From NCBI RefSeq assembly GCF_013128195.2, contig NZ_CP053452.2, forward strand, positions 1,178,001 through 1,242,000: a stretch of DNA of 64,000 nt. Reading direction: 5' to 3'. The notes under the pieces are model-generated. The model saw only the letters and a list, made by a program, of their open reading frames with translations, was not told the origin of the DNA and did not search any database. Of this stretch, positions 1 to 64,000 are shown in pieces; within the stretch, counting starts at the first letter, position 1, and each line of letters begins with the position of its first letter. This stretch comes from Frigoriglobus tundricola. GTDB lineage: Bacteria > Planctomycetota > Planctomycetia > Gemmatales > Gemmataceae. The translations under genes were made by a program, and so were the position numbers.

Positions 1-369
1 CGGTAGCCCCGGCACCGGGGGCCGCACGTTGTACCCCTCGTACTTGATTTCTCCCGTTCCGGCGGTCTTGATCACCTGGATCAGTCCCGTGGGCGTCAGG
101 TGCGGCGGGGTGCCACTGGGGTCCGTGAATTCGACGATCACCCCTTTGCCGAACGGGACGGCGCGCAACGGGATGGGAGTGATGGGCTTGCCGAACAAGG
201 GAACGGAGGGCGGGGACACCACGTACACGGGGCCAAAGTGGTGGTGCTCCCAGTAGCCGGGGCAGTGAACCGGGGCCGGGCGGTGCCGACCGAACGCGTG
301 AGCCGGGTGGGCCGAAACGGCCAGCCCGAGGGCGGCCAGAACCGCGACCGGCGCGATGCGCGCGAACAT
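1..369 (-). CDS. Small secreted His/Pro-rich protein, C-terminus outside window
   Basis: The ATG at 369 opens 123 codons that run off the left edge without a stop, so this is a partial gene. Residues 1-25 look like a signal peptide: a hydrophobic run (APVAVLAALGLAVS) ends in HPAHA, a plausible AxA cleavage site. The exported part starts His/Pro-rich, with WEHHHFGP around residues 40-47. It then has a motif-poor stretch ending in an IKYEGYNV segment near residue 110. I do not recognise a family. The many histidines might bind metal, but that is inference. It is transcribed away from the 965-4535 cassette, so the AT-rich gap between them probably holds divergent promoters. Confidence 0.7.
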   Translation of the reverse strand, partial: MFARIAPVAVLAALGLAVSAHPAHAFGRHRPAPVHCPGYWEHHHFGPVYVVSPPSVPLFGKPITPIPLRAVPFGKGVIVEFTDPSGTPPHLTPTGLIQVIKTAGTGEIKYEGYNVRPPVPGLP

Positions 370-582
370 GTGGGCCTCCGAATGGGACGGGAGCCGCGGG
401 TCCGGGGCCGAGCCGCGGCGGGCGAACCGGTCGTCCGCGCCTCACACGAGACGCGGTCCGCACAGCCCCGTTCAGATCGACAGGCTCTTCGCGCCATTAC
501 ATTCTGCACACTTTCGCGGGTCAAGCTAAAACGCGCTAATTTTCGCACTTTCTATAATTTAACACTCTTTGTCACTTTAATG

Positions 583-596
583 ATTGGCGCGCCAAT
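583..596. repeat. Perfect 14-bp palindrome ATTGGCGCGCCAAT
   Basis: A perfect dyad sits inside the AT-rich divergent intergenic region, about 370 bp upstream of the start at 965 and about 215 bp upstream of the start at 369. Its symmetry suits a dimeric regulator's operator, but no regulator gene is adjacent. Operator function is inference. Confidence 0.4.
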
Positions 597-750
597 TTGG
601 CACGCCCCTCGTTGGCGTCGGTTCGTGCCGAAACGCCGAGCGACCAGAGTGCGGGTTGAAACAGGGGGCGCCGCCCGCGCGTGCCGCGGTCGGTGACGCG
701 TAGCACCCTCGAACCAAAGAGATCAAATGTGCACAGATAGCACTCAGCGG

Positions 751-808
751 CACTAATACAATCATTATTTATTGATATTACCTTTTCTTAATATTCTTAT
801 TATTAGTG
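751..808. repeat. Inverted repeat CACTAATA / TATTAGTG
   Basis: Eight-base arms at 751-758 and 801-808 are perfectly complementary and separated by 42 very AT-rich bases. The structure could be a regulator site pair or a weak hairpin upstream of the 965 cassette. Confidence 0.3.
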
Positions 809-964
809 TCACTATGGTAGAAAAATTGCCAAAATTTACGTGACATCCCCACCACGAAACGCCTAACATCTGGACATTGAAAGCAGAAAACACCTCGTGT
901 CTCGTTTCGCCGCGGTTCGTGCGATCGCCCAGTTCATCTCCACTCGGTCCGCCGGAGGGTACAC

Positions 965-2371
965 ATGCTCTCGAGACTTGGAACGTCCGGTAGCGCCGTG
1001 CTGCTGATCTCCGCCCTCGCCTGCGTACCGGCCGGGGACGAGAAGCGGCCGGCGGGCGCGGGGGAGAAACCGGACCCGTTCGCCGCATCGTCCACGCCCC
1101 TCCCGGCCGGGTACAAGGGGCCGAAATACGCCGTCAGCCACGACTACCCGACTGAGGCGCCGCCCGCCCCGAACGACCCGCCGTGGCGCAAGGCCCTCAA
1201 CGGCGCGCCGATCGGGCCGGACACCGCCGTTGCTTACATGAGCGCCCTGAAGGAGTACGTGACCAAAGACATCAAGACACTGGTCCTCGACTACGCGAAC
1301 TGGGACGCCGGCAAGGCCCGATGGTACAACATGCCGTGGCTGTACTCCATTCAGGACCCCGTTCACGGCACCTATCCGGCGGGCGAGTTCCCCTCCTCCA
1401 TGTTCCCGCTCTCCGGGCTCAAAACGCCCGGCGACGCGACGATGAACACGTACGTGGTCGTGTACTACAACGACACGGCGGGGTACACGCTCGGCCAGAT
1501 CTGGGGCAAGGACGCGGCGGCCCCGGACCTGACGAAAGCGCAGTACCGGGAGGGCGCGATCGTCGTGAAGGTGTGCCTCTCCAGCGCCACCCGAGCCACC
1601 TGGGGGCCGATGGACGGGGCCGCCCTTTGGGACGTGTACGGGGTCCCCCCGAACGCCCCGTCGGGCGCCAAACCGGCCTTCTTTCAGGGATCGGTCTTCC
1701 AAGTGGACCTGATCGTCAAGGACTCGAAGACGGCTCCGCAGACGGGCTGGGTGTTCGGCACGCTCGTGTACGACAAGTCCGTTCCGGGGGACGCCTGGGA
1801 CAAGCTGATCCCCCTCGGGGCCATGTGGGGCAACGACCCCGACGTGAACTCGGCCGCGAACCCGAACGCGATCCTCAAGCAGAGTGTGGTGAACCCGGTG
1901 GCCCCGCTTTACGCGGTCGAGACGCTCGGGTACGGCGGGCGGTTGTCCGGTCCGAACGACGGGGCCGTCGTCCAGAACGCGATCGTGGACGGGGCGGCGG
2001 CCCCGCGGGTCGCGGCGTCCAGTTGCCTGAGTTGCCACAGTACCGCCGAGTGGCAGATGCAGTCGTTCCTGCTCCCGTCCCCGAGCGCCCCCCAGAAGAA
2101 CCGCTCGCCCTCCCCGGACGTCACCAGCGACGGGTTCCTGTACGTGTACAAGCCGGGCACGGTCGAGTTCAACCGCTGGTTCCAGAACCGTCTGGGGAAC
2201 GTGCCGAAAGATCCCGGGTCGGTGGCCCTGGATTTCCACATGAACCTGGCGTTCAAGGCCCTCCCGCTCTGGGCGAAGGCGACTCAGCCGTCCACGCGGG
2301 CCGAGCGGTCCGAGCGGTCGGACCCCGCTCTCCTTCTGAAGACCGGTCTGCCGCCCCGAATGCACAGATGA
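965..2371 (+). CDS. Secreted monoheme c-type cytochrome-like protein
   Basis: This 468-residue protein starts with a hydrophobic leader (SAVLLISALAC), so it is probably exported; the Cys could be a lipidation site but lacks a textbook lipobox. A single CxxCH heme-attachment motif, CLSCH, lies around residues 354-358. The rest is a large globular region with no motif I can name. GGAGGG at 954-959 is well placed for the ATG at 965. The next gene, 238 bp downstream on the same strand, encodes a ferritin-like enzyme, so this protein may pass electrons in the same process; that is inference from context. The last 25 residues are basic and low-complexity. Confidence 0.75.
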   Translation: MLSRLGTSGSAVLLISALACVPAGDEKRPAGAGEKPDPFAASSTPLPAGYKGPKYAVSHDYPTEAPPAPNDPPWRKALNGAPIGPDTAVAYMSALKEYVTKDIKTLVLDYANWDAGKARWYNMPWLYSIQDPVHGTYPAGEFPSSMFPLSGLKTPGDATMNTYVVVYYNDTAGYTLGQIWGKDAAAPDLTKAQYREGAIVVKVCLSSATRATWGPMDGAALWDVYGVPPNAPSGAKPAFFQGSVFQVDLIVKDSKTAPQTGWVFGTLVYDKSVPGDAWDKLIPLGAMWGNDPDVNSAANPNAILKQSVVNPVAPLYAVETLGYGGRLSGPNDGAVVQNAIVDGAAAPRVAASSCLSCHSTAEWQMQSFLLPSPSAPQKNRSPSPDVTSDGFLYVYKPGTVEFNRWFQNRLGNVPKDPGSVALDFHMNLAFKALPLWAKATQPSTRAERSERSDPALLLKTGLPPRMHR

Positions 2372-2609
2372 TAACGCGCCACCGGGTGCCCTCACGGTCC
2401 CCGCGGGCGCCCGTACCGGACGGGGCCGTGTGCGCGGAAGTGGGGTGAAGCGGCGCCCCAGCGGCGCGCGGCTTCGAGCCCGGGCCGAGGTTCGCGCTCC
2501 GATCGACGGTTGCGGCGGCGGTCGCAATTTCTCGGCCCGGCCGACCGCCGCCCCGTCCGCAACTCGTTTTCGTGCCCTGTTACCCCCCCCAGACCGGTTC
2601 GAGGCCTTC

Positions 2610-3671
2610 ATGGCTCAAGTCATCACGTCCGTCCGAACCGCGCACGCGGCCGCCCCGCTCGCGCCGGCGCCGTTCGACCTCCGGGACATGCTCGCGCGTC
2701 CGGATGAGGACCGAGACGAGCAGTGGCTGGTAACAATGCTCCGGTTCGCCGTGCAACTGGAATTCGCCACCATCCCGCCGTACCTGACGGCGTACTGGTC
2801 GGTGAAAGACACCACGACCTCTCCGGCCCCGAACATCCTGCTGCTGATCGTTCTTCAAGAGATGTTGCACATGGGGCTCGTGTGCAACATCCTCAACAGC
2901 CTGGGTCAGCCCCCGGTGATTGCGCACCCGTCGGTCGTGCCCACGTACCCCGGGCACCTGCCGGGCCGCGTCCACCCGACACTCTGGGTCGCGCTCCGGC
3001 CCCTCTCGAAAGACGTGGTCGGCGACACGTTTATGGTGATCGAAGAGCCGCACGCCGGTAGCGTGCGTTACGCCTTCGGCCAGACGTTCCCAACGATCGG
3101 GGCCTTCTACACCGCCATCGAGGACTGCATCCGCAAGCAGCCCGGCCTCGTATTTAGCGGGCAGAAGCAACTGGTGCTGACGCGCCCCGATTTCCCCCTG
3201 CCGGCGATCGCGACGGCGGCGGCGCTGAGCGCCCTGGACCTCATCAAGCAACAGGGCGAAGGGGCGGACGGCGGCCCCCTGTACGGACCGAGCCCCGCCG
3301 ATCTGGCGCACTACTTCCTTTTCGGCCAGATTTACTACGAAAAGGCCCTGGTTCAGGTCGCGCCCAACGACTGGCAGTACACGGGTGACGCCGTCCCGTT
3401 CCCTCGCGCGGACGAGATCTACCCGATGGCCCCCGTACCCCCCGCCGGGTACGCGGACAGCCTGCCGTTCGACCGTAAGTTCACTCAGATGTTATTTCAG
3501 CTCCAGAAGGCGTGGGAACTGGGCGGCCCGGCGGGAGGGGCCGAGTTGCTGAGCGCCCAAGAAACGATGGGGGAACTCGGGGACCTGGCCGTGCGTTTGA
3601 TGACCACGCCGGTCGCCCCCGGGAGCGCGCAGACGATGGGTCCGTGCTTCCGATTCGTTCCGCCCTCGTGA
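2610..3671 (+). CDS. Ferritin-like domain protein of the VioB/iminophenyl-pyruvate dimer synthase type
   Basis: The open frame extends up to 2430, but the ATG at 2610 directly precedes recognisable protein sequence and gives 353 residues. Residues 35-105 match the ferritin-like domain found in VioB/RebD/StaD-type enzymes. Visible features are QLEFATIPPYLTAYW (Glu51) and QEMLHMGLVCNIL (Glu84, His87), then a PGHLPG loop, with a further HYFLFGQIYYEK helix near residue 232. Glu and ExxH residues of this kind usually hold a metal centre. Known relatives couple oxidised amino-acid derivatives in violacein and indolocarbazole synthesis, but many members have no known substrate. This copy lacks the large N-terminal region of true VioB, so the exact reaction cannot be predicted. 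It sits between a heme protein gene and an unknown gene. Confidence 0.75.
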   Translation: MAQVITSVRTAHAAAPLAPAPFDLRDMLARPDEDRDEQWLVTMLRFAVQLEFATIPPYLTAYWSVKDTTTSPAPNILLLIVLQEMLHMGLVCNILNSLGQPPVIAHPSVVPTYPGHLPGRVHPTLWVALRPLSKDVVGDTFMVIEEPHAGSVRYAFGQTFPTIGAFYTAIEDCIRKQPGLVFSGQKQLVLTRPDFPLPAIATAAALSALDLIKQQGEGADGGPLYGPSPADLAHYFLFGQIYYEKALVQVAPNDWQYTGDAVPFPRADEIYPMAPVPPAGYADSLPFDRKFTQMLFQLQKAWELGGPAGGAELLSAQETMGELGDLAVRLMTTPVAPGSAQTMGPCFRFVPPS

Positions 3672-3695
3672 GCCGGCACCGACGGCTCACGAGGG
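3663..3695 (+). terminator. Hairpin overlapping the stop codon
   Basis: A perfect 13-bp stem (3663-3675 with 3683-3695, loop of 7) contains the TGA stop of the ferritin-like gene. There is no T-tract, so it may attenuate or protect an mRNA end rather than act as a classical terminator. Confidence 0.5.
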
Positions 3696-3767
3696 GGCCA
3701 GCCGCGGCGTTCTTTGGTCCGGGTATCCGCGGACGTTCCGGTTTTCCAAACTCAACGGGAGACGCTC

Positions 3768-4535
3768 GTGCCAGCCTACCTCATCGAATTCGATACGCTC
3801 TCGGGCCACTCACCGGGGACAGGGGCGACGCTCACGCCCCCCGTGCTGGACCTCGTCGGGTGGCGCTCGATCGGGAACGCGCAAGGCGGACGGTTCATCA
3901 ACATGACGGGCGGACCGATCCGCGCGATCTACCTCAAGTCCAACAGCGCCGCGAGCGCCTTGCAGGTCACCCCCGCCTCGGGGGGGCGGTTGTTCAACAC
4001 CGTCTGGGTCAAGCCCGACGGGGCCGGTGGCGTGGCGGAGTCCTATTTCATGGACGGGAACGTCCCAACATTCGGTGCCTTCTGGATGAGGGTTCCGCCC
4101 AACACGCCCGTGGAGATCCAGGAGTGCGACGCCGGGCAGGCGTGCCCGTTCTCGGGGCAGGTGTTCGCACAGAACCCCGCCGCCCCGACCGGTCCTGGTT
4201 GGACGCAGATCCGTTCCCCGCAGCCGTCACCGACCCCACTCTGGAGAGACCTCCTTTCGGCCACCCCTTCCGAGTACCGGGTGATCGACAGTTACGGTGA
4301 AACGCCCGATGGCCAACACGTCCTGTTTCTGTCACAGGGCGCGGTGCTCCTGTACGACCACCAGAAGAAAACCGTTTCCCTCGTTACCCCCCCAAAGGTG
4401 GGGACGGCACCACCCGTAAACGCGGTCCGCTTTGACCCTGCGCCTGGGGAATTTCAGCTCCTTTACAACGGACACGTGGTGAATCGGGTTGGCCTCGGTG
4501 CGGCCGTCACGTCCGAGTTGGGGCGCTCGGTGTAA
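3768..4535 (+). CDS. Unknown protein of the ferritin/cytochrome cassette
   Basis: I chose the GTG at 3768, preceded by ACGGGAGA at about ribosome-binding distance, over an upstream TTG at 3714; it gives 255 residues. There is no signal peptide and no membrane helix. The sequence reads as beta-rich (for example GRFINMTGGPIRAIYL and GAFWMRVPPNTPVEI) and has a CDAGQACPF segment with two nearby cysteines. The C-terminal third contains HVLFLSQGAVLLYD, resembling a propeller strand. No family is recognised. It follows the ferritin-like gene after a hairpin, on the same strand, and probably belongs to the same functional unit. Confidence 0.65.
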   Translation: MPAYLIEFDTLSGHSPGTGATLTPPVLDLVGWRSIGNAQGGRFINMTGGPIRAIYLKSNSAASALQVTPASGGRLFNTVWVKPDGAGGVAESYFMDGNVPTFGAFWMRVPPNTPVEIQECDAGQACPFSGQVFAQNPAAPTGPGWTQIRSPQPSPTPLWRDLLSATPSEYRVIDSYGETPDGQHVLFLSQGAVLLYDHQKKTVSLVTPPKVGTAPPVNAVRFDPAPGEFQLLYNGHVVNRVGLGAAVTSELGRSV

Positions 4536-4570
4536 GAGTCAATTATTTCGATCTTTTCTCGGTTTTGTTT

Positions 4571-4605
4571 TTCTCTCTGTGCGCTCTGTGGCTCTGTGAT
4601 TAATC
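4571..4605. repeat. CTCTGTG-type dispersed repeat
   Basis: A run of CTCTCTGTGCGCTCTGTGGCTCTGTG units lies between two convergent genes. The same motif family recurs around 21577-21688, 24750-24785 and 57570-57790. Confidence 0.5.
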
Positions 4606-4620
4606 CTCTGCTGCCTTTTT

Positions 4621-7600
4621 TCATTCTTTCTTTGGCGGCGCGGCGGGCTCGCGCTTCGGCAGCTCGCTCACCACCGCCGAGCCGTCGGACAGCACCGTTA
4701 GCGCGCTGTTCGCGGCGACCCCACTGGCGGCGGCCGGCACGGCGCCGGGCAGTCCGACCGACTGCGCCGCCAGCGGCTTGCCGGTCGTTCCGTCGAGGAC
4801 CAGCACCCGGCCCGCGAGGTCGGTCACCACCCACCGGTTCTCGCCCGCCGGCTGCGGCGCGCCCACGATCACGCTCGCGGCGTCCTCGCCGGTTGACTGG
4901 GTCCACAGCAGATCCTTCTGGTTCGGCCCCACCGCCGCGACCGCTTTTCCGTCCACCGCATAAGTCACTACCAGGCCGCCGGACTCGTCCGCCTGCACCG
5001 CGAAGCCGGAACTCGGTTTGGACGCGGGCGCCCCGCCGGCCGACTGCCAGCGGCGCAGGGGCGGCCCGACCCGGTCAGCCGCGAACAGCCACACGCCGCC
5101 GGTCACGTCGGCCACGAGCAGCCGGGGCGGCCCGCCGGCTTCGGCCGGCGGCACGAACGCGCCGGGCCGGCCACCGCCTCACGGAGCTCCCATACGCCGG
5201 GCGAGTTCCACTTCCCCGCGGCCCCCGCCGGCCACTCCCAGCGCGCCAGCTTCCGTCCGCCGTCCGAGACCGCGAACGCCGAATCCGAGAGCGGGGTGAT
5301 GCTGCACGCGGCGTGCGCCGACCGCCGTTCGCCCAGCCAGGACGGCCCCGCGACGAGCGCCCCCGGCCGCGCGGGGCCGCTGCCGGGCACGAGGCGGTAC
5401 ACGAACCCGTCGGCGGTGGGAATCAACAGGCTGTCCCCGACCACGGCCGGTTGGCCCGCGACCGCGGCCGGCGCCGGCACCTCGTCCGTCGCCACGATTT
5501 TGCCGTCCCCGATGCGGCGGATGAGGAACTTCGGCCGCTCCCGGTCCACCGGGGTCAACGCATAGGCCACTTTGCCGTCCGCGACGGCGACGACCACCGT
5601 CGGCCCGGTCGCGTTCGTCGGCGCGTCGGCCAGCCCCCACGCGGGCGGCGCGGCAATCGTCTGGCCGGCGATCGCGCCGCCCGCGACCGGCACCGCCACG
5701 ATCCCGCCGTCTTCGTCCACCAGCACGAACCGGTCCCCCTGGGCGACCGGAGCGGCGAACTGTTCCCCGGACGACTGCCGCGCCGGCACGAGCCCGAGTT
5801 GCCGCTGCCAGCGGATCTCGCCGTCGCGCAGGTCGAACACGACCGCGCGACAACCGGACGAGGTCAGCGAGCGGACGACGACGCACGCGGCGTCCTTCCG
5901 CGCGCTCACCTGTGCGGCCTGGACGGGCTCGCCCAGGGCCAGCGGCGCACCGACGGCCACGACTTCCAACCCCTTGTTCGGCACGAGCGCGAGCCGCACC
6001 TTCTGGAGCTGCCCGGCCGCGACGAGCCAGTAGGTCGCTTCTTCCACCGGCACGACCAGCCCGGGGATCGGCCGTTCGGGGCCCGCCCCCGACGCCCGCG
6101 GCGGAATGAGCGGAAACAGCGGCTTGTCCTGGTTACCGGGCTGGTTCACCCCGAAGAGCCGGAACTGCGCGGTGTCCGACAGGACCGCGAGGCGCTCGCC
6201 GTCGGTGACCGGGGCGAACGCCACCCACCCGGGCACGGCCAGCGCGACGGCCGGGACCGCGGGCGTTTCGGGCACCGTCGTCCCGTCGGCGGGCGGCGGC
6301 GCGACGGGGCCGACGGGGAACGCCCGCAACCGGGTGAGCCCGGTCCCTTCGGCCTGCGCGAGAACCATCCACCGGTCGGCCGGTTCCGTGCCCTCGGGGC
6401 CGATGAACACGGGCGGCACCCGGAGCGTGCCGGCCAGGTGCCCCGTCGCCATCACCTGCACGCACCGCGGGTTCACGCGGATGCCGGTGTCGTCCTTGCC
6501 GCCGGCGTCGATGAGGTACAGCCGGCGCGCGTCGGCCGCGATGTAGAGCAGGTTGGTGCCGGGGCGGAGGACCGCGCCGCGCTCCGCGACCGGTTGCCCG
6601 AGCCGGACCCGCCCGAGCCGCGTGCCGGTGGCCAGATCGAACTCGTACACGGTCCCGACCGCGTCCCGGACGGGCACGAACGCCCGGTTCCCCACCACCA
6701 CCGCCGGCCCGGCGGCGGGGGCCGGGAGCGGCTGGTACCAGAACACCGGATCGCGGGTCGCGTCCGGCTTGAGAATGTGGCCGACCAGGGCCGGCGCGTT
6801 GCCCACGTTCGACGTGACGATCGCGATCTCGGTCGGTCCGGTGGGCAGGTCGACGCGCGCGACCGCGGGCGGGTCGGTCACGTCCGGGCCGACCCGCATG
6901 GCCCACACGAGGGCGCCGCTGTCCTCGTTGAACGCGTAGAGGATGCCCCGCGCGACGCACAGGTAGACGCCCGCGGGCGGGTCCCCCGGCCCCGGCTCGC
7001 GCGCCTTCGTCTTGCCGATCGGGGTGACGAACAGCAGCGACGCCGCGACCGTGGGCGGGGGCGGCTGCGCCGCCGCCGGGTCGTCCTCGTACTTCACCAG
7101 GTCCCGGAGCCGCCCCTTCGCCTCGGCGATGATCGTTTGCGATTCCGGGTCGTCGAGGAACCCGGCGGCGGCGAGGTCCGCTTCCACCTCTTGAATGACC
7201 GCGTCGGACGGGCTCTCGAGTTTCCCCCGTGCGCGGGTCAGCGCGGCGGTGCGGTCGCGCTCGCGCTTGACCGCCTTTTCGGCCTGATCGAACGCCGTCT
7301 TCAGCTTGTCGAGCGGGGCGTCATCGGGGCCGCGGAACGGATCAAGGGCGCCGATCAGGGTGCGACCGGTGGCAATGGCCTTGTCCGCGCGCCCGAGTTC
7401 CCCGGCGTTCTTCGCGCGATCGGCCTGGAACGCCTTCACGCGGTCGGTGGCGTGTTCGGCCACGTCTTCGCTCAGCTTCTTGCCCGCCTCAAGAATGTCG
7501 CGGCCGAAGCCGGAGGTGGGCTTGGCGAGCGGCGACGCCTTCTGCGCCTCGATGAAGTCCGTCAACCGCTTCACGGCCGCGTCGTAGTCCTCACGGTTGG

Positions 7601-8276
7601 TGACCCCGCGAACCACCGTCTGCATGGAGGAGAGGTCGGCGAAGAACTTGTACTTGTCGATGTCCTTGCTGTCGGCATGCTCCTTCACGAGCTTTTCGTA
7701 GCCCTTCAGCGCTTCGCCGTAGTTGCCCTTGCCGTACTCCTCCTTCGCCCGCTCCTCGAGTTTCTCCTCCTTCTTCCCTTCGAAGACGAAGATGTAACCC
7801 ACACCGAAGCCGACGGCGGCGACGATGCCGACCACCATGATCGCCAGCACCATCGGTGCCCGATTGGTCTTCTTTTTCCGCCGGACCGGCAGGCCGTCGT
7901 CCACCGCTTCCGGCGTGAGCGGCTTTCGTGACCGCTTCGGCGGCACGTCGGTCCCCTCGGACCAGACGACCTCCTTCGCCTTCGGCGGCGACACGACCGC
8001 CGCGTCCACGATGACGGCGTCCACCACTTCGCCTTGTGGCGATTTGGCCGGTTTGGCCGGTTTCGGCGCTTTGGCAGAGGGCTTGGCGGCTTTGGGCGGT
8101 TGGGGAACCGGGGGCGGCGGGAGTTCGTGAACCGGTTCGGGTCCCTTCTCCTCCAGCGCGCGCACGGTGAACACCTGGCGGCACTCCAGGTTCGGACACC
8201 GCATCGACTTCCCGTTCATGTCCGATTGGAGATTGAAACGGGTTTCGCAGTGTGGGCACTGGACAACGATCGACAC
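4621..8276 (-). CDS. Zinc-ribbon, single-TM, propeller-like protein interrupted by a frameshift
   Basis: The reading frame opens at a GTG (8276) preceded by TGAGGCA and encodes 1057 residues to a stop at 5103. The true C-terminus continues in another frame to 4621; about 1218 residues would result if one base were restored near 5160-5175. N-terminal CPHC (residues 7-10) with Cys27 and Cys32 form an MJ0042-type zinc ribbon. A Pro/Lys-rich linker follows, then a membrane helix at residues 141-165, a charged helical region (about 170-380), and a long region of repeated beta strands typical of PQQ/WD40-like propellers (for example VYEFDLATGTRLGRVRLG). The zinc ribbon is probably cytoplasmic and the propeller outside. 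Function is unknown. The break is either a sequencing error or a real loss of the last blades. Confidence 0.7.
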
Positions 8277-8435
8277 GGGTGTGCCTCAATGGTGCGGACG
8301 ACTTGCGGCGGTGTTTCCATTCTAATTGCGAACCGGCCGCGGAGCGACTCGGCTTTGCACGACCTTCTTATTGGTCGTGACCGAGCGGAACCAAGTTCGA
8401 CGGCGAGTGCGATTGGGCACGCGTGTCGGGTGCGA

Positions 8436-8574
8436 GCGAGCGGCGCGGCGTGAGCCCGCCGGTCGTGCGCGCTGCGAAGCCGTGCGAGGCGTGGAGCGCC
8501 AGCGAGCGGCGCGGCGTGAGCCCGCCGGTGCCTCGCTGTTCGAAGCACCGGCGGCTTCACGCCGCGCCGCTCGC
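8436..8574. repeat. Three 28-bp palindromic repeat copies, the last inverted
   Basis: Direct copies lie at 8436-8463 and 8502-8529 (core GCGAGCGGCGCGGCGTGAG). An inverted copy with two mismatches lies at 8547-8574. The second and third can pair into a 28-bp stem with a 17-nt loop. The unit fills most of the 328-bp gap between two minus-strand genes; the remainder (8277-8435) shows nothing. Confidence 0.75.
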
Positions 8575-8604
8575 TGACACACGAACGACCGCACAGCGGC
8601 CGGG

Positions 8605-11274
8605 TCACTTCCGGATCTCGCCGGCCGGGCGGACCGGGTCCGCTGGCACTGGTAGGTGCGGCGTAATGACGACGAGCGTCTCGTCCTGATCGCGGTTCAG
8701 TAACCGCCGGATCATACCGGTGAAGGACCCGCTGGTGTCCTGTGCCATCACGACGAGCATCGTTTGGCCCAAACGGACTTGCGAAACGGCTCGCACCGAA
8801 CCCGTGTTGAAAACCGGCACCCGCGTGGTCGATTCGCTACCGGGAGCCCCGGTCGTCAGCACGGTATGAGACACGGTGGTGCTTTCGAGTTCCGCCGTCA
8901 CAAGAACGGACGTCCCATCGGGACAGACGCGCGGGGTGAACCGCATGGAGAGGCCGGTCGGCACGTACTCGGTTTTCGGTTCAAGAGCGGTGCCGTTCTC
9001 GGACTTCACCAGGCCGAGAGTCTGCACCGGGACCTCCTGGCCGACCCGCACGACGCCGCTCTGGTTGTCACTCACGCACAACTCGGGCCGCGACAGGATC
9101 TCGCACTCGTTGCATTCCCGGGCGGCGCGGATCAGCCCCGTGAGCATTTTCGCCTCGCGCGGCGAGAGGGTCACCGCCGTTCCGCTCGCCGCGCCCTCGT
9201 CCAACAGTCCGTACCGCGCCGCGAACCCGCGCGGCACCTGAACCACCATCGTTTGCAGCGTCACCTGCGGCGGCGCTTTGTCGATACTCGCGAGCACGGT
9301 GAGGATTTCTTCGTAAAGGGCGGGCTCGGCAGAAATCAACACCGTGTTCGCCACCGGTTCCGCGACCAGGACGGCCTTCTGGTTGGCGGCCGGCGTCTTG
9401 CTTTGCAGATAGGCGTATATCGCTTGCGTCGTGTCCGCGGCGGCGGCGTATTTGAGCTTGTGGACGCTATTGAGTCTCTTGTCCGGCGCGGGTTCGTCGA
9501 TGTTCAGCGGTCCGGTGAACGCGCCGAACCTGGGGAGACAGTGGAGTCCGTTGAGCCATACGCCCACCTCGTTCACCACTTCCAGCGTATTCGTAACAAC
9601 GAGCGCGCACCCGATGTCGAAATATTCTGCCTGACCACGGCCGCCGTTCGTATCCCACGAGCCGGGGCGAACCGAGCCTGTGACGACCTTCACGATGTTG
9701 CCCACGTTCCGGCGGTACTCGGCGGTCGCGTCCACTCCGCTTTGGCCGGGTTTGTTCGGGATCACAAGGTCCGCGATGTTGAACACCTTCGTCACCCGGG
9801 CCGGCACCTCATGAGGTGCCGGAGCGAGGCCCACCGCGGGCTCGTCGTTCCGCAGCACGCGGACCGAGACGAGAACGACGACCTCGTATTCCGTCGCCGG
9901 CTTCTCTTTCTTGATAACCCCCTTACGGGCCGGGCGCTCGCCGGTTTCCTTCCAACTGCCAAGAACGATCGTGCCGCCCGTCGGCATGATCGCGGTCTTC
10001 TCGATCTGCTCGGTCCTGATGTCCGGCGCCTGAAGGAACTGCGTGACCGGGACCGGGGTGCCCTGCGATCCGCCCTCGAATACCGGGGTGATCTTCGTCA
10101 CGACAGGAACGAGTTCCACGTTGCCGACGAGCGCGGTGTGCTTCAGGTTGGCCCGGACACTGACGCGCGTGTGATCGGCCAGCACGTGCCCGGTGAGCGT
10201 GAGCACGTTGCCCAGCTCGATCGGCTTGTTCTGTGGGACAAACACCGTCGCCCCTTTCACCTTCATCACTTCGACGCTGGTGGTGAAGAACTGCTGTTCG
10301 GTGTTGCGGACCGTCGCCGCCTGCCCGTCGTCGGCGGTGACCTTTGGGAGTTGCACCACGTTCGCGTCGCGCTGGCCCTGGGCGGCTTCGAGGAGGCGGA
10401 AGACGGCCTTGTCGGTCAGAACCGTATCGCCAGTCAGCTTGACGCCCGCCCGTTCGCAAAACCCGACGGGCACCTTGAGGAGCCGCACCTCGAAATTAAC
10501 GGAAAGGGCTGGGTTCGTCGCGGCGACGGGAGGGGGCGATTGCCCTCCGAACGGGGCGGGAACGACCGCCACCGGCTGCATGTCTCCCAGGAGCTGACAG
10601 GCCGGTGTGTAGGTCGGATCAGCTTTGAGTGCGAGGAGGATTTGAGCCTTGCTCGCGTCGGCGTGTCCCATGTGGTCGAGGAGCCCGGCCAGGTTGTGCC
10701 GGGCCTGGGCCTCGGGCATGATCTGGCACAGCGCCGCGAACGCCTCGTCCCACTTGCCGGAGAACGCCTGACAGAACCCGAGCGTCTTCTTCACCGCCCG
10801 GTTCTCCGGGTCGATCTTCAGCGCGAACTCGCACCACGCCACCGCCCCGGTCCAGTCCTTCCACCGGGCGTGGGCCAGGGCCACCTCGTGGGCCACGCCC
10901 GCATCGCTCGGGTACAGGGTCAGGTACTTCTTGTACATTTCTATCGCCCGGTCCCGGTCCCCGAGCCGCGCGTAGAACCGGGCCATCCCGGTCAGGGCCG
11001 CCTTGCTCTTGGGGTCCTGGGCCAGCGCCTTCTGGTACCCGGTCCGGGCCATGTCCAGAAGCTCCTCCTTGCTCCCGGGCGTCTTCTCGTCCAGGGCCGC
11101 TTCCAGCCGCACGTCCGCGATCGCCACCAGCGATTCCGCCGACGCCGGGTGCTTGCTGTCGTCCGCCGCCACCGGCGCCGTCGGCTTACTCGGCTCCGCT
11201 TCCTTTTGAGCGCGGCCCAGGGCAGGAAGCGCGAACATCGTGAGCGTAATCGCGAACAGCGTCCTGATCCGCAT
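8605..11274 (-). CDS. TPR-containing secretin-like outer-membrane protein
   Basis: The ATG at 11274 is preceded by a strong AGGAGG; the open frame upstream of it is not needed. The product is 889 residues. Residues 1-22 are a signal peptide (LFAITLTMFALPALGRAQ). Residues about 55-230 contain TPR-type helical repeats (for example ARFYARLGDRDRAIEMYKKY). The C-terminal third resembles the secretin/GspD beta-domain, with ILSRPELCVSDNQSGVVRVG, GLSMRFTPRVCPDGTSVLV and DETLVVITPHLPVP. A similar duplicated block lies in the middle (VVQLPKVTADDGQAATVRN). Known secretins form outer-membrane channels for type II secretion or type IV pili. No other secretion genes are adjacent, so the partner system is unknown. 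An AsmA-like gene lies immediately upstream on the same strand. Confidence 0.75.
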   Translation of the reverse strand: MRIRTLFAITLTMFALPALGRAQKEAEPSKPTAPVAADDSKHPASAESLVAIADVRLEAALDEKTPGSKEELLDMARTGYQKALAQDPKSKAALTGMARFYARLGDRDRAIEMYKKYLTLYPSDAGVAHEVALAHARWKDWTGAVAWCEFALKIDPENRAVKKTLGFCQAFSGKWDEAFAALCQIMPEAQARHNLAGLLDHMGHADASKAQILLALKADPTYTPACQLLGDMQPVAVVPAPFGGQSPPPVAATNPALSVNFEVRLLKVPVGFCERAGVKLTGDTVLTDKAVFRLLEAAQGQRDANVVQLPKVTADDGQAATVRNTEQQFFTTSVEVMKVKGATVFVPQNKPIELGNVLTLTGHVLADHTRVSVRANLKHTALVGNVELVPVVTKITPVFEGGSQGTPVPVTQFLQAPDIRTEQIEKTAIMPTGGTIVLGSWKETGERPARKGVIKKEKPATEYEVVVLVSVRVLRNDEPAVGLAPAPHEVPARVTKVFNIADLVIPNKPGQSGVDATAEYRRNVGNIVKVVTGSVRPGSWDTNGGRGQAEYFDIGCALVVTNTLEVVNEVGVWLNGLHCLPRFGAFTGPLNIDEPAPDKRLNSVHKLKYAAAADTTQAIYAYLQSKTPAANQKAVLVAEPVANTVLISAEPALYEEILTVLASIDKAPPQVTLQTMVVQVPRGFAARYGLLDEGAASGTAVTLSPREAKMLTGLIRAARECNECEILSRPELCVSDNQSGVVRVGQEVPVQTLGLVKSENGTALEPKTEYVPTGLSMRFTPRVCPDGTSVLVTAELESTTVSHTVLTTGAPGSESTTRVPVFNTGSVRAVSQVRLGQTMLVVMAQDTSGSFTGMIRRLLNRDQDETLVVITPHLPVPADPVRPAGEIRK

Positions 11275-11409
11275 GCGACACCTCCTGGCGAAAGACCGGT
11301 TCCGCGGCGGAGGATAGCGTGAGACGTTGAGCCGACAAGGCGAACTACTCTGGCGCGAGCGGTCGGGAGCGACAGGGCAAGAAATGCGCTGGGATGTGTG
11401 GAATTCCCA

Positions 11410-11468
11410 GGGACCGCGGGTGTCTCGTCCGCTCTTCGCAAAGAAGCGGACGAGACGCCCGCGGTCCC
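11410..11468 (-). terminator. 23-bp hairpin between two minus-strand genes
   Basis: Arms 11410-11432 and 11446-11468 pair over 23 positions with a single G-U, leaving a 13-nt loop. It lies just past the stop of the AsmA-like gene (11496) and probably ends or processes that transcript. There is no T-tract. Confidence 0.6.
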
Positions 11469-11495
11469 AGGAAACCCGAGCGACCATCGAACCCG

Positions 11496-14400
11496 TTACG
11501 GGTTCTTGCCGAACGGGAGTGGGAACGGCGAGCCGCCCGACTTCGGGTTCGTGCCCGGCACGGCGCCGGGGAACAGCTTGTTGAGTTCCTTATCGAGCGC
11601 GTCCTTACCCGCGTCCTTCGCGCCCTGCCGGGCGAGCGCGACCACCGCGCTCTCGAACGCCTTCGCGTCGATCATCGGCTTGGTCAGGGTGCCTTTCACC
11701 GGCACCTTGATCACCTTCCCCGCAACCGCCTTCATGAGCAGCGGGTTGTTCTTCAGCGCCGGCAGGTCCTTGGGCAGCGGCACATCGATCACCAGATCGA
11801 GGGTGTTGTCGAAGCCCACGGACCCGCTCGTGTGGAGCGTGGTGCCGCTGATCTTGAACGCGAAGTTCTGGTGGTAGACGCGCGCGTTGGCGACCTGCAC
11901 CGGCACCGCGGTGTCGGTCGCCAGCGTCATCGTGGTGGTGTTGGCACCGAGCAACTTGGCCAGTTCCGCGACCACCGGCCCGGCCCCGACCTGCGCTTTG
12001 TGAATCACGAGCGTGCCCTTGAGGGTCGCCTGCGTCGCGTCGGCGAGCGGGATGCGGTTGTCGTCGATGGTGGCGGAGAGTTCGCCTTCGGCCTGTGTGG
12101 CATTGGCAAAAGCCGGCAGCGCGTAGCCGAGCGCCCCGGACGTGGCCTGTGGGGTGAGCTTCGCGTGCTCCACCACCGGCCCCTTCGCGAGCGTGAGAAC
12201 CCCCGGAGCCGGGTCGAGTTTCACCGTCGGCGCGAGCGTCACCTTGCCGCCGCCAAAGGTCGCGGTGACGGGTGCAACGGTCAGCACCCCGCGGGCCAGG
12301 GACGTTTTCAGTTCCCCGGTTCCGACATCGAATCCGTGAGCCTTGAGCGTGTCCCAACCGAGCGCCGCTTCGCCACGCAGCCCGACCAGGACGCTCGGCG
12401 CGGCCGCACCGGCCAGTTCACCGGGCGCCCTGAGCACGATGCCACCGGGCGGGGCGGCCGGCGGGGCAGTCGCGGGCGCGAGTTGCCCGCTCAGGGCGAG
12501 CGCCCGCGTGCCGGTGCCGGTCGCGTTAAACGTCGCTCCAAGGAACTCGCGCGCCAATGGTGTCAGTTTCGCCCAGTCGTAGCGGAGTGAGCCCGAGAAG
12601 TTCAAGTCCTGAGTGGTCGTGATGCGGGCGAGTTGCCCCTTGGCGTCCAGGGCGAGCCCCGGCCGCTCGGCCCTCGCAACGGTCAGCGTCACGGCGTCGG
12701 CGGAATCCGCGTAGTTGCCGTTGGCTTCGAGCCGGAGCGCCGGTTCGGCCCACACCAGTTTCTCCTTCGGACCGTAGGCGAAGTTCGTGACGTCCAGGGT
12801 GGCGGCAAAGGTGGTCACGTCACCCGCGTAACGGAAGCGGACCGGCCCCGCGCCGCGGCCGTAGAACGCGTCCGGGCCACGCGGGTCGGCGTAAAGTTTC
12901 AGCGTCGCGCCGAGCCGATTCAGGTCGGTGACGCACTGCCCGTCACCACTCACTGCGAGGTCCGTTTTGAGTTCAAAGGTCAATGTTCCGTTCGTGACCG
13001 ACAGCGGGGCCGAGTTGAGCGTGAGCGCCGCGACGGTCGCGACGCCCGTGGACCGCACCAGGGTGAAGTCGCCGGTCGCGTTCAGTATCGGTTCGTCGAT
13101 GAACACACCCGCGCCGCGGAACTTCGCGTTCGTGAGGCCGACCGTCAGCCGCTCGACGGTGATGCGGTCGGCGGCGAACCGGGCCTTCCCGCTCACGACC
13201 GCGGTCCCGCCCATCTCGTAAGCCGGGACCGCGGTCACCGCCGCGATCCGAGCTTTCCATCGGGTCAGATCGCCGCGAACGGTCAAATCGACCGCGCCAC
13301 TCGCCAGTGCCCGCACGTCGGCGACCGGTTCGAGCAGCGTCAGGTTCAGCTCGTCGCCGTCCGCGCTGAGCCCCACGCTGGCCGTCGCGAGTTGAACCGG
13401 TCCGCTGGCGGGCGCCCGACCGGTCGCCTTGAGTTTCAGCGTGAGCGCCGGCTCCTTCAGCCCCCGGCCGTTGTGATCGGTGATCGCGAAATCCTTCAGC
13501 ACGACCGCCCCTTCGGCCTTGAACGCCCCGGTCGGCTCGCGGCGGCCGACGAGTTGCACCGTCGCCTCGCCCGCGAGCGTGGCGCCGCCGAGGTCGAGGA
13601 ACTCGGCGAGCCGCTCGCCCAATCGGTTCAAAAGGACCGTGGCAGCGGCCTGCACCGTTTCCGGCGTGGTCTTCGCGTTCACCGCGATGAAGTCCGAGGT
13701 GCAGACGAACTTGTCGAACGTCGGCACCTGACCGCTCGCGTACCGGCCGGTGAACTCGACGTGCAGCGGTTGCTCCCAGTGGATCACCTTGCCGTCCCGC
13801 ACCGCCCGGATCGCGGACGTGAGTATGTGCCCCTGCCAAACCACGCCGGACGGGTCGGCCTGGCTGGTGAGGGTGAGCGCGACCTTCCCCTCGCGCAGTT
13901 CGGTGCCGCCCTTCACGCGGAGCAACTTGGGCACTTTCGCCGCCAGCCGTGAGAGCTCGATGCTCGCCCTCGCCGTCACGCCCGGCCGCATCAACAGTTG
14001 CTCGGTCGGCTCGTTGGGGTCGAAGGTGCCGGCGATCGAGACCGTGCCCACGTCGCACGCGAGATCGAAGCGCTGGACGCTCACCGAGCTACCGGTCACC
14101 TCGACATTGAGCGGAAGCTCAGCAGAGTCGAGCCGGAGCGTGTCGCCGTTCAACCACGGTGCGGAGACGACCAGTTGCTTCGCGCCCGCCGTTCCGGCGA
14201 CGGCGAAACGCGGGCGACCGGTCGCGTCCTTGCCCCAGGAGAGCTGAAGGTCGGTCGTCACCGCGCCCGCGAGACTCAGGTTCGGATCGAGGCGTTTCAA
14301 GAGCGGCGCGAAGGTGTCGAGCGCGAGCCCGGTCGATACGAGCTTCGCGGAACCGGCGTCACCAAGGACCAGCTCCGCGCTGACGCCGCCGGTGGCACTG

Positions 14401-15050
14401 GTGAACGCGACGGCAACCGGTTCGGAGCGGTTCGCGGGGGCACTCACGGTCGCAGCGAGGTTCTCCACGCTCGTCGTCTTGCCATTTTCGGCGTCCGTGA
14501 GGGTGAGTTGACCACCGGACACGCGAACCGCGACGGGCACCCGTGTCGGCCGGGCCGGTCGGCCGTCGTCCTTCAGATATTCCGCGAGTGCGGTTTCAAG
14601 GTTCGTCGCGTTCTTCTCGCACACGAGCGCGATCGTCGGACCCTCGAGCGTGATCTCGCCCGGGTCGGCCGGGTTCCGCGCGAGGTCGAGCAGCGACTTC
14701 TGCGTTGTGATCTTCGGCACACTCACGACGGTGCGCCCGGCTTCGTCCTTGAGGGTCACGTCGCGCAGTTCGAGCGGGGCGAACCAGCCGAGCGACGCGC
14801 CACCGACATCTACACTGCCGTGCAGGTCCGCGAGCGCCCGGCGCGCGAGGTGGTTACGCAAACCCGTGTTGGCGACGATCGCGGGCAGGAACCACGCGCT
14901 CACGACCAGCAGCGTGAGGAGTGGCAGAAAGCGCCGGAACCAGCGGCGCCGGTGCGACACGGGCGGGGCGGTTGGCGCAGTCGGCGCAGACGGTGTAACG
15001 GGCGGGAGTTGCGGCGGAGCCGGCGGGGGCGTAACGGTATCGGCGGACAT
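11496..15050 (-). CDS. AsmA/TamB-like large membrane-anchored protein
   Basis: I chose the ATG at 15050, preceded by AGGAGG six bases upstream; the frame stays open to 15176. The product is 1184 residues. A Pro-rich cytoplasmic head (1-32) is followed by RRRWFRR and one membrane helix (residues about 41-61). The remaining 1100 residues are long repeated beta-strand material (for example LELRDVTLKDEAGRTVVSVP). The C-terminal TLDLVIDVPLPKDLPALKN and VPVKGTLTKPMIDAK segments are typical of AsmA-family proteins. Relatives are proposed to bridge inner and outer membranes and carry lipids. The protein is therefore likely periplasmic and anchored in the inner membrane. It precedes the secretin-like gene on the same strand with a hairpin between. 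Confidence 0.75.
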   Translation of the reverse strand: MSADTVTPPPAPPQLPPVTPSAPTAPTAPPVSHRRRWFRRFLPLLTLLVVSAWFLPAIVANTGLRNHLARRALADLHGSVDVGGASLGWFAPLELRDVTLKDEAGRTVVSVPKITTQKSLLDLARNPADPGEITLEGPTIALVCEKNATNLETALAEYLKDDGRPARPTRVPVAVRVSGGQLTLTDAENGKTTSVENLAATVSAPANRSEPVAVAFTSATGGVSAELVLGDAGSAKLVSTGLALDTFAPLLKRLDPNLSLAGAVTTDLQLSWGKDATGRPRFAVAGTAGAKQLVVSAPWLNGDTLRLDSAELPLNVEVTGSSVSVQRFDLACDVGTVSIAGTFDPNEPTEQLLMRPGVTARASIELSRLAAKVPKLLRVKGGTELREGKVALTLTSQADPSGVVWQGHILTSAIRAVRDGKVIHWEQPLHVEFTGRYASGQVPTFDKFVCTSDFIAVNAKTTPETVQAAATVLLNRLGERLAEFLDLGGATLAGEATVQLVGRREPTGAFKAEGAVVLKDFAITDHNGRGLKEPALTLKLKATGRAPASGPVQLATASVGLSADGDELNLTLLEPVADVRALASGAVDLTVRGDLTRWKARIAAVTAVPAYEMGGTAVVSGKARFAADRITVERLTVGLTNAKFRGAGVFIDEPILNATGDFTLVRSTGVATVAALTLNSAPLSVTNGTLTFELKTDLAVSGDGQCVTDLNRLGATLKLYADPRGPDAFYGRGAGPVRFRYAGDVTTFAATLDVTNFAYGPKEKLVWAEPALRLEANGNYADSADAVTLTVARAERPGLALDAKGQLARITTTQDLNFSGSLRYDWAKLTPLAREFLGATFNATGTGTRALALSGQLAPATAPPAAPPGGIVLRAPGELAGAAAPSVLVGLRGEAALGWDTLKAHGFDVGTGELKTSLARGVLTVAPVTATFGGGKVTLAPTVKLDPAPGVLTLAKGPVVEHAKLTPQATSGALGYALPAFANATQAEGELSATIDDNRIPLADATQATLKGTLVIHKAQVGAGPVVAELAKLLGANTTTMTLATDTAVPVQVANARVYHQNFAFKISGTTLHTSGSVGFDNTLDLVIDVPLPKDLPALKNNPLLMKAVAGKVIKVPVKGTLTKPMIDAKAFESAVVALARQGAKDAGKDALDKELNKLFPGAVPGTNPKSGGSPFPLPFGKNP

Positions 15051-15551
15051 GGTGCCTCCTGCACGGGCGAACGCAACTCGAGGCGCTGCGTACTCGGAAT
15101 GATCGGCAAGGGTTCGATGTGAACGGGTGACAGAAAGGTGCAGAACCTCCCGGTGCAAGAAGATCCGTCGGCGCAACCGTTAAAACGCGCTCCACCTACA
15201 CGGCATGAACGATCGGATACAAGATACGCGGGCCGTGCCCCGTCCTTCAACGCCGGACCACATCCGCTACAACAAGTCATGCCCAGTCTGGACTTGCGCC
15301 GAATCACGCGCGTTTCGGTCAAATCAGGTAGCCGGGGAGGGACATTACATTCTGTGTGACCAAAGCGAGTTGCCCAAGATAAAGTAGGTCATTCGCTCGG
15401 CGAGTGACGCCAACCACCGACCGCAAAAAATTGGTTGGGGCGCGGGTGACGCCCTCCATCGACTCGAAATGGCCGGGCGCGACGCGCGGAGCGAGTCGCC
15501 TACTTTCCCGAACGCCGCACTCCGCCCCGGCCGCCGATTGCGTTCAACACC
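15051..15551. other. Divergent intergenic region with one REPIN-like element
   Basis: This 501-bp gap separates the divergent AsmA-like and zinc-finger genes. Apart from the palindromic element at 15381-15506 I see no gene; it presumably contains both promoters. Confidence 0.5.
15381..15506. repeat. REPIN-like doublet palindrome, copy A
   Basis: The element begins AAAGTAGGTCATTCGCTCGG and ends GGAGCGAGTCGCCTACTTT, so its ends are inverted copies of one another. Each end is itself a small palindrome of the type CACTCGCTCCGCGAGTG. Related copies lie at 31813-32019 and 34363-34514. Confidence 0.7.
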
Positions 15552-17426
15552 ATGACCTCACCCGACGACCCGCTCGAAGCCCTCGCTCAGCTCGTGGTGC
15601 GCCTCCGGGCTGCCGCGGCGGCGGAGCGCGCGGCGGTCGTCGACCGGCTCCTGCCCCTCCTCGGCAACGCCCGCATCCCGATCGGCCTGCGCCTCGCGGC
15701 GACGGCGCGGGCCGTCGACGCCCTTCCCGACACCGCCCGCACGGTCCGACCGATTGTTCGGGCGATTACCGCGGGGCTCTCGCCCGTTCGCGCCATCGAG
15801 CGCCTGCGCCACCTCCAGCACCTGACCGAACGCGGCCACGCGCTCGACGCGCTCGTCGCCGTGCGCGAGCGGAAGGTGAAAATGGGCTGCCCGCGGTGCG
15901 GCGTGCGGCTCGCGCGCGCGGACATGGCGAAGCACCTGTGGCACCAGCACGGCCTCGCGCTGGTTGACGGGAAAACGCGCGGCCGACCGGGAGCGATCAA
16001 GGCGCTCCACCGCGAATACGCGGCCACCGGCGACCCGGCCCTCATCGACCGCGCGGTCGATGTCGGCGGCGAAGCGGCGGTGCGGAAGTGGGCGGCGGAA
16101 ACCGCGTCTGATGAAGAAGCGCTTCCGCTGTGCGCGGCCGCACGCGACCGCGGCGTGAGCCTGTGCCCGGTCTGTTTCGCGGACGTGCCCCTGGTGGTGC
16201 CCGCGCTGCCGCCGGTCCTCGCCGTGGCACACAGTCGGCTCGCGGGCGACGGGCTCGTTGCGACCGCGCCGGGGGCCTTTCCGCCGCGCGTCGCGGCGAC
16301 CGTTGTCGCCGCCGCGGTGCTGTTCACGGTCACCGTTTTCGCTCACGTCGCGTTGGGGTTCGTGTTCGCCATCCTGGCGTACTTCGTCACGCTCGTCGCC
16401 CGAATTGTGCGCGGACCGATGGACACCGGCGCCGTTGACGCCGCGTGGCGCAAGCTCGCCCCGAGGTCGGCCGACCAGCGCGACGCGGCCCGGTTCCTCA
16501 CGCGCCTGTGCCGGACGAGCGTCGGCCGCGGCGACGCGATGGAACGCGCGAACGTCCTCCAGCGCGTGATCGCCCGCGCCCAGGACAACCCGGCCGAGCA
16601 GCAATTGCTCGCCGCGGCGCTGGCGCTCCAAATGGACGACGCCGGGCGGCTCGGCCGCGACCGCGCCGCCGGGATCGCGGACCTCGTGGCGCCGGTGTTT
16701 CGCGGAGAGCAGCCGGCGGCCTTCGCCGAATACGTACTGGCAACCTACCTCTCAGGTCCCCACGACGCGGGCGAGCGGGTACGGCTCCGCGTCCTACTGT
16801 ACCGGGCGGCGTTCGATGCGGGGCTCGCCCCGCGCGCCGTGATCGACCTGTGCGCCGCAGCGGAACACGTTGCCGAAGCGATGCAGTTTCCCCCGCCCCA
16901 CGTCGCGCAGCTCTTCGGCGTGTGGACGGACGGCCGCAAGGCGCGACCGTGGGCGCAGGTCGGCGACGCGCAAACCGTGTTCGATCTGGCCGCCGGCGCA
17001 CCGGCCACCGCGGCCCGGTTGCTCGTGAACGCGCCCGGCCTGTTGCTCGTGTGTGGCACGCCCCCGGAGATCGAACGCGAACTCGGCCCGGTCCTCGTGA
17101 CCACGACCGGCGTGTCGCTCGGCGGCGCGGTCACGCTCGACCCCGACGCGGACGTGAGCGTCACGGAGGACGACCGCGCCCTGATCTTCGGGAAGCACCG
17201 GTTCCGGCTCGACCGAGGGGTTCCGGAGGGGTTCCTCGCCGAATTGAAAGCGTGGCTCCAGTTCCGGGCCGAGGTTCTGGCCCGATACCCGGAGCAATAC
17301 CTGTCTGCGGGGGGGCGCTCACCAGCGCGTTTGATCGCGCCGTTCGTGGCGCGGTGTTCCGCGTGCGGTGCGGCGTGTGTACCGGTGGTCGGCGCGGTCG
17401 CCCGGCCACATGGCCGGTCCGGATAG
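15552..17426 (+). CDS. Membrane protein with a C2H2-like zinc finger, unknown function
   Basis: The ATG at 15552 opens 624 residues. The first 100 residues are helical and Arg/Ala-rich. Around residue 112 there is CPRCGVRLARADMAKHLWHQ followed by HG, a C2H2-type zinc-binding signature (two Cys, then two His 17 and 21 residues on). A second Cys pair, CPVC, occurs near 205. Two close hydrophobic segments (VAATVVAAAVLFTVTVFAHVA and an adjoining one, about residues 240-280) would form a membrane hairpin. The C-terminal 340 residues look globular and end with a further Cys pair, CSACGAAC. No family is recognised. The stop lies only 7 bp from the convergent sulfatase gene. Confidence 0.65.
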   Translation: MTSPDDPLEALAQLVVRLRAAAAAERAAVVDRLLPLLGNARIPIGLRLAATARAVDALPDTARTVRPIVRAITAGLSPVRAIERLRHLQHLTERGHALDALVAVRERKVKMGCPRCGVRLARADMAKHLWHQHGLALVDGKTRGRPGAIKALHREYAATGDPALIDRAVDVGGEAAVRKWAAETASDEEALPLCAAARDRGVSLCPVCFADVPLVVPALPPVLAVAHSRLAGDGLVATAPGAFPPRVAATVVAAAVLFTVTVFAHVALGFVFAILAYFVTLVARIVRGPMDTGAVDAAWRKLAPRSADQRDAARFLTRLCRTSVGRGDAMERANVLQRVIARAQDNPAEQQLLAAALALQMDDAGRLGRDRAAGIADLVAPVFRGEQPAAFAEYVLATYLSGPHDAGERVRLRVLLYRAAFDAGLAPRAVIDLCAAAEHVAEAMQFPPPHVAQLFGVWTDGRKARPWAQVGDAQTVFDLAAGAPATAARLLVNAPGLLLVCGTPPEIERELGPVLVTTTGVSLGGAVTLDPDADVSVTEDDRALIFGKHRFRLDRGVPEGFLAELKAWLQFRAEVLARYPEQYLSAGGRSPARLIAPFVARCSACGAACVPVVGAVARPHGRSG

Positions 17427-17433
17427 TGCAATT

Positions 17434-19233
17434 TCACTTCACCGGCTTCAACACGATCTGTCGGAGGTCCATCACGGCCGGGCCGGGTTTGGTCTTCGCC
17501 TTCACACTCATCGTGTAGCGCCCGGCCTTTTCGATCTTCAGAGTGCCGACATCTCGGGCCTCGAACGTCTGAAACCCGCCCGTATCTTTTACCGTGAACG
17601 TCAGCTTCTCGTCACCGACCGCGAGTTCCACCTCCGCGCCGCCGCTCCCCTTCCCACAACCTTGCAGCACCTCCACGGTGAACGTACCCCCCTTCTCGAC
17701 CGTGAAATCGAAGGTCGCGGAATCGTCCTTGTTCACCCAATACCCGAGCGTGTTCTTGTGCGGCAGCGGCTCAAACCGGAGCATGGAGCCCTGCACGAGA
17801 GCGGTCCGGGCGTGCATCGTGATGACGCCGTCTTTGTTCTGCGGGTTGGGTTTGTAGTCGGGGTTGGGCGTCGGCATCTTCGCGCCGACCTCGTTTCGCC
17901 ACGTGGCGAGTTTCGCAGCGAGTTCTTTCACAACGTCCGGTTTCTCAGCGGCGAGGTTTCGACCTTCGGAGATGTCGCGCTTTACGTCAAAGAGTTCGCG
18001 CCGGCCGTCCTCGTAGAACTCGATAAGCTTGTAGTCCTTGAACCGCACTGCGCCGCCCGGCCGGGAGCCCTGGTTCGCGTAGTGCGGGTAGTGCCAGTAG
18101 ATCGCGCGTTCCTTGACATCCCCGTCATCGGAAGAACGCAGGATCGAGTCGCCGTCGGTGTGGTGAACATTTTTCTGCGGTATACCGGCCGCGTCCATAA
18201 TCGTCGGATAAAAGTCGATGCTGCACGCGACACGGTCGGTCGTACTTCCCGCCTTGATCCGACCGGGCCATTTCATGACACACGGCGCGCGGATACCGCC
18301 TTCGTAGAGGTAGCCCTTTCCTTCGCGCAGCGGGGCGTTGCTGGTCGGGGCGAACGGCATCCCCTCCAGTGTCGCGAGGCCGCCGTTATCGCTGGTGAAG
18401 ATCACGAGCGTGTTGTTGGTCAGTTTCAGGTCGTCGAGTTTCTTCAGCACGCGCCCGACGCTCGCGTCCATGCTCTCGACCATCGCGGCGTAGGCCGGGT
18501 TGCTCTGACGCCCGTGTGTCGGCGTCACTTTGTATTTGTCGATGAGCGCTTGCGGAGCTTTGAGCGGCGTGTGGACCGCATAGTGAGGCAGGTACAGGAA
18601 GAACGGCTTGCTCTTGTTCGTCTCGATGAACCGCTCGGCTTCCGTGGTGAGCCGGTCGGTGAGGTATTCACCGTCCTCGGCCTTTTCGAGCCCCGGCATC
18701 GCGCCGGACTTGTTCACGAACGGCGCGAAGTAACTGCGTGCCGTTCCGGTTTCGTCACCGGCAACGTTCACTTCGAACCCGAACCGCGTCGGCTCGAACC
18801 CTTTTCCCCCCAGGTGCCATTTCCCGATGAGTGCGGTGGCGTAGCCGTTCGTCTGAAGCGCCTTGGCGATGGTGATTTCTTCGAGCGGCAGTTCGTTCCG
18901 GATTTCGGGTCGCTTCAGCCGCTGATCGGGCGAGTCCTTGCGACCGGGAATCCAGTCGGTGACGTTCATGCGCTGCGGGTAGCGGCCCGTGAGGATGCTG
19001 GCCCGCGTCGGCGAGCACACCGGGCACGCGGCGTAGAAGTCGGTGAAGCGGACGCCCGCCTTCGCCATCTGGTCGATGTTCGGCGTCTTGTAGAAGGTGC
19101 TGCCATAACAGCCGAGGTCGCGCTGGCCGAGGTCGTCGATCACGATGAGGACGACGTTGGGCTTGTCGGCCGAGAAGCCGGTTTCACTACAGAGGCAGAG
19201 AGAACACAATGAAAGGCAGAAGGCACGAAACAC
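17434..19233 (-). CDS. Secreted type I sulfatase
   Basis: The frame is open to 19503, but that would overrun the upstream lipoprotein gene. The GTG at 19233 gives 599 residues starting with a signal peptide (VFRAFCLSLCSLCLCSETGF). The core is a classical sulfatase: PNVVLIVIDDLG supplies metal-binding Asp33/Asp34. C73-S-P-T-R77 is the CxPxR motif whose Cys becomes formylglycine in active enzymes, followed by ILTGRYPQR. GKWHLGG and FFLYLPHYAVHTPL are further family landmarks. The enzyme should remove sulfate from sulfated glycans or similar esters outside the cytoplasm; substrate is unknown. The last 130 residues form an extra beta domain. The signal-peptide codons resemble the dispersed CTCTCTGC repeat. 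Sulfatase abundance is a planctomycete trait. Confidence 0.85.
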   Translation of the reverse strand: MFRAFCLSLCSLCLCSETGFSADKPNVVLIVIDDLGQRDLGCYGSTFYKTPNIDQMAKAGVRFTDFYAACPVCSPTRASILTGRYPQRMNVTDWIPGRKDSPDQRLKRPEIRNELPLEEITIAKALQTNGYATALIGKWHLGGKGFEPTRFGFEVNVAGDETGTARSYFAPFVNKSGAMPGLEKAEDGEYLTDRLTTEAERFIETNKSKPFFLYLPHYAVHTPLKAPQALIDKYKVTPTHGRQSNPAYAAMVESMDASVGRVLKKLDDLKLTNNTLVIFTSDNGGLATLEGMPFAPTSNAPLREGKGYLYEGGIRAPCVMKWPGRIKAGSTTDRVACSIDFYPTIMDAAGIPQKNVHHTDGDSILRSSDDGDVKERAIYWHYPHYANQGSRPGGAVRFKDYKLIEFYEDGRRELFDVKRDISEGRNLAAEKPDVVKELAAKLATWRNEVGAKMPTPNPDYKPNPQNKDGVITMHARTALVQGSMLRFEPLPHKNTLGYWVNKDDSATFDFTVEKGGTFTVEVLQGCGKGSGGAEVELAVGDEKLTFTVKDTGGFQTFEARDVGTLKIEKAGRYTMSVKAKTKPGPAVMDLRQIVLKPVK

Positions 19234-19315
19234 GGTAGCACCCAGAGGGATGAAAAGGAGCGGCGAATCAGGACCGTAAGCGACAGGGTGGAACAACTCA
19301 AGCGCCGGTGATGCT

Positions 19316-19822
19316 TTACTTTGCCTGAGCCTCGTGAGCCCTTTTGATCGCGAAGCAAAGCTCCACCCCGCCGTCGATCTTAGCCGGTTCGGGCTCGCCG
19401 GTCTGATCGCTCCTCCGGCCGAGGTAATAGTCCTTGCCGTGGGCGGTGAACGCAACCGGATTACAGCCCCAGTCATGGCAACGGAGTCGCAACTCGTTGC
19501 CATCTTTCGTGCGAATCAGGATGTCCGCGACACGACAGTAAACGCCTTTTTCCACGCCTTCGGAAACAGAGTATCGGTCGCGTTCGCCGGGCCACAACCA
19601 GAACAGAATATCGGGTACATGTTGGTGCGGGACAATGAACTCTGATATCGGATCGATACCGAAACCTGCGATTGGGGGCACACCGGCCCCCATCTCTGCA
19701 ATCTGCTCGACTGTGGGCAGTGCAAGCACTTCCGGCGGCCGCTCGCCACGACTACAACCGAACGTCAGACCGGCAATGATCGGCACAACGGCATTCAAGA
19801 TGAGCGTGGATCTTCTTCGCAT
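19316..19822 (-). CDS. Small lipoprotein upstream of the sulfatase
   Basis: The ATG at 19822 encodes 168 residues. A basic start (MRRR) and hydrophobic run end in LTFGC, a good lipobox, so the mature protein should be lipid-anchored at Cys23. The rest has no motif I can name; it contains GVYCRVADILIRTKDGNELR and HDWGCNPVAF, suggesting a compact beta domain. It lies 82 bp upstream of the sulfatase start on the same strand and may be co-transcribed. Confidence 0.65.
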   Translation of the reverse strand: MRRRSTLILNAVVPIIAGLTFGCSRGERPPEVLALPTVEQIAEMGAGVPPIAGFGIDPISEFIVPHQHVPDILFWLWPGERDRYSVSEGVEKGVYCRVADILIRTKDGNELRLRCHDWGCNPVAFTAHGKDYYLGRRSDQTGEPEPAKIDGGVELCFAIKRAHEAQAK

Positions 19823-20257
19823 GCGGTACTAAGTGAAGAGGGGCGGGCGGCACTCCGCCTACCAACGGACGGCCGGGGCGACTTCGAGGGAAAGTACAGG
19901 TATTCGCACATTTCCGATCGGAACCCTCATCAAATTCTGCCGACCTCGCGGAAACCCAACTGTCATCGGTGTACCCATGAGCTTACTCGTGGCGAGACGA
20001 TTGAACCCTCTCCGGCTGTACGACCTTACCGGTTGCGTAATTTCGGTGAGTATTGAAGGAATGAATTGACTCGGGCACTTCGACAGACTATTTTGCTAGA
20101 TGCGTGAATGGCGCTGCCACGTCATTTTCGCCCTGCCTACCTCGCTGCCTGCCCGAACACCAGCCCGCTCCAGGCTGCCCGCTACACGCCTGATTCCGCG
20201 ACGCACTGACACCTGCCACTAACCACCACGCCCTGCGCCCCGACAGGAGTCCTGCCG
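19823..20257. other. Divergent intergenic region, no gene seen
   Basis: This 435-bp gap separates the lipoprotein/sulfatase pair from the DUF1501 operon. A 78-codon GTG-initiated frame at 19833 is present but looks random. No strong repeat or hairpin was found; promoters for both directions are expected here. Confidence 0.5.
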
Positions 20258-21565
20258 ATGAATCTGCTGTCCCGTTGCCTCGGCTCTCCTCTGAACCGTC
20301 GCAACTTCCTGCACGTCGGGGCGATCGGGGCGCTCGGCCTCACCCTCGACCAGTACATGCGGCTCCAGGCCGCCGAACCGGCCGACAAGAAGAAGCCCAA
20401 AGCGGAAGCGTGCATCCACATCTTCATGCCGGGCGGCCAGGCCCACCAGGAGAGTTGGGACCCGAAGCCGTTCGCCCCGGTCGAGTACCGCGGCCAGATG
20501 GGCACGGTGAAGACGAAGATCGAGGGCGAGGTGTTCAACGAGTGCCTGGTCAAGACGGCCGCCGTCGCGGACCAGATCACCGTGTGTCGGGCGATGACGC
20601 ACGGCGAGGCCGCCCACGAGCGCGGCACCCACAACATGTTCACCGGCTACCGCCCCAGCCCCGCCCTCAAGTTCCCCAGCCTGGGTAGCGTCGTCAGCCA
20701 CGAACTCGGCGTGCGGAACAATCTGCCCCCTTACGTGGCCGTGCCCACCATGCCCGCCCAGGAGGCCGGTAGCGGTTATCTGTCCAGCAGCTACGCCCCG
20801 TTCAGCCTCGGCAGCGACCCGGCCAACGGCGGGTTCCGCGTGCAGGACCTCGCGCTGCCCGGGAACGTCACCCCGGACCGCTTCGCCACCCGGCGGACCA
20901 TGCTCGACGCCGTGAACGCCCACTTCGCCGGTAAGGAGAAGTCGGACAACCTCGACGCAATGGACACCTTCTACCAGCGGGCGTACGGACTCATCAGCAG
21001 CGAGAAGGCCCGCGAGGCGTTCGACATCAACAAGGAAGACGCCAAGCTCCGCGACGAGTACGGCCGCAACGCCGCCGGCCAGCGGATGCTGATGGCCCGC
21101 CGGTTGGTGGAGAGCGGCGTCCGGTTCGTCACCATGACCTACGGCGGCTGGGACCTCCACGGCGGCATCGTGGACGGCACCAAGAGCCAACTCCCGCAGT
21201 TCGACCAGGCGTTCGCCACACTGGTCACCGACCTCAAGCGGCGCGGGCTGTTCGACAGCACCCTGATCATGGTGTCCAGCGAGTTCGGCCGCACGCCGAA
21301 GATCAACGCCACCGCCGGCCGCGACCACTGGCCCAAGGTGTTCAGCGTGGTGCTCGCCGGCGGCGGCATCAAGAAGGGCTTCATCTACGGCAAGTCCGAC
21401 TCGACCGCCAGCGAGCCCGACGAGGACGGGCTGACGGTGGAGGACCTGGCGCACACCGTCTACCACTGCCTCGGCATCGACGCGGACAAGAAGCTGATGT
21501 CGCCCGGCGACCGCCCCATCGACATCGTCCGCGAGGGCAAGACCCGCAAGGAACTGGTGGCGTAA
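20258..21565 (+). CDS. DUF1501 secreted protein (sulfatase-fold relative)
   Basis: This 435-residue protein starts at the ATG at 20258, preceded by CGACAGGAGTCC. The leader PLNRRNFLHVGAIGALGLTL is twin-arginine-like, so export in folded form is likely. The body matches DUF1501: HIFMPGGQAHQESWDPKP, MTHGEAAHERGTHNMFTGYRP, TYGGWDLHGG, SSEFGRTPKIN and GRDHWPKVFSVVLAGGGI. The family is related to alkaline phosphatase/sulfatase folds, and conserved His/Asp residues suggest a metal site, but no reaction is established. It is the first gene of a run continuing with a PPC-domain protein, a DUF1549/1553 protein and a heme-WD40 protein, all exported. Confidence 0.85.
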   Translation: MNLLSRCLGSPLNRRNFLHVGAIGALGLTLDQYMRLQAAEPADKKKPKAEACIHIFMPGGQAHQESWDPKPFAPVEYRGQMGTVKTKIEGEVFNECLVKTAAVADQITVCRAMTHGEAAHERGTHNMFTGYRPSPALKFPSLGSVVSHELGVRNNLPPYVAVPTMPAQEAGSGYLSSSYAPFSLGSDPANGGFRVQDLALPGNVTPDRFATRRTMLDAVNAHFAGKEKSDNLDAMDTFYQRAYGLISSEKAREAFDINKEDAKLRDEYGRNAAGQRMLMARRLVESGVRFVTMTYGGWDLHGGIVDGTKSQLPQFDQAFATLVTDLKRRGLFDSTLIMVSSEFGRTPKINATAGRDHWPKVFSVVLAGGGIKKGFIYGKSDSTASEPDEDGLTVEDLAHTVYHCLGIDADKKLMSPGDRPIDIVREGKTRKELVA

Positions 21566-21576
21566 GGCGAAGGGGG

Positions 21577-21688
21577 TTCACCGCAGAGACCGCGGAGAAC
21601 GCAGAGAAAAGACACCGACAGGAGTTTCACCACTATGCTCTTCCGCCTCGTGTTCTCTCTCTGCGGTCTTTGTGGTCTCTGCGGTGAA
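21577..21688 (+). repeat. Inverted dispersed repeat enclosing a start codon
   Basis: The left arm (21577-21609, TTCACCGCAGAGACC...) and right arm (about 21653-21688, ...GGTCTCTGCGGTGAA) are largely complementary. The loop contains AGGAG (21620-21624) and the ATG at 21635. The right arm encodes part of the signal peptide of the PPC protein. In mRNA this could fold into a leader hairpin. Confidence 0.6.
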
Positions 21689-24124
21689 ATCCTCGCGGCA
21701 TCGCCCTCGCTCGGCGGCATCCAGCCGCGCGGCGCCCAGCGCGGCACCGAGGTCGCCCTCACCTTCCAGGGCGGGCGGCTCGCCGACGCTCAGGAAGTGC
21801 TCGTCTATTACCCCGGTATCGCGGTCAAGAAGACGGAAGTCGTCAACGACGCCACCCTGAAAGTCACGGTCGCCATTAGCCCGGACTGTCGGCTCGGGGA
21901 ACACGCCTTCCGCGTCCGCACCGCGACCGGCGTGTCCGACCTGCGCACGTTCTGGGTCGGGGCGCTGCCGGTGGTCGAAGAGGTGGAGCCGAACAGCGAG
22001 TTCGACAAACCGCAGCCGGTCCCGCTCAACGTCACCGTCCACGGCGTCGTGCAGAACGAGGACGTCGATTACTACGTCGTCGAGTGCAAGAAGGGCCAGC
22101 GCCTGTCGGTCGAGATCGAGGCCATGCGCCTCGGCGTCACGTTCTTCGACCCCTACGTCGCCATCCTCGACAGCAAGCGGTTCGAACTGGCTACCGGCGA
22201 CGACTCCCCGCTGACCGGCCAGGACGGCGGGTGCTCCGTCGTCATCCCGGCCGATGGGAAGTACATCGTTCAGGTCCGCGAGAGCGCCTACGGCGGTAAC
22301 GGCGCGTGCCAGTACCGGTTGCACGTCGGGAACTTCCCGCGGCCCACGGCCGTCGTCCCCGCCGGCGGCAGGCCGAACGAAGAGCTGGAGGTCACCTTCC
22401 TCGGCGACCCGACCGGGCCGATCAAGCAGAAAGTCAAGCTGCCCGCAACGGGAGACGACCACTACCGGCTCCACTGCCAGACGCCCGAAGGCGTTCACCC
22501 CGCCGGGTTCCCGTTCCGCATCGTGAACGTCCCGAACACCATCGCGAGCGGCACGAACGTGAGTGTTGCGACCGCGACCGCCGGCGCCGCTCCGGGCGCG
22601 TTCAACGGCGTGGTCGCGAAACCCGGTGAATCCAGCTACTTCAAGTTCACCGCCAAGAAGGGCGAGACCTACGACATCCACTGCTACGCCCGCCGCCTGG
22701 GGTCGCCGCTCGACCCGGTCCTCTTCCTCGGCAACGCGGCCGGCGCCGCGATCGTCGGCAACGACGACGCCATCGGCCCGGACAGCTACTTCCGCTCCAC
22801 GATCCCCGCCGACGGCGAGTACACGCTTTGGGTTCACGACCACCTGAAGAAGGGCGGTCCGGACTACTTCTACCGCATCGAAGTCACGCCGATTCAGCCG
22901 CGTGTCGATGCGACCATTCCGAAAGTGGACGGCAACAACCCCGCGAACCAGGAGCGCCAGACCGTTACCGTCCCCCGGGGCGGGCGGGCCGCGTCGCTCG
23001 TGATCGCCAACCGCGCCGATTTCGGCGGGCCGCTCGTGATGGGCTTCGAGAAACTGCCCGCTGGCGTCACGCTGACCGCGGAGACGATGGAGCCGGGTCT
23101 GAACGTCGTTCCTGTGGTGTTCGAGGCGAAGCCGGACGCGCCCGCCGCGGGACACCTGAGCGCGATCACCGCGACGCACACCGATCCGATGGCCCCGATC
23201 CCATCGAAGACGACCCTCGATGCGGCCTTCGCCATCAACCAGCCGGGCCAGACGGTCTACTCGCGCCACGTGTTCGATCGCACCGCGGTCGTGGTCTCCG
23301 AAGCGGCCCCGTACTCGATCAAGGTGATTGAACCGAAGGTGCCGCTCGTGCAGAACGGGTCGGCCAACCTGCGGGTGGTCGCGAAGCGGGCCGAGGGCTT
23401 CAAGGGCGCGATCACCGTGTTCCCGCTCTGGACCCCGCCGGGCATGGGCATTCAGGGGTCCGCGGTCATCCCCGAGGGGCAGACCGAAACCCTCCTGCCG
23501 ATGAACGCGGCCCCGAACGCCGCGGCGCGGAAGTGGAAGACGGCCGTGACCGCCGTGGCCGACGCCGGCAAGGGACCGGTGTGGACGTCCAGCCAGCTCT
23601 TCGCGCTGGAGGTGGCGGCCCCGTTCGTCACGCTCACGATGGAACGCCCCGCCGTCGAGCAGGGCAAGGACACGCAACTGTTCTGCAAGGTCGCCGTGGC
23701 CACGCCGTTCGAGGGCAAAGCCAAGGTGGCGCTGATCGGCCTCCCGGCGAAGACGACGACGCAGGTGATCGAGATCACAAAGGACACGAAGGAGTTCGCG
23801 TTCCCGATCGTCGCGGACAAGACGAGCCCGGTCGGCCAGCACAACGTGTTCGCGCAAGTCATCATCGACCGCGGCGGCGAACAGATCGCCGGCAACACCG
23901 GCGGCACGCAGCTCCGCATCGACGTGCCGCTCCCGCCAAAGGTGGCCGTCGCGACCCCGACGCCCGCCCCGATGACGCCGAAACCGGCGACGCCCACTCC
24001 GCCGACCCCACCGAAGCGCCTCACGCGGCTCGAACAGCTCCGGCTCGAAGCCGAGGAGCGCGAGAAGGCCGCAGCCGCCGGCGGGCAGCCCGCACCCAAG
24101 AAGGAAGAGCCGAAGAAGCCGTGA
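21635..24124 (+). CDS. Secreted PPC-domain protein
   Basis: The ATG at 21635 follows CAGGAGTTT and encodes 829 residues. The leader LFRLVFSLCGLCGLCGE is a Cys-rich hydrophobic signal peptide encoded inside a dispersed repeat. Residues 24-105 resemble an IPT/TIG-like Ig fold (SPSLGGIQPRGAQRGTEVAL). Two PPC-type (bacterial pre-peptidase C-terminal) domains follow, at about 115-240 (VEEVEPNSEFDKPQPVPLNV, DVDYYVVECKKGQRLSVEIE) and 335-445 (SSYFKFTAKKGETYDIHCYA). The centre is beta-sandwich material and the last 65 residues are Pro/Lys/Glu-rich. PPC domains are usually non-catalytic modules on exported enzymes; here no catalytic domain is visible. It lies 69 bp after DUF1501 and is probably in the same operon. 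Confidence 0.8.
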   Translation: MLFRLVFSLCGLCGLCGEILAASPSLGGIQPRGAQRGTEVALTFQGGRLADAQEVLVYYPGIAVKKTEVVNDATLKVTVAISPDCRLGEHAFRVRTATGVSDLRTFWVGALPVVEEVEPNSEFDKPQPVPLNVTVHGVVQNEDVDYYVVECKKGQRLSVEIEAMRLGVTFFDPYVAILDSKRFELATGDDSPLTGQDGGCSVVIPADGKYIVQVRESAYGGNGACQYRLHVGNFPRPTAVVPAGGRPNEELEVTFLGDPTGPIKQKVKLPATGDDHYRLHCQTPEGVHPAGFPFRIVNVPNTIASGTNVSVATATAGAAPGAFNGVVAKPGESSYFKFTAKKGETYDIHCYARRLGSPLDPVLFLGNAAGAAIVGNDDAIGPDSYFRSTIPADGEYTLWVHDHLKKGGPDYFYRIEVTPIQPRVDATIPKVDGNNPANQERQTVTVPRGGRAASLVIANRADFGGPLVMGFEKLPAGVTLTAETMEPGLNVVPVVFEAKPDAPAAGHLSAITATHTDPMAPIPSKTTLDAAFAINQPGQTVYSRHVFDRTAVVVSEAAPYSIKVIEPKVPLVQNGSANLRVVAKRAEGFKGAITVFPLWTPPGMGIQGSAVIPEGQTETLLPMNAAPNAAARKWKTAVTAVADAGKGPVWTSSQLFALEVAAPFVTLTMERPAVEQGKDTQLFCKVAVATPFEGKAKVALIGLPAKTTTQVIEITKDTKEFAFPIVADKTSPVGQHNVFAQVIIDRGGEQIAGNTGGTQLRIDVPLPPKVAVATPTPAPMTPKPATPTPPTPPKRLTRLEQLRLEAEEREKAAAAGGQPAPKKEEPKKP

Positions 24125-24164
24125 TATGATTGAGGGCGCCCGCCCTTTCGACACGGAGGACGCC

Positions 24165-24410
24165 ATGAGCGAAGCCGCCGAGAAGCTGAAACCCTTACTG
24201 GCCGCGCTGACACGCGGCGAACGGACTGAATTGGTAACGTACTTGATTGCCCTCAACGACGATGATGACGGTGAAGTGTTGACACCCGAGGAGTGGGAGG
24301 CCGCCTGGATCGAAGAGTGTGACCGGCGAATCGCTGACCTGGACTCCGGAAAGGCGAAGGCCGTACCGGCCGACGAGTTCATGCAACGGATGAAGGAGAA
24401 GTACGGGTGA
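24165..24410 (+). CDS. Antitoxin, putative addiction-module component family
   Basis: The ATG at 24165 sits behind GGAGGA and encodes 81 residues. The acidic, helical sequence with LTPEEWEAAWIEECDRRIAD and a C-terminal PADEFMQRMKEKYG matches the short addiction-module component family that pairs with RelE/ParE-type toxins. Its stop codon overlaps the GTG of the next frame by the usual few bases, as in toxin-antitoxin operons. The pair lies inside the DUF1501/PPC/DUF1553 run, only 40 bp after the PPC gene. Because the toxin is interrupted by an amber codon, the antitoxin may now act alone or be decaying. Confidence 0.8.
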   Translation: MSEAAEKLKPLLAALTRGERTELVTYLIALNDDDDGEVLTPEEWEAAWIEECDRRIADLDSGKAKAVPADEFMQRMKEKYG

Positions 24411-24694
24411 CGCCGGTCATTAGCCCCGACGCGCAGGACGAGATTGACAACGCCCTTGTCGCATCGCGGGACGCCGCTCGATTTCAAACGGCTATCAAAG
24501 ACGCCCTCACCGCAATCGGCACGAACCCGCAAATCGCGGCCCGGATCGGTCGGTAGCGGCTGCGGCAGTATATCTTCACCGACTTCCCGTACTCGATCAT
24601 TTACACCGAGACGGACGATGAAATTCGTGTCATCGCCTTCCCACACAGTAGCCGCAAACCGGGTTACTGGAAGAACCGGCTGCCGAAGCCCTGA
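24407..24694 (+). pseudogene. RelE/ParE-type toxin interrupted by an in-frame TAG
   Basis: Reading from the GTG at 24407 gives 95 residues with a single TAG at 24554-24556 (codon 50). The upstream half has SPDAQDEIDNALVASRD and FQTAIKDALTAIGTNPQIA. The downstream half continues in the same frame with RLRQYIFTDFPYSIIYTET and EIRVIAFPHSSRKPGYWKN, which is the typical beta-sheet core and C-terminus of RelE/ParE toxins. Full-length family members are about 90-100 residues, so only one codon is abnormal. A GAG-to-TAG or similar change is the simplest cause. As it stands the product would lack the catalytic half. Confidence 0.8.
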
Positions 24695-24712
24695 ACTCCG
24701 ACGACCCACCGC

Positions 24713-27142
24713 ATGAGGCTTTCTGACATGCGCCTTGCCTCCCTGCTGTCTCTCTGCGTCCTCGGCGGTCTCTGCGGTGAATCACCCGCCCAGACCATCG
24801 CCGTGTACCCGCCGGACATCAACCTCGAAACGGCCCGCGACCGCCAATCGTTCGTCGTGCAGCTCACCCAGCCCGACGGCCTCACCCGCGACGTCACCGC
24901 CCAGGCGCAGGTGACCTTCGCCGACCCGACGCTCGTGAAGCTCGACGCGCACTACGTCCGGCCCGTCGCGGACGGCGCCACCGAGATGAGCGTGACCTTC
25001 GGCGGGCAGACCGTCAAGATCCCGGTGAAGGTGACGAAGGCGAAGGAGGACCGCGCGATCTCCTTCAAGCAGGACGTGATGCCGGTCTTCATGCGGACCG
25101 GGTGCAACGTCGGCGGGTGCCACGGCGCGGCCCGCGGTAAGGACGGCTTCCGGCTGTCGCTGTTCGGCTTCGACCCCGAGGGCGACCACTTCCGCCTCAC
25201 CCGCGAACTCAACGGCCGCCGCGTGAACCTCGCGCTGCCCGGCGAGAGCCTGCTCGTCGAGAAGGCGCTCGGAAAAGTGCCACATACCGGCGGGGCGAAG
25301 ATTAAGGAAGGCGACGAGTACCACCAGACGCTCCTCCGCTGGCTCGAGGCCGATGCGCCCCTGGACCCGCCCACGGTCGCACTACCGGTGAGCATGGAAG
25401 TGTTCCCGCCCGGCGCGGTCCTCGACGGCAAGGGCGAGAAGCAGCGCCTCGTGGTGCGGGCGAAGTACAGCGACGGCACCGACCGCGACGTGACCAGCCT
25501 CGCGCTCTTCCTCACGAACAACGAGACCGCCGCCAAAATCGACGGCGACGGCACCGTGACGGCCGGCGACCGCGGCGAGGCGTTCGTCATGGCCCGGTTC
25601 CACACGTTCACCATCGGCGTGCCGTTCATCACGCTGCCGAAGGGCCTGAAGTTCGCCTGGTCGAACCCGCCCGAAACGAACTACATCGACACGCTGGTCC
25701 ACAACAAACTGAAGAAGCTCCGCATCGAGCCGAGCGGCGTGTGCGACGACGCGACCTTCGTGCGCCGCGTGTACCTCGACATCATCGGCGCGCTGCCCAC
25801 GCCCGAGGAGTACGCCCGGTTCATGGTGTCCACGCTGCCCACGAAGCGCGAGCACCTCGTGGACGAGTTGCTCGACCGCAAGGAGTTCGCGGAGCTGTGG
25901 GTGCTGAAGTGGGCGGAGCTGTTGCAGATCCGCTCGTCCAACGACGTCAGCTATAAGGCGATGCTGCTGTACTACGGCTGGCTGCAAGAGAAAATCGCCA
26001 ACAACGTCCCGACCGACGAGTGGGTGCGCGAGCTGCTCGGGGCCAACGGCGGCACGTTCAAGAACCCGGCGACCAACTACTACCAGCTCGAGCGCGACGT
26101 CCTCAAGGTGACGGAGAACGTGGCCCAGGTGTTCATGGGCATGCGCATCCAGTGCGCCCAGTGCCACAACCACCCGTTCGACCGCTGGACGATGGACGAC
26201 TACTACTCGTTCGCCTCGTTCTTCACCCAGATCGGCCGCAAGGGCACCGACGACGCCCGCGAGCTGGTCGTGTTCAACAGTGGCGGCGGCGAGGTGAACC
26301 ACCCGGTCCACAAGCGGCCGATGCCGCCCAAGTTCCTCGGCGGCACCGCCGCCGCGGACGTGGCCGGCAAGGACCGCCGCGTGGTGGTCGCGACCTGGCT
26401 CGCCAGCGCCGACAACCCGTACTTCGCCAAGAACCTCTCGAACATCGTCTGGGGCCACTTCTTCGGCCAGGGCATCATCAACGAGATCGACGACGTGCGG
26501 ATCTCCAACCCGGCGAGCAACCAGGAGCTGCTCGACGAGCTAGGCAAGCGGTTCACCGGCTACAAGTACGACTTCAAGAAGCTCGTCCGCGACATCTGTA
26601 CTTCGCAGACGTACCAGCGCTCGACGCAGCCCACCAAGACGAACGAGAGCGACACGCGGAACTTCGCCCGCGGGCCGATCCGCCGCATCCGAGCGGAGAC
26701 CATGCTCGACATTATCACTCAGGTGACGGACACGAAGAACAAGTTCCAGGGCCTCCCGCTCGGCGCCCGCGCGGTGCAGATCGCCGACGGCGGCGTGAGC
26801 ACGTACTTCCTCACCACGTTCGGCCGCCCGACCCGTGAAACGGTCTGCTCGTGCGAAGTGCGCCTCGAACCGACGCTGTCGCAAAGCCTCCACCTGCTCA
26901 ACGGCGGGACAGTGGAACCGAAGATCGCGCAGGGGAACCTCGTGGGCAAGATGCTCCAGGAGAAGAAGACCCCGGCGCAGATCATCGAGCAGATGTACGT
27001 CCGGTGCCTGAGCCGCGCGCCGAAGCTGGAGGAACTCAAGGCGCTCCTCGCCGCCGTGGACGCGGCCAAGGACAAGAAGCAGGCGCTGGAAGACGTGTTC
27101 TGGGCGATCATGAACTCGCGCGAGTTCATGTTCAACCACTGA
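24713..27142 (+). CDS. DUF1549/DUF1553 cytochrome-type protein, copy 1
   Basis: The frame starts at the ATG at 24713; a second ATG at 24728 has GAGG nine bases upstream and may be the real start. The product is 809 residues, with a leader LASLLSLCVLGGLCGE encoded by a dispersed repeat. Ig-like BIG2-type segments lie at about 25-110 and 225-320. A CX4CH site (CNVGGCHG, near residue 130) follows the first. DUF1549 (about 330-540) carries CAQCHNHPFDRW near 480, a canonical CxxCH heme site. DUF1553 follows to the end, closing with SREFMFNH. The family is abundant in planctomycetes, is exported and has no proven role; two heme sites suggest electron transfer. The downstream gene is a heme-WD40 protein. 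Confidence 0.85.
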   Translation: MRLSDMRLASLLSLCVLGGLCGESPAQTIAVYPPDINLETARDRQSFVVQLTQPDGLTRDVTAQAQVTFADPTLVKLDAHYVRPVADGATEMSVTFGGQTVKIPVKVTKAKEDRAISFKQDVMPVFMRTGCNVGGCHGAARGKDGFRLSLFGFDPEGDHFRLTRELNGRRVNLALPGESLLVEKALGKVPHTGGAKIKEGDEYHQTLLRWLEADAPLDPPTVALPVSMEVFPPGAVLDGKGEKQRLVVRAKYSDGTDRDVTSLALFLTNNETAAKIDGDGTVTAGDRGEAFVMARFHTFTIGVPFITLPKGLKFAWSNPPETNYIDTLVHNKLKKLRIEPSGVCDDATFVRRVYLDIIGALPTPEEYARFMVSTLPTKREHLVDELLDRKEFAELWVLKWAELLQIRSSNDVSYKAMLLYYGWLQEKIANNVPTDEWVRELLGANGGTFKNPATNYYQLERDVLKVTENVAQVFMGMRIQCAQCHNHPFDRWTMDDYYSFASFFTQIGRKGTDDARELVVFNSGGGEVNHPVHKRPMPPKFLGGTAAADVAGKDRRVVVATWLASADNPYFAKNLSNIVWGHFFGQGIINEIDDVRISNPASNQELLDELGKRFTGYKYDFKKLVRDICTSQTYQRSTQPTKTNESDTRNFARGPIRRIRAETMLDIITQVTDTKNKFQGLPLGARAVQIADGGVSTYFLTTFGRPTRETVCSCEVRLEPTLSQSLHLLNGGTVEPKIAQGNLVGKMLQEKKTPAQIIEQMYVRCLSRAPKLEELKALLAAVDAAKDKKQALEDVFWAIMNSREFMFNH

Positions 27143-27184
27143 GCGGCGCCGGCGAGCGGCGAGGCGCAAGCTCGCCGATATTTT

Positions 27185-27415
27185 CAGCCCCGGAGGGGCG
27201 ACCGACGGTAGCCAGGGGTGGAGCGAGCGCTTCGCGAGCACAACCCCTGGAATACGTCCGGGAGAGAATGAGAAGCCCCAGAGGGGCGACAGAGCCTTCG
27301 CTGTCCGTGCTGTCGCCCCTCCGGGGCTTCGTCTTATTTACTTTCAGGTTCCAGGGGTTGCGCTCGCGAGCGCTCGCTCCACCCCTGGCTACCGTCGGTC
27401 GCCCCTCCGGGGCTG
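27185..27415. repeat. Large nested palindrome, 231 bp
   Basis: Outer arms 27185-27252 and 27349-27415 are inverted copies of about 67 bp (core CCGGAGGGGCGACCGACGGT). Inside them a second 20-bp stem pairs 27272-27291 with 27311-27330 with one G-U. The element fills the 302-bp gap between two co-directional genes. Confidence 0.8.
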
Positions 27416-27444
27416 AAGACTAAGACTTCTTGAGGCTCCCCGAT

Positions 27445-29586
27445 ATGCGGCACCAGGCTCTCCTCTGTTCCGCCCTGCTCCTCCTCGCGGGCGGGTCGCG
27501 CGTCCTCGCGGACGCCAAGAACCCGACCTACGACGACGACGTGATGCCGATCGTCAAGCAGTCGTGCGTCAACTGTCACGGCAACGACAAGCAGAAGGGC
27601 GGGCTGAACCTCGCCACCTACGCCGCGATGAACCAGGGCGGGTCGTCCGGGGCCGTCGTCGTGCCGGGCAAGGCCGACAAGTCGCGCCTCTACACGCTCT
27701 CCGCCCACATCGAAGAACCCAAGATGCCGCCCAGCGGCAACAAGATCGCCGACGCCCAGCTCGCCACCCTCAAGCTGTGGGTGGAGCAAGGCGCCCGCCA
27801 GAACTCCGGCAGCAAAGTGGTCGTGACACCGATTACCACCGACATCGGCCTCAAGTCGGTCGTCAAAGGGCGGCCGGCGGGTCCGCCGCCGATGCCCGTC
27901 GCCGGCAAACTGAAGCTCGATCCGGTCGTCACTGCCCGCCGGCCCGGCGCGGTCCTCGCGCTCGCCACCAGCCCGTGGGCGCCGCTCGTCGCCATCGGCG
28001 GGCAGAAGCAGGTCATCCTTTACAACACCGACACCAACGCCCTCGTCGGCTTCCTGCCGTTCGAGCACGGCCAGATCCACTGCATCAAGTTCTCCCGCAA
28101 CGCGCGGTTCGTCCTGGTGGCGGGCGGCCGGGGCGGGCAGTCCGGTAAAGCGGTGCTGTACAAGGTCGAGACCGGCGAGAAGGTGCTGGAGGTCGGCATC
28201 GAGAACGACGCGATCCTCGCGGCGGACATCTCCGCCGACCAGACGCAGATCGCGGTCGGCAGCCCGGCGAAGCTCGTCCGCATCTACTCCACCACCGACG
28301 GCAAGGTGCTACACGAGATCAAGAAGCACACCGACTGGGTGTGCGCGGTGGAATACAGCCCGGACGGCGTGCTGCTCGCCACCGGCGACCGCAACGGCGG
28401 TGTGTTCGTGTGGGAGGCGTTCACCGGCCGCGAGTACTTCAGCCTCCGCGGCCACACCGCGATGATCACCGACGCCTCCTGGCGCGACGACTCGAACGTC
28501 CTCGCGACGTGCAGCGAGGACACCACCATCAAGCTGTGGGAGATGGAAAACGGCGGGAACATCAAGAACTGGGGCGCGCACGCCGGCGGCGTCGCGAGCG
28601 TACAGTTCACCCACGACGGGAAGCTTGCGTCCACCGGCCGCGACAAGGTCACGAAGCTCTGGGACCAGAACGGCACCGCGCTCAAGACCTTCGAGGCGTT
28701 CCCGGACCTCGGGCTGAAGGTCGCCGTCACGCACGACAACGCGAAGGTGATCGCCGGCGATTGGAGCGGTGTGGTGAAGTCGTGGACCGCGGCCGATGCG
28801 AAGCTGGTCGCGGCGCTCGACGCGAACCCGCTTCCGGTCGCCGAACGCTTGAAGAAGGCCGAAGCCGCTCTCGCGGCCGCGACCGCCAGGAGCGCCGCCG
28901 CACAGGCCGCGTTCGACGCCGCAACCCTGAAAGCGAAGCAGGCGACCGACGCGTACACCGCGGCCGCGGCGAACGCGAACAAGGTCGCCGCCGACCTCGC
29001 CGCCGCGAACAAGGCCGTGACCGATTACACGGCCGCCGCCAACGCGGCCAAGCCGCAAATGGACGCGGCGAAGGCCGAGGCGGACAAGGCCGCCCCGCCC
29101 GCGACCGCCGCCGCGAACAAGGCCGCTGCGCTGGAGGTGGCGGCCGCCGCGGAGGCCGTCGCGGCCAAGACGATCGCGGACGCCGCGGCGAAGGCGCCGG
29201 CGAACGCGGACCCGCGCGCGCAGTCCAAGAAGAAGGCCGACGCCCTGGCCGCGCTGGCCGCCGAACTGACCGCCGCGAAAAAGGCCGCGGCCGACACGGC
29301 CACGGCCCTTGCCGCCGCGCAAGCCAAGTTCGCCGCGCAGTCGAAACTCTACACCGACGCCACGGCCACACTCACCGCCAGCCAGAAAACCGTCGGCACG
29401 CTCACGCCGCTGGTGAAGCCCGCGGCGGACGCGGTCGCACCGGCGAAAGCCGCCGCCGACGCCGCCAACGCGGCCGTTGCCCCGGCCAAAGCCGCGCTCG
29501 ATGCGTCCAGCGCGGAGGTCACCGCGGCGAAAACGGCCGTCGAGCAACTCCGAACCGCAACCGCGTCTCAAGAACCGAAAAAGTAG
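27445..29586 (+). CDS. Secreted c-type heme/WD40 protein with alanine-rich helical tail
   Basis: I use the ATG at 27445 (GAGG at 27433-27436) rather than the TTG at 27430; it gives 713 residues. After a signal peptide (LLCSALLLLAGGSRVLA), residues 28-125 form a planctomycete cytochrome c domain with CVNCHGND near residue 40 and MPPSGNKI as a likely Met-ligand loop. Residues about 160-440 are WD40-type repeats (AVEYSPDGVLLATGDRNGGV, TTIKLWEMENGG). The final 240 residues are an unusual Ala/Lys/Asp-rich helical tail (for example AAAQAAFDAATLKAKQATDA), likely an extended coiled coil. It ends a run of exported proteins beginning at 20258. Joint heme and propeller domains suggest a periplasmic redox or scaffold protein. 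Confidence 0.8.
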   Translation: MRHQALLCSALLLLAGGSRVLADAKNPTYDDDVMPIVKQSCVNCHGNDKQKGGLNLATYAAMNQGGSSGAVVVPGKADKSRLYTLSAHIEEPKMPPSGNKIADAQLATLKLWVEQGARQNSGSKVVVTPITTDIGLKSVVKGRPAGPPPMPVAGKLKLDPVVTARRPGAVLALATSPWAPLVAIGGQKQVILYNTDTNALVGFLPFEHGQIHCIKFSRNARFVLVAGGRGGQSGKAVLYKVETGEKVLEVGIENDAILAADISADQTQIAVGSPAKLVRIYSTTDGKVLHEIKKHTDWVCAVEYSPDGVLLATGDRNGGVFVWEAFTGREYFSLRGHTAMITDASWRDDSNVLATCSEDTTIKLWEMENGGNIKNWGAHAGGVASVQFTHDGKLASTGRDKVTKLWDQNGTALKTFEAFPDLGLKVAVTHDNAKVIAGDWSGVVKSWTAADAKLVAALDANPLPVAERLKKAEAALAAATARSAAAQAAFDAATLKAKQATDAYTAAAANANKVAADLAAANKAVTDYTAAANAAKPQMDAAKAEADKAAPPATAAANKAAALEVAAAAEAVAAKTIADAAAKAPANADPRAQSKKKADALAALAAELTAAKKAAADTATALAAAQAKFAAQSKLYTDATATLTASQKTVGTLTPLVKPAADAVAPAKAAADAANAAVAPAKAALDASSAEVTAAKTAVEQLRTATASQEPKK

Positions 29587-29630
29587 GCCGGTGCGCGACC
29601 ACACGAGCGAAGAGCCAAAAGAAGAAAATA

Positions 29631-29711
29631 CCGCAGATGACGCTGACAACGCAGATGAAGACAAGATAAAACTTTTGCTCTTCTGATCTGCGTGTTCCGG
29701 GTCATCTGTGG
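29631..29711. repeat. GCAGATGACG-type inverted repeat
   Basis: The left arm CCGCAGATGACGCTGACAAC and the right arm ending GGTCATCTGTGG are partly complementary over about 29 positions around an AT-rich centre. It belongs to the same general class of dispersed repeats as the CACAGAG elements and lies between the heme-WD40 and DUF1559-fusion genes. Confidence 0.45.
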
Positions 29712-29824
29712 CGCTCTTCTCTCTTACATCGCCCTGGATCGGCGGTTTTTCGTGTTTGGCGTTTGGCGCGTCGGGTTTACTATTGGGGAGTGGACTCCCC
29801 ATACCGAGTGACGGAACCCAATCC

Positions 29825-31759
29825 ATGATCAGCGGAACGGTCGGGCGGCGCGGCGGGCGGGCGGCGCTGTGGCTGGTGGTCGGCCTCCTGGTCGGGGGCA
29901 CTGTCGGTGCCGGTGCGGCCTACCTCATCAAGCGCGGCAAGGACGGCGTCTCCGGTGGCCCGCGGCTCGGTAAGGCCGAGGAGATGGATTTCGTCCCGGC
30001 CGACGCGGCCGGGTTCATCCACGTCCGCGTGCGCGGCCTGTGGCACACCGAAGCGTTCGCCGATTTCCGCAAACTCGTTGAAAAGGCCGGGCCGCAGGCG
30101 AAGGCGGTCATCGACGACTCGTTCGTCCCCGCCCCGTCCACCCTCGACCGGGTGACGCTCGTGTTCATCAAGACGGCGCCCCAGATGCTCCCCCTCGGCC
30201 AGCCGCCCAAGGGCAAAGGCCCGTTACCCAAGGGCAAAGGCGCGTTCCCGCCGGCCGCGCCGCAGCCGCCGGGGGTGCCGTTCGGTAACGACTTCCTCCC
30301 CGTCCCCGTCGCCGTGGACGACATCAAAGCCGCTGTGGTGATCGCGTTCAGCGCGCCGTTCGACGCCGGCTCGGTGCGCAGCACGTACCTCAAGGCCGCC
30401 ACCCAGGTGAAGCACGGCGACCGCGAGTACTGGGACGACCCGGGCGCGTCGATCGCCGCGTACTTCCCCAGCGACACGGTTATGGTGCTGAGCAACGGGG
30501 ACGGCATGAAAGCGTACCTGGCCAAGCTGGGCAACCCCAACGGGTTCCTGACAACGGCCATCGACCACGCGCGCGAGGGGAGCCGGCACGTCGTCGCCGC
30601 GATCAACTTCGGGCACCTCGGCGTGAACGCCGCAATGCTCGACGGCGTGCCAGAAGAGTACAAGCAGGCCGCCACCACCGCCCGAACGGTCCTCCGGGCG
30701 GAAAGCCTCATGATCGGCTACGCGATCGGCGAGGAGTCGAAGTTCGACGTCCGCCTCAAGTACAAAGACGACGCGGGCGCGACTGAGAGCGAAACCGCGC
30801 TCCGGGAGCTGGCGAAGATCGGCCGCGAGAAGCTCGCCGAGCCCAAGAAGCAAATGGAAACGGCGCTCAACGGCCCGCCGAACGTGACGAAACCGCGCCC
30901 GCTCAAGGACCTGCCGGCGGCCCTCGGTTCGCTCTTCGGGCTCGGGTCGATCAACGCGCTCGACGAATGGCTAGCCGATCCGCCCCTGAGGACCGAAGGC
31001 AGCGAGCTGGTGTTCACCCCGAAGGTGCCGTCACTCACCGCTCTGTACGCCAGCGCGGCCGCGGCATCGATCGGAACGCTGTTACCGGCGGTCGATAACG
31101 TCCGAGGGGCCGCAACCCGGGTGAAGGACGCCAACAACCTGAAGCAGTTCGGGCTCGCGATGCACGCCTATAACGACGCAAAGGGACACTTTCCGCCGCA
31201 GGACGGGAAAACCGCCGCGCACCCGAAGGGCGGGTTGAGTTGGCGCGTCCACCTGCTGCCGTACATAGAGCAGGACGCGCTGTACAAGCAGTTCAACCTG
31301 GATGAGCCGTGGGACGGCCCGACCAACAAGAAGCTCATCGAGAAGATGCCCGCGATCTTTCAAAGCCCGTTTGTAGCCGACCCGCCGAACCAGACGCGGT
31401 ACAAGGTGTTCTCCGGGCGCGACACCATTATCCATCCAGGTTCCCGGACCACGCTGCTCGATATCACCGACGGCACGTCGAACACGATCCTGATCGTTGG
31501 CGGCGGCCGGCCGGTGGTCTGGACGCAACCGGACGACATCCCGTTCACCGGCGCAGAGGTGCCGCCGTCGGTCCTCGCGCTGCCAGGGCAAACGGGGTGT
31601 AACGTCGCATTGTGCGACGGCAGCGTGAGGTGGCTCGAGTTGTCCCGGCTGTCCCCCACCACGCTGAAAGCCGCGATCACCCGCGCCGGCGGCGAGACCC
31701 TCGGGCCGGACTGGGACGCAGCCGAAGGCCCGCGCCGGCCACTGAACTTCAAGGACTGA
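29825..31759 (+). CDS. Membrane-anchored protein with C-terminal DUF1559 domain
   Basis: The frame is open from a GTG at 29708, but the ATG at 29825 directly precedes a basic start and membrane helix (residues 13-35, AALWLVVGLLVGGTVGAGAA), giving 644 residues. The centre (about 50-420) is a globular domain with Pro/Gly/Lys-rich inserts (PPKGKGPLPKGKGAFPP). The C-terminal 220 residues match DUF1559: NNLKQFGLAMHAYNDAKGHF, LLPYIEQDALYKQFNLDEPW, TDGTSNTILIVGG and VALCDGSVRWLELS. DUF1559 proteins normally begin with a prepilin leader; this one lacks it, so it is a fusion rather than a pseudopilin. The role of the N-terminal part is unknown. Confidence 0.75.
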   Translation: MISGTVGRRGGRAALWLVVGLLVGGTVGAGAAYLIKRGKDGVSGGPRLGKAEEMDFVPADAAGFIHVRVRGLWHTEAFADFRKLVEKAGPQAKAVIDDSFVPAPSTLDRVTLVFIKTAPQMLPLGQPPKGKGPLPKGKGAFPPAAPQPPGVPFGNDFLPVPVAVDDIKAAVVIAFSAPFDAGSVRSTYLKAATQVKHGDREYWDDPGASIAAYFPSDTVMVLSNGDGMKAYLAKLGNPNGFLTTAIDHAREGSRHVVAAINFGHLGVNAAMLDGVPEEYKQAATTARTVLRAESLMIGYAIGEESKFDVRLKYKDDAGATESETALRELAKIGREKLAEPKKQMETALNGPPNVTKPRPLKDLPAALGSLFGLGSINALDEWLADPPLRTEGSELVFTPKVPSLTALYASAAAASIGTLLPAVDNVRGAATRVKDANNLKQFGLAMHAYNDAKGHFPPQDGKTAAHPKGGLSWRVHLLPYIEQDALYKQFNLDEPWDGPTNKKLIEKMPAIFQSPFVADPPNQTRYKVFSGRDTIIHPGSRTTLLDITDGTSNTILIVGGGRPVVWTQPDDIPFTGAEVPPSVLALPGQTGCNVALCDGSVRWLELSRLSPTTLKAAITRAGGETLGPDWDAAEGPRRPLNFKD

Positions 31760-31812
31760 GCCGACAGCCGGGGACGAATGTCACGTTCCGTGTAACTGGA
31801 GCTGACGCCCAG

Positions 31813-32019
31813 AAAGTCGATCACTCGCTCCGCGAGTGACACCCGCCACCGACCCCAAACGGCAGCGTACAAGTGACCAACGTTGTCGGTCACTTGCTCC
31901 GTGAGTTGCCCCCCGCCACCGCCCCAGACGTAACGTGACCGGCCTGCGATCTCGCGGACCGGCGCCGAACCGTGGCTCCCAATGGGAGGGCACGACTCGC
32001 GGAGCGAGTCGCCTACTTT
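31813..32019. repeat. REPIN-like palindrome, copy B (tripartite)
   Basis: It begins AAAGTCGATCACTCGCTCCG and ends GGAGCGAGTCGCCTACTTT. A third, degenerate internal palindrome (GTCACTTGCTCCGTGAGTTG) lies near 31890, making this copy longer than copies A and C. It ends 27 bp before the DUF1501 start. Confidence 0.7.
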
Positions 32020-32045
32020 CCCGACCCGAACGCACGAGCCTTCCT

Positions 32046-33449
32046 ATGCGATTTCCCCTCTCGCGCCGCGAGCTGCTCGCCCGGTCCGCCAACGGCTTCG
32101 GCGCCGCCGCACTTGCGGCGCTGCTCGCCGACGAAGCCCGCGCCGAGGCGCCGGCCACCGACCCCTTCGCGCCCAGGAAGCCGCAGTTCGCCCCGAAGGC
32201 GAAGTCGGTCATCGTCCTGTTCATGGACGGCGGGCCGAGCCAGGTGGACACGTTCGACCCGAAACCGGCGCTGGAGAAGTACCACGGCAAACCGTTCCCG
32301 GCGAAGGTCGAGGCGACCCAGTTCAACAACGTCGGCAAGACGCTGGCGAGCCCGTGGAAGTTCAAGAAGTACGGCAGCTCCGGCCTGCCCGTTAGCGACC
32401 TGTTCCCGCACGTCGCCACCTGCGCCGACGACCTCGCGGTGATCCGCTCGATGGTGGCCAACTTCTCCGAACACACCAACGCCAACTACTTCTGGCACAG
32501 CGGCCACGGGCAGCAGGGGCGGCCCAGCTTCGGGAGCTGGGTGACCTACGGACTCGGGAGCGAGAGCCGCGACCTGCCCGGCTTCGTCGTCCTGAGCAAC
32601 GGCATGATCCCGCCCGGCGGCATCGACTGCTTCGGCAACGGGTTCCTGCCCGCCGCGTACCAGGGGTCGGTGTTCCGCGGCGGCGCGAACCCCGTCGCCG
32701 ACATCACACCGCCCGGGGGCGAGAACGCGAAGACCCGGGCCGCCAAGCGCGACCTGCTCCGCAAGCTCGATGCGTCGGCCAAGGCCCACTACGGCGATAC
32801 CGATCCGCTCGACGCGGCCATCGGCAACTACGAACTCGCGTTCCGCATGCAAACGGCCGTTCCCGAACTCGCGGACCTGAGCAAGGAAACCGCGGAGACG
32901 CACGAGCTGTACGGCACCGCCGACAAGGCGACCGAGATCTTCGGCCGGCAGTGCCTCATTGCCCGGCGGCTCGTGCAGCGCGGGGTCCGGTTCGTGGAAC
33001 TGTTGTGCCCGAACCTCGGTCACGACCGCTGGGACCAGCACTCGAACTTGAAGAAGGGGCACGAGGACAACGCCCGCGCCGTGGACAAGCCGATCGCCGG
33101 CCTGCTCACCGATCTGAAGCGGACCGGCCTGCTGAAAGACACGCTCGTGATCTGGGGCGGCGAGTTCGGCCGCACGCCGGTGGCCCAGGGCAGCGACGGC
33201 CGCGACCACAACCCGTTCGGCTTCACGATGTGGCTGGCCGGCGGCGGCACGAAGGGCGGCACCGTGGTCGGCGAGACGGACGACTTCGGCTACCACGCGG
33301 TGAAGGACAAGGTCCAGATCCACGACCTGCACGCCACCGCGCTGCACCTGCTCGGGTTCGACCACAAGAAGCTGACGTACCGGTTCGGCGGCCGGGACAT
33401 GCGCCTCACCGACGTCCACGGGGAGCTGATCGAGAAAGTCCTGGCTTGA
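32046..33449 (+). CDS. DUF1501 secreted protein, second copy
   Basis: The ATG at 32046 gives 467 residues; the upstream open frame is repeat sequence. The leader SRRELLARSANGFGAAALAA is twin-arginine-like. Family landmarks are clear: VIVLFMDGGPSQVDTFDPKP, SGHGQQGRPSFGSWVTYGLG, RFVELLCPNLGHDRWDQHSN, WGGEFGRTPVAQGSDGRDHN and FTMWLAGGGTKGGTVVGETD. DUF1501 proteins share an alkaline-phosphatase-like fold but have no established activity. This copy differs from the one at 20258 in having the FMDGGPSQVDTFD form of the N-terminal motif, which is the commoner type. No DUF1553 gene is directly adjacent; the next DUF1553 is at 37019 on the other strand. Confidence 0.85.
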   Translation: MRFPLSRRELLARSANGFGAAALAALLADEARAEAPATDPFAPRKPQFAPKAKSVIVLFMDGGPSQVDTFDPKPALEKYHGKPFPAKVEATQFNNVGKTLASPWKFKKYGSSGLPVSDLFPHVATCADDLAVIRSMVANFSEHTNANYFWHSGHGQQGRPSFGSWVTYGLGSESRDLPGFVVLSNGMIPPGGIDCFGNGFLPAAYQGSVFRGGANPVADITPPGGENAKTRAAKRDLLRKLDASAKAHYGDTDPLDAAIGNYELAFRMQTAVPELADLSKETAETHELYGTADKATEIFGRQCLIARRLVQRGVRFVELLCPNLGHDRWDQHSNLKKGHEDNARAVDKPIAGLLTDLKRTGLLKDTLVIWGGEFGRTPVAQGSDGRDHNPFGFTMWLAGGGTKGGTVVGETDDFGYHAVKDKVQIHDLHATALHLLGFDHKKLTYRFGGRDMRLTDVHGELIEKVLA

Positions 33450-33566
33450 CCGGCCATTCACCGCGTATTCATCCCACCTTCTCGGCCCGGCTCGTGGCGT
33501 CGGGTAGGCTCGCTGTAGTCCGGCGCGCGCCGGACGTTCGAGTCGCTCTCCACGAGGGTTACACCA

Positions 33567-34220
33567 ATGACGAAGCTCTTCACGCGACCGGTCGCTGCCA
33601 TCGCCCTGTTCGCGGCGCTGGGCACCGCGGCAGCGGCCCAGCCGGCCGCTGTTGCCGGGAAAGACGCTCCGGCGAAGAAGGCCGATTCGAAGAAAGACGA
33701 GCCCAAAAAGGATGAGCCCAAAAAGGACGAGCCCAAAAAGGATGAGCCCAAAAAGGCCGAACCGAGCGTGGTAAAAGCGTTCGAGTTCAAGACCGCCAAC
33801 CCCGCCGAAGTGCAGCAGCTCGTCACCAAGTACGCCTCCGCGCAGGCCGGGTCTAAGGGCGGGGCCGGCCGGCCCGCCGTGCTGATCGCCGTGGACCCCA
33901 AGACCAAGACCCTGTTCGTGCGCGGCGCGGCCGCCGACGTCGAAACGGCCGGCAAGATCATCGCCCAGCTCGACAACGGCGCGACCGACGGCCCGCTCCA
34001 CGTGATCCACCTCCAGACCGTCGCCGCCGAAGAGGTGATGCGCGTTCTCGGCCAGCTCGACCTCGCGGCCGCCGTTCACCCGTGCCCGGGGTCGCGGTCG
34101 CTCGTGATCGCGCACGGCGCGACCAACGTCGACCAGATCAAGACCGTCATCGAGAAGCTGGACGGCCCGTCCAAGCCGGCGCCAAAGGGCGGCAAAGTTG
34201 AGCCCAAGGCCAAGAACTGA
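33567..34220 (+). CDS. Secreted protein with KKDEP repeats and secretin-lobe-like domain
   Basis: The ATG at 33567 encodes 217 residues. A signal peptide (AAIALFAALGTAAAAQ) is followed by four KKDEP units and one KKAEP (residues 42-66), encoded by 15-bp tandem repeats at 33690-33764. The remaining domain has FEFKTANPAEVQQLVTKYAS, IAVDPKTKTLFVRGAAADVE and LIAQLDNG-type segments, followed by VIHLQTVAAEEVMRVLGQL. This is the fold pattern of the short N-terminal domains of secretins (NolW-like), present here twice without a channel domain. It might be a periplasmic accessory of a secretin, which is inference. A terminator follows the gene. Confidence 0.65.
   Translation: MTKLFTRPVAAIALFAALGTAAAAQPAAVAGKDAPAKKADSKKDEPKKDEPKKDEPKKDEPKKAEPSVVKAFEFKTANPAEVQQLVTKYASAQAGSKGGAGRPAVLIAVDPKTKTLFVRGAAADVETAGKIIAQLDNGATDGPLHVIHLQTVAAEEVMRVLGQLDLAAAVHPCPGSRSLVIAHGATNVDQIKTVIEKLDGPSKPAPKGGKVEPKAKN
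33690..33764 (+). repeat. Five 15-bp tandem units encoding KKDEP
   Basis: Units at 33690, 33705, 33720, 33735 and 33750 differ by one or two bases each; the last encodes KKAEP. Near-identity at DNA level suggests recent slippage expansion. Confidence 0.85.
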
Positions 34221-34239
34221 CGCGCGTCGCGTGAACGGA

Positions 34240-34296
34240 CCCGGTGCGGGGTGCGGGTGACGGCATACCGTCGCGCACTTCGCACCGGGCGTTTTT
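34240..34296 (+). terminator. Rho-independent terminator after the KKDEP gene
   Basis: CCCGGTGCG (34240-34248) pairs with CGCACCGGG (34281-34289); inner bases ACGG/CCGT extend the stem, and TTTTT (34292-34296) follows. This is one of the few classical terminators in the window. Confidence 0.75.
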
Positions 34297-34362
34297 GTAG
34301 GTCGCGTCGGACCCGTAACCGGGGGACGGAACGTTTTGTGCGCGGGCACCGGGGTGTCCGGA

Positions 34363-34514
34363 AAAGTAGGTCACTCGCTCCGCGAGTGACGCGAGCCACC
34401 GACGCCAACGGAGAGGGGCACAACTTGCTCTCCAAATACACGTTATTCTGCGAGTGACGTGAGCCACCATCTCCACACGGGAGGGCGCGACTCGCGGTGC
34501 GAGTCGCCTACTTT
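34363..34514. repeat. REPIN-like doublet palindrome, copy C
   Basis: It begins AAAGTAGGTCACTCGCTCCG and ends GGTGCGAGTCGCCTACTTT. The arrangement matches copy A, with the two terminal palindromes facing each other. It lies just upstream of the pirin gene, within a 385-bp gap that otherwise holds only the terminator. Confidence 0.75.
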
Positions 34515-34605
34515 CCCAGAGCGCGACCGCCTGAAAGCCCACCTCCGTCTCGCGGTATCCAGTGGTGTCACCAATGGGCATCCGGTGACACTACTGGGCA
34601 TACCG

Positions 34606-35301
34606 ATGCTGACCGTTCGCAAGGGTACCGACCGCGGGGTCACGCGGTTCGGCGGCTGGCTCGACAGCCGGCACACGTTCTCGTTCGGCGACTACCAGGA
34701 CCCGAAGCACCACCAGTACCGCGCCCTGCGGGTGATCAACGACGACCGGGTCGCGCCGGGCGGCGGGTTCCCCACGCACCCGCACCGCGACATGGAGATC
34801 CTCACCTGCGTGCTGAGCGGTCAGTTGGAGCACCGCGACAGCATGGGCAACGGCGAGGTGATCCACGCGGGCGAGTGGCAGGCGATGACGGCGGGGACGG
34901 GCGTCACGCACAGCGAGTTCAACCCGTCACAGGCGGAACCGGTTCACCTGTTGCAGATCTGGCTGTTCCCGGACCGGCGCGGGCACCGGCCCGGGTACCA
35001 GCAGAAGCTGTTCACCGACGCCGACAAGAGCGGGAGGTGGGCGCCGGTCGCCTCGCCCGAGGGCCGGGGCGGTGCACTCGTGATCCACCAGGACGCCCGC
35101 GTTTACCAGACGAAGCTCGCGGCGGGCCAAGAGGTGCGTCATGAACTCGCCGCCGGGCGGGGCGCGTTCGTTCACGTCGCCACCGGTGGTGTCACCGTTA
35201 ACGGCACGAAGCTGGTCGCTGGGGACGCGATCGCGGTCGAAAACGAGGCGGAAATCGTGGTGAGCGGCGACGGCGAGGTGCTGCTGTTCGATCTGGCGTA
35301 G
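34606..35301 (+). CDS. Pirin-family cupin protein (YhhW-like)
   Basis: The ATG at 34606 (MLTVRKGTDRGVTRFGGWLD) is the natural family start and gives 231 residues; the longer frame to 34459 is repeat sequence. The pirin bicupin pattern is clear: SRHTFSFGDYQDPKHHQYRA, then GFPTHPHRDMEILTCVLSG and GTGVTHSEFNPS. His58, His60, His102 and Glu104 would be the metal ligands. Related enzymes oxidise quercetin, but other pirins are redox or regulatory proteins; the substrate here is unknown. No signal peptide, so cytoplasmic. A 31-bp perfect hairpin follows the gene. Confidence 0.85.
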   Translation: MLTVRKGTDRGVTRFGGWLDSRHTFSFGDYQDPKHHQYRALRVINDDRVAPGGGFPTHPHRDMEILTCVLSGQLEHRDSMGNGEVIHAGEWQAMTAGTGVTHSEFNPSQAEPVHLLQIWLFPDRRGHRPGYQQKLFTDADKSGRWAPVASPEGRGGALVIHQDARVYQTKLAAGQEVRHELAAGRGAFVHVATGGVTVNGTKLVAGDAIAVENEAEIVVSGDGEVLLFDLA

Positions 35302-35348
35302 CTGGCCTCTTGCTCGATAGATGTAGTCGTTGTCCGAGTTGTGTGGCA

Positions 35349-35427
35349 CCTCTTACCCGGTCTTCAGACTCGCCGACCTCTCCCCGGCTCGGGGAGAGGT
35401 CGGCGAGTCTGAAGACCGGGTGAGGGG
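35349..35427. terminator. Long bidirectional hairpin between convergent genes
   Basis: A perfect 31-bp stem (35355-35385 with 35391-35421) extends outward to about 38 pairs with a few G-U pairs, around a loop of about 5 nt. It lies between the pirin gene and the convergent small lipoprotein gene and should terminate or protect both transcripts. Confidence 0.75.
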
Positions 35428-35505
35428 CGTTCGGTAGCCCGGCGCGGTCAGCGCGCCGGGCGTGTGCAACCGGTAAAGTCGGGACCGCCACACGAAAGGA
35501 TCGCG

Positions 35506-35709
35506 TCAGCGGCCCTTACCGGGCAGCGGTGGCGGCCCGCCGCCGGCTGGCGCGCCCGGCGGGGGTCCGACGGGCGCGCCGCCCGGTGGTCCCATGTTTT
35601 GCAGCGATCCCTTGCCGACCGGTTGCGGCGCGGCGCCGGTGTTCTCGGTCTTGCTCTCCGTACACCCGACAACCGCGAGCAGGATCACCGCCCAGGTCGT
35701 GCGACGCAT
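35506..35709 (-). CDS. Small lipoprotein paired with DUF1559 pseudopilin
   Basis: The ATG at 35709 encodes 67 residues. A short leader ends in LLAVVGC, a lipobox with Cys16. The mature part is a Pro/Gly-rich tail (PPGGAPVGPPPGAPAGGGPP). No fold is expected. It starts 31 bp after the stop of the DUF1559 pseudopilin on the same strand, so the two are almost certainly co-transcribed; small lipoproteins next to DUF1559 genes are common in planctomycetes. Confidence 0.7.
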   Translation of the reverse strand: MRRTTWAVILLAVVGCTESKTENTGAAPQPVGKGSLQNMGPPGGAPVGPPPGAPAGGGPPPLPGKGR

Positions 35710-35740
35710 GTGTGTGCTCCGTCAACGTGCGGGGTAGGTG

Positions 35741-36679
35741 TTACCAGTCGCTGCCGAGAACTTCCCCGCCGCTGGGCGTGAGGGCGGCCCACCAGGTGCC
35801 GTTGGCGACGCCGGAAGTGACCGAGCGCACGCTACCGTCGCCCATGCCGACCAGGAGGCCGCCGGTGTGGATCTGTTGCGTGAGCGCCGGGTTGCACATC
35901 GGGTTCCACTGGCTCATGGTGACGGACTGGAACTTGGCGTTGGCGCCGACCATACCGGTGAAGGCCGACGACGCGGTGTACCCGGTGTTTCCGTCCTGCG
36001 ACCCGTAGGCGAAGATCGGCATGTAACTGATGTTCCACCACCCGTGCCCCCAGAGGGGCGCGTAGTCCTGATTGCAGCTCCGCAGCTTCTCGGCGAAGAA
36101 GACGGTATTGGAGGAGCCGTCCGCGATCTTCGCGATCGTCAGGGTGGTCTGGAGATTGGAGTACGCCACGTTGCCGGCACCGGGGTTGCCGAACACCTGG
36201 AAGTTGCCAGCATAGTTGCCCGGCATCCACAGGCCGTTCGGGTCCTCGTTGCTCACCCACCCCGGCTGCCAGATCCCGGCCTCCGACCACGACGCGTCGC
36301 TGGGGCAGAAGTACGTCTTGATGGGGTACGTGCAGGCCATCCGGGTCAGCCCGCTCCCGGTGGGGATCTGGTAGTAGGCGTCGCTCATGGAGATGCGGAA
36401 CAGGTTGTCCTGTTCGATGAACGACAGCAGGTGGAAGAACAGGGGGCCGCGGGGTATCGGCTCCTTGTACATGTCGGGCAGTTTGCCGATGGCGTCCTGG
36501 TAGCCGTGGCACGCCAGGCTGATTTGCTTAAGATTGTTGGAACACGTCATACGCGCGGCGGCCTCGCGGACCTTTTGTACCGCGGGCAGCAGCAGCCCGA
36601 TGAGAATGGCGATGATCGCGATGACAACGAGCAATTCGATCAGCGTGAACCCACGCTGACGCCGACGGAGAGAGGGCAT
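35741..36679 (-). CDS. DUF1559 pseudopilin-like protein
   Basis: I chose the ATG at 36679 (CGGAG upstream) over the GTG at 36709; it gives 312 residues. A short basic leader is followed by [20 protein letters not shown], a textbook type IV prepilin/pseudopilin signal with cleavage after Gly and Glu at position 5 of the mature protein. The body is DUF1559: [46 protein letters not shown] and the terminal [12 protein letters not shown]. The protein should be processed by a prepilin peptidase and inserted via its N-terminal helix. Members occur in dozens of copies in planctomycetes, and function is unproven. A PilT ATPase is encoded at 56415. Confidence 0.9.
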
Positions 36680-37018
36680 GGAGAAGCTCCGGAGAGGAAA
36701 TGAAGGCACTTACACTATGAACTCGTTGGCAACGCTTGTCAACAGGGTGCTGTTCGCAGAGTGGTTGGAGGCTGACGCCATGCCGCCGCGCGAGAGCCCG
36801 CTCGGCGGTAAGACGCTGACAAAAGCGGTGTAAATGCTCGTGGCGGACGAGAAGGCGAGCGAGAAGCGGGGAGATGAGGTCTGCTGCCGAAACAGACCTC
36901 TCAAGCATCGACAGTGCCATCCGGGAGATGCCGGTCGAGCCAGGCCCGGCACCCAGAGGACCATCTCCTCTGGGCTACTTGACGGCGCAATCGCATTTCG
37001 AGTTCGCCCAAAAACGCG
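36680..37018. other. Intergenic region with two hairpins
   Basis: This 339-bp gap between two minus-strand genes has no gene. Hairpins are GAGGTCTG/CAGACCTC (36876-36883/36893-36900) and CCCAGAGGA/TCCTCTGGG (36952-36960/36966-36974). The latter may end the DUF1549/1553 transcript. Confidence 0.5.
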
Positions 37019-39541
37019 TTACTGGTTGAACACGAACTCCTTGGTGTTGATGAGCGCCCACAGGATGTTCTCGTAGGCCGTCTTCCGCCCGGCCGGGCCG
37101 CCCTTCGCTTCCATCTTCTTGATGTGCTCCAGCGCCGCCGCGGCGTCGTCCGTCGTCGGCTTGCGGGCGAACGCCCACAGGAACAGCTCCTCCACCTTCT
37201 CCGCGTCGGAGCGCTTGTCGGTGACCTTCGCCAGCGCGTCGGCCCGGCCGCTGGCGCGGCTGATCTTCCCCTGCACCTCGTCGCTGTTCAACAGGTGCAG
37301 CACGGCCGCGAGGTTGGCCTCGCTCACGCGCTCGCACTCGCACGCGCTGATCCGCTGCGGGCGGCCGAACACGTCCAGGAAGTACGAGCCGAACGACTCG
37401 TCCGGCAGCATGATCGCGCGGTGCGGGGCGTTCTTGTCCGTCGGCAGGCCGTTGAACCGCGTCGGGCTATCGGTCACCTGGCAGAGCGCGTCCAGGAGCA
37501 CCTCGGCCTGGAGCCGCTTCGGGTAGTACCGGGCGTACGCCTGCTTGTCGTGCTTGTTGAACTCGTTCGGGGCGCTCGCGAGCTGGTACGTCCGGCTCTT
37601 GCAGATCGTCTTGACGAGCGCCTTAAGGCTGTACTTGTTCTCGACCAGGTTTGCGGCCAGGGCGTCGAGCAGCTCCGGGTTCGACGGCGGGTTGGTGATC
37701 CGCATGTCGTCGAGCGGGTCCACGATGCCGCGGCCGAAGAAGTGCGCCCAGTACCGATTCGCGACCGTCTTCGCGAAGAACGGGTTCTTCGGGTCGGTCA
37801 TCCAATCGACCAGCTTGGTCCGCGGGTCCTCGTCGGTCGGGGGCATCGGGTCGGCGTCGAGCGCCTTCGGCTCGGCCGGCTTCTGGGTCCGCTTGTTGGT
37901 CACGTTCCCGATCGCGCGGGTGTACACCACCTGCACGCGGTTGTCCTGGGCGTTCGGGTTCGTGTTCGGCAGCCGGACCTCCTTACGGCCCACACGCGCG
38001 TAGAACGCGGCCAGCCCCCAGTAGTCGTCCTGCGACCACTTCTCGTAGGGGTGGTGGTGGCAGTTGGCGCACGCCAGCCGCTGGCCCAGGAACACCTGGC
38101 TGATGTCGTCCACGAACTGTTCGGGCTTGTCGATCTCCTTGTACCACACGGTCGGCGGCGACTTCCGCTCGTCCCCGCTGGACGCGATGATGAGCCGGAC
38201 GAACTCGCTGTACGGCGTGTCGGCCGCGACCTGTTCGCGGATCCACTCGTGGAACGCGAACGTGCCCTGCGCCCGGCCCGCCTCCTGGCGCCGCTTCACG
38301 CGCAGAATGTCGGCCCACTTGTTCGCGAAGAAGAACGCGTACTCCGGGGTGTCGAGCAGTCTGTCCACGAGTTTGTCGCGCTTGGCCGGGTCGGCGTCGG
38401 CGACAAACTCGAGTACCTGTTTCGGCGTGGGCAACGTGCCGGTCACGTCCACGAACACGCGCCGGACGAACTGCTCGTCGGTGCAGAGCTCGCTCGGCAC
38501 CAGACCGAGTTCCCGCCACTTCTTCGCGGTGAACTTGTCCACTACGGTCTTGTCGGCGAAGGTCCATTCCGGCGTCTTCACGCCGAGCGGCACCGTCGCG
38601 CGGAACACCGCGACCATCCCCTGGAACCGGGCCATCACGGCCGCCTCGCCACTCATGCCGAGCGTCTTCACCTGAGCCCGTTCGTCCACGACCGCGATCT
38701 CGGTATCGTTGCTCTCGTACTGTGCCCGACGGGTGATGTCTTCGACCGTGCCGTCGGAGTAGTGGGCGTACACGGCGAACTGCTGTTTCGACTGTCGGGG
38801 CAGAACGCGGTGTTCGGGGTACACGCTGATCTTCGTCACCTTCGGGTCCTTCTCTTCGCCCCACGGCATGCCGGCGGCGATCCACCGGCGGACGAGCTTG
38901 TACTCGTCGGAGTCGGGGTCCATCTTCTTCCCGCCGCCGTGCGGGGCGCGACCGGTCGCTTTCATGAGGAAGAGGCTGGCGTCGGGGTTGGCGGGGAACA
39001 GCCGGCGGCCCCGGCTCTCCTTCACGAGCGTCACGAAATCGAGGTCGGGCTCGAAGCCGAGGAGCGACAGGCGGAACCCGTTCTGCCCGGCGAGCTTGCC
39101 GTGGCACCCGCCGCTGTTGCACCCGAGCTTGGTGAAGACGGGCACCACCTGGTTCGTGAAGTTGAGCGGCAGGTTGTCGCCCATGCTCTTCACGACGAGC
39201 GGCACGCGGACCGTCTGCGGACCGAAGGCAACGACGATTTCACTCGTGCCGTTTGCGCGGGGCACGACGCGCCCGCCGGACAGCACCGCGGCCGCTTTTC
39301 CGTCCGCGACGGCGAACTGCGCCTCAGAGGTGAGGTCCGCGAGGCGGCCGTCGTTGAGGGTCGCGGTGACGATGATCTGGGCCGCGTCGTCGGCGCCAGT
39401 GAGAGCGAGTTTCGTGGGATGGACCGCTACACTCTTCACATCGGCGGCGTTGATTTCGGCCGCGCCCGCGTGGGGGCCGAAGGCGCCCGGCGCAACGATC
39501 AAAGCGAGCAGAACCGCCCAGCGGCGGACGTGCATCGACAT
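37019..39541 (-). CDS. DUF1549/DUF1553 cytochrome-type protein, copy 2
   Basis: The ATG at 39541 encodes 840 residues with a signal peptide (WAVLLALIVAPGAFGPHAGA). The architecture repeats that of the protein at 24713: Ig-like segment (about 35-115), CX4CH site CNSGGCHG near residue 140, second Ig-like segment (about 235-325), DUF1549 with CANCHHHPYEKW near 489, and DUF1553 ending NTKEFVFNQ. The presence of a canonical CxxCH supports covalent heme. The gene stands alone, with no DUF1501 or WD40 partner beside it. An IS1595-type element is inserted 128 bp upstream of its start and could affect its promoter. Confidence 0.85.
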   Translation of the reverse strand: MSMHVRRWAVLLALIVAPGAFGPHAGAAEINAADVKSVAVHPTKLALTGADDAAQIIVTATLNDGRLADLTSEAQFAVADGKAAAVLSGGRVVPRANGTSEIVVAFGPQTVRVPLVVKSMGDNLPLNFTNQVVPVFTKLGCNSGGCHGKLAGQNGFRLSLLGFEPDLDFVTLVKESRGRRLFPANPDASLFLMKATGRAPHGGGKKMDPDSDEYKLVRRWIAAGMPWGEEKDPKVTKISVYPEHRVLPRQSKQQFAVYAHYSDGTVEDITRRAQYESNDTEIAVVDERAQVKTLGMSGEAAVMARFQGMVAVFRATVPLGVKTPEWTFADKTVVDKFTAKKWRELGLVPSELCTDEQFVRRVFVDVTGTLPTPKQVLEFVADADPAKRDKLVDRLLDTPEYAFFFANKWADILRVKRRQEAGRAQGTFAFHEWIREQVAADTPYSEFVRLIIASSGDERKSPPTVWYKEIDKPEQFVDDISQVFLGQRLACANCHHHPYEKWSQDDYWGLAAFYARVGRKEVRLPNTNPNAQDNRVQVVYTRAIGNVTNKRTQKPAEPKALDADPMPPTDEDPRTKLVDWMTDPKNPFFAKTVANRYWAHFFGRGIVDPLDDMRITNPPSNPELLDALAANLVENKYSLKALVKTICKSRTYQLASAPNEFNKHDKQAYARYYPKRLQAEVLLDALCQVTDSPTRFNGLPTDKNAPHRAIMLPDESFGSYFLDVFGRPQRISACECERVSEANLAAVLHLLNSDEVQGKISRASGRADALAKVTDKRSDAEKVEELFLWAFARKPTTDDAAAALEHIKKMEAKGGPAGRKTAYENILWALINTKEFVFNQ

Positions 39542-39668
39542 GGATGGGACCCTCGGCGGGAGTGTCTGGCGGGTACGGACTTCCGGCAGAACGCATGTGG
39601 CAGGTAGTGTGATTGTCGCTTACTCGGCAGCGAAGTGCAAGAGGGAGGCATAGAAAGCTAATACCCGA

Positions 39669-40720
39669 GGCTCATGAGGCCGTCGGGGTGGAACTGGTCT
39701 TTTCCCATTCCCCGGTCGAGCGTTAGAGTACGCCGGTGTTGGGTAGCCGTGGTTTTGGAGGCCGGGAGATGGACTTCCCGATCGTGGACCTGATGGACCC
39801 AGGCGCGTGCTACCGGTATCTGGTCGATTTGCTGCACCCCGACGGTCTGTCGTGCCCGCGGTGCCACCGGTCCGATGGGATGGGGGTTCAGGCCCGGCAT
39901 CGGGCACCGGTCCTGGACTACCGATGCACCCATTGCGGTCGGGTGTTCAATGCGTACACCGGAACCCCGCTCCACGGCACCCGTCGGCCCCCGGCCCAGT
40001 GGGTTCTGATCTTCCGCGGGTTCGCGCAAGGAACCCCGACCGCTCAACTGGCGCGAGAACTGGGGTGCGATCGGATGCACCTGCTGGATCTGCGGCACCG
40101 GTTCCAGGAACGCGCCGCGGGAGCCGCCACGCAGGTCGGCGCGATCCCCGGCTCGGAGACCGAAGCGGACGAGATGTTCCAGAATGCGGGGGAAAAAAGG
40201 GGTCCGGCACCCGAACCCGGACGACCCGCCCCGACGCCGGGCCAACAAGCGGCGCGGGCACGGGAACTTCGCCAACGACCGCCCGCCGGTGGTCGGGGTG
40301 GTGAGCCGGGACACCGGGGCCATCGTCCTGGAGGTCGTCGAACGAACGGACCAGGAGACCCTGATCGCGGTCGTGACCGAACATACCGATGATGGCGCGA
40401 CCGTATACACGGATGAGTGGTCGGGGTACGCGCGGCTGTCCGCGGAGGGCCGCGGGCATGCCACGGTGAACCACACCCCGGGCCAACGGGAGTGGGCTCG
40501 GGATGACGACGGGGACGGGATCCGCGAGGTCCACGATAACACGCTCGAGGGCCTGTGGGCGGCCCTCCGCACGTTCCTGCGACCGTTCCGCGGGATCAGC
40601 AAGCACTACCTCCACCAGTACGTTGCCGTCTTCCAATGGGCATACAACAAGGTCGGCGTTGCGGGCATGGTCCGCACACTACTGGGCCTGCCCCTGTCCA
40701 CCCCGACGGCCTCATGAGCC
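39669..40720 (+). mobile_element. IS1595-type insertion sequence, 1052 bp
   Basis: Perfect 24-bp terminal inverted repeats lie at 39669-39692 and 40697-40720 (outer ends GGCTCATGAGG). They are flanked by a 9-bp direct repeat AATACCCGA at 39660-39668 and 40721-40729. IS1595 elements usually duplicate 8 bp, so one base may match by chance. The element carries a single transposase gene with a zinc ribbon and an ISXO2-type catalytic domain. Intact ends and a perfect target duplication indicate a recent insertion, between the DUF1553 gene and a small ORF. Confidence 0.9.
39769..40717 (+). CDS. IS1595-family transposase, +1 frameshift
   Basis: The ATG at 39769 follows GGAGGCCGGGAG. The first part has a zinc ribbon (CPRCHRSDG with CTHCGRVF) and helix-turn-helix-like LARELGCDRMHLLDLRHRF. 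The catalytic part starts ETEADEMFQ (first Asp). At 40188-40202 the sequence is five G, six A, four G. There the frame must move +1 to continue into KGVRHPNPDDPPRRRANK, TDEWSGYARLS (second Asp) and DNTLEGLWAALRTFLRPFRG with WAYN (Glu/N region). Without a shift the protein ends early. Programmed slippage at the A6 run is possible, as in other insertion sequences, but a mutation or sequencing error is equally compatible. Confidence 0.8.
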
Positions 40721-40752
40721 AATACCCGACACCCGCCTCCGCGAGTGGCCCA

Positions 40753-41070
40753 ATGACCGAATATCTGTGCCTGACCCTCCTGGCCCGGGCGGACGAACCC
40801 GAAGACGCGTTCAAAGCCCGCCTCACGGCATTCTGGACGCACCTGCTCCGCACACAACCCGACACTTACGACGCGGTCTTCGCAGAAGCCAAGGCGTTCG
40901 ACACAACCGACGGCCGCACCTCGCGAGCCTACATGGTCGGAGCCGACGCCATCGACGCCGTGACCCAGGCGCTCACCGCCAACGGCGTTGACGCCGCCCC
41001 GGTGGACGCGGACGACGTTTACACGAAGTACGAGGCGAGCGCCAGCGAGTGGTTCCAGATCGCACACTGA
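40753..41070 (+). CDS. Small hypothetical protein beside the IS element
   Basis: The ATG at 40753 (MTEYLCLTLLARADEPEDAF) encodes 105 residues without signal peptide or membrane helix. The acidic sequence contains LTAFWTHLLRTQPDTYDAVF and ends DVYTKYEASASEWFQIAH. I do not recognise a family. The IS1595 target duplication ends 24 bp before the start codon, so the insertion lies within the original leader or promoter. Confidence 0.6.
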   Translation: MTEYLCLTLLARADEPEDAFKARLTAFWTHLLRTQPDTYDAVFAEAKAFDTTDGRTSRAYMVGADAIDAVTQALTANGVDAAPVDADDVYTKYEASASEWFQIAH

Positions 41071-41415
41071 GGCGCGAACTGCTCCTGTCGGTAGCGGTCG
41101 AGCGTGCTTTGCACGCGAGGCCCGACGGCCAGAACCCACTGCGGTTCTGCGCGGGCCAAGCCAGCGAACCCACCAGCGGAGCAACCGCGATCGACAATGC
41201 CCGAACGGGGCGGTCGAGCGGGTCATGCTGACAGGCAACCGCGACTTCAAAGCCGATCTGAAAAAATCCGCTGCGCCGCGAAATCGAGCCCCGCTATCGA
41301 TTCAACCCATGTCGAGCGGCACACCCACAGCCCAACCGACGGACCGGTCCGCGGGCGCGAGACCAAATCGCGCACTAAATGAATCTCGTGTGGGCATACC
41401 ACAACGAGAGCCCCG
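41071..41415. other. Intergenic region, nothing identified
   Basis: Short overlapping frames are present in all directions, but none shows protein-like composition or a ribosome-binding site. No strong hairpin was found. The promoter of the kinase gene is expected near the right end. Confidence 0.4.
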
Positions 41416-42657
41416 ATGAGTAGCACCTCGTTCGACGCAACGCGTGCGCGCGTGCCCGAAGACACGCCGCTGTTTCCGCCTCGGGTGCCGCCCGTGTTCG
41501 CGTCGGGGGGCCCCGTGCCCGGGCTGTCGAGCTGGCTCCTCGAACGCAAACTCGGCGGCGGCGGGTTCGGCGAAGTGTGGCTCGCGAAGCACGCGTGGGA
41601 CCCCGAGCTGAGGCCGCGGGCCGTCAAGTTCTGTACCGACCCGGCCGCCCGGCACCGGCTCGTGACACACGAAAAGAACGTCGTCCTTCGGGTCATGAAG
41701 TACGCGGGCAAGCACCCCAACATCATCCCCCTGCTCGACTGCAACCTGGAGGGTGACGCGCCCTGGCTCATGTACGAGTTCGTCGAGGGCGGCACGCTGG
41801 CCGGTGCCGTCGGGCAGTGGCGCAAGTTGCCCCCGCACAAGCGGATCGACCTCGCGGTTCCCGCCCTCCACGCCATCGCCGGCGCGCTCGGAGCGGTCCA
41901 CCGGTTCGACCCGCCGCTCGTCCACCGCGACATGAAGCCCCACAACATCCTCATGGCCGGTTCGGTCCCGCGGATCACCGACTTCGGCATCGGCGGTCTG
42001 GCCCTCCGACCGGCGGAAGGGACCGTCCCGGAGTCCGCGACCGAAGGTGCGGCACGGTTACCGGACGAACTTCGCACGGCCGGCACCCGAATTTACGCCC
42101 CGCCCGAACAGCTCTTCGGAAACGCGCCCAGCCCCCGCGACGATGTGTACGCCCTCGGGATCATCGCGTACCAGTTGTTCACCGGCGACCTGACGACCGC
42201 CCCGGGTCCGGATACCGATTACGAGCTGCGCCGGCTCCGGGTGCCCGGGGAACTGGTCACACTCGTGATGATGAGCGCCGCCATCAACCCCGACCGGCGC
42301 CCGGCGGACGCGGGTGTCTGGGCGGACGTACTCGAAGCCTTTCTTAGAAAAACGCACAGAGACACGGACCCAACAACCTCCCGCGTGCCCACTGTCACCG
42401 TGCCCGCGCTCGCCGAACCGGTATCCTCACGCTCTGAACCGCTCCCCGCACGCACCGAACCCGCGCCGGCCGAGACGGTCCCGCACCATCCGTCCCCGCC
42501 CCGGATCAAAGCTCACTGGGGAGTGTGGGACGGGTCGCAATCGGTACGGCGCAAGAACACTCAGACGTCGGCGGCGTGGGTGCTGATCGCGAGCCTGCTG
42601 ATCGTGATCGGTCTGTTTGCAACCTTCCTGGTCCTCATGTCTCGTCCGGCCGGATAG
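41416..42657 (+). CDS. Membrane-anchored Ser/Thr protein kinase
   Basis: The ATG at 41416 gives 413 residues. The kinase domain spans about 38-330: glycine loop KLGGGGFGEVWLA (46-58), catalytic Lys71 in RAVKF, HRDMKPHNIL (170-179) with the catalytic Asp172, and DFG at 189-191, then GTRIYAPPEQLFGNAPSPRD and YALGIIAYQLFTGDL. All catalytic residues are present, so it should be active. The following linker is Pro/Ser/Thr-rich. The C-terminus has one membrane helix (about 385-408, AAWVLIASLLIVIGLFATFL) with only a few residues outside. It therefore lacks an extracellular sensor domain and probably responds to partners in the membrane or cytoplasm. No target gene is adjacent. Confidence 0.9.
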   Translation: MSSTSFDATRARVPEDTPLFPPRVPPVFASGGPVPGLSSWLLERKLGGGGFGEVWLAKHAWDPELRPRAVKFCTDPAARHRLVTHEKNVVLRVMKYAGKHPNIIPLLDCNLEGDAPWLMYEFVEGGTLAGAVGQWRKLPPHKRIDLAVPALHAIAGALGAVHRFDPPLVHRDMKPHNILMAGSVPRITDFGIGGLALRPAEGTVPESATEGAARLPDELRTAGTRIYAPPEQLFGNAPSPRDDVYALGIIAYQLFTGDLTTAPGPDTDYELRRLRVPGELVTLVMMSAAINPDRRPADAGVWADVLEAFLRKTHRDTDPTTSRVPTVTVPALAEPVSSRSEPLPARTEPAPAETVPHHPSPPRIKAHWGVWDGSQSVRRKNTQTSAAWVLIASLLIVIGLFATFLVLMSRPAG

Positions 42658-42822
42658 CGTTGGGGGCCTGCTGGGGCCGAAGCCGGCGGCACGCGCGAGC
42701 TTCCCACTCCCGGACGGAACCGCAATACCGCCCGGCTCGGGGACGAGGCCGAGAAGCGGCGCGGGCGGTTTCGAACGCCGACGCGCGGCCCCTCATCTCA
42801 GAACGCCGCCCGCGTTTGGCGC

Positions 42823-43026
42823 TCAATCGGGAAACACCCAGCCGACCACCACGAGCGAGGCAACCAGTGCCAGCACGATCAGAAGGAGCACCCACTACGG
42901 CGGCGGCCCTGTGGCGCCGTACCGGGAGGGCCCCTCTTCCTTGGGCGAGTCGTCGATCGGGACGGGGTTGGAGAGGCCGAACACCACCACGATCGCGCCG
43001 ATGATGCCGATGGCCACGAACTTCAT
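42823..43026 (-). pseudogene. Small membrane protein split by an in-frame TAG
   Basis: From the ATG at 43026 the frame encodes MKFVAIGIIGAIVVVFGLSN, a membrane segment. A polar linker ending GATGPPP follows, then TAG (42895-42897). The same frame continues WVLLLIVLALVASLVVVGWV and FPD to a TGA at 42823. The continuation is a perfect membrane helix, so the intact protein was probably 67 residues with two helices. As it stands a 43-residue product with one helix would result. The only defect is one codon, as in the toxin at 24407. Confidence 0.5.
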
Positions 43027-43255
43027 GCACACGGGGACACATGCGAGTAGCGGAGTCACCGGAGCTCAGTTACGGGGGCGGACTTGATACTCGCAGCGAC
43101 GGGCGGAACAGGCTGGCGGTGAAATGAACCTGCCGCGCTTTCCCGGTACGGTCCGGCCGGGGCGGTGACGCCTCAATTTCATTCGGCGCGTGCATTCGCC
43201 GGATGGTGAGTTTGTATTCTTAGGGGGAGCCGCCACCGTTCTCCGAGACCGCCCG

Positions 43256-43777
43256 ATGCCCACTGTTCCCTGTCCCGGCTGCGCACAACCCGTTGCCATC
43301 CCCGATCCGCCCACCGCCTCGGCCTATTCTTGTCCGCATTGCCGCACCCGCGTCCCGTCTGCACCGACCCCGCCCAAACCCAAGCCCAAGCCGAAACCGG
43401 CCGCGTTCGAGTTCGATACCGACGATGAAGTGGACGAGCCGGATGTCCCGCGCTCGCACCGGAGGCGTCGTCCGCAGGGCAACCTCATCGGCGACTTCCT
43501 GACCTTCCGCTTGATGGTGACGCCGGTCGTTATTCAAATCGTGTTCTGGATCGGCGTCCTCGCCTGTCTCGGGTTCGGTATCAGCTTGATCGCGGCGGGA
43601 CTTAACACGAACGACGAACTGCGGAAAAAGATATCCGTCTATGTGATCGCCTTCGGCGTCCTCGTCATGATTGCGGGACCGGTGGTCGTTCGAATCTACT
43701 GTGAGCTTCTGATCATCTTCTTCAAGATCCACGACGAACTGAAAGTTGCGAACGACCGCCAACGATACCGCTCATAA
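43256..43777 (+). CDS. Zinc-ribbon DUF4282 membrane protein
   Basis: The ATG at 43256 gives 173 residues. The first 30 contain CPGC and CPHC, a four-cysteine zinc ribbon. A Pro/Lys run (PPKPKPKPKPAAFEF) and acidic linker lead to the DUF4282 region: FLTFRLMVTPVVIQIVFWIG then a second helix (VIAFGVLVMIAGPVVVRIYC), ending ELLIIFFKIHDELKVANDRQ. Two membrane helices are expected, with the ribbon cytoplasmic. The role of DUF4282 is unknown. An N-terminal zinc ribbon joined to a membrane domain is a recurring planctomycete design, also seen in the protein at 4621-8276. Confidence 0.8.
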   Translation: MPTVPCPGCAQPVAIPDPPTASAYSCPHCRTRVPSAPTPPKPKPKPKPAAFEFDTDDEVDEPDVPRSHRRRRPQGNLIGDFLTFRLMVTPVVIQIVFWIGVLACLGFGISLIAAGLNTNDELRKKISVYVIAFGVLVMIAGPVVVRIYCELLIIFFKIHDELKVANDRQRYRS

Positions 43778-43918
43778 CTTGGCGGTGCCGGGCCGATTCG
43801 TCCCCGAGCGGAACTGGGCTGTGGTCCCGGTGGAACTCGACCCGCTCTAGGGCGAACGTCGCGGGTGGCTGCCCCGGAGGGGCTTGGAAAACGTGTCCGC
43901 GCAAAGGATAAAGCTTAA

Positions 43919-44260
43919 TCAAGCCGGGTCCGCCTGCATCGCTGCCAGTTCGTTGCCGCTCGGGTCGCGGAAGTGAAAGCGCCGGCCGCCGGGGAAACTG
44001 AATATGGCTTTGGTGACCGGCGCACCGGCCGCGGTGACGGCGGCGAGCGTCGCCTCCAGATCGTTCACATCGATCACCGGCAGGGGGGCCAGGGTCACCT
44101 CCGCCTGGTCCGCCTGCAAACCGATGTCCACGTCCCCGGTCAGGGTACACGCGTAGGTGGGTCCGAAACCCGTCATCTTCATGCCAAAAACCTGCTCAAA
44201 AAACACCTGACTCGAGGCAAGGTCGCGTGTGGGGAGTTCGATGAAATTGGGTCGCGCCAC
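43919..44260 (-). CDS. VOC (glyoxalase-type) family protein
   Basis: The GTG at 44260 starts a 113-residue protein with the VOC pattern: FIELPTRDLASSQVFFEQVF at the N-terminus, MTGFGPTYACTLTG in the middle, and GGRRFHFRDPSGNELAAMQ at the C-terminus. Members use paired beta-alpha-beta-beta-beta units to bind metal or small ligands. Here the substrate cannot be deduced; small stand-alone VOC proteins include antibiotic-resistance and lyase enzymes. It is cytoplasmic. The convergent neighbour is the DUF4282 gene. Confidence 0.8.
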   Translation of the reverse strand: MARPNFIELPTRDLASSQVFFEQVFGMKMTGFGPTYACTLTGDVDIGLQADQAEVTLAPLPVIDVNDLEATLAAVTAAGAPVTKAIFSFPGGRRFHFRDPSGNELAAMQADPA

Positions 44261-44538
44261 GACGGGCTCCGGTGATGGGGGGCCGAACAGAGGATCTCAC
44301 CACTGGCATGATGCTATCGATTTGTTTCACACACGCCCCGTTAGCGGTGTCCCTTTTATTCGGGAGGGCGAGGCCGAGCCAACGGGTCCGCCAACTGGCC
44401 GCACCTGTCCATCAGACCAGAGCCAACAGCCCCCGTCTGGCAACACAGCCACTCACCCGCGCGGACTCACCTCAACTACCTCTATCGGTGCCGCCGGGTA
44501 CGGCCGAGACCACCGAAGGTTGATCTCTCGAAGATCGT

Positions 44539-44898
44539 TTACTGGGGCGGGCGGACGTTTCGCTTCCGGATCACGCGGTGGGCGTATGTTCCTCGGACCC
44601 GGCGCCGAGGTTTCCGCCCGAACGCGTCCGGTCCCGGAAGGGTCAATCTTCCGGTCGCCAGAAGACAGTCAATGTTGGCAGCGAAGAGGAAGTAGACGGT
44701 GATCAGTTTTTGCCAGACTCCGTAGCTGCGGGCCATCGTCGCGAGGAGCAAGAGGGGCGGCACGGCCAGGTGTACGAGCAGCCCGGGACTCGAGACCCAA
44801 TAAAGGTATGAGCCCGTCTGCCATTCGGAAGGCCTTGCACTGATTCGAGCGATTTTGTACTCAAGGCGTTCGGACCAATCTCGTTCTTCTCGATACAA
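44539..44898 (-). CDS. Possible small membrane protein
   Basis: A TTG at 44898 could start 119 residues containing two hydrophobic stretches (GLLVHLAVPPLLLLATMA and LITVYFLFAANIDCLLATG) and a basic tail. No family is recognised and the ribosome-binding site is weak. The start lies only 8 bp from the divergent frame at 44907, so at most one of the two may be real with this start. Confidence 0.3.
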   Translation of the reverse strand: MYREERDWSERLEYKIARISARPSEWQTGSYLYWVSSPGLLVHLAVPPLLLLATMARSYGVWQKLITVYFLFAANIDCLLATGRLTLPGPDAFGRKPRRRVRGTYAHRVIRKRNVRPPQ

Positions 44899-44906
44899 GG
44901 CCAGCG

Positions 44907-45164
44907 GTGGAAGATCAGGACGTCGAACAGTTCCTGCACTCCCTCACGCGCGCGGTGCCGCTCCGGTTCGTGCGGCGCGAGGGCGGCCAGGTGTTGCTGT
45001 TGGGGGCGAAAGAGGTGCCACTCAACCTTCTGGTCGAACTCGCTCAGAAGTGGCTCGACTCCGCGCCGAACGGGGTCCGTCAGGCGGATGCGGCTCGCAC
45101 ACTGGCCCGAGCCGCCTACAAGCGGGTGTGGCAAACGCCCGAGCAGCACTGGCCTCCTTCATGA
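44907..45164 (+). CDS. Small hypothetical protein
   Basis: A GTG at 44907 encodes 85 residues: EDQDVEQFLHSLTRAVPLRF, then GGQVLLLGAKEVPLNLLVEL and ADAARTLARAAYKRVWQTPE. Composition is protein-like, amphipathic and without signal peptide. No family is recognised. The start codon is GTG with no strong Shine-Dalgarno sequence, so the true start may be different. Confidence 0.5.
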   Translation: MEDQDVEQFLHSLTRAVPLRFVRREGGQVLLLGAKEVPLNLLVELAQKWLDSAPNGVRQADAARTLARAAYKRVWQTPEQHWPPS

Positions 45165-45430
45165 AGTGAGTGGGCCGGCACGGGCCGAAATCGGGCCTGT
45201 GGGTCGATCTACCGAGGCGTTTGTCACGCAGAGATTTCCCCGCCGCTGGATTTCGGAGGGAGGAGGAGAGCCGACTCAGGTAAACCCCGCCTGCCGAACG
45301 CATAAGGGCGCGCCATTATCTGGTGCGGCGGCCGATATGGCCGCAAGCCCTTCAGCAGCGAAAACGGCTTGAGAGCCTGGAAAAGAAGTGATTTGCAAAG
45401 AATTCAAAGAGGCGAACTAATCAATAAAAG

Positions 45431-45502
45431 AGCCACCTGTGAGATTCGAACTCACGACCCCCGCTTTACGAAAGCGGTGCACTACCACTGTGCTAAGGTG
45501 GC
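45431..45502 (-). tRNA. tRNA-Thr (anticodon CGU)
   Basis: Read on the minus strand, 72 bases fold into a cloverleaf. The acceptor arms GCCACCT and AGGTGGC pair, and the D-arm is AGCACAGTGGTAGTGC. The anticodon arm CCGCT-TTCGTAA-AGCGG gives CGU, and the T-arm has GTTCGAATC. The CCA end is not encoded. CGU reads ACG threonine codons, which are common in this GC-rich genome. Confidence 0.95.
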
Positions 45503-45854
45503 CTAAAGTCAGAATTTCAGCCCCGCGTCACTTCATCGCGTTCGACGATCTGTATTTTACTACCAGTACACCAGTTGGGGAGTCAATTTTGCTCTCGGCG
45601 GGTCGCCACTGCTCACCGCGATACTACCTACTCCCGTTTCCGAGTAAAGTGACGCCAGTTTCAGCTTAGTGGTTCGCGCGCGTCTCGAAAAGCCCCCGGT
45701 CGGCCAAAGAAGCCCGACCCCGAACACTGTACACATCGTCCGACGGTGAAGCGCCCACGCTTCCTCGAAGCGCGAGCCCTCGCCGGGCCGCCGGTAGGCA
45801 TTCGCCTTCGAGGATGTCGCAGCTCCGGAAGCAGTTGATCGAGACGCCTTTGTG
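45503..45854. other. Intergenic region, nothing identified
   Basis: This 352-bp gap lies between the tRNA and the end of the nucleotide-sugar dehydrogenase gene. Open frames here lack protein-like composition. I see no repeat of note; the tRNA promoter should lie just past 45502. Confidence 0.4.
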
Positions 45855-47183
45855 TCACGCCCGCACAATCTTCTCCCGCCCGACGGTAACGGCCTTCGTT
45901 GCGTTGCGGGTGTCGATGACCAATCGGCTGTGCTTCACGATGAAGGCGTAGTCGTAGGCGGTGTGGTCGGTGGCGATTAGCACGCAGTCCTGGGCCGCGA
46001 GGTACTCGGGCGTCAGCGGCTGACTCTGCATCGGCTCCAGGTGCGGCCAGTGCCGCATCCGCGGCAGCGACGGGATGTGCGGGTCGTTGTAGCTGACCGT
46101 CGCCCCCTTCTTCAGCAGGTGGTCCATCAGCTCGAAACTCGGCGACTCACGCGGGTCGTCCACGTCCTTCTTGTACGCCATGCCCAGAACCGCGACCCGG
46201 CTCCCGCGGACCGCTTTACCGGCGTCGTTGAGCGCGTCGCCCACCTTCGTGATGACGTACATCGGCATCGCGGTGTTCACCTCGCCCGCCAGTTCGATGA
46301 ACCGCGTCGTCATGCCGTAGTGCTTCGCGATCCACGACAGGTAAAACGGGTCGAGCGGGATGCAGTGCCCGCCGAGCCCCGGACCGGGGTAGAACGCCTG
46401 GAACCCGAACGGCTTGGTCTTCGCGGCGTCGATCACCTCCCACACGTCGATGCCCATCCGGTCGTAGAGCACCTTCATCTCGTTCACCAGCGCGATGTTG
46501 ATCGCCCGGTACGTGTTCTCCAGGATCTTGCACGCTTCAGCGACTTCCGGCGTCGAGACGCGGACCACTTTGGGCACGATCGCCGAGTACAGGGCGCAGG
46601 CGACGTCGCCGCTGCCGGCGTCGAGGCCGCCCACCACCTTCGGGATGTGGCTGACGGAGTGCGTCGGGTTGCCGGGGTCCTCCCGCTCCGGGCTGAACGC
46701 CACGAAGAAGTCCGTCCCGGCGCTGAGGCCCGTGCGTTCCAGAACGGGCAGCATGACGCCGCGCGTGGTGCTGGGGTACGTGGTGCTCTCCAGAATGACG
46801 AGTTGGCCCCGCCGCAGGCGCCCGGCGATCGCGTTCGCCGAGTTGACGACATAGGTGAGGTCCGGCTCGCGGGCCTCGGTGAGCGGCGTGGGCACGCAGA
46901 TGAGGATCGCGTCCGGCTCGTTCAGCCGCGCGAAACGATCGGTCGCCTCGAACCCGGCCGCCCGCATCCCGGCGACGGTCTCGTCCGGGATCTGCTTGAT
47001 GAACGACTTACCGGCGTTCAGCTTCTCGACCTTGGCCGTGTCGATATCGAAGCCCAGAACGCGGAACCCGGCGGTCGCGAAGGCCCGTGCCAGCGGCAGG
47101 CCGACGTACCCGAGGCCGATGATCCCGACCGTGGCCGTTTTGTTCTGGACGCGCGCGAGTAGAGCGGCGAGTGTAGCCGACAT
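45855..47183 (-). CDS. UDP-N-acetylglucosamine/mannosamine-type nucleotide-sugar 6-dehydrogenase
   Basis: The ATG at 47183 encodes 442 residues, a usual length for this family. The NAD-binding start is TVGIIGLGYVGLPLARAFA (GxGxxG at 23-28). VILESTTYPSTTRGVMLPVL and EREDPGNPTHSVSHIPKVVG follow. GPGLGGHCIPLDPFYLSWIA contains the catalytic Cys, and VLGMAYKKDVDDPRESPSFE is the C-terminal NAD/UDP domain. The enzyme oxidises C6 of a UDP-sugar to a carboxylate, for polysaccharide or cell-surface glycan synthesis. The KPFGFQAFYPGPGLGGHC form resembles the WbpA/UDP-GlcNAc branch rather than UDP-glucose dehydrogenase; substrate assignment is inference. No other sugar genes are beside it. Confidence 0.9.
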   Translation of the reverse strand: MSATLAALLARVQNKTATVGIIGLGYVGLPLARAFATAGFRVLGFDIDTAKVEKLNAGKSFIKQIPDETVAGMRAAGFEATDRFARLNEPDAILICVPTPLTEAREPDLTYVVNSANAIAGRLRRGQLVILESTTYPSTTRGVMLPVLERTGLSAGTDFFVAFSPEREDPGNPTHSVSHIPKVVGGLDAGSGDVACALYSAIVPKVVRVSTPEVAEACKILENTYRAINIALVNEMKVLYDRMGIDVWEVIDAAKTKPFGFQAFYPGPGLGGHCIPLDPFYLSWIAKHYGMTTRFIELAGEVNTAMPMYVITKVGDALNDAGKAVRGSRVAVLGMAYKKDVDDPRESPSFELMDHLLKKGATVSYNDPHIPSLPRMRHWPHLEPMQSQPLTPEYLAAQDCVLIATDHTAYDYAFIVKHSRLVIDTRNATKAVTVGREKIVRA

Positions 47184-47378
47184 GCGTTCCCCATCCGTCC
47201 GTGAACCGGGCGTGAATACTTCCCCCGGCTAAATGGTCGCGAAACGGGGTGGGGGGTGTCAAGCCGAAGTGTGATCGGATTGCCAAACCCGTCGGGTCGG
47301 GGTGAATCCGGCCCGACGGCGGTCGCGAACTGTCTGGGCTGATCGCTGTTCTATTCCCCCCCGACCCACGAGGTCCCG

Positions 47379-48626
47379 ATGAACCCGGCTCGCACACTTG
47401 TCGTCGCCCTGCTCCTCGGCTCGAGCGCAGCGGCCGCGGAGCCGGCCGTATGGCCGCAGTGGCGCGGCCCGACCCGCGACGGCGCCGTGACCGGTTCCGC
47501 GTGGCCGGAGACGCTGGAAGGCGACGCGCTGAAACCGATCTGGCGGATCGAAAAGCTCGGGCCGAGCTACTCCGGGCCGATCGTCACCCGGGACCGCGTG
47601 TTCACCACTCAGACCGTGGACAAGAAGACCGAGGTGGTCTCCGCGCACGACCGGAAGACCGGAAAAGAGTTGTGGAAAACCAGTTGGGACGGCTCGATCA
47701 CCGTTCCGTTCTTCGCGGCCAAGAACGGGAGCTGGATCCGCTCGACCCCCGCGTTCGACGGGAAGGTCCTGTTCGTTGCGGGCATCAAGGATCTGCTCGT
47801 CGCCCTCGACGGCGATACCGGGAAGGAGCTTTGGCGGCTCGACTTCGTTCAGGAGTTCGGCACGCCGCCGCCGGACTTCGGGTTCGTCTGCTCGCCCCTG
47901 GTCGATGACACCGGCGTCTACGTTCAAGCCGGCGGCTCGTTTGTGAAGGTGGACAAGAAGACCGGAAAGGTGCTCTGGCGGGCGCTCAAGGACGGCGGCG
48001 GGACGATGGGGTCGGCGTTCTCTTCGCCGGTGTTAGCCCGGATCGCCGGGACCGATCAGGTCGTGGTGCAGACGCGGACGAAGCTCGCCGGCGTGGACCG
48101 CGGCACCGGCAAAGAACTATGGACCAAGGAGATCCCGTCGTTCCGCGGGATGAACATCCTCACGCCCGTGCCCGTCGGCGACGACGGCATTTTTACCAGC
48201 ACGTATGGGGGCAACACGCGGCTGCTGAGGGTGACGAGCGAGGGGGGCAAGTACGACACGCGGGACGCCTGGGGGCTGAAGTACGAGGGCAACATGACCA
48301 CGCCGGTCGTGGTCGCCGACCACGCCTACGTACTGGGAAAGGATAAGCGGCTCGTGTGTGTGAACCTGAAGACGGGGAAAGAAGCATGGGGGACCGACGA
48401 GCGGTTCGGGGACTACTGGAGCATGGTCGCGAACGGGGACAAGATCCTCGCGCTCGACAGCCGCGGGCTGCTGTACCTGCTGAAAGCCGACGCGAAGGAA
48501 TTCGACCTGATCGGGAAGCGTAAGGTGTCCGATTCCGAGACGTGGGCGCACCTCGCGGTGTGCGGCGACGAGATCTTTATCCGTGACTTGAACGGGCTGA
48601 CGGCCTGGCGCTGGTCCGGGAAGTGA
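47379..48626 (+). CDS. Secreted PQQ-like beta-propeller protein
   Basis: The ATG at 47379 gives 415 residues with a signal peptide (LVVALLLGSSAAAAEP). The body is built of PQQ-enzyme-type repeats: WPQWRGPTRDGAVTGS, VSAHDRKTGKELWKTSWDG, LVALDGDTGKELWRLDF, VKVDKKTGKVLWRAL, LAGVDRGTGKELWTKEI and VCVNLKTGKEAWGTD. These give an eight- or near-eight-blade propeller. PQQ-binding and calcium ligands of true dehydrogenases are not evident, so it is more likely a scaffold or binding protein. It is divergent from the dehydrogenase gene over a 195-bp gap. Confidence 0.8.
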   Translation: MNPARTLVVALLLGSSAAAAEPAVWPQWRGPTRDGAVTGSAWPETLEGDALKPIWRIEKLGPSYSGPIVTRDRVFTTQTVDKKTEVVSAHDRKTGKELWKTSWDGSITVPFFAAKNGSWIRSTPAFDGKVLFVAGIKDLLVALDGDTGKELWRLDFVQEFGTPPPDFGFVCSPLVDDTGVYVQAGGSFVKVDKKTGKVLWRALKDGGGTMGSAFSSPVLARIAGTDQVVVQTRTKLAGVDRGTGKELWTKEIPSFRGMNILTPVPVGDDGIFTSTYGGNTRLLRVTSEGGKYDTRDAWGLKYEGNMTTPVVVADHAYVLGKDKRLVCVNLKTGKEAWGTDERFGDYWSMVANGDKILALDSRGLLYLLKADAKEFDLIGKRKVSDSETWAHLAVCGDEIFIRDLNGLTAWRWSGK

Positions 48627-48954
48627 TCTGATCAGGGGTTGTCATCGCGCCCGGCGCGACGCTCGGGTCCGAAGAAAGGCAACCCACCCCCAACCCCTCC
48701 TTGAAGGGAGGGGAGCAAGACCTTCGAACGTGCGAAGTGTTCGGAGAGTCGGAGGAAGATTATCCCGCGTTCACCCCCTCGCTTCAGGGAGGGGGGCCGG
48801 GGGGGGCTTCTGGGTTCGTGCCTCGGATGACCCGGATTCTCCAGAATTCGCTAACCGGACGGTTGCTCGCCCCGCAGCCGGGCTGGTACACTACCCACTC
48901 CTGCCCACCATCGACCTCCGGCCCGTTTCGGCCCTCCCGCCGAGGTTCGCTTCC
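48627..48954. other. Intergenic region with C/G-run palindromes
   Basis: The 328-bp gap holds a repeat pair at about 48681-48825: one unit with CCCCTCCTTGAAGGGAGGGG and an inverted G-run unit ending CTTCTGGGTT. The remaining sequence shows no gene. Confidence 0.5.
48681..48825. repeat. G/C-run inverted repeat
   Basis: AACCCACCCCCAACCCCTCC (48681-48700) pairs partly with the G-rich segment ending TGGGTT near 48825. The first unit also contains a self-complementary CCCCTCC/GGGAGGGG hairpin. Confidence 0.5.
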
Positions 48955-50436
48955 ATGCGGATTCGCTTTGCACTCGTTTGTCTGATCGTCCCCGCACTGT
49001 CGGTCGCCCGCGCCGAAGAACCGGCGAAGGTCAGTTACTACAAGGACCTCCGGCCGGTCTTCCAGCAGAACTGCAACGGCTGCCATCAGCCGGCCAAACC
49101 GCTCGGCGGCTACGTGACGACCGGCCACGCCGACCTGCTGAAAGCGGGCGAGCGCGGGAAGACCGGTGTCGTCGCGGGCAAGCCGTCCGAAAGCTACCTC
49201 ATCGAGCAGATCAAGGTTCACAAAAACGGCAAAGCCGAGATGCCGAAGAACCGCGACCCGCTCAGCACCGCACAGATCAAACTGGTGACGGACTGGATCG
49301 CCCAGGGCGCGGCCGACGACACGCCGGCCAGCGCGAAGGCCGTCGCGGTGGACGCCGCGCACCCGCCAAAGTATCTCGCGCCGCCGGTCGTGACCGCGCT
49401 CAGCTACAGCCCGGACGGGAAGCGCCTCGCCGTGACCGGCTACCACGAGATCCTCCTCTACGACACCGAGACCTACGAACTCAAAGCGCGGCTGATCGGC
49501 ATCTCGGAGCGGGTCCAGTCGCTCGCGTACTCGCCGGACGGGAAGAAGATCGCGGCCGTGGGGGGCGCGCCCGGCCGCTTCGGCGAGGTACAGGTCTGGA
49601 CCGCGGAAACCGAAAAGCTCCTCGTCTCCGCGCCGGTCACGTTCGACACCCTCTACGGCGTGAGCTGGTCCCCCGATGGCAAGCACATTGCGTTCGGCTG
49701 TGCCGACAACACGGTGCGCGCGGTGGACGCCCTCACCGGCCGGCAGTTCCTCCAAATGGGCACGCACTCGGACTGGGTACTCGGCACCGTCTTCTCGCAG
49801 GACGGCCAGCACCTCGTCTCCGTGGGCCGCGACATGAGCATGAAGCTCACCGAGGTCGGCACCCAGCGGTTCGTGGACAACGTAACGAGCATCACCCCCG
49901 GCGCCCTGAAGGGCGGGCTGATCGCGGTCGACCGCCGACCGATGTTTCTCGTGACGAGTACGCTCCGGTTCTTCGGGGGCCAGATCACCTCCCGGAGCAT
50001 GCGGATGCAGAAGGTGCCGGCCGACGCGCCGGGGGCGAAGCCGAACCTCTACGACGAGTTGGTCGTCGCCGGCTCCGACGGCGTACCGCGGCTCTACAAG
50101 ATGCACCGCGAAGTGAAGCGCGAGATCGGCGACGACTCGAACAAGATCCGCGAGTACGAGAAGATGCCGGGGCGCATTTCGGCCGTCGCGTTCAACGCGG
50201 ACGGCACCAAGTTCGCCGCGGTCAGCAGCCTCGACGGCAAGGGCGAGGTGCGGGTCTACGACACCAGCACCGGCGCCAAAGTGGTGTGCGAGGGCGTGAC
50301 CGGACCGGCCTATGCGGTCGCGTGGCAGCCCGGAGGAAAGCAGATCGCCTCCGCCGGCTTCGACGGCGCGGTGTGGCTCCACGACCCGGCCACCGGCAAA
50401 CTCGTGCGCCGCTTCACCGTGCTGCCGAAGGAATGA
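48955..50436 (+). CDS. Secreted c-type heme/WD40 protein, second copy
   Basis: The ATG at 48955 gives 493 residues; the upstream open frame is repeat sequence. A signal peptide (FALVCLIVPALSVARA) precedes a planctomycete cytochrome c domain with CNGCHQPAKPLGG near residue 39. Residues 140-490 are WD40 repeats: VTALSYSPDGKRLAVTGYHE, QSLAYSPDGKKIAAVGGAP, GVSWSPDGKHIAFGCADNTV and QIASAGFDGAVWLHD. It lacks the alanine-rich tail of the paralogue at 27445. It lies 150 bp upstream of the third DUF1549/1553 gene in the same direction, whereas at 24713-29586 the same pair occurs in the opposite order. Confidence 0.8.
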   Translation: MRIRFALVCLIVPALSVARAEEPAKVSYYKDLRPVFQQNCNGCHQPAKPLGGYVTTGHADLLKAGERGKTGVVAGKPSESYLIEQIKVHKNGKAEMPKNRDPLSTAQIKLVTDWIAQGAADDTPASAKAVAVDAAHPPKYLAPPVVTALSYSPDGKRLAVTGYHEILLYDTETYELKARLIGISERVQSLAYSPDGKKIAAVGGAPGRFGEVQVWTAETEKLLVSAPVTFDTLYGVSWSPDGKHIAFGCADNTVRAVDALTGRQFLQMGTHSDWVLGTVFSQDGQHLVSVGRDMSMKLTEVGTQRFVDNVTSITPGALKGGLIAVDRRPMFLVTSTLRFFGGQITSRSMRMQKVPADAPGAKPNLYDELVVAGSDGVPRLYKMHREVKREIGDDSNKIREYEKMPGRISAVAFNADGTKFAAVSSLDGKGEVRVYDTSTGAKVVCEGVTGPAYAVAWQPGGKQIASAGFDGAVWLHDPATGKLVRRFTVLPKE

Positions 50437-50445
50437 CGGTACGTG

Positions 50446-50550
50446 AGCCCGGGCGCTGCCCTGGGCTGAGCAATCTCAGCCCTTCGGGCTGAACCAACCG
50501 GCACCCTAAAGGGGTGCGATTCCTCAGCCCAGCGCAACGCCTTGGGGCTG
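50446..50550. repeat. Structured dispersed repeat with nested hairpins
   Basis: Outer arms CTGGGCTGAG and CTCAGCCCAG are complementary; inside are AGCCC-TTC-GGGCT and GCACCC-TAAA-GGGGTGC hairpins. The element lies between the heme-WD40 gene and the DUF1549/1553 gene. Confidence 0.6.
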
Positions 50551-50586
50551 AATTGAGTCGCGAAATACAACTGCGAGACCTCACAT

Positions 50587-53500
50587 ATGAAACTCTCCCG
50601 ACTCCTCACGCTGGCCGTTGGCTTCGTGGCGCTCGGCGCGCCGGCCTTCGCACAAGAGACGATCCCGGACGGGGCGAAGGTCACGAAACTCGACGTGCGG
50701 CCCGCGAAGGTCGAACTCAACGGGCCGTTCGCGTACACACAACTGCTCGTCACCGCTACGCTCGACACCGGCGAGACGATCGACGCGACCCGCCTCGCGC
50801 AGATCACGCCCCCCAAGGGGGCGACCGTTTCTGCCGCGGGTCAGGTGCGCCCCGTTACCGATGGCTCCGGTGAGATCGGCGTGGCGCTCGCGGGGGCGAC
50901 GACGGCCGTGCCGCTGACGGTGCGGGGGGCGAGCAGCGAACCGCCGGTCAGCTTCGTGACCGATGTGCAGCCGGTTCTCGGCAAGCTCGGGTGCAACGCC
51001 GGCACCTGCCACGGGGCACAGGCCGGCAAGAACGGCTTCAAGCTCTCGCTCCGCGGGTACGACTCCATTTACGACTTCCGGGCGCTGACCGACGACCTCG
51101 AAGGCCGCCGGTTCAACCGCGCCGCACCGGAAAAGAGCCTGATGCTGCTCAAGCCGGCCGGGGCCGTGCCGCACCAGGGCGGCGTCACCATGCAGGCCGG
51201 CGATCCGAACTACGAACTGATCCGCCGGTGGATCGCCCAGGGCGTGAAGCTCGACCTGGACGCCCCGCGCGTGAAATCGGTCGACATCCTTCCGAAGGAC
51301 CCGATCGTCTCGCGGATCGGCCAGAAACAGCAGTTCAGCGTGGTCGCGACCTACGCCGACGGGCGCGTCCGCGACGTGACGGCCGAGGCGTTCATCGAGT
51401 CGAGCAACACCGAGGTCGCGACGGTCGATAAGACCGCGCTGGTCACCACCGCCCGCCGCGGCGAGGCGACCATGCTCGCCCGCTACGAGGGCGCCTACGC
51501 CGCCAGCACCGTGGTCATCATGGGCGACCGCTCGGGGTTCGTGTGGGAGCAGCGGCCGGTCCACAACTACATCGACGGCCTGGTGGACGCGAAGCTCAAG
51601 AAGGTCCGGGTGCAGGCCAGCGACCTGGCCGACGACGCGACGTTCCTCCGCCGCGTGTACCTCGACCTCACGGGGCTGCCGCCGACGGCCGAGGAGGTGA
51701 CCGCGTTCGTGAGCGACTCGCGCAGCAGTCGTGAGAAGCGCGACGCGGTGATCGACCGGCTCGTCGGGAGCGACCCCTACGTCGAACACTGGTCGAACAA
51801 GTGGGCCGACATGCTGATGGTGAACCGGAAGTTCCTCGGCGACGTCGGCGCGGTGGCGTTCCGCAAGTGGATCCGCGACCGCGTGGCGGAGAACAAGCCC
51901 TACGACCAGTTCGCTTACGACATCCTCACCGCCACCGGGTCCAACGTCGCGAACCCGCCGGCCGCGTACTTCAAGACGCTCCGCTCGGCCGACACCGTGA
52001 TGGAGAACACGACCCAACTGTTCCTGGCGGTGCGGTTCAACTGCAACAAGTGCCACGACCACCCGTTCGAGAAGTGGACCCAGGACCAGTACTTCGCCCT
52101 GGCGGCGTACTTCGCCCAGGTCGGCCGCGCCCCCGATCAGAAGTACCCCGGTACCATCGGCGGCACCGCAGTGGAGGGCGCGAAGCCGCTCGCCGAACTC
52201 ATCACCGACCAGAAGGGCGGCGAGATCAAGCACGAGCGCACCAACGAGGTCGCGAAGCCGACGTTCCCGTACCCGGTGAAGGTCAGCTTCGCGGCCGAAG
52301 CGCCGCGCCGCGCCCAGGTGGCGGCGTGGATCACGTCGCCGCAGAACCAGTACTTCGCCAAGAGCTACGTCAACCGCGTGTGGAGCTACCTGCTCGGCGT
52401 GGGGCTGATCGAACCGATCGACGACATCCGCGCCGGCAACCCGCCGACCAACCCGCAACTGCTCGACGCGCTAACGGACGACTTCATCAAGGGCGGGTTC
52501 GACACGCAGAAACTCGTGAGGACGATCTGCAAGAGCCGCACGTACCAACTGTCACTCGCGACGAACAAGTGGAACAAGGACGACGAGATCAACTACTCGC
52601 ACGCGACGGCCCGGCGGCTGCCGGCCGAGGTGCTGTTCGACACGATCCACAAGGCGACCGGGTCCCAGAGCCGCCTGCCCGGCCTGCCGCCCGGCGCCCG
52701 GGCCGCGCAGCTCGTCGATAGCAACGTCGACCTGCCCGGCGGGTTCCTCGACCTGTTCAACAAGCCGGTGCGGGAGAGCTCGTGCGAGTGCGAGCGCGGC
52801 ACCGGGCTCAACCTGGGGCCGGTCCTCGCGATGGTGAACGGGCCGATCGTCGGTGAGGCCGTGAAGGACCCCAACAACCGCATCAACAGGCTCGTTCTGG
52901 CCGAAAAGGACGACGCCAAGGTGGCCGACGAGATCTACCTCACGATCCTGAACCGGCGGCCGACCGCAAAGGAGCGGGCCGCCGCGATCGGCGCCATTCG
53001 CGCCGCCGCCGGCGACCACGCCGCGATGATGGCCGAGTACAAGCCGAAGGCCGACGCCTTCGAGGCGTACACGCGCACCCTCGCCGCCAAGCAACAGGCG
53101 TGGGAAGAGGCGATGAAGGCCCAGAAGCCGAGCCAGTGGCACGCGCTCGATGTCCGGCGGGCGGAGTCGAAGCAGGGCAACCCCGGGAGCGCGAAGGACG
53201 GGGCCACGCTGACCATCAACAAGGACGGGTCGGTTCTCGCGACCGGCAAGACCGGCGACATTGACGTCTACACCGTGTCGGGCCTGACCCTGGTGGACGC
53301 GCCGATCACCGCGATCCGGCTCGACGTGCTGGCCGATCCGGGCCTCCCGGTGAAGGGGCCGGGCCGCGCCGATAACGGCAACTTCGTGCTGAACGAGTTC
53401 CGCGTCAGCGCCAAGCCGCTCGACAAGCCGGACGCCAACGCGACTCAGGTCAAGCTGACCGGCGCCCAGGCGGTCTTCTCGCAGGACGGGTACCCCGTCG

Positions 53501-53934
53501 CTCACGCGATCGACGGCAACCCGGGGACCGGCTGGGCGACGGCCCCGCGGTTCGGTCAGGACAACGCCGCGCTGTTCAAGTTCGACAAGCCGGTGAGCGG
53601 CCCGGCGGGCGTGTCCTTCACCGCTGTTCTCGACCAGCGGTTCGGCCAGAAGCACGTCATCGGCAAGTTCCGCCTGTCGGTCACCACGGACGCGAACCCG
53701 AAGCTCGGCAGCCCGCTGACGGCGGAACAGGTCGCCGCGATCGACACCCCCGCCGGCCAACGCACCCCGGCGCAGACGGACATGCTGCGGCGAATGTACC
53801 TGGCGCAAGACAAGGAGTACGCCCGGCTGGCCCAGGACGCCGCGAACCCGCCCCCGGCGGACGCCCGCGTGCTGGGCGCGCAGGATCTCGTGTGGGCGCT
53901 CATTAACACGCCGGCGTTCCTGTTCAACCGGTGA
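50587..53934 (+). CDS. DUF1549/DUF1553 cytochrome-type protein, copy 3, with inserted discoidin-like region
   Basis: The ATG at 50587 encodes 1115 residues, about 300 longer than the two other copies. The signal peptide is LTLAVGFVALGAPAFAQ. The shared parts are an Ig-like segment, CX4CH (CNAGTCHG, near 135), a second Ig-like segment, and DUF1549 with CNKCHDHPFEKW near 485. DUF1553 follows up to IYLTILNRRPTAKERAAAIG. Then an insertion interrupts DUF1553. It starts with a helical stretch (about 815-850) and continues with a beta region resembling F5/8-type carbohydrate-binding modules (LTLVDAPITAIRLDVLADPG, NGNFVLNEFRVSA, YPVAHAIDGNPGTGWATAP). The family ending resumes at LVWALINTPAFLFNR. The insertion may let the protein bind sugars or cell surfaces, which is inference. 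Confidence 0.85.
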   Translation: MKLSRLLTLAVGFVALGAPAFAQETIPDGAKVTKLDVRPAKVELNGPFAYTQLLVTATLDTGETIDATRLAQITPPKGATVSAAGQVRPVTDGSGEIGVALAGATTAVPLTVRGASSEPPVSFVTDVQPVLGKLGCNAGTCHGAQAGKNGFKLSLRGYDSIYDFRALTDDLEGRRFNRAAPEKSLMLLKPAGAVPHQGGVTMQAGDPNYELIRRWIAQGVKLDLDAPRVKSVDILPKDPIVSRIGQKQQFSVVATYADGRVRDVTAEAFIESSNTEVATVDKTALVTTARRGEATMLARYEGAYAASTVVIMGDRSGFVWEQRPVHNYIDGLVDAKLKKVRVQASDLADDATFLRRVYLDLTGLPPTAEEVTAFVSDSRSSREKRDAVIDRLVGSDPYVEHWSNKWADMLMVNRKFLGDVGAVAFRKWIRDRVAENKPYDQFAYDILTATGSNVANPPAAYFKTLRSADTVMENTTQLFLAVRFNCNKCHDHPFEKWTQDQYFALAAYFAQVGRAPDQKYPGTIGGTAVEGAKPLAELITDQKGGEIKHERTNEVAKPTFPYPVKVSFAAEAPRRAQVAAWITSPQNQYFAKSYVNRVWSYLLGVGLIEPIDDIRAGNPPTNPQLLDALTDDFIKGGFDTQKLVRTICKSRTYQLSLATNKWNKDDEINYSHATARRLPAEVLFDTIHKATGSQSRLPGLPPGARAAQLVDSNVDLPGGFLDLFNKPVRESSCECERGTGLNLGPVLAMVNGPIVGEAVKDPNNRINRLVLAEKDDAKVADEIYLTILNRRPTAKERAAAIGAIRAAAGDHAAMMAEYKPKADAFEAYTRTLAAKQQAWEEAMKAQKPSQWHALDVRRAESKQGNPGSAKDGATLTINKDGSVLATGKTGDIDVYTVSGLTLVDAPITAIRLDVLADPGLPVKGPGRADNGNFVLNEFRVSAKPLDKPDANATQVKLTGAQAVFSQDGYPVAHAIDGNPGTGWATAPRFGQDNAALFKFDKPVSGPAGVSFTAVLDQRFGQKHVIGKFRLSVTTDANPKLGSPLTAEQVAAIDTPAGQRTPAQTDMLRRMYLAQDKEYARLAQDAANPPPADARVLGAQDLVWALINTPAFLFNR

Positions 53935-53936
53935 TT
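53901..53936 (+). repeat. Direct repeat, left copy (3' end of DUF1553 gene)
   Basis: These 36 bases include the last codons and stop of the DUF1553 gene. A 35-nt near copy is at 56137-56171, with about 31 identical positions and one base missing. Together they bracket a 2.2-kb segment containing the sigma-fusion gene. Confidence 0.7.
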
Positions 53937-54566
53937 GCACAGAAACCGCCCCGGTACCGGCGTCTAGCACCGCGGAACGGCATTGCGGGGCAACCGTCCG
54001 GCAAATCACGTTGTCCAAGGAGTGCCGCGGGGCTCACTCGGCCCCGCTGGTCCCATCTCTTTTTCGGGAGTCAGGGGTTTGCGTCCTGCTGCGCCCGGTC
54101 TCCCTTTCAGTGCTCCAATAGAGGAGCCCGTTGGTGCGGTGTCATTGAAGCGAACCCGGCCCGCAAGGGCCGGGGGTGGCGCGAGTCGGGACCGGTGCGC
54201 TCGACCCACGGGCCTTGCGGCCCGGGTTCGCCTGATCCGGATACGCGCCCCGCGGTCCCTCCGAAGCACACCCGGAAATGCGACACCACCAGCGGGTTTG
54301 GGTACAAGAGCGCCCCTTCTGAATGATCCGCAAATAGAAATGGTCCCCTACTGAGAAGGGCACAGCCGGACCACGTGCAGCTGAATCCGCAGAAACAGGA
54401 CAAATTCATCTTGTTTCCATTTTCGTCCTCGATACGGCACGCTTACCCTCGGGAGCGATAAGCGGGTTCTGTGTTTCTGGACAATTTGTTGGGCGCGTCG
54501 GCGATTCCGCGCACCGCGGGCGCGTGTGAGCGCAATATGGTGCGGACAAGCACCGAGGGCCGAACG
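53937..54566. other. Non-coding region with palindrome
   Basis: No convincing gene lies here. An inverted repeat occupies 54150-54231. The promoter and ribosome-binding site (GAGGG) of the sigma gene are at the right end. Confidence 0.4.
54150..54231. repeat. GCGAACCCGG-type inverted repeat
   Basis: Arms GCGAACCCGGCCCGCAAGGG and its near complement (ending CCCGGGTTCGC) surround about 38 bases. It is another member of the intergenic palindrome set of this genome. Confidence 0.6.
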
Positions 54567-55865
54567 ATGTCCGGAACGGGAACCGGCAACAACGTCAGTC
54601 GGTGGATGGATCAGTTCGCTGATACCGGCGCGACCGACCGCGAACTCCTCCGTCGGTACACGGAACACGCGGACCAGGGCGCGTTCGAGGTCCTGGTCCG
54701 TCGGCACCACGACCTGGTTCTGGCGGCCTCGGCACGGGTACTCGCCGACCCGAACGACGTCGCCGACGCCGTTCAGGCCACCTTTCTGATCCTCGTCCGC
54801 CGCGCCCGGCGAACGGACTGGCGGCCGAACCTCGGGCCGTGGTTGTACGGGGTGGCGCACCGGGTCTCGGTACGACTACAGGCGCGGAGCTGGCGGCGCC
54901 CCGTGCCGCTCGGAGGCGCCGATCCGGTCGCCCCGTCGGTCGGGCCGGATCTGAGCCGGTCGGAGGCGTGCGCGCTGCTGCACGCGGAACTGGACCTTCT
55001 CCCCGACCGGTACCGCCTGCCCCTGATCCTCTGCTACGTCGAGGGCGAGACGCGGGAGGCGGCCGCGGCGGCCCTGGGCGTGACCTGTGGGATCATCAAG
55101 GGGCGCGTGCGGCGAGGGTGTGAGGTGCTCCGCGTGCGTCTGACCCGGCGGGGCGTGACGCTCCCCCTCGGCGTTCTCGCGGCCGCAACCGCTCCCCGGG
55201 CGCTCCGGGCTGTGGGGCCGGAGGCGGTCGTGACGGCAATCGGAGTCGGCGGCTCGCTCCGGGCGGCTCAACTCGCACGGGAGATCGTGATGGGCTCGGT
55301 GATGTCGAAGGTGATGAAGTGCCTCCTCGCGGGCGTCCTCTTGGCGGGAACCACCGCCGCGCTCGTCGCTACGGGCGCCCCACCCGGGGCATCGCCTCCG
55401 CCGGAGGAGAAGGCCGCGAAAGGGCCCGCGGCTGAGGCCCCGAAGGGGGATCGGCTGAAGGCTCTGCTCAAGGAGCGTCGGGACTACGCCAGGGACCAGT
55501 TCGAAATTTGGGAGAAGGCGTCACGAGAGCGCATGCAGACCGTCGACCAGAAACGGGAACGGATCGGGTCCGCCGGCACGAACGACACAAACCTGATTAC
55601 CGACTACCGTTTGGCCATCGCCGAGTTCGAAAAATCCTGCGATCAGCTCTTCGTGTGGGCCAGATACCTGCTCGAGTCCGAAGTCGCCTTGAGTGGCAAT
55701 GAGAGGGCCGCCCGAATCGCTGCGTACGAAGTCCATTTGGCTCGCATAAAGGCCGTTGAAAAAAGGCTCGGGAAGCCCGAGTACGGAAACTGGGTCCCGG
55801 CGACTGCTGCCAAGTATCACCGACTGGATGCAGAAGTGCTGTTAGAGCGTTGCAAGGCCGACTGA
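54567..55865 (+). CDS. ECF-type sigma factor fused to a membrane anchor and external domain
   Basis: I chose the ATG at 54567, preceded by GAGGG, giving 432 residues. Region 2 is at 25-95 (LLRRYTEHADQGAFEVLVRR, DVADAVQATFLILVRRA). Region 4 is at 135-195 (LLPDRYRLPLILCYVEGETR, then AAAALGVTCGIIKGRVRRGC). After region 4 there is a moderately hydrophobic stretch (about 198-212) and a clear membrane helix (251-269, KCLLAGVLLAGTTAALVATG). A Pro/Ala linker and a helical C-terminal domain (about 290-432) follow, likely in the periplasm. The sigma and anchor are in one chain, so the external domain could control sigma activity without a separate anti-sigma factor. This is inference. No anti-sigma gene is nearby. 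Confidence 0.85.
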   Translation: MSGTGTGNNVSRWMDQFADTGATDRELLRRYTEHADQGAFEVLVRRHHDLVLAASARVLADPNDVADAVQATFLILVRRARRTDWRPNLGPWLYGVAHRVSVRLQARSWRRPVPLGGADPVAPSVGPDLSRSEACALLHAELDLLPDRYRLPLILCYVEGETREAAAAALGVTCGIIKGRVRRGCEVLRVRLTRRGVTLPLGVLAAATAPRALRAVGPEAVVTAIGVGGSLRAAQLAREIVMGSVMSKVMKCLLAGVLLAGTTAALVATGAPPGASPPPEEKAAKGPAAEAPKGDRLKALLKERRDYARDQFEIWEKASRERMQTVDQKRERIGSAGTNDTNLITDYRLAIAEFEKSCDQLFVWARYLLESEVALSGNERAARIAAYEVHLARIKAVEKRLGKPEYGNWVPATAAKYHRLDAEVLLERCKAD

Positions 55866-56136
55866 GGCATGGGCGGAGAAATAATGTCCCCGCTTGCTCG
55901 CGTTGTGGTGCAGGCGTCCCGCCTGCTTCGACAAAGGCAGCAGGCGTCCGCTTGCACCACAAGAAAAGCAACTGGTAGATCACCTTCCCGCTTCTGCCTG
56001 AGGCCGGGCGAAGGGCCCATCGACCGCTCCCATCGGGGCGTAACGCCCCGATGAATCGCGGTGCGGGTCGCGGGATAGCAGCACCGGCAAGCACGGCTCT
56101 TCTTGACGGCACGGTTAGGACGTACGGATGTACCCG

Positions 56137-56171
56137 CATCAACACGCCGCGATCCTGTTCAACCGGTGATT
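56137..56171 (+). repeat. Direct repeat, right copy (DUF1553 tail remnant)
   Basis: The sequence CATCAACACGCCG and then CCTGTTCAACCGGTGATT matches the end of the gene at 50587-53934, with one base missing, so it is not an open frame. See the left copy at 53901-53936. Confidence 0.7.
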
Positions 56172-56208
56172 CTGTAGGGCCGCTGAGCAACCGAAGAGTG
56201 TAGAGTGG

Positions 56209-56317
56209 CTTTGAGGCGCCGAAGCCTCAAAGCGGGTAGAGCAGTTATGAGAGGTAAAAGGTTTCCCCTCTCCGGGTGCGGGGGCGCTCCGCTACTCTAA
56301 ATCAGCGGAGCGCCTTT
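56209..56317 (+). other. Two-hairpin structured element, possible small RNA
   Basis: CTTTGAGGC/GCCTCAAAG (56209-56217/56224-56232) and GGCGCTCCGCT/AGCGGAGCGCC (56283-56293/56304-56314) are strong stems. The second is followed by TTT. The layout resembles a short RNA ending in an intrinsic terminator just upstream of pilT, but no known family is recognised. Confidence 0.3.
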
Positions 56318-56414
56318 GAGCGGCCGAGGTCCTCCCTCACCGGACTCGAAGGCTCGCCACTTTCTCCCGCAAGGGAGAGAGCCAGAACCACCTTCGCCTC
56401 GGTAGCTTCTAATC

Positions 56415-57551
56415 ATGCCCGCTCCCGACCCGGACTCCCCCCCCGGCGTTCCTCGCGACCTGTCACCCGCAGCCCCACCGCTCATCGCCGAGAAGCTCCG
56501 CCGGTGGCTCGAATGGACGGTTCAGGCCGGCGCGTCCGACCTGCACGTCGTCGTCGGGCACCCGCCGGTCATCCGCCTCCACGGCGACCTCACCGAACTC
56601 CCGGAAGAGCCCGTCGCGGAGGACGAGGCCGAGACCCTTCTGTTGTCCGCGTGCCCGCACGACGCCCTCGCGCGGTTGCAGGCGCGTAAGAACGCGGACT
56701 TCTCGTTCGAGTGCCTCGCGGGCGGCCGGGCGGCCCGGTTCCGTGCGACCCTGTTTCTCGCGGACGGGCACACCGGGGGGTGCTTCCGCGCCATTCCCGG
56801 TTCGATCCCGGACCTCGCGTGGGCCGGGTTCCCGCTCGACCTCGCGACGAAGATCGCCGCCCTCCGCGACGGGCTGGTGATCGTCACCGGGGCCACCGGG
56901 TCCGGCAAGAGTACGACGCTCGCGATGATCGTGAACCGGCTGAACGCGGCCGGCGGCTACCGCATCATCACCGTGGAGGAGCCGATCGAGTACCAGTTCC
57001 CCCGCGCGCCCAACTCGGTCGTCACGCAGCGCGAGGTCGGCGCCGACGTCCTGAGCTTCGCCGACGGCCTGAAGTACGGCCTCCGCCAGGACCCGGACGT
57101 GATCCTCGTGGGCGAGGTCCGCGATCGCGAGACGGCGCAAATGGCCCTCTCCGCGGCGGAGACGGGGCACCTCGTGTTCAGCACGCTACACACCCGCGAC
57201 GCGAAGGGCGCGATCACGCGCTTCCCCGACCTGTTCCCGCCGGACGCGCAATCGGCGGTGCGCGCGCAGCTCGCCATGAGCCTGCGGGCCATCGTGAGTC
57301 AGCGGCTGCTGCCGGGCGTGGAGAGGGCCGCGAAGCGGCACCTGGCGCTCGAAGTGCTGTGGAACACGCACCCGATCGCCAGCGCGATCCGCACCGGCAA
57401 GATCGAGAGCATCGACAACTACATCCAGACCGGCCGCGACGAGGGGATGTTCACGTTCGATGAGGCGGTGAAGCAACTGCTCCGGGCCGGGAAGATCACC
57501 CGCGCCGTCGCGGAGCAAAACGTCCGCGACGTGACCTACCTCAAGCACTGA
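56415..57551 (+). CDS. pilT: PilT-type twitching-motility ATPase
   Basis: The ATG at 56415 encodes 378 residues. The signature is complete: ASDLHVVVGHPPVIRLHG (residues 40-57), Walker A GATGSGKS (159-166), the Asp box IITVEEPIEYQFP, Walker B DPDVILVGEVRDRETAQMAL and the His box TGHLVFSTLHTRDA. The C-terminus has SIDNYIQTGRDEGMFTFDEA. PilT hexamers power retraction of type IV pili and are cytoplasmic, docked on the pilus base. Other pilus genes are not here, except the DUF1559 pseudopilins. It converges with the sigma gene over a large palindrome. Confidence 0.9.
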   Translation: MPAPDPDSPPGVPRDLSPAAPPLIAEKLRRWLEWTVQAGASDLHVVVGHPPVIRLHGDLTELPEEPVAEDEAETLLLSACPHDALARLQARKNADFSFECLAGGRAARFRATLFLADGHTGGCFRAIPGSIPDLAWAGFPLDLATKIAALRDGLVIVTGATGSGKSTTLAMIVNRLNAAGGYRIITVEEPIEYQFPRAPNSVVTQREVGADVLSFADGLKYGLRQDPDVILVGEVRDRETAQMALSAAETGHLVFSTLHTRDAKGAITRFPDLFPPDAQSAVRAQLAMSLRAIVSQRLLPGVERAAKRHLALEVLWNTHPIASAIRTGKIESIDNYIQTGRDEGMFTFDEAVKQLLRAGKITRAVAEQNVRDVTYLKH

Positions 57552-57559
57552 AACCGGCG

Positions 57560-57790
57560 CCGGGCCGCAGAGGACAGAGGACAGAGGACAGAAAGAGGAC
57601 AGAAACTGGACTAACCACAGAGTCACAGAGAGAAAGGCAACACCGAGAAGACCAGAACCGAATTGTTCCGTTCTTATCTCGGCCTTTGTTCTTTCTCTGT
57701 GCTCTCTGTGCTCTCTGTGACTCTGTGGCTAGTCCTCTTTCTGTACTCTTTCTGTCCTCTGTCCTCTGTCCTCTGGCTCTCTGTCCTCTG
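57560..57790. terminator. Large imperfect palindrome between convergent genes
   Basis: The left half (GAGGACAGAGGACAGAGGAC, then CCACAGAGTCACAGAGAGAA) is mirrored by the right half (TCTCTGTGCTCTCTGTGACT, then CTGTCCTCTGTCCTCTGTCC). The centre lies around 57650. It is built from the dispersed CACAGAG and GAGGACA repeats and probably ends both the pilT and the sigma transcripts. Confidence 0.6.
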
Positions 57791-57793
57791 CGG

Positions 57794-58609
57794 TCAGACC
57801 GCGAGGCCGTCGTTCAGTTTGGCGAGGGCCTCGCTCTCGATCTGGCGGACCCGCTCGCGGGTCAGGCCGAGGCGCTCGCCGATCTCCTTGAGCGTCTTCG
57901 GCTCCTCGTCGTTGAGCCCGAACCGCATCCGCAGCACGGTCGCCTCGCGCTGGTCCATCTTTTCGAGGAGCTGGAGCACCTGCTTGAGGTCGTCGGTCTC
58001 GCCGAGTTCGGTGTCGGGGGACTTGGCCCGGCTGTCCATCAGCATCTCTTCGATCGACCAGCCGGCGTCGCCCTGGTCGGCCTGCGAGCCGGCGTTGGCG
58101 ACGCGGATCGCCTTCTTGATGATGGTGAGCTTCTTCTTCGAGAGCCCGAGGAACTTGGCGATCTCGTCGTGGGTCGGGGCGCGGCCCAGTTCGTCGGTCA
58201 GCTTGTTGGTGGCGCGGCGCCACTTGGTTAGCAACTCGGCCATGTACGCCGGGATGCGGATCGTTTTCGCGGTGTTGATGATCGCCCGCTTGATGCTCTG
58301 CTTGATCCAGTAGCTGGCGTAGGTGCTGAACCGCGTGTTCATCGTGGGGTCGAACCCCTCGACGGCCCGCAAGAGCCCCATGTTCCCCTCGGACACGAGA
58401 TCGTCCAGCGGGAGCCCCTTGCCGGCGTACCCGCGGGCGATGTTCACCACCAGCCGCAGGTTGGCCCGCACCATGCGGTCGCGGGCCTCCACGTCGCCGG
58501 AGAGCACCCGGCCCGCCAGTTCGCGCTCGTCGGACGCGGAGAGGAGCGGGGTGCGGTCGATGTCGCCGAGGTACGAGCTGAACGGGGCGCGGCTGGGGAT
58601 CGTGCTCAC
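57794..58609 (-). CDS. Primary-type (sigma-70 group 1/2) RNA polymerase sigma factor
   Basis: The GTG at 58609 encodes 271 residues, too short for a full RpoD and without region 1.1, so it is like a group 2 or alternative primary sigma. Region 1.2/2 is typical: LLSASDERELAGRVLSGDVE, ANLRLVVNIARGYAGKGLPL, DLVSEGNMGLLRAVEGFDPT and TRFSTYASYWIKQSIKRAII. Region 3 has RAPTHDEIAKFLGLSKKKL. Region 4 has REATVLRMRFGLNDEEPKTL and GERLGLTRERVRQIESEALA. All DNA-contact motifs of housekeeping sigma factors are present, so it should recognise -10/-35-type promoters. It is not fused to a membrane domain, in contrast to the sigma at 54567. Confidence 0.85.
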   Translation of the reverse strand: MSTIPSRAPFSSYLGDIDRTPLLSASDERELAGRVLSGDVEARDRMVRANLRLVVNIARGYAGKGLPLDDLVSEGNMGLLRAVEGFDPTMNTRFSTYASYWIKQSIKRAIINTAKTIRIPAYMAELLTKWRRATNKLTDELGRAPTHDEIAKFLGLSKKKLTIIKKAIRVANAGSQADQGDAGWSIEEMLMDSRAKSPDTELGETDDLKQVLQLLEKMDQREATVLRMRFGLNDEEPKTLKEIGERLGLTRERVRQIESEALAKLNDGLAV

Positions 58610-58863
58610 GGCGTCTCAGGGGTAGGGGTTGAGCCGGGGTCCGTTTCAGGTTCCGGTTCAGGTGGGCACGGAACCGAACTCGCTTCAGTGTGGGACAGGA
58701 ATCGCCCCCGGTCAAATCGGTACGCGCGGCACAATCGGAATTGTTATGCGCCCCGTTTCGCACGGTACAAACGAACCCGGTTGCGGGGCGCGGCCGTGCC
58801 GGGCGCAGCCGCCGGCGTATCTTGACTCCTGGTGACGGAACCGGTCCCAACGTGTGAGGCGCG

Positions 58864-60692
58864 ATGTCCCTGTTGTTGAGTGCCCAGGACCTGACGAAAG
58901 CGTTCGGCGGGCAGCGCGCCTTGTTCACCGGCCTGTCGCTCGAACTGCGTGCGGGCGAGCGGGTCGGGCTGATCGGACCCAACGGGGCCGGGAAGTCCAC
59001 GCTCCTCAAAATTCTCGCCGGCATCGAGGAGCCCGACGCCGGAACGCTCTCGTCCCGGCGCGGGACCCGGATCGGGTACCTGCCCCAGGACGACGTGTTC
59101 CCCCCCGGGCTGACCGCCCGCGAGGTGCTGCTCGCCGCCCTGGCCGGACACCACCTCGAAGACCACGAGCGCGAAACGCGGACCGCGATCACCCTGACCC
59201 AGGTCGGGTTCGAGGACCACGACAAGCCGGCGGACGCGCTCTCCGGCGGCTGGCGCAAGCGCCTGGCGGTGGCGCGCGAGCTCGTCCGCGAGCCGGACCT
59301 GCTCCTGCTGGACGAGCCGACCAACCACCTGGACCTGCCCGGCGTGGTGTGGCTCGAGCGCCTGTTGCGTGCGGCCCCGTTCGGGTACCTCGTCGCGACC
59401 CACGACCGGGCGTTCCTCCGCGCGACCGCCGACGAGATCGTGGAGGTGAGCCGCGTGTACCCCGGCGGCGTGCTCCGCGCCCCGGGCGGGTACGACGACT
59501 TCGCCGGCAAGCGCGAGGCGTTCCTCGAGGCGCAGGACCGGCAGCGCGACGCCGTCGCGAACCAGGTGCGCCGGGAGACGGAGTGGCTCGGCCGCAAGGC
59601 GGCGGCCCGGACGCGCAAGGCGAGTTCCCGCATCGAGGCCGCCGGCCGGCGGCGCGAGGAGCTGGCGGAACTGAACTACCGCACCGCCGCCGCGGGGGCG
59701 GCCGGCATCGACTTCGCGGCGACCGGCCGCCAGACGCGGAAGCTCCTCACCGCTACGGGGCTCGCGAAGGCCCTGGGCGGGCGGCCGCTCTTCGCCGGGT
59801 TGGACCTGCTGCTGAGTCCGGGAATGCGGGTCGGACTGCTCGGCCCGAACGGCAGCGGCAAGAGCACGCTGCTCAAGGCGCTCGCGGGCGAGATCGCGCC
59901 CGACGCCGGCACGGTTACGCGCGCGGAGGGGCTGCGCGCCGTGATGTTCGAGCAGGGGCGTTCGGCGCTGGACCTCTCCGTCCCGCTCCGCACGGCGCTG
60001 AACCCGAACGGCGACACGGTGACCTTCGGCGGGGGGCAGTTGCACGTCGCCGCGTGGGCGCAGCGCTTCCTGTTCCGCCCCGAGCAACTCGACGTGGAGG
60101 TGAGCGCGCTCTCCGGCGGCGAGCGCGCCCGGGTGCGGATCGCCCAGCTCATGCTCAAGCCCGCCGACCTGTTGCTGCTCGACGAACCGACCAACGACCT
60201 CGACATCCCCTCGCTCGAAGCGCTGGAGGACAGTCTCGAAGAGTTCCCCGGCGCCGTGCTCCTCGTCACGCACGACCGCGACCTGATGGACCGCCTCTGC
60301 ACGGAGGTGATCGGCCTGGACGGCCGCGGCGGGGCCGCGCGGTACGGGAGCGTCGGGCAGTGGCTCGCGGCCCACGAGCGCGCGGAGGTCGCGGCGGCCA
60401 AGGCCGCCGCCGCGCCGGCGCCGAGCCGGCCGGCGGCCGCCCCGGGCGGCGGCCCGAAACCCAAGAGCTCAGCTTCAAGGAACAGAAAGAACTGGAGGGG
60501 ATCGAGACCGCCATCACGGGCGCGGAGGAGGCCGTTGCCGCCCGCGAGGCCGACGTCGCCGCGGCCTCGACCGGGGCCAACCACGTCGCCCTCACGGCGG
60601 CGTGCAAGGCGCTGGAAGAGGCGCAGGCTGCGGTGGAGAAGCTCTACGCGCGGTGGCAGGAGCTCGAGGCGAAGCGGGCCGGCGGCGCGTGA
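58864..60692 (+). CDS. ABC-F ATPase of the Uup type with a frameshift
   Basis: The ATG at 58864 is followed by two ABC domains: Walker A GLIGPNGAGKSTLLKILAG with signature LSGGWRKRLAVAREL and LLLLDEPTNHLDLPGV, then GLLGPNGSGKSTLLKALAG with LSGGERARVRIAQLM and LLLLDEPTNDLDIPSL. There are no membrane helices, as in translation-linked ABC-F factors. Past residue about 530 the frame reading from 58864 turns into Arg/Pro-rich nonsense and ends at 60864. The other frame carries the expected Uup coiled coil (LSFKEQKELEGIETAITGAE) to a TGA at 60692. One base is missing near 60455-60475. The gene is either a sequencing artefact or has lost its C-terminal domain. Confidence 0.8.
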
Positions 60693-60872
60693 GCGATGCC
60701 GCGGGACAACCTGGGGGATCTGTGGCCCGTCTGCGGGTTCTGACGGGGCCGCTCGACTCACGGCCCGTGTTCGTCCGGATTCGGGACCGGTGCGGCACGG
60801 CGGGTGCCTTAATCCTCTCCGTCGGGCGAAAACGAGTAAAAATGCCCGGCGACCTGATCCGTGAGGACCGCC

Positions 60873-61028
60873 ATGATCCCGACCCCTTTCACCGATAACA
60901 CCCAAGCGAATCACGCGGACGACAGCCAACCGCGCTTCTTCCTTGATGCCGCGTTCGACCCCCACACCGACGGCGACTGGTGGCTCGATCTGGGCGGCGT
61001 CGATTTGCCGGTCGCACTGCCCGTGTAA
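60873..61028 (+). CDS. Small acidic hypothetical protein
   Basis: The ATG at 60873 follows GTGAGGACC and encodes 51 residues ending DWWLDLGGVDLPVALPV. The protein is acidic (DDSQPRFFLDAAFDPHTDGD) with no signal peptide. No family is recognised; the good ribosome-binding site and protein-like composition support it. Confidence 0.5.
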   Translation: MIPTPFTDNTQANHADDSQPRFFLDAAFDPHTDGDWWLDLGGVDLPVALPV

Positions 61029-61142
61029 CCGTTTCAGAAAGAACCGCGGGCGTGTAGTTCTTACCGGCGCAAACTCGAATCCCTCCAGCGTTCACCAACC
61101 GACTCGCAACGCGAGCACCCGACCTCCGAGGAGCCGACCGTC

Positions 61143-61340
61143 ATGGACCGCGACCTGGACGTCCTGACCCTGCTGTTGCTCGACCCCTGCCTTACGGCCG
61201 ACGAGGCCGCCCGCGAGGCCGCCGCCCGCACCCACACCGCGGGCGTCGTTGCCGAAGCGCGGACCCGGCCGCACGCGACCGGCCGCAAGGCCCGCCGGGC
61301 GGCGCCGGAAGCAACCGACGGCCCATCGGTCGGGTTCTGA
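61143..61340 (+). CDS. Small hypothetical protein
   Basis: The ATG at 61143 follows CCGAGGAGCC and encodes 65 residues. The first half is hydrophobic-acidic (DRDLDVLTLLLLDPCLTADE) and the second is Arg/Ala-rich. No signal peptide or known domain is evident. It lies 114 bp after the other small frame and is followed by two terminator hairpins. Confidence 0.45.
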   Translation: MDRDLDVLTLLLLDPCLTADEAAREAAARTHTAGVVAEARTRPHATGRKARRAAPEATDGPSVGF

Positions 61341-61378
61341 CACCCGGTCCGGTTGACCCGGTCGGGTTCTGTGGTTGT

Positions 61379-61430
61379 GGCCCGGGCTTTCCATCCCGTG
61401 CTTCCTGCACGCCGGCCGAAAGCCCGGGCC
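61379..61430 (+). terminator. 13-bp hairpin downstream of the small ORF
   Basis: GGCCCGGGCTTTC (61379-61391) pairs with GAAAGCCCGGGCC (61418-61430). There is no T-tract. Confidence 0.5.
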
Positions 61431-61494
61431 GCGAAACTCCGGCACACGCGATCGGATCGGGAATGTGACGAACGGAGAAGGGAAACGCGGCGGC

Positions 61495-61534
61495 TCGTGT
61501 CAATGCACGGGCCGCCGCGTTTTTACTCGGTACC
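61495..61534. terminator. Intrinsic terminator, GC-rich stem with T-tract
   Basis: CGCGGCGGC and CGTG pair with CACG and GCCGCCGCG across 61495-61530, followed by TTTT to 61534. On the opposite strand the stem is followed by TTT, so it can serve the convergent gene ending at 61555 as well. Confidence 0.75.
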
Positions 61535-61554
61535 ACCTTCAGACCGATCGGGCG

Positions 61555-62355
61555 TCACTTCTTCTCGGGCACCTCTTCGGCCGCCACTTTAATGGTGACT
61601 TGAAAGCCGAGGTCCTTCTTGCTGGCCCCCTTGAAGGGCTCTTTCGTGCTGATCCAGAGGGGATCGAGGGCCGGGTCCGGCGCGAACTCCGCCGACGGCG
61701 CCTTGTGCGCCAGCACGCACTTCGGCATCGTCGCGGTGACCTTGAACGACTGACTCAAGTTGTACTTGCCGGCCGCCACGACGATGCCCGCCGGGGCCTC
61801 CTTGTCGTTGATCGAGCTGCTCTCGCCGCCGGACACGCTGTGGCTGGGCATGGTGAGGACCACACCGGGACCGGCCCCGCCCGCGACGACCGCCGCGGCG
61901 CTCACGTCGGCGGACCCGATTTTCGAGCTGCGCAGCAACCCGATGAGCCGGCCCTCCACCGTCAGCTTGGCCGCCTTCACGGTCGGCTTGTCGAACGACA
62001 CCTCGAACTGCTGCGCCAGGTCGAACACCTGACTGGCCGACGCCGCTCCGGCCGGCCCGCCGTAGGCGACCGCGACCCCCGACATGGTGACGACGATCGT
62101 GTCCGCGGACGGCTGCTGGACGTCGATGTTGCCGCCGCCGGTGTGCGTGCACCCGGAGCGGCACGGCGTCACCTTTCCGCTCCGCGTCCCCAGCGCGATC
62201 GACACGTCGGGTGCCGAGGCGGCGGTCGTCACGGTGATGTTGAGCGGCTGGCCCGGTTGGGCGACCGCCTTCTTCGGGTCCTCGGCCCGGAGCGCCGGCA
62301 CCAGACCGGCCGCCGCCACCGCGCCCAAAAGCGCCCTGCGATTCATCCGACTCAT
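61555..62355 (-). CDS. Exported protein with twin-arginine-like leader, unknown
   Basis: The ATG at 62355 encodes 266 residues. The leader MSRMNRRALLGAVAAAGLVP is twin-arginine-like with a cleavage site near ALRAED. The mature part is Ala/Gly/Ser-rich and beta-like, with PCRSGCTHTGGGNIDVQQPS early on (three polar Cys/His residues that could bind metal). It ends with two charged segments (KGASKKDLGFQVTIKV). No family is recognised. It is separated by 120 bp, including a hairpin, from the outer-membrane protein gene upstream on the same strand. Confidence 0.65.
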   Translation of the reverse strand: MSRMNRRALLGAVAAAGLVPALRAEDPKKAVAQPGQPLNITVTTAASAPDVSIALGTRSGKVTPCRSGCTHTGGGNIDVQQPSADTIVVTMSGVAVAYGGPAGAASASQVFDLAQQFEVSFDKPTVKAAKLTVEGRLIGLLRSSKIGSADVSAAAVVAGGAGPGVVLTMPSHSVSGGESSSINDKEAPAGIVVAAGKYNLSQSFKVTATMPKCVLAHKAPSAEFAPDPALDPLWISTKEPFKGASKKDLGFQVTIKVAAEEVPEKK

Positions 62356-62433
62356 TTTTCAAGCCTCCGTGCTCAGATGGTCCCGCACCCACCGGTCGGG
62401 ACGTAGATCGATAGTCGGCCCGAACGTTGGAGA

Positions 62434-62472
62434 GGCGGCCGCAGCACGGCCCGACGGTTCGCTGCGGCCGCC
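62434..62472 (-). terminator. 12-bp hairpin after the barrel gene
   Basis: GGCGGCCGCAGC (62434-62445) pairs with GCTGCGGCCGCC (62461-62472) around a 15-nt loop, just past the stop at 62476. There is no T-tract. Confidence 0.55.
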
Positions 62473-62475
62473 CCC

Positions 62476-63819
62476 TCACCACCGCACGATACAGTCGAGC
62501 GCGGCGGTGAGGAGCCCGTGCTTCCCTTCAAACGGGCGGCTGTACCCGTTGTAGTCGTAGCGCACTTCCGGCCGGATCAGGATCGACTTCGTCGGCCGGT
62601 ACTGACAGCCCAGTGTGACGGCCGTGTACAGGCCCTCGTACCCGGTCCGCTGGCCCTCGAAGTCGTCGAACGTTTCGAACCGCATGATCCCGGTCACCTT
62701 GCTGCTGAAGGCGTAGTTCAGGTAGTGCACGATCGACCCCCAGTGGGCGGTGCCGCTGGTCACGTTCTCGGAGACGATCCCGCCGGGCACGTTCGCCGGG
62801 ACCCCGTACTGGTAGCCGTAGATCAGCTCGGTGACGTAACTCAGGCGCGGGTTGAACGCGTGCGTCCACACGAGATCCGCGACGTTAAGGTTGTTGCGCC
62901 CCGCCGGCTCGAACTGCTCGCCGACGGTGGCCGGGTTGAACGGGGCGCCGGCGTTGAACTTGCCCCGCCCGTACGACCACCCGAAGGTGACCGTGTCCGC
63001 CTTGTTCAAACTGGTCCAGGTGACCGCCCCGACGGCCCGCAGCTCCTCGGCGCTGTTGCCGATGAACACGTCGTTACCGTTGGCCAGCATGAACTTACCG
63101 GACCACTGGGCGTTGAACGTGGGGGACACCTGGATCCCCATGTGGGTGAACGGCGGGCTCCAGTTGAACGCGTACGAGCGGGACGCGAGCGGGGTGCTGA
63201 TCCCCTCGAGGCTCTCGTACCCCCAGGGCGTGTACAACCGCCCGACGCGGATGTCGGTACCTTGAAAGAGCGTCGGGATGTACACGTTGGAGTAAAACTG
63301 GATCAGGTCGATACCGTAGTAGTTCTGGTTGCCCTGGGAGTTCAGCAACTGGTTGTTCAGGAAGCCGCGCATCAGGCTGAACCGGTAATCGGTCCCGTAG
63401 TCCGCATCGAGGCGGTAGCCCCACGTGACGTCCGTGGTCCCGCTCGTGACGACCGCGCGCTCCAGCCGGATCCAGGTCTGGTTCATGATGACCTGGTTGG
63501 CGCGGTCGTTCCACACCACCGGCTGGTTGCTCACCCGCGCGCTGCTCGCCGTGTACGAGGCCTCCGTCCAACCCGAGATCGTGGTCCTCTGGTCGTCCAG
63601 TACGGTCCCGTACCAGGTTCCCTGGAGGGTCCGCATGAGCGCCCACCGGTCGGGCGGGGCGGGCGGGGTCGGTCCGGGCGCGGGCGCTTCGGGCACCGGG
63701 GCCGGCGGCACTTCGACCGTCAGATCGAGCGGCGTCGAGGCCACCGGCGGTGGCGTCTCTGCCACCGCAGGCGGCTGTCCCGGCATCACTGCGTTCGTGA
63801 GCAACAGGGCAAAAAACAC
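62476..63819 (-). CDS. Outer-membrane beta-barrel porin-like protein (BBP2-type)
   Basis: The GTG at 63819 gives 447 residues. A short hydrophobic leader (FFALLLTNAVMPG) is followed by a Pro-rich linker (residues about 30-60) and a barrel with alternating strands. Examples are TISGWTEASYTASSARVSN, DVTWGYRLDADYGTDYRFSL, MLANGNDVFIGNSAEELRAV and GIMRFETFDDFEGQRTGYEG. It ends in an aromatic residue (CIVRW), the usual signal for insertion by the BAM machinery. The pattern fits the putative beta-barrel porin-2 family of planctomycetes. It probably forms a channel in the outer membrane; the substrate is unknown. Confidence 0.8.
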   Translation of the reverse strand: MFFALLLTNAVMPGQPPAVAETPPPVASTPLDLTVEVPPAPVPEAPAPGPTPPAPPDRWALMRTLQGTWYGTVLDDQRTTISGWTEASYTASSARVSNQPVVWNDRANQVIMNQTWIRLERAVVTSGTTDVTWGYRLDADYGTDYRFSLMRGFLNNQLLNSQGNQNYYGIDLIQFYSNVYIPTLFQGTDIRVGRLYTPWGYESLEGISTPLASRSYAFNWSPPFTHMGIQVSPTFNAQWSGKFMLANGNDVFIGNSAEELRAVGAVTWTSLNKADTVTFGWSYGRGKFNAGAPFNPATVGEQFEPAGRNNLNVADLVWTHAFNPRLSYVTELIYGYQYGVPANVPGGIVSENVTSGTAHWGSIVHYLNYAFSSKVTGIMRFETFDDFEGQRTGYEGLYTAVTLGCQYRPTKSILIRPEVRYDYNGYSRPFEGKHGLLTAALDCIVRW

Positions 63820-64000
63820 GGGCCACCTTCGGAAGAGAGCGATAATGGATCTTGGCCCAAACCGCGCGATCGCAAGGTGTGGGAGTCCACGTATCGACCA
63901 CGTCGAGAAACGACCCTCACGAAAAGGGCTTCCGCTACCCCCTTTTCAAACGCCCAGACCCCTAGAAGCCGCACAATCGACCCTGGTGGAATAAACGAGA

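What the first reader, a model, noticed from the sequence alone, without database searches (positions are those of the whole stretch)
21635..21688. Signal peptides encoded by a dispersed repeat
The signal-peptide codons of the PPC protein (21635), and the equivalent part of the DUF1549/1553 gene at 24713 (about 24746-24785), consist of the dispersed TCTCTCTGCGGTCT-type repeat. The sulfatase (minus, 19233 to about 19170) has a weaker match. The same repeat occurs without coding at 4571-4605 and 57560-57790. The encoded leaders share the odd Cys-rich pattern SLC.LCGLCGE. This suggests that a mobile or palindromic repeat has been recruited as export signals, giving the genome a ready supply of signal peptides.
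Basis: partly seen in the sequence, partly recalled or inferred. Interest (0 to 1): 0.65.

Follow-up and report, generated by a model that had tools for sequence, protein, structure and literature searches.

The report
Palindrome arms as signal-peptide coding sequence
In a genus of the planctomycete family Gemmataceae, a dispersed hairpin-forming DNA repeat that normally sits between genes has, at a handful of genes for secreted proteins, run over the gene start so that one of its arms now encodes the export signal, and the repeat differs from species to species at the same gene.

Summary
The PPC gene (ATG 21635) starts inside an inverted repeat (arms 21577-21615 and 21650-21688). The ribosome-binding site and ATG lie in the loop, and the pyrimidine-rich right arm encodes the hydrophobic core SLCGLCGLCGE. 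The neighbouring DUF1549 gene and a sulfatase carry right-arm-only versions. The arm sequence is a true dispersed repeat: 20 own-genome hits, 0 for the reversed-pattern control. Across the genus the same architecture recurs at orthologues: 13 of 16 for this PPC gene, 11 of 14 for a PPC paralogue and about 10 of 15 for a PQQ protein. The palindrome type differs between species. One species with a near-identical mature protein (G010 versus G008) has a wholly different palindrome and leader. Family-level orthologues have ordinary leaders. Arms enter N-termini only of proteins with signal peptides (5 families, 0 cytosolic); at cytosolic cysS they stop 5-48 nt before the start. A general 'ready supply' is not supported: in a 1.66 Mb sample of the own genome only these window genes qualify. 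Best reading: tolerated co-option, because the 3' arm encodes hydrophobic residues and leaders tolerate change. A single-gene precedent exists (Yersinia RU-2/YPO1552).

The parts
21577..21615 (+). Left (purine-rich) arm of the inverted repeat, noncoding, between the DUF1501 stop and the PPC start
   Evidence: 39 nt, 82% complementary to 21650-21688
21616..21649 (+). Loop: AGGAG (21620-21624), ATG (21635-21637) and the first codons of the PPC gene
   Evidence: sequence; RNA fold (-72.2 kcal/mol, z -8.6)
21650..21688 (+). Right (pyrimidine-rich) arm; encodes VFSLCGLCGLCGE, the hydrophobic part of the signal peptide
   Evidence: repeat hits
21635..21700 (+). Predicted signal peptide MLFRLVFSLCGLCGLCGEILAA before mature SPSLGGIQPRG (cleavage site inferred; the mature start is conserved in orthologues)
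21635..24124 (+). PPC-domain protein gene (PF04151)
   Evidence: relatives in all 59 genomes searched
20258..21565 (+). Upstream DUF1501 gene (PF07394); the element begins 12 nt after its stop
24749..24781 (+). Arm-only copy (no left arm) encoding SLCVLGGLCGE in the leader of the DUF1549/1553 gene
24713..27142 (+). DUF1549/DUF1553 gene; the true start is probably the ATG at 24728, present in all 15 orthologues
19182..19215 (-). Degenerate arm-only copy encoding LSLCSLCLCSE in the sulfatase leader (probable GTG start 19233-19231)
   Evidence: orthologues G007, G003, G001 similar
57568..57775 (.). Composite intergenic palindrome of the same class (65-nt arms 57568-57632 and 57711-57775) filling the gap between two convergent stop codons
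4571..4605 (+). Degenerate single arm, intergenic

Best explanation
The leaders are the 3' (pyrimidine-rich) arms of iterated intergenic palindromes: 30-45-nt arms of imperfect 8-9-nt units such as CTCTGCGGT, around unrelated loops. Shown: in this genus such palindromes occupy gaps between genes. At the cytosolic gene cysS they end 5-48 nt before the start codon. At several secreted-protein genes they are displaced downstream, so that the ATG falls in the loop and the right arm replaces the hydrophobic and cleavage-site part of the signal peptide, ending 5-18 nt before the mature codons in the PPC-paralogue and PQQ genes. Shown: the arm type differs between species at the same orthologous gene while both arms stay complementary. 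Inferred: purifying selection removes arms that enter cytosolic proteins. A signal peptide needs only hydrophobicity, which pyrimidine-rich DNA often encodes (Leu, Cys, Val, Phe, Ser), so arms can spread into, and be replaced within, leader codons without loss of export. After the left arm is lost or displaced, the right arm persists as leader sequence (24749-24781 and the sulfatase). How arms are copied in inverted, matching pairs is not known; inverted templated copying at replication forks or an unidentified enzyme are both possible.
For: Inverted repeat around the ATG. Dispersed repeat with no control hits. PPC-A orthologues: 7 of 16 with both arms and 6 right-arm-only, in at least five arm types; the tree puts G010 next to G008 with almost identical mature protein but a wholly different palindrome and leader. 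PPC-B 11 of 14, PQQ about 10 of 15, with 34-45-nt near-perfect arms of different sequence in G003 and G007. At cysS all 9 detected inverted repeats lie outside the gene, of several types. Arm inside the N-terminus: 5 families, all secreted, versus 0 cytosolic (Fisher p about 0.001-0.003 with families counted by hand). Right-arm frames hydrophobic (26 of 136 with mean KD >1) versus left-arm frames (0 of 125), p=8e-27. A leader in another frame (SAFSAFSAV) in an alpha/beta hydrolase suggests that hydrophobicity, not the LCG sequence, is what is kept. The rare codons match the repeat.
Against: Export is not measured; no signal-peptide predictor was available. By gene family, N-terminal overlap is not above C-terminal overlap. 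DUF1549 leaders are degenerate and no orthologue keeps a left arm, so their origin from the repeat is weaker. Orthologous hits are not independent. G008 keeps a left arm that no longer matches its right arm well, so arms do not always change together. Many genus genomes are fragmented, probably metagenome assemblies, although G000, G002, G008 and G013 are 1-3 contigs.
Confidence: 0.75

Rival explanations
1. One reading: the repeat is an actively recruited, adaptive reservoir of ready-made signal peptides that moves into genes and confers export.
For: Recurs in several secreted families and species; wholesale leader replacement in G010.
Against: Rare in the own genome; distant orthologues already have ordinary leaders, so export was not gained; loops with RBS and ATG are alignable among PQQ orthologues with and without the left arm, so no unit insertion into a leaderless gene was seen; no N-terminal enrichment by family.
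Confidence: 0.12
2. The palindrome is kept at these starts as an mRNA hairpin that controls translation or transcript stability (RBS and AUG held in the loop of a 30-45-bp stem); the coding of a leader is incidental.
For: Very stable predicted fold, -72.2 kcal/mol, z -8.6; both arms stay complementary while their sequence changes between species.
Against: About half of the arm-bearing orthologues lack the left arm; the same arm complementarity is seen at wholly intergenic copies, so it is not specific to starts; no Rfam match.
Confidence: 0.15
3. The resemblance is coincidence: signal peptides are low-complexity and hydrophobic, and T/C-rich codons happen to look like the repeat.
For: Leu and Cys codons CTC and TGC are common in this genome; DUF1549 leaders are degenerate.
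Against: Exact 21-mers shared with intergenic palindromes, no reversed-control hits; matching left arm upstream of the ATG; rare codons TCT, GTT and GGT.
Confidence: 0.04

Closest known systems
Yersinia palindromic sequence YPAL/RU-2, locus YPO1552 (Delihas 2007, PMC2759123, PMC2229807)
   Same: [quoted passage not shown] related proteins have signal peptides of other origin.
   Different: One gene and one 168-bp element that encodes the first 30 residues. Here seven families, many species, start codon in the loop, only the right arm coding, and arm types that replace one another at the same gene.
Rickettsia palindromic elements (RPE)
   Same: Dispersed palindromes found both between genes and in frame inside protein-coding genes.
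   Different: RPEs are insertions of about 105-146 bp into protein genes of many kinds (PMC2229807); here mainly leaders are affected, loops are not conserved and only one arm is translated.
REP/BIME and MITE-type intergenic repeats
   Same: Small dispersed inverted repeats between genes, many copies per genome.
   Different: No conserved loop or unit found here; several unrelated arm families share one architecture; no transposase link was shown.

Membership tests
RPE-like protein-coding palindromic element | Dispersed palindrome present both in intergenic and in coding positions | tested here: met
RPE-like protein-coding palindromic element | A conserved unit inserted in frame into otherwise conserved protein genes | tested here: not met
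   Loops mostly unrelated; the arm overlies existing leader positions rather than adding an internal insertion
YPAL/RU-2-type signal-peptide-forming repeat | Repeat DNA encodes part of a signal peptide | tested here: met
   Sequence overlap and hydrophobicity; no signal-peptide predictor and no export assay available
YPAL/RU-2-type signal-peptide-forming repeat | Sequence homology to the RU-2 element | not tested
   RU-2 was not compared
MITE | Terminal inverted repeats flanking an internal sequence shared among copies | tested here: not met
   Arms cluster, loops mostly do not
MITE | Target-site duplication and a parent transposase | not tested
   not examined
REP with RAYT transposase | Y1_Tnp (PF01797) gene in the genome | tested here: met
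   7 matches in the own genome
REP with RAYT transposase | RAYT genes flanked by this repeat | not tested
   positions listed, flanks not read
Type I signal peptide | Charged n-region, hydrophobic core, small residues before the mature start | tested here: met
   MLFR / LVFSLCGLCGLCG / ILAA before a conserved mature start; maximum KD 1.9-3.3 in arm leaders; read by eye
Lipoprotein signal peptide | Lipobox with G, A or S before Cys | tested here: not met
   Cys is preceded by Leu in the SLC/GLC repeats (read by eye)

The most novel reading that the evidence does not exclude
Iterated palindromes behave as interchangeable signal-peptide cassettes: a copying process rewrites both arms at a fixed gene start, so that closely related species carry unrelated leaders, each with its own matching upstream arm, on nearly identical secreted proteins. 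The hairpin and the leader are then maintained together and leader turnover is driven by a repeat-copying mechanism rather than by point mutation.
Probability: 0.25. Interest if true: 0.75.

Novelty: new variant of a known kind. Interest (0 to 1): 0.58.

Why it matters
It gives a natural, repeated case in which noncoding repeat DNA becomes and re-becomes a functional protein segment, with orthologues before and after the change at the same site. That makes two questions testable: how freely signal-peptide sequence can be replaced, and how paired arms of intergenic palindromes are copied together. The same arm 21-mer occurs in more than ten phyla, so the copying process behind it may be widespread.

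Tried and rejected
A first look at orthologue leaders misread minus-strand loci and was redone. Unit transposition: rejected as the simple model because loops rarely match and loops with RBS and ATG are alignable with and without the left arm. Enrichment of N-terminal over C-terminal overlap: significant by hits (p=0.001; one groEL hit there is a false positive) but not by gene family (p=0.29), so not claimed. Use as a leader in other phyla: of 119 loci with the exact 21-mer, the clear arm-in-leader cases are PPC and PQQ loci like those of this genus. Known RNA family: none. Literature search for the repeat sequence as text: one unrelated Bacteroides paper. Concerted evolution numbers are biased, because elements were chosen for having matching arms; only the cases of wholly different type are used as evidence.

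Full report
WHAT IS THERE. The window lies in a 9.86 Mb genome of a Gemmataceae-type planctomycete (relatives; the family name rests on record titles such as 'Gemmataceae bacterium' and was not tested separately). At 21577-21688 there is an inverted repeat, TTCACCGCAGAGACCGCGGAGAACGCAGAGAAAAGACAC ... GTGTTCTCTCTCTGCGGTCTTTGTGGTCTCTGCGGTGAA, arms 39 nt, 82% complementary, 34 nt apart. The left arm starts 12 nt after the DUF1501 stop. AGGAG and the ATG (21635) of the PPC gene are in the loop. The right arm is codons 6-18 of the gene, giving MLFRLVFSLCGLCGLCGEILAA before the conserved mature start SPSLGGIQPRGAQRG. The next gene, DUF1549/1553, carries an arm-only copy (24749-24781) encoding SLCVLGGLCGE, and the sulfatase a degenerate one (minus 19215-19182) encoding LSLCSLCLCSE. 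Pfam confirms PPC, DUF1549/1553, sulfatase and DUF1501.

IS IT MORE THAN CHANCE. TCTCTGYGGTCTCTGYGGT with up to 2 mismatches has 20 hits in the own genome and none for the reversed pattern; with up to 3 mismatches 50 hits against 3. In 19 genomes of the genus the 21-mer TCTCTGYGNTCTCTGYGGTGA (up to 1 mismatch) hits 15 genomes and its control none. Most copies are intergenic palindromes with the two arms roughly 50-110 nt apart, start to start. The leaders use TCT, GTT and GGT, which are 2%, 8% and 9% of their codon families in this genome.

OWN-GENOME CONTEXT. In 1.66 Mb (four 400-kb blocks plus the window) 206 long inverted repeats were found; shuffled sequence gives none at score 18 or more. 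181 are wholly intergenic. They fall into many arm families, while loops rarely match. Only the window's own repeat clearly straddles a start. A search of 1,253 called gene starts with all arms gave, after reading the hits by eye, the PPC and DUF1549 genes as the arm-in-leader cases; the other strong hits have their likely start downstream of the arm. So in this genome the recruitment is rare.

ORTHOLOGUES. The PPC protein has relatives in all 59 genomes searched. In 16 species of the genus 7 have an inverted repeat around the start: G000, G013 and G008 (CTCTGCG or CTTTGCG types), G011 (TTTGTGCCTTTGTGG), G002 (a 43-bp perfect repeat, GCACAAAAAGCACAAAA), G010 (GGTGAAGGGGTGAA) and G009 (GCAAAGCCGCAAAG). 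Six have only the right arm (SLCVLCGLCGE and similar). Three (G012, G017, G018) and the family- and order-level orthologues read have ordinary leaders. In the tree of mature proteins G013, G008 and G010 are almost identical, yet G010 has a different palindrome and leader from just after the upstream stop codon to the mature start. The same picture holds for a PPC paralogue (4 of 14 with both arms, 7 right-arm-only) and a PQQ protein (5 of 15 with both arms, about 5 arm-only), again with different arm types in different species, for example the perfect 34-bp repeat of G007. In those two families the right arm ends 5-18 nt before the mature codons. DUF1549 leaders resemble the arm but no orthologue keeps a left arm. 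Sulfatase orthologues G007, G003 and G001 carry arm-like leaders, the others mostly not. Two further single-species cases are a beta-lactamase-like protein (L070) and an alpha/beta hydrolase read in another frame, MRTLFKLACFVSAFSAFSAVKSAEP (L127); these two functions were assigned by eye.

THE CONTRAST WITH CYTOSOLIC GENES. At cysS, palindromes of several types were detected in 9 of 19 genomes, all ending 5-48 nt before the start codon. Among genus-wide arm hits next to a same-strand gene start, 17 calls were inside the reading frame; one (groEL, L134) is false because its true start lies downstream, and the remaining 16 fall in five families (two of them PPC paralogues that cluster together), all with export leaders. 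The families with the arm outside are mostly cytosolic (pepT, cysS, groEL, gltX and others; names by eye), with about five or six secreted. A Fisher test on hand-counted families gives 0.001 to 0.003. By family, overlap with gene starts is not above overlap with gene ends (5 of 32 versus 3 of 41, p=0.29). Stop codons facing an arm cluster 1-30 nt outside it.

WHY IT CAN WORK. In purine/pyrimidine-asymmetric palindromes the left arm is purine-rich and the right arm pyrimidine-rich, so a gene that starts in the loop tends to read a hydrophobic stretch: right-arm frames have mean hydropathy 0.15 with 26 of 136 above 1.0, left-arm frames -1.47 with 0 of 125. The transcript folds into a strong hairpin (-72.2 kcal/mol, z -8.6). 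A control role is possible but not needed, since many orthologues lack the left arm.

DISTRIBUTION AND PRECEDENT. The exact 21-mer CTCTGCGTTCTCTGCGGTGAA occurs in at least 119 contigs from more than ten phyla including archaea (capped scan), but clear use as a leader was seen only at PPC and PQQ loci like those of this genus. It is patchy in the class: 26 of 297 genomes (related 21-mer pattern). The nearest published case is Yersinia RU-2 forming part of the predicted signal peptide of YPO1552 (PMC2759123, PMC2229807); RPE in Rickettsia are the nearest class of coding palindromes. In the passages read, neither shows replacement of one palindrome type by another at orthologous leaders.

LIMITS. 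No signal-peptide predictor or export data; gene starts were called by a simple codon-score method; orthologous hits are not independent; many genus genomes are fragmented; 17% of the own genome was sampled for the unbiased count; several counts (families secreted or not, arm-only leaders) were made by eye.

Noticed in passing
L312-L430: The exact 21-mer CTCTGCGTTCTCTGCGGTGAA, about half with a palindromic partner (61 of 119), occurs in Acidobacteria, Armatimonadetes, Chloroflexi, Planctomycetes, Desulfuromonas, Nitrospirae, Mariprofundus, Geothrix, Methanophagales and others; no name for it was found.
   Followed up: partly
window 57552-57793: A composite palindrome fills the whole gap between two convergent stop codons; it joins GGACAGAGGACAG-type outer arms with CACAGAG-type inner arms, as if palindromes nest.
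   Followed up: partly
own genome, 1.66 Mb sample: About 1,100 long inverted repeats per genome are implied, in many unrelated arm families with mostly unique loops; the process that copies arms in matching inverted pairs is unexplained.
   Followed up: partly
genus loci L051-L180: Stop codons of genes facing an arm lie outside it, mostly 1-30 nt away, in 50 of 54 cases, which would suit a terminator role for these hairpins.
   Followed up: no
G000 and genus: More than 50 matches to the DUF1549/1553 protein per genome.
   Followed up: no
L022 and L027 upstream regions: Where the left arm is missing, the gap upstream of the PPC gene is filled by another palindromic repeat (CCAGGGGTGGAGCGCAGCGCAACCCCTGG type).
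   Followed up: no
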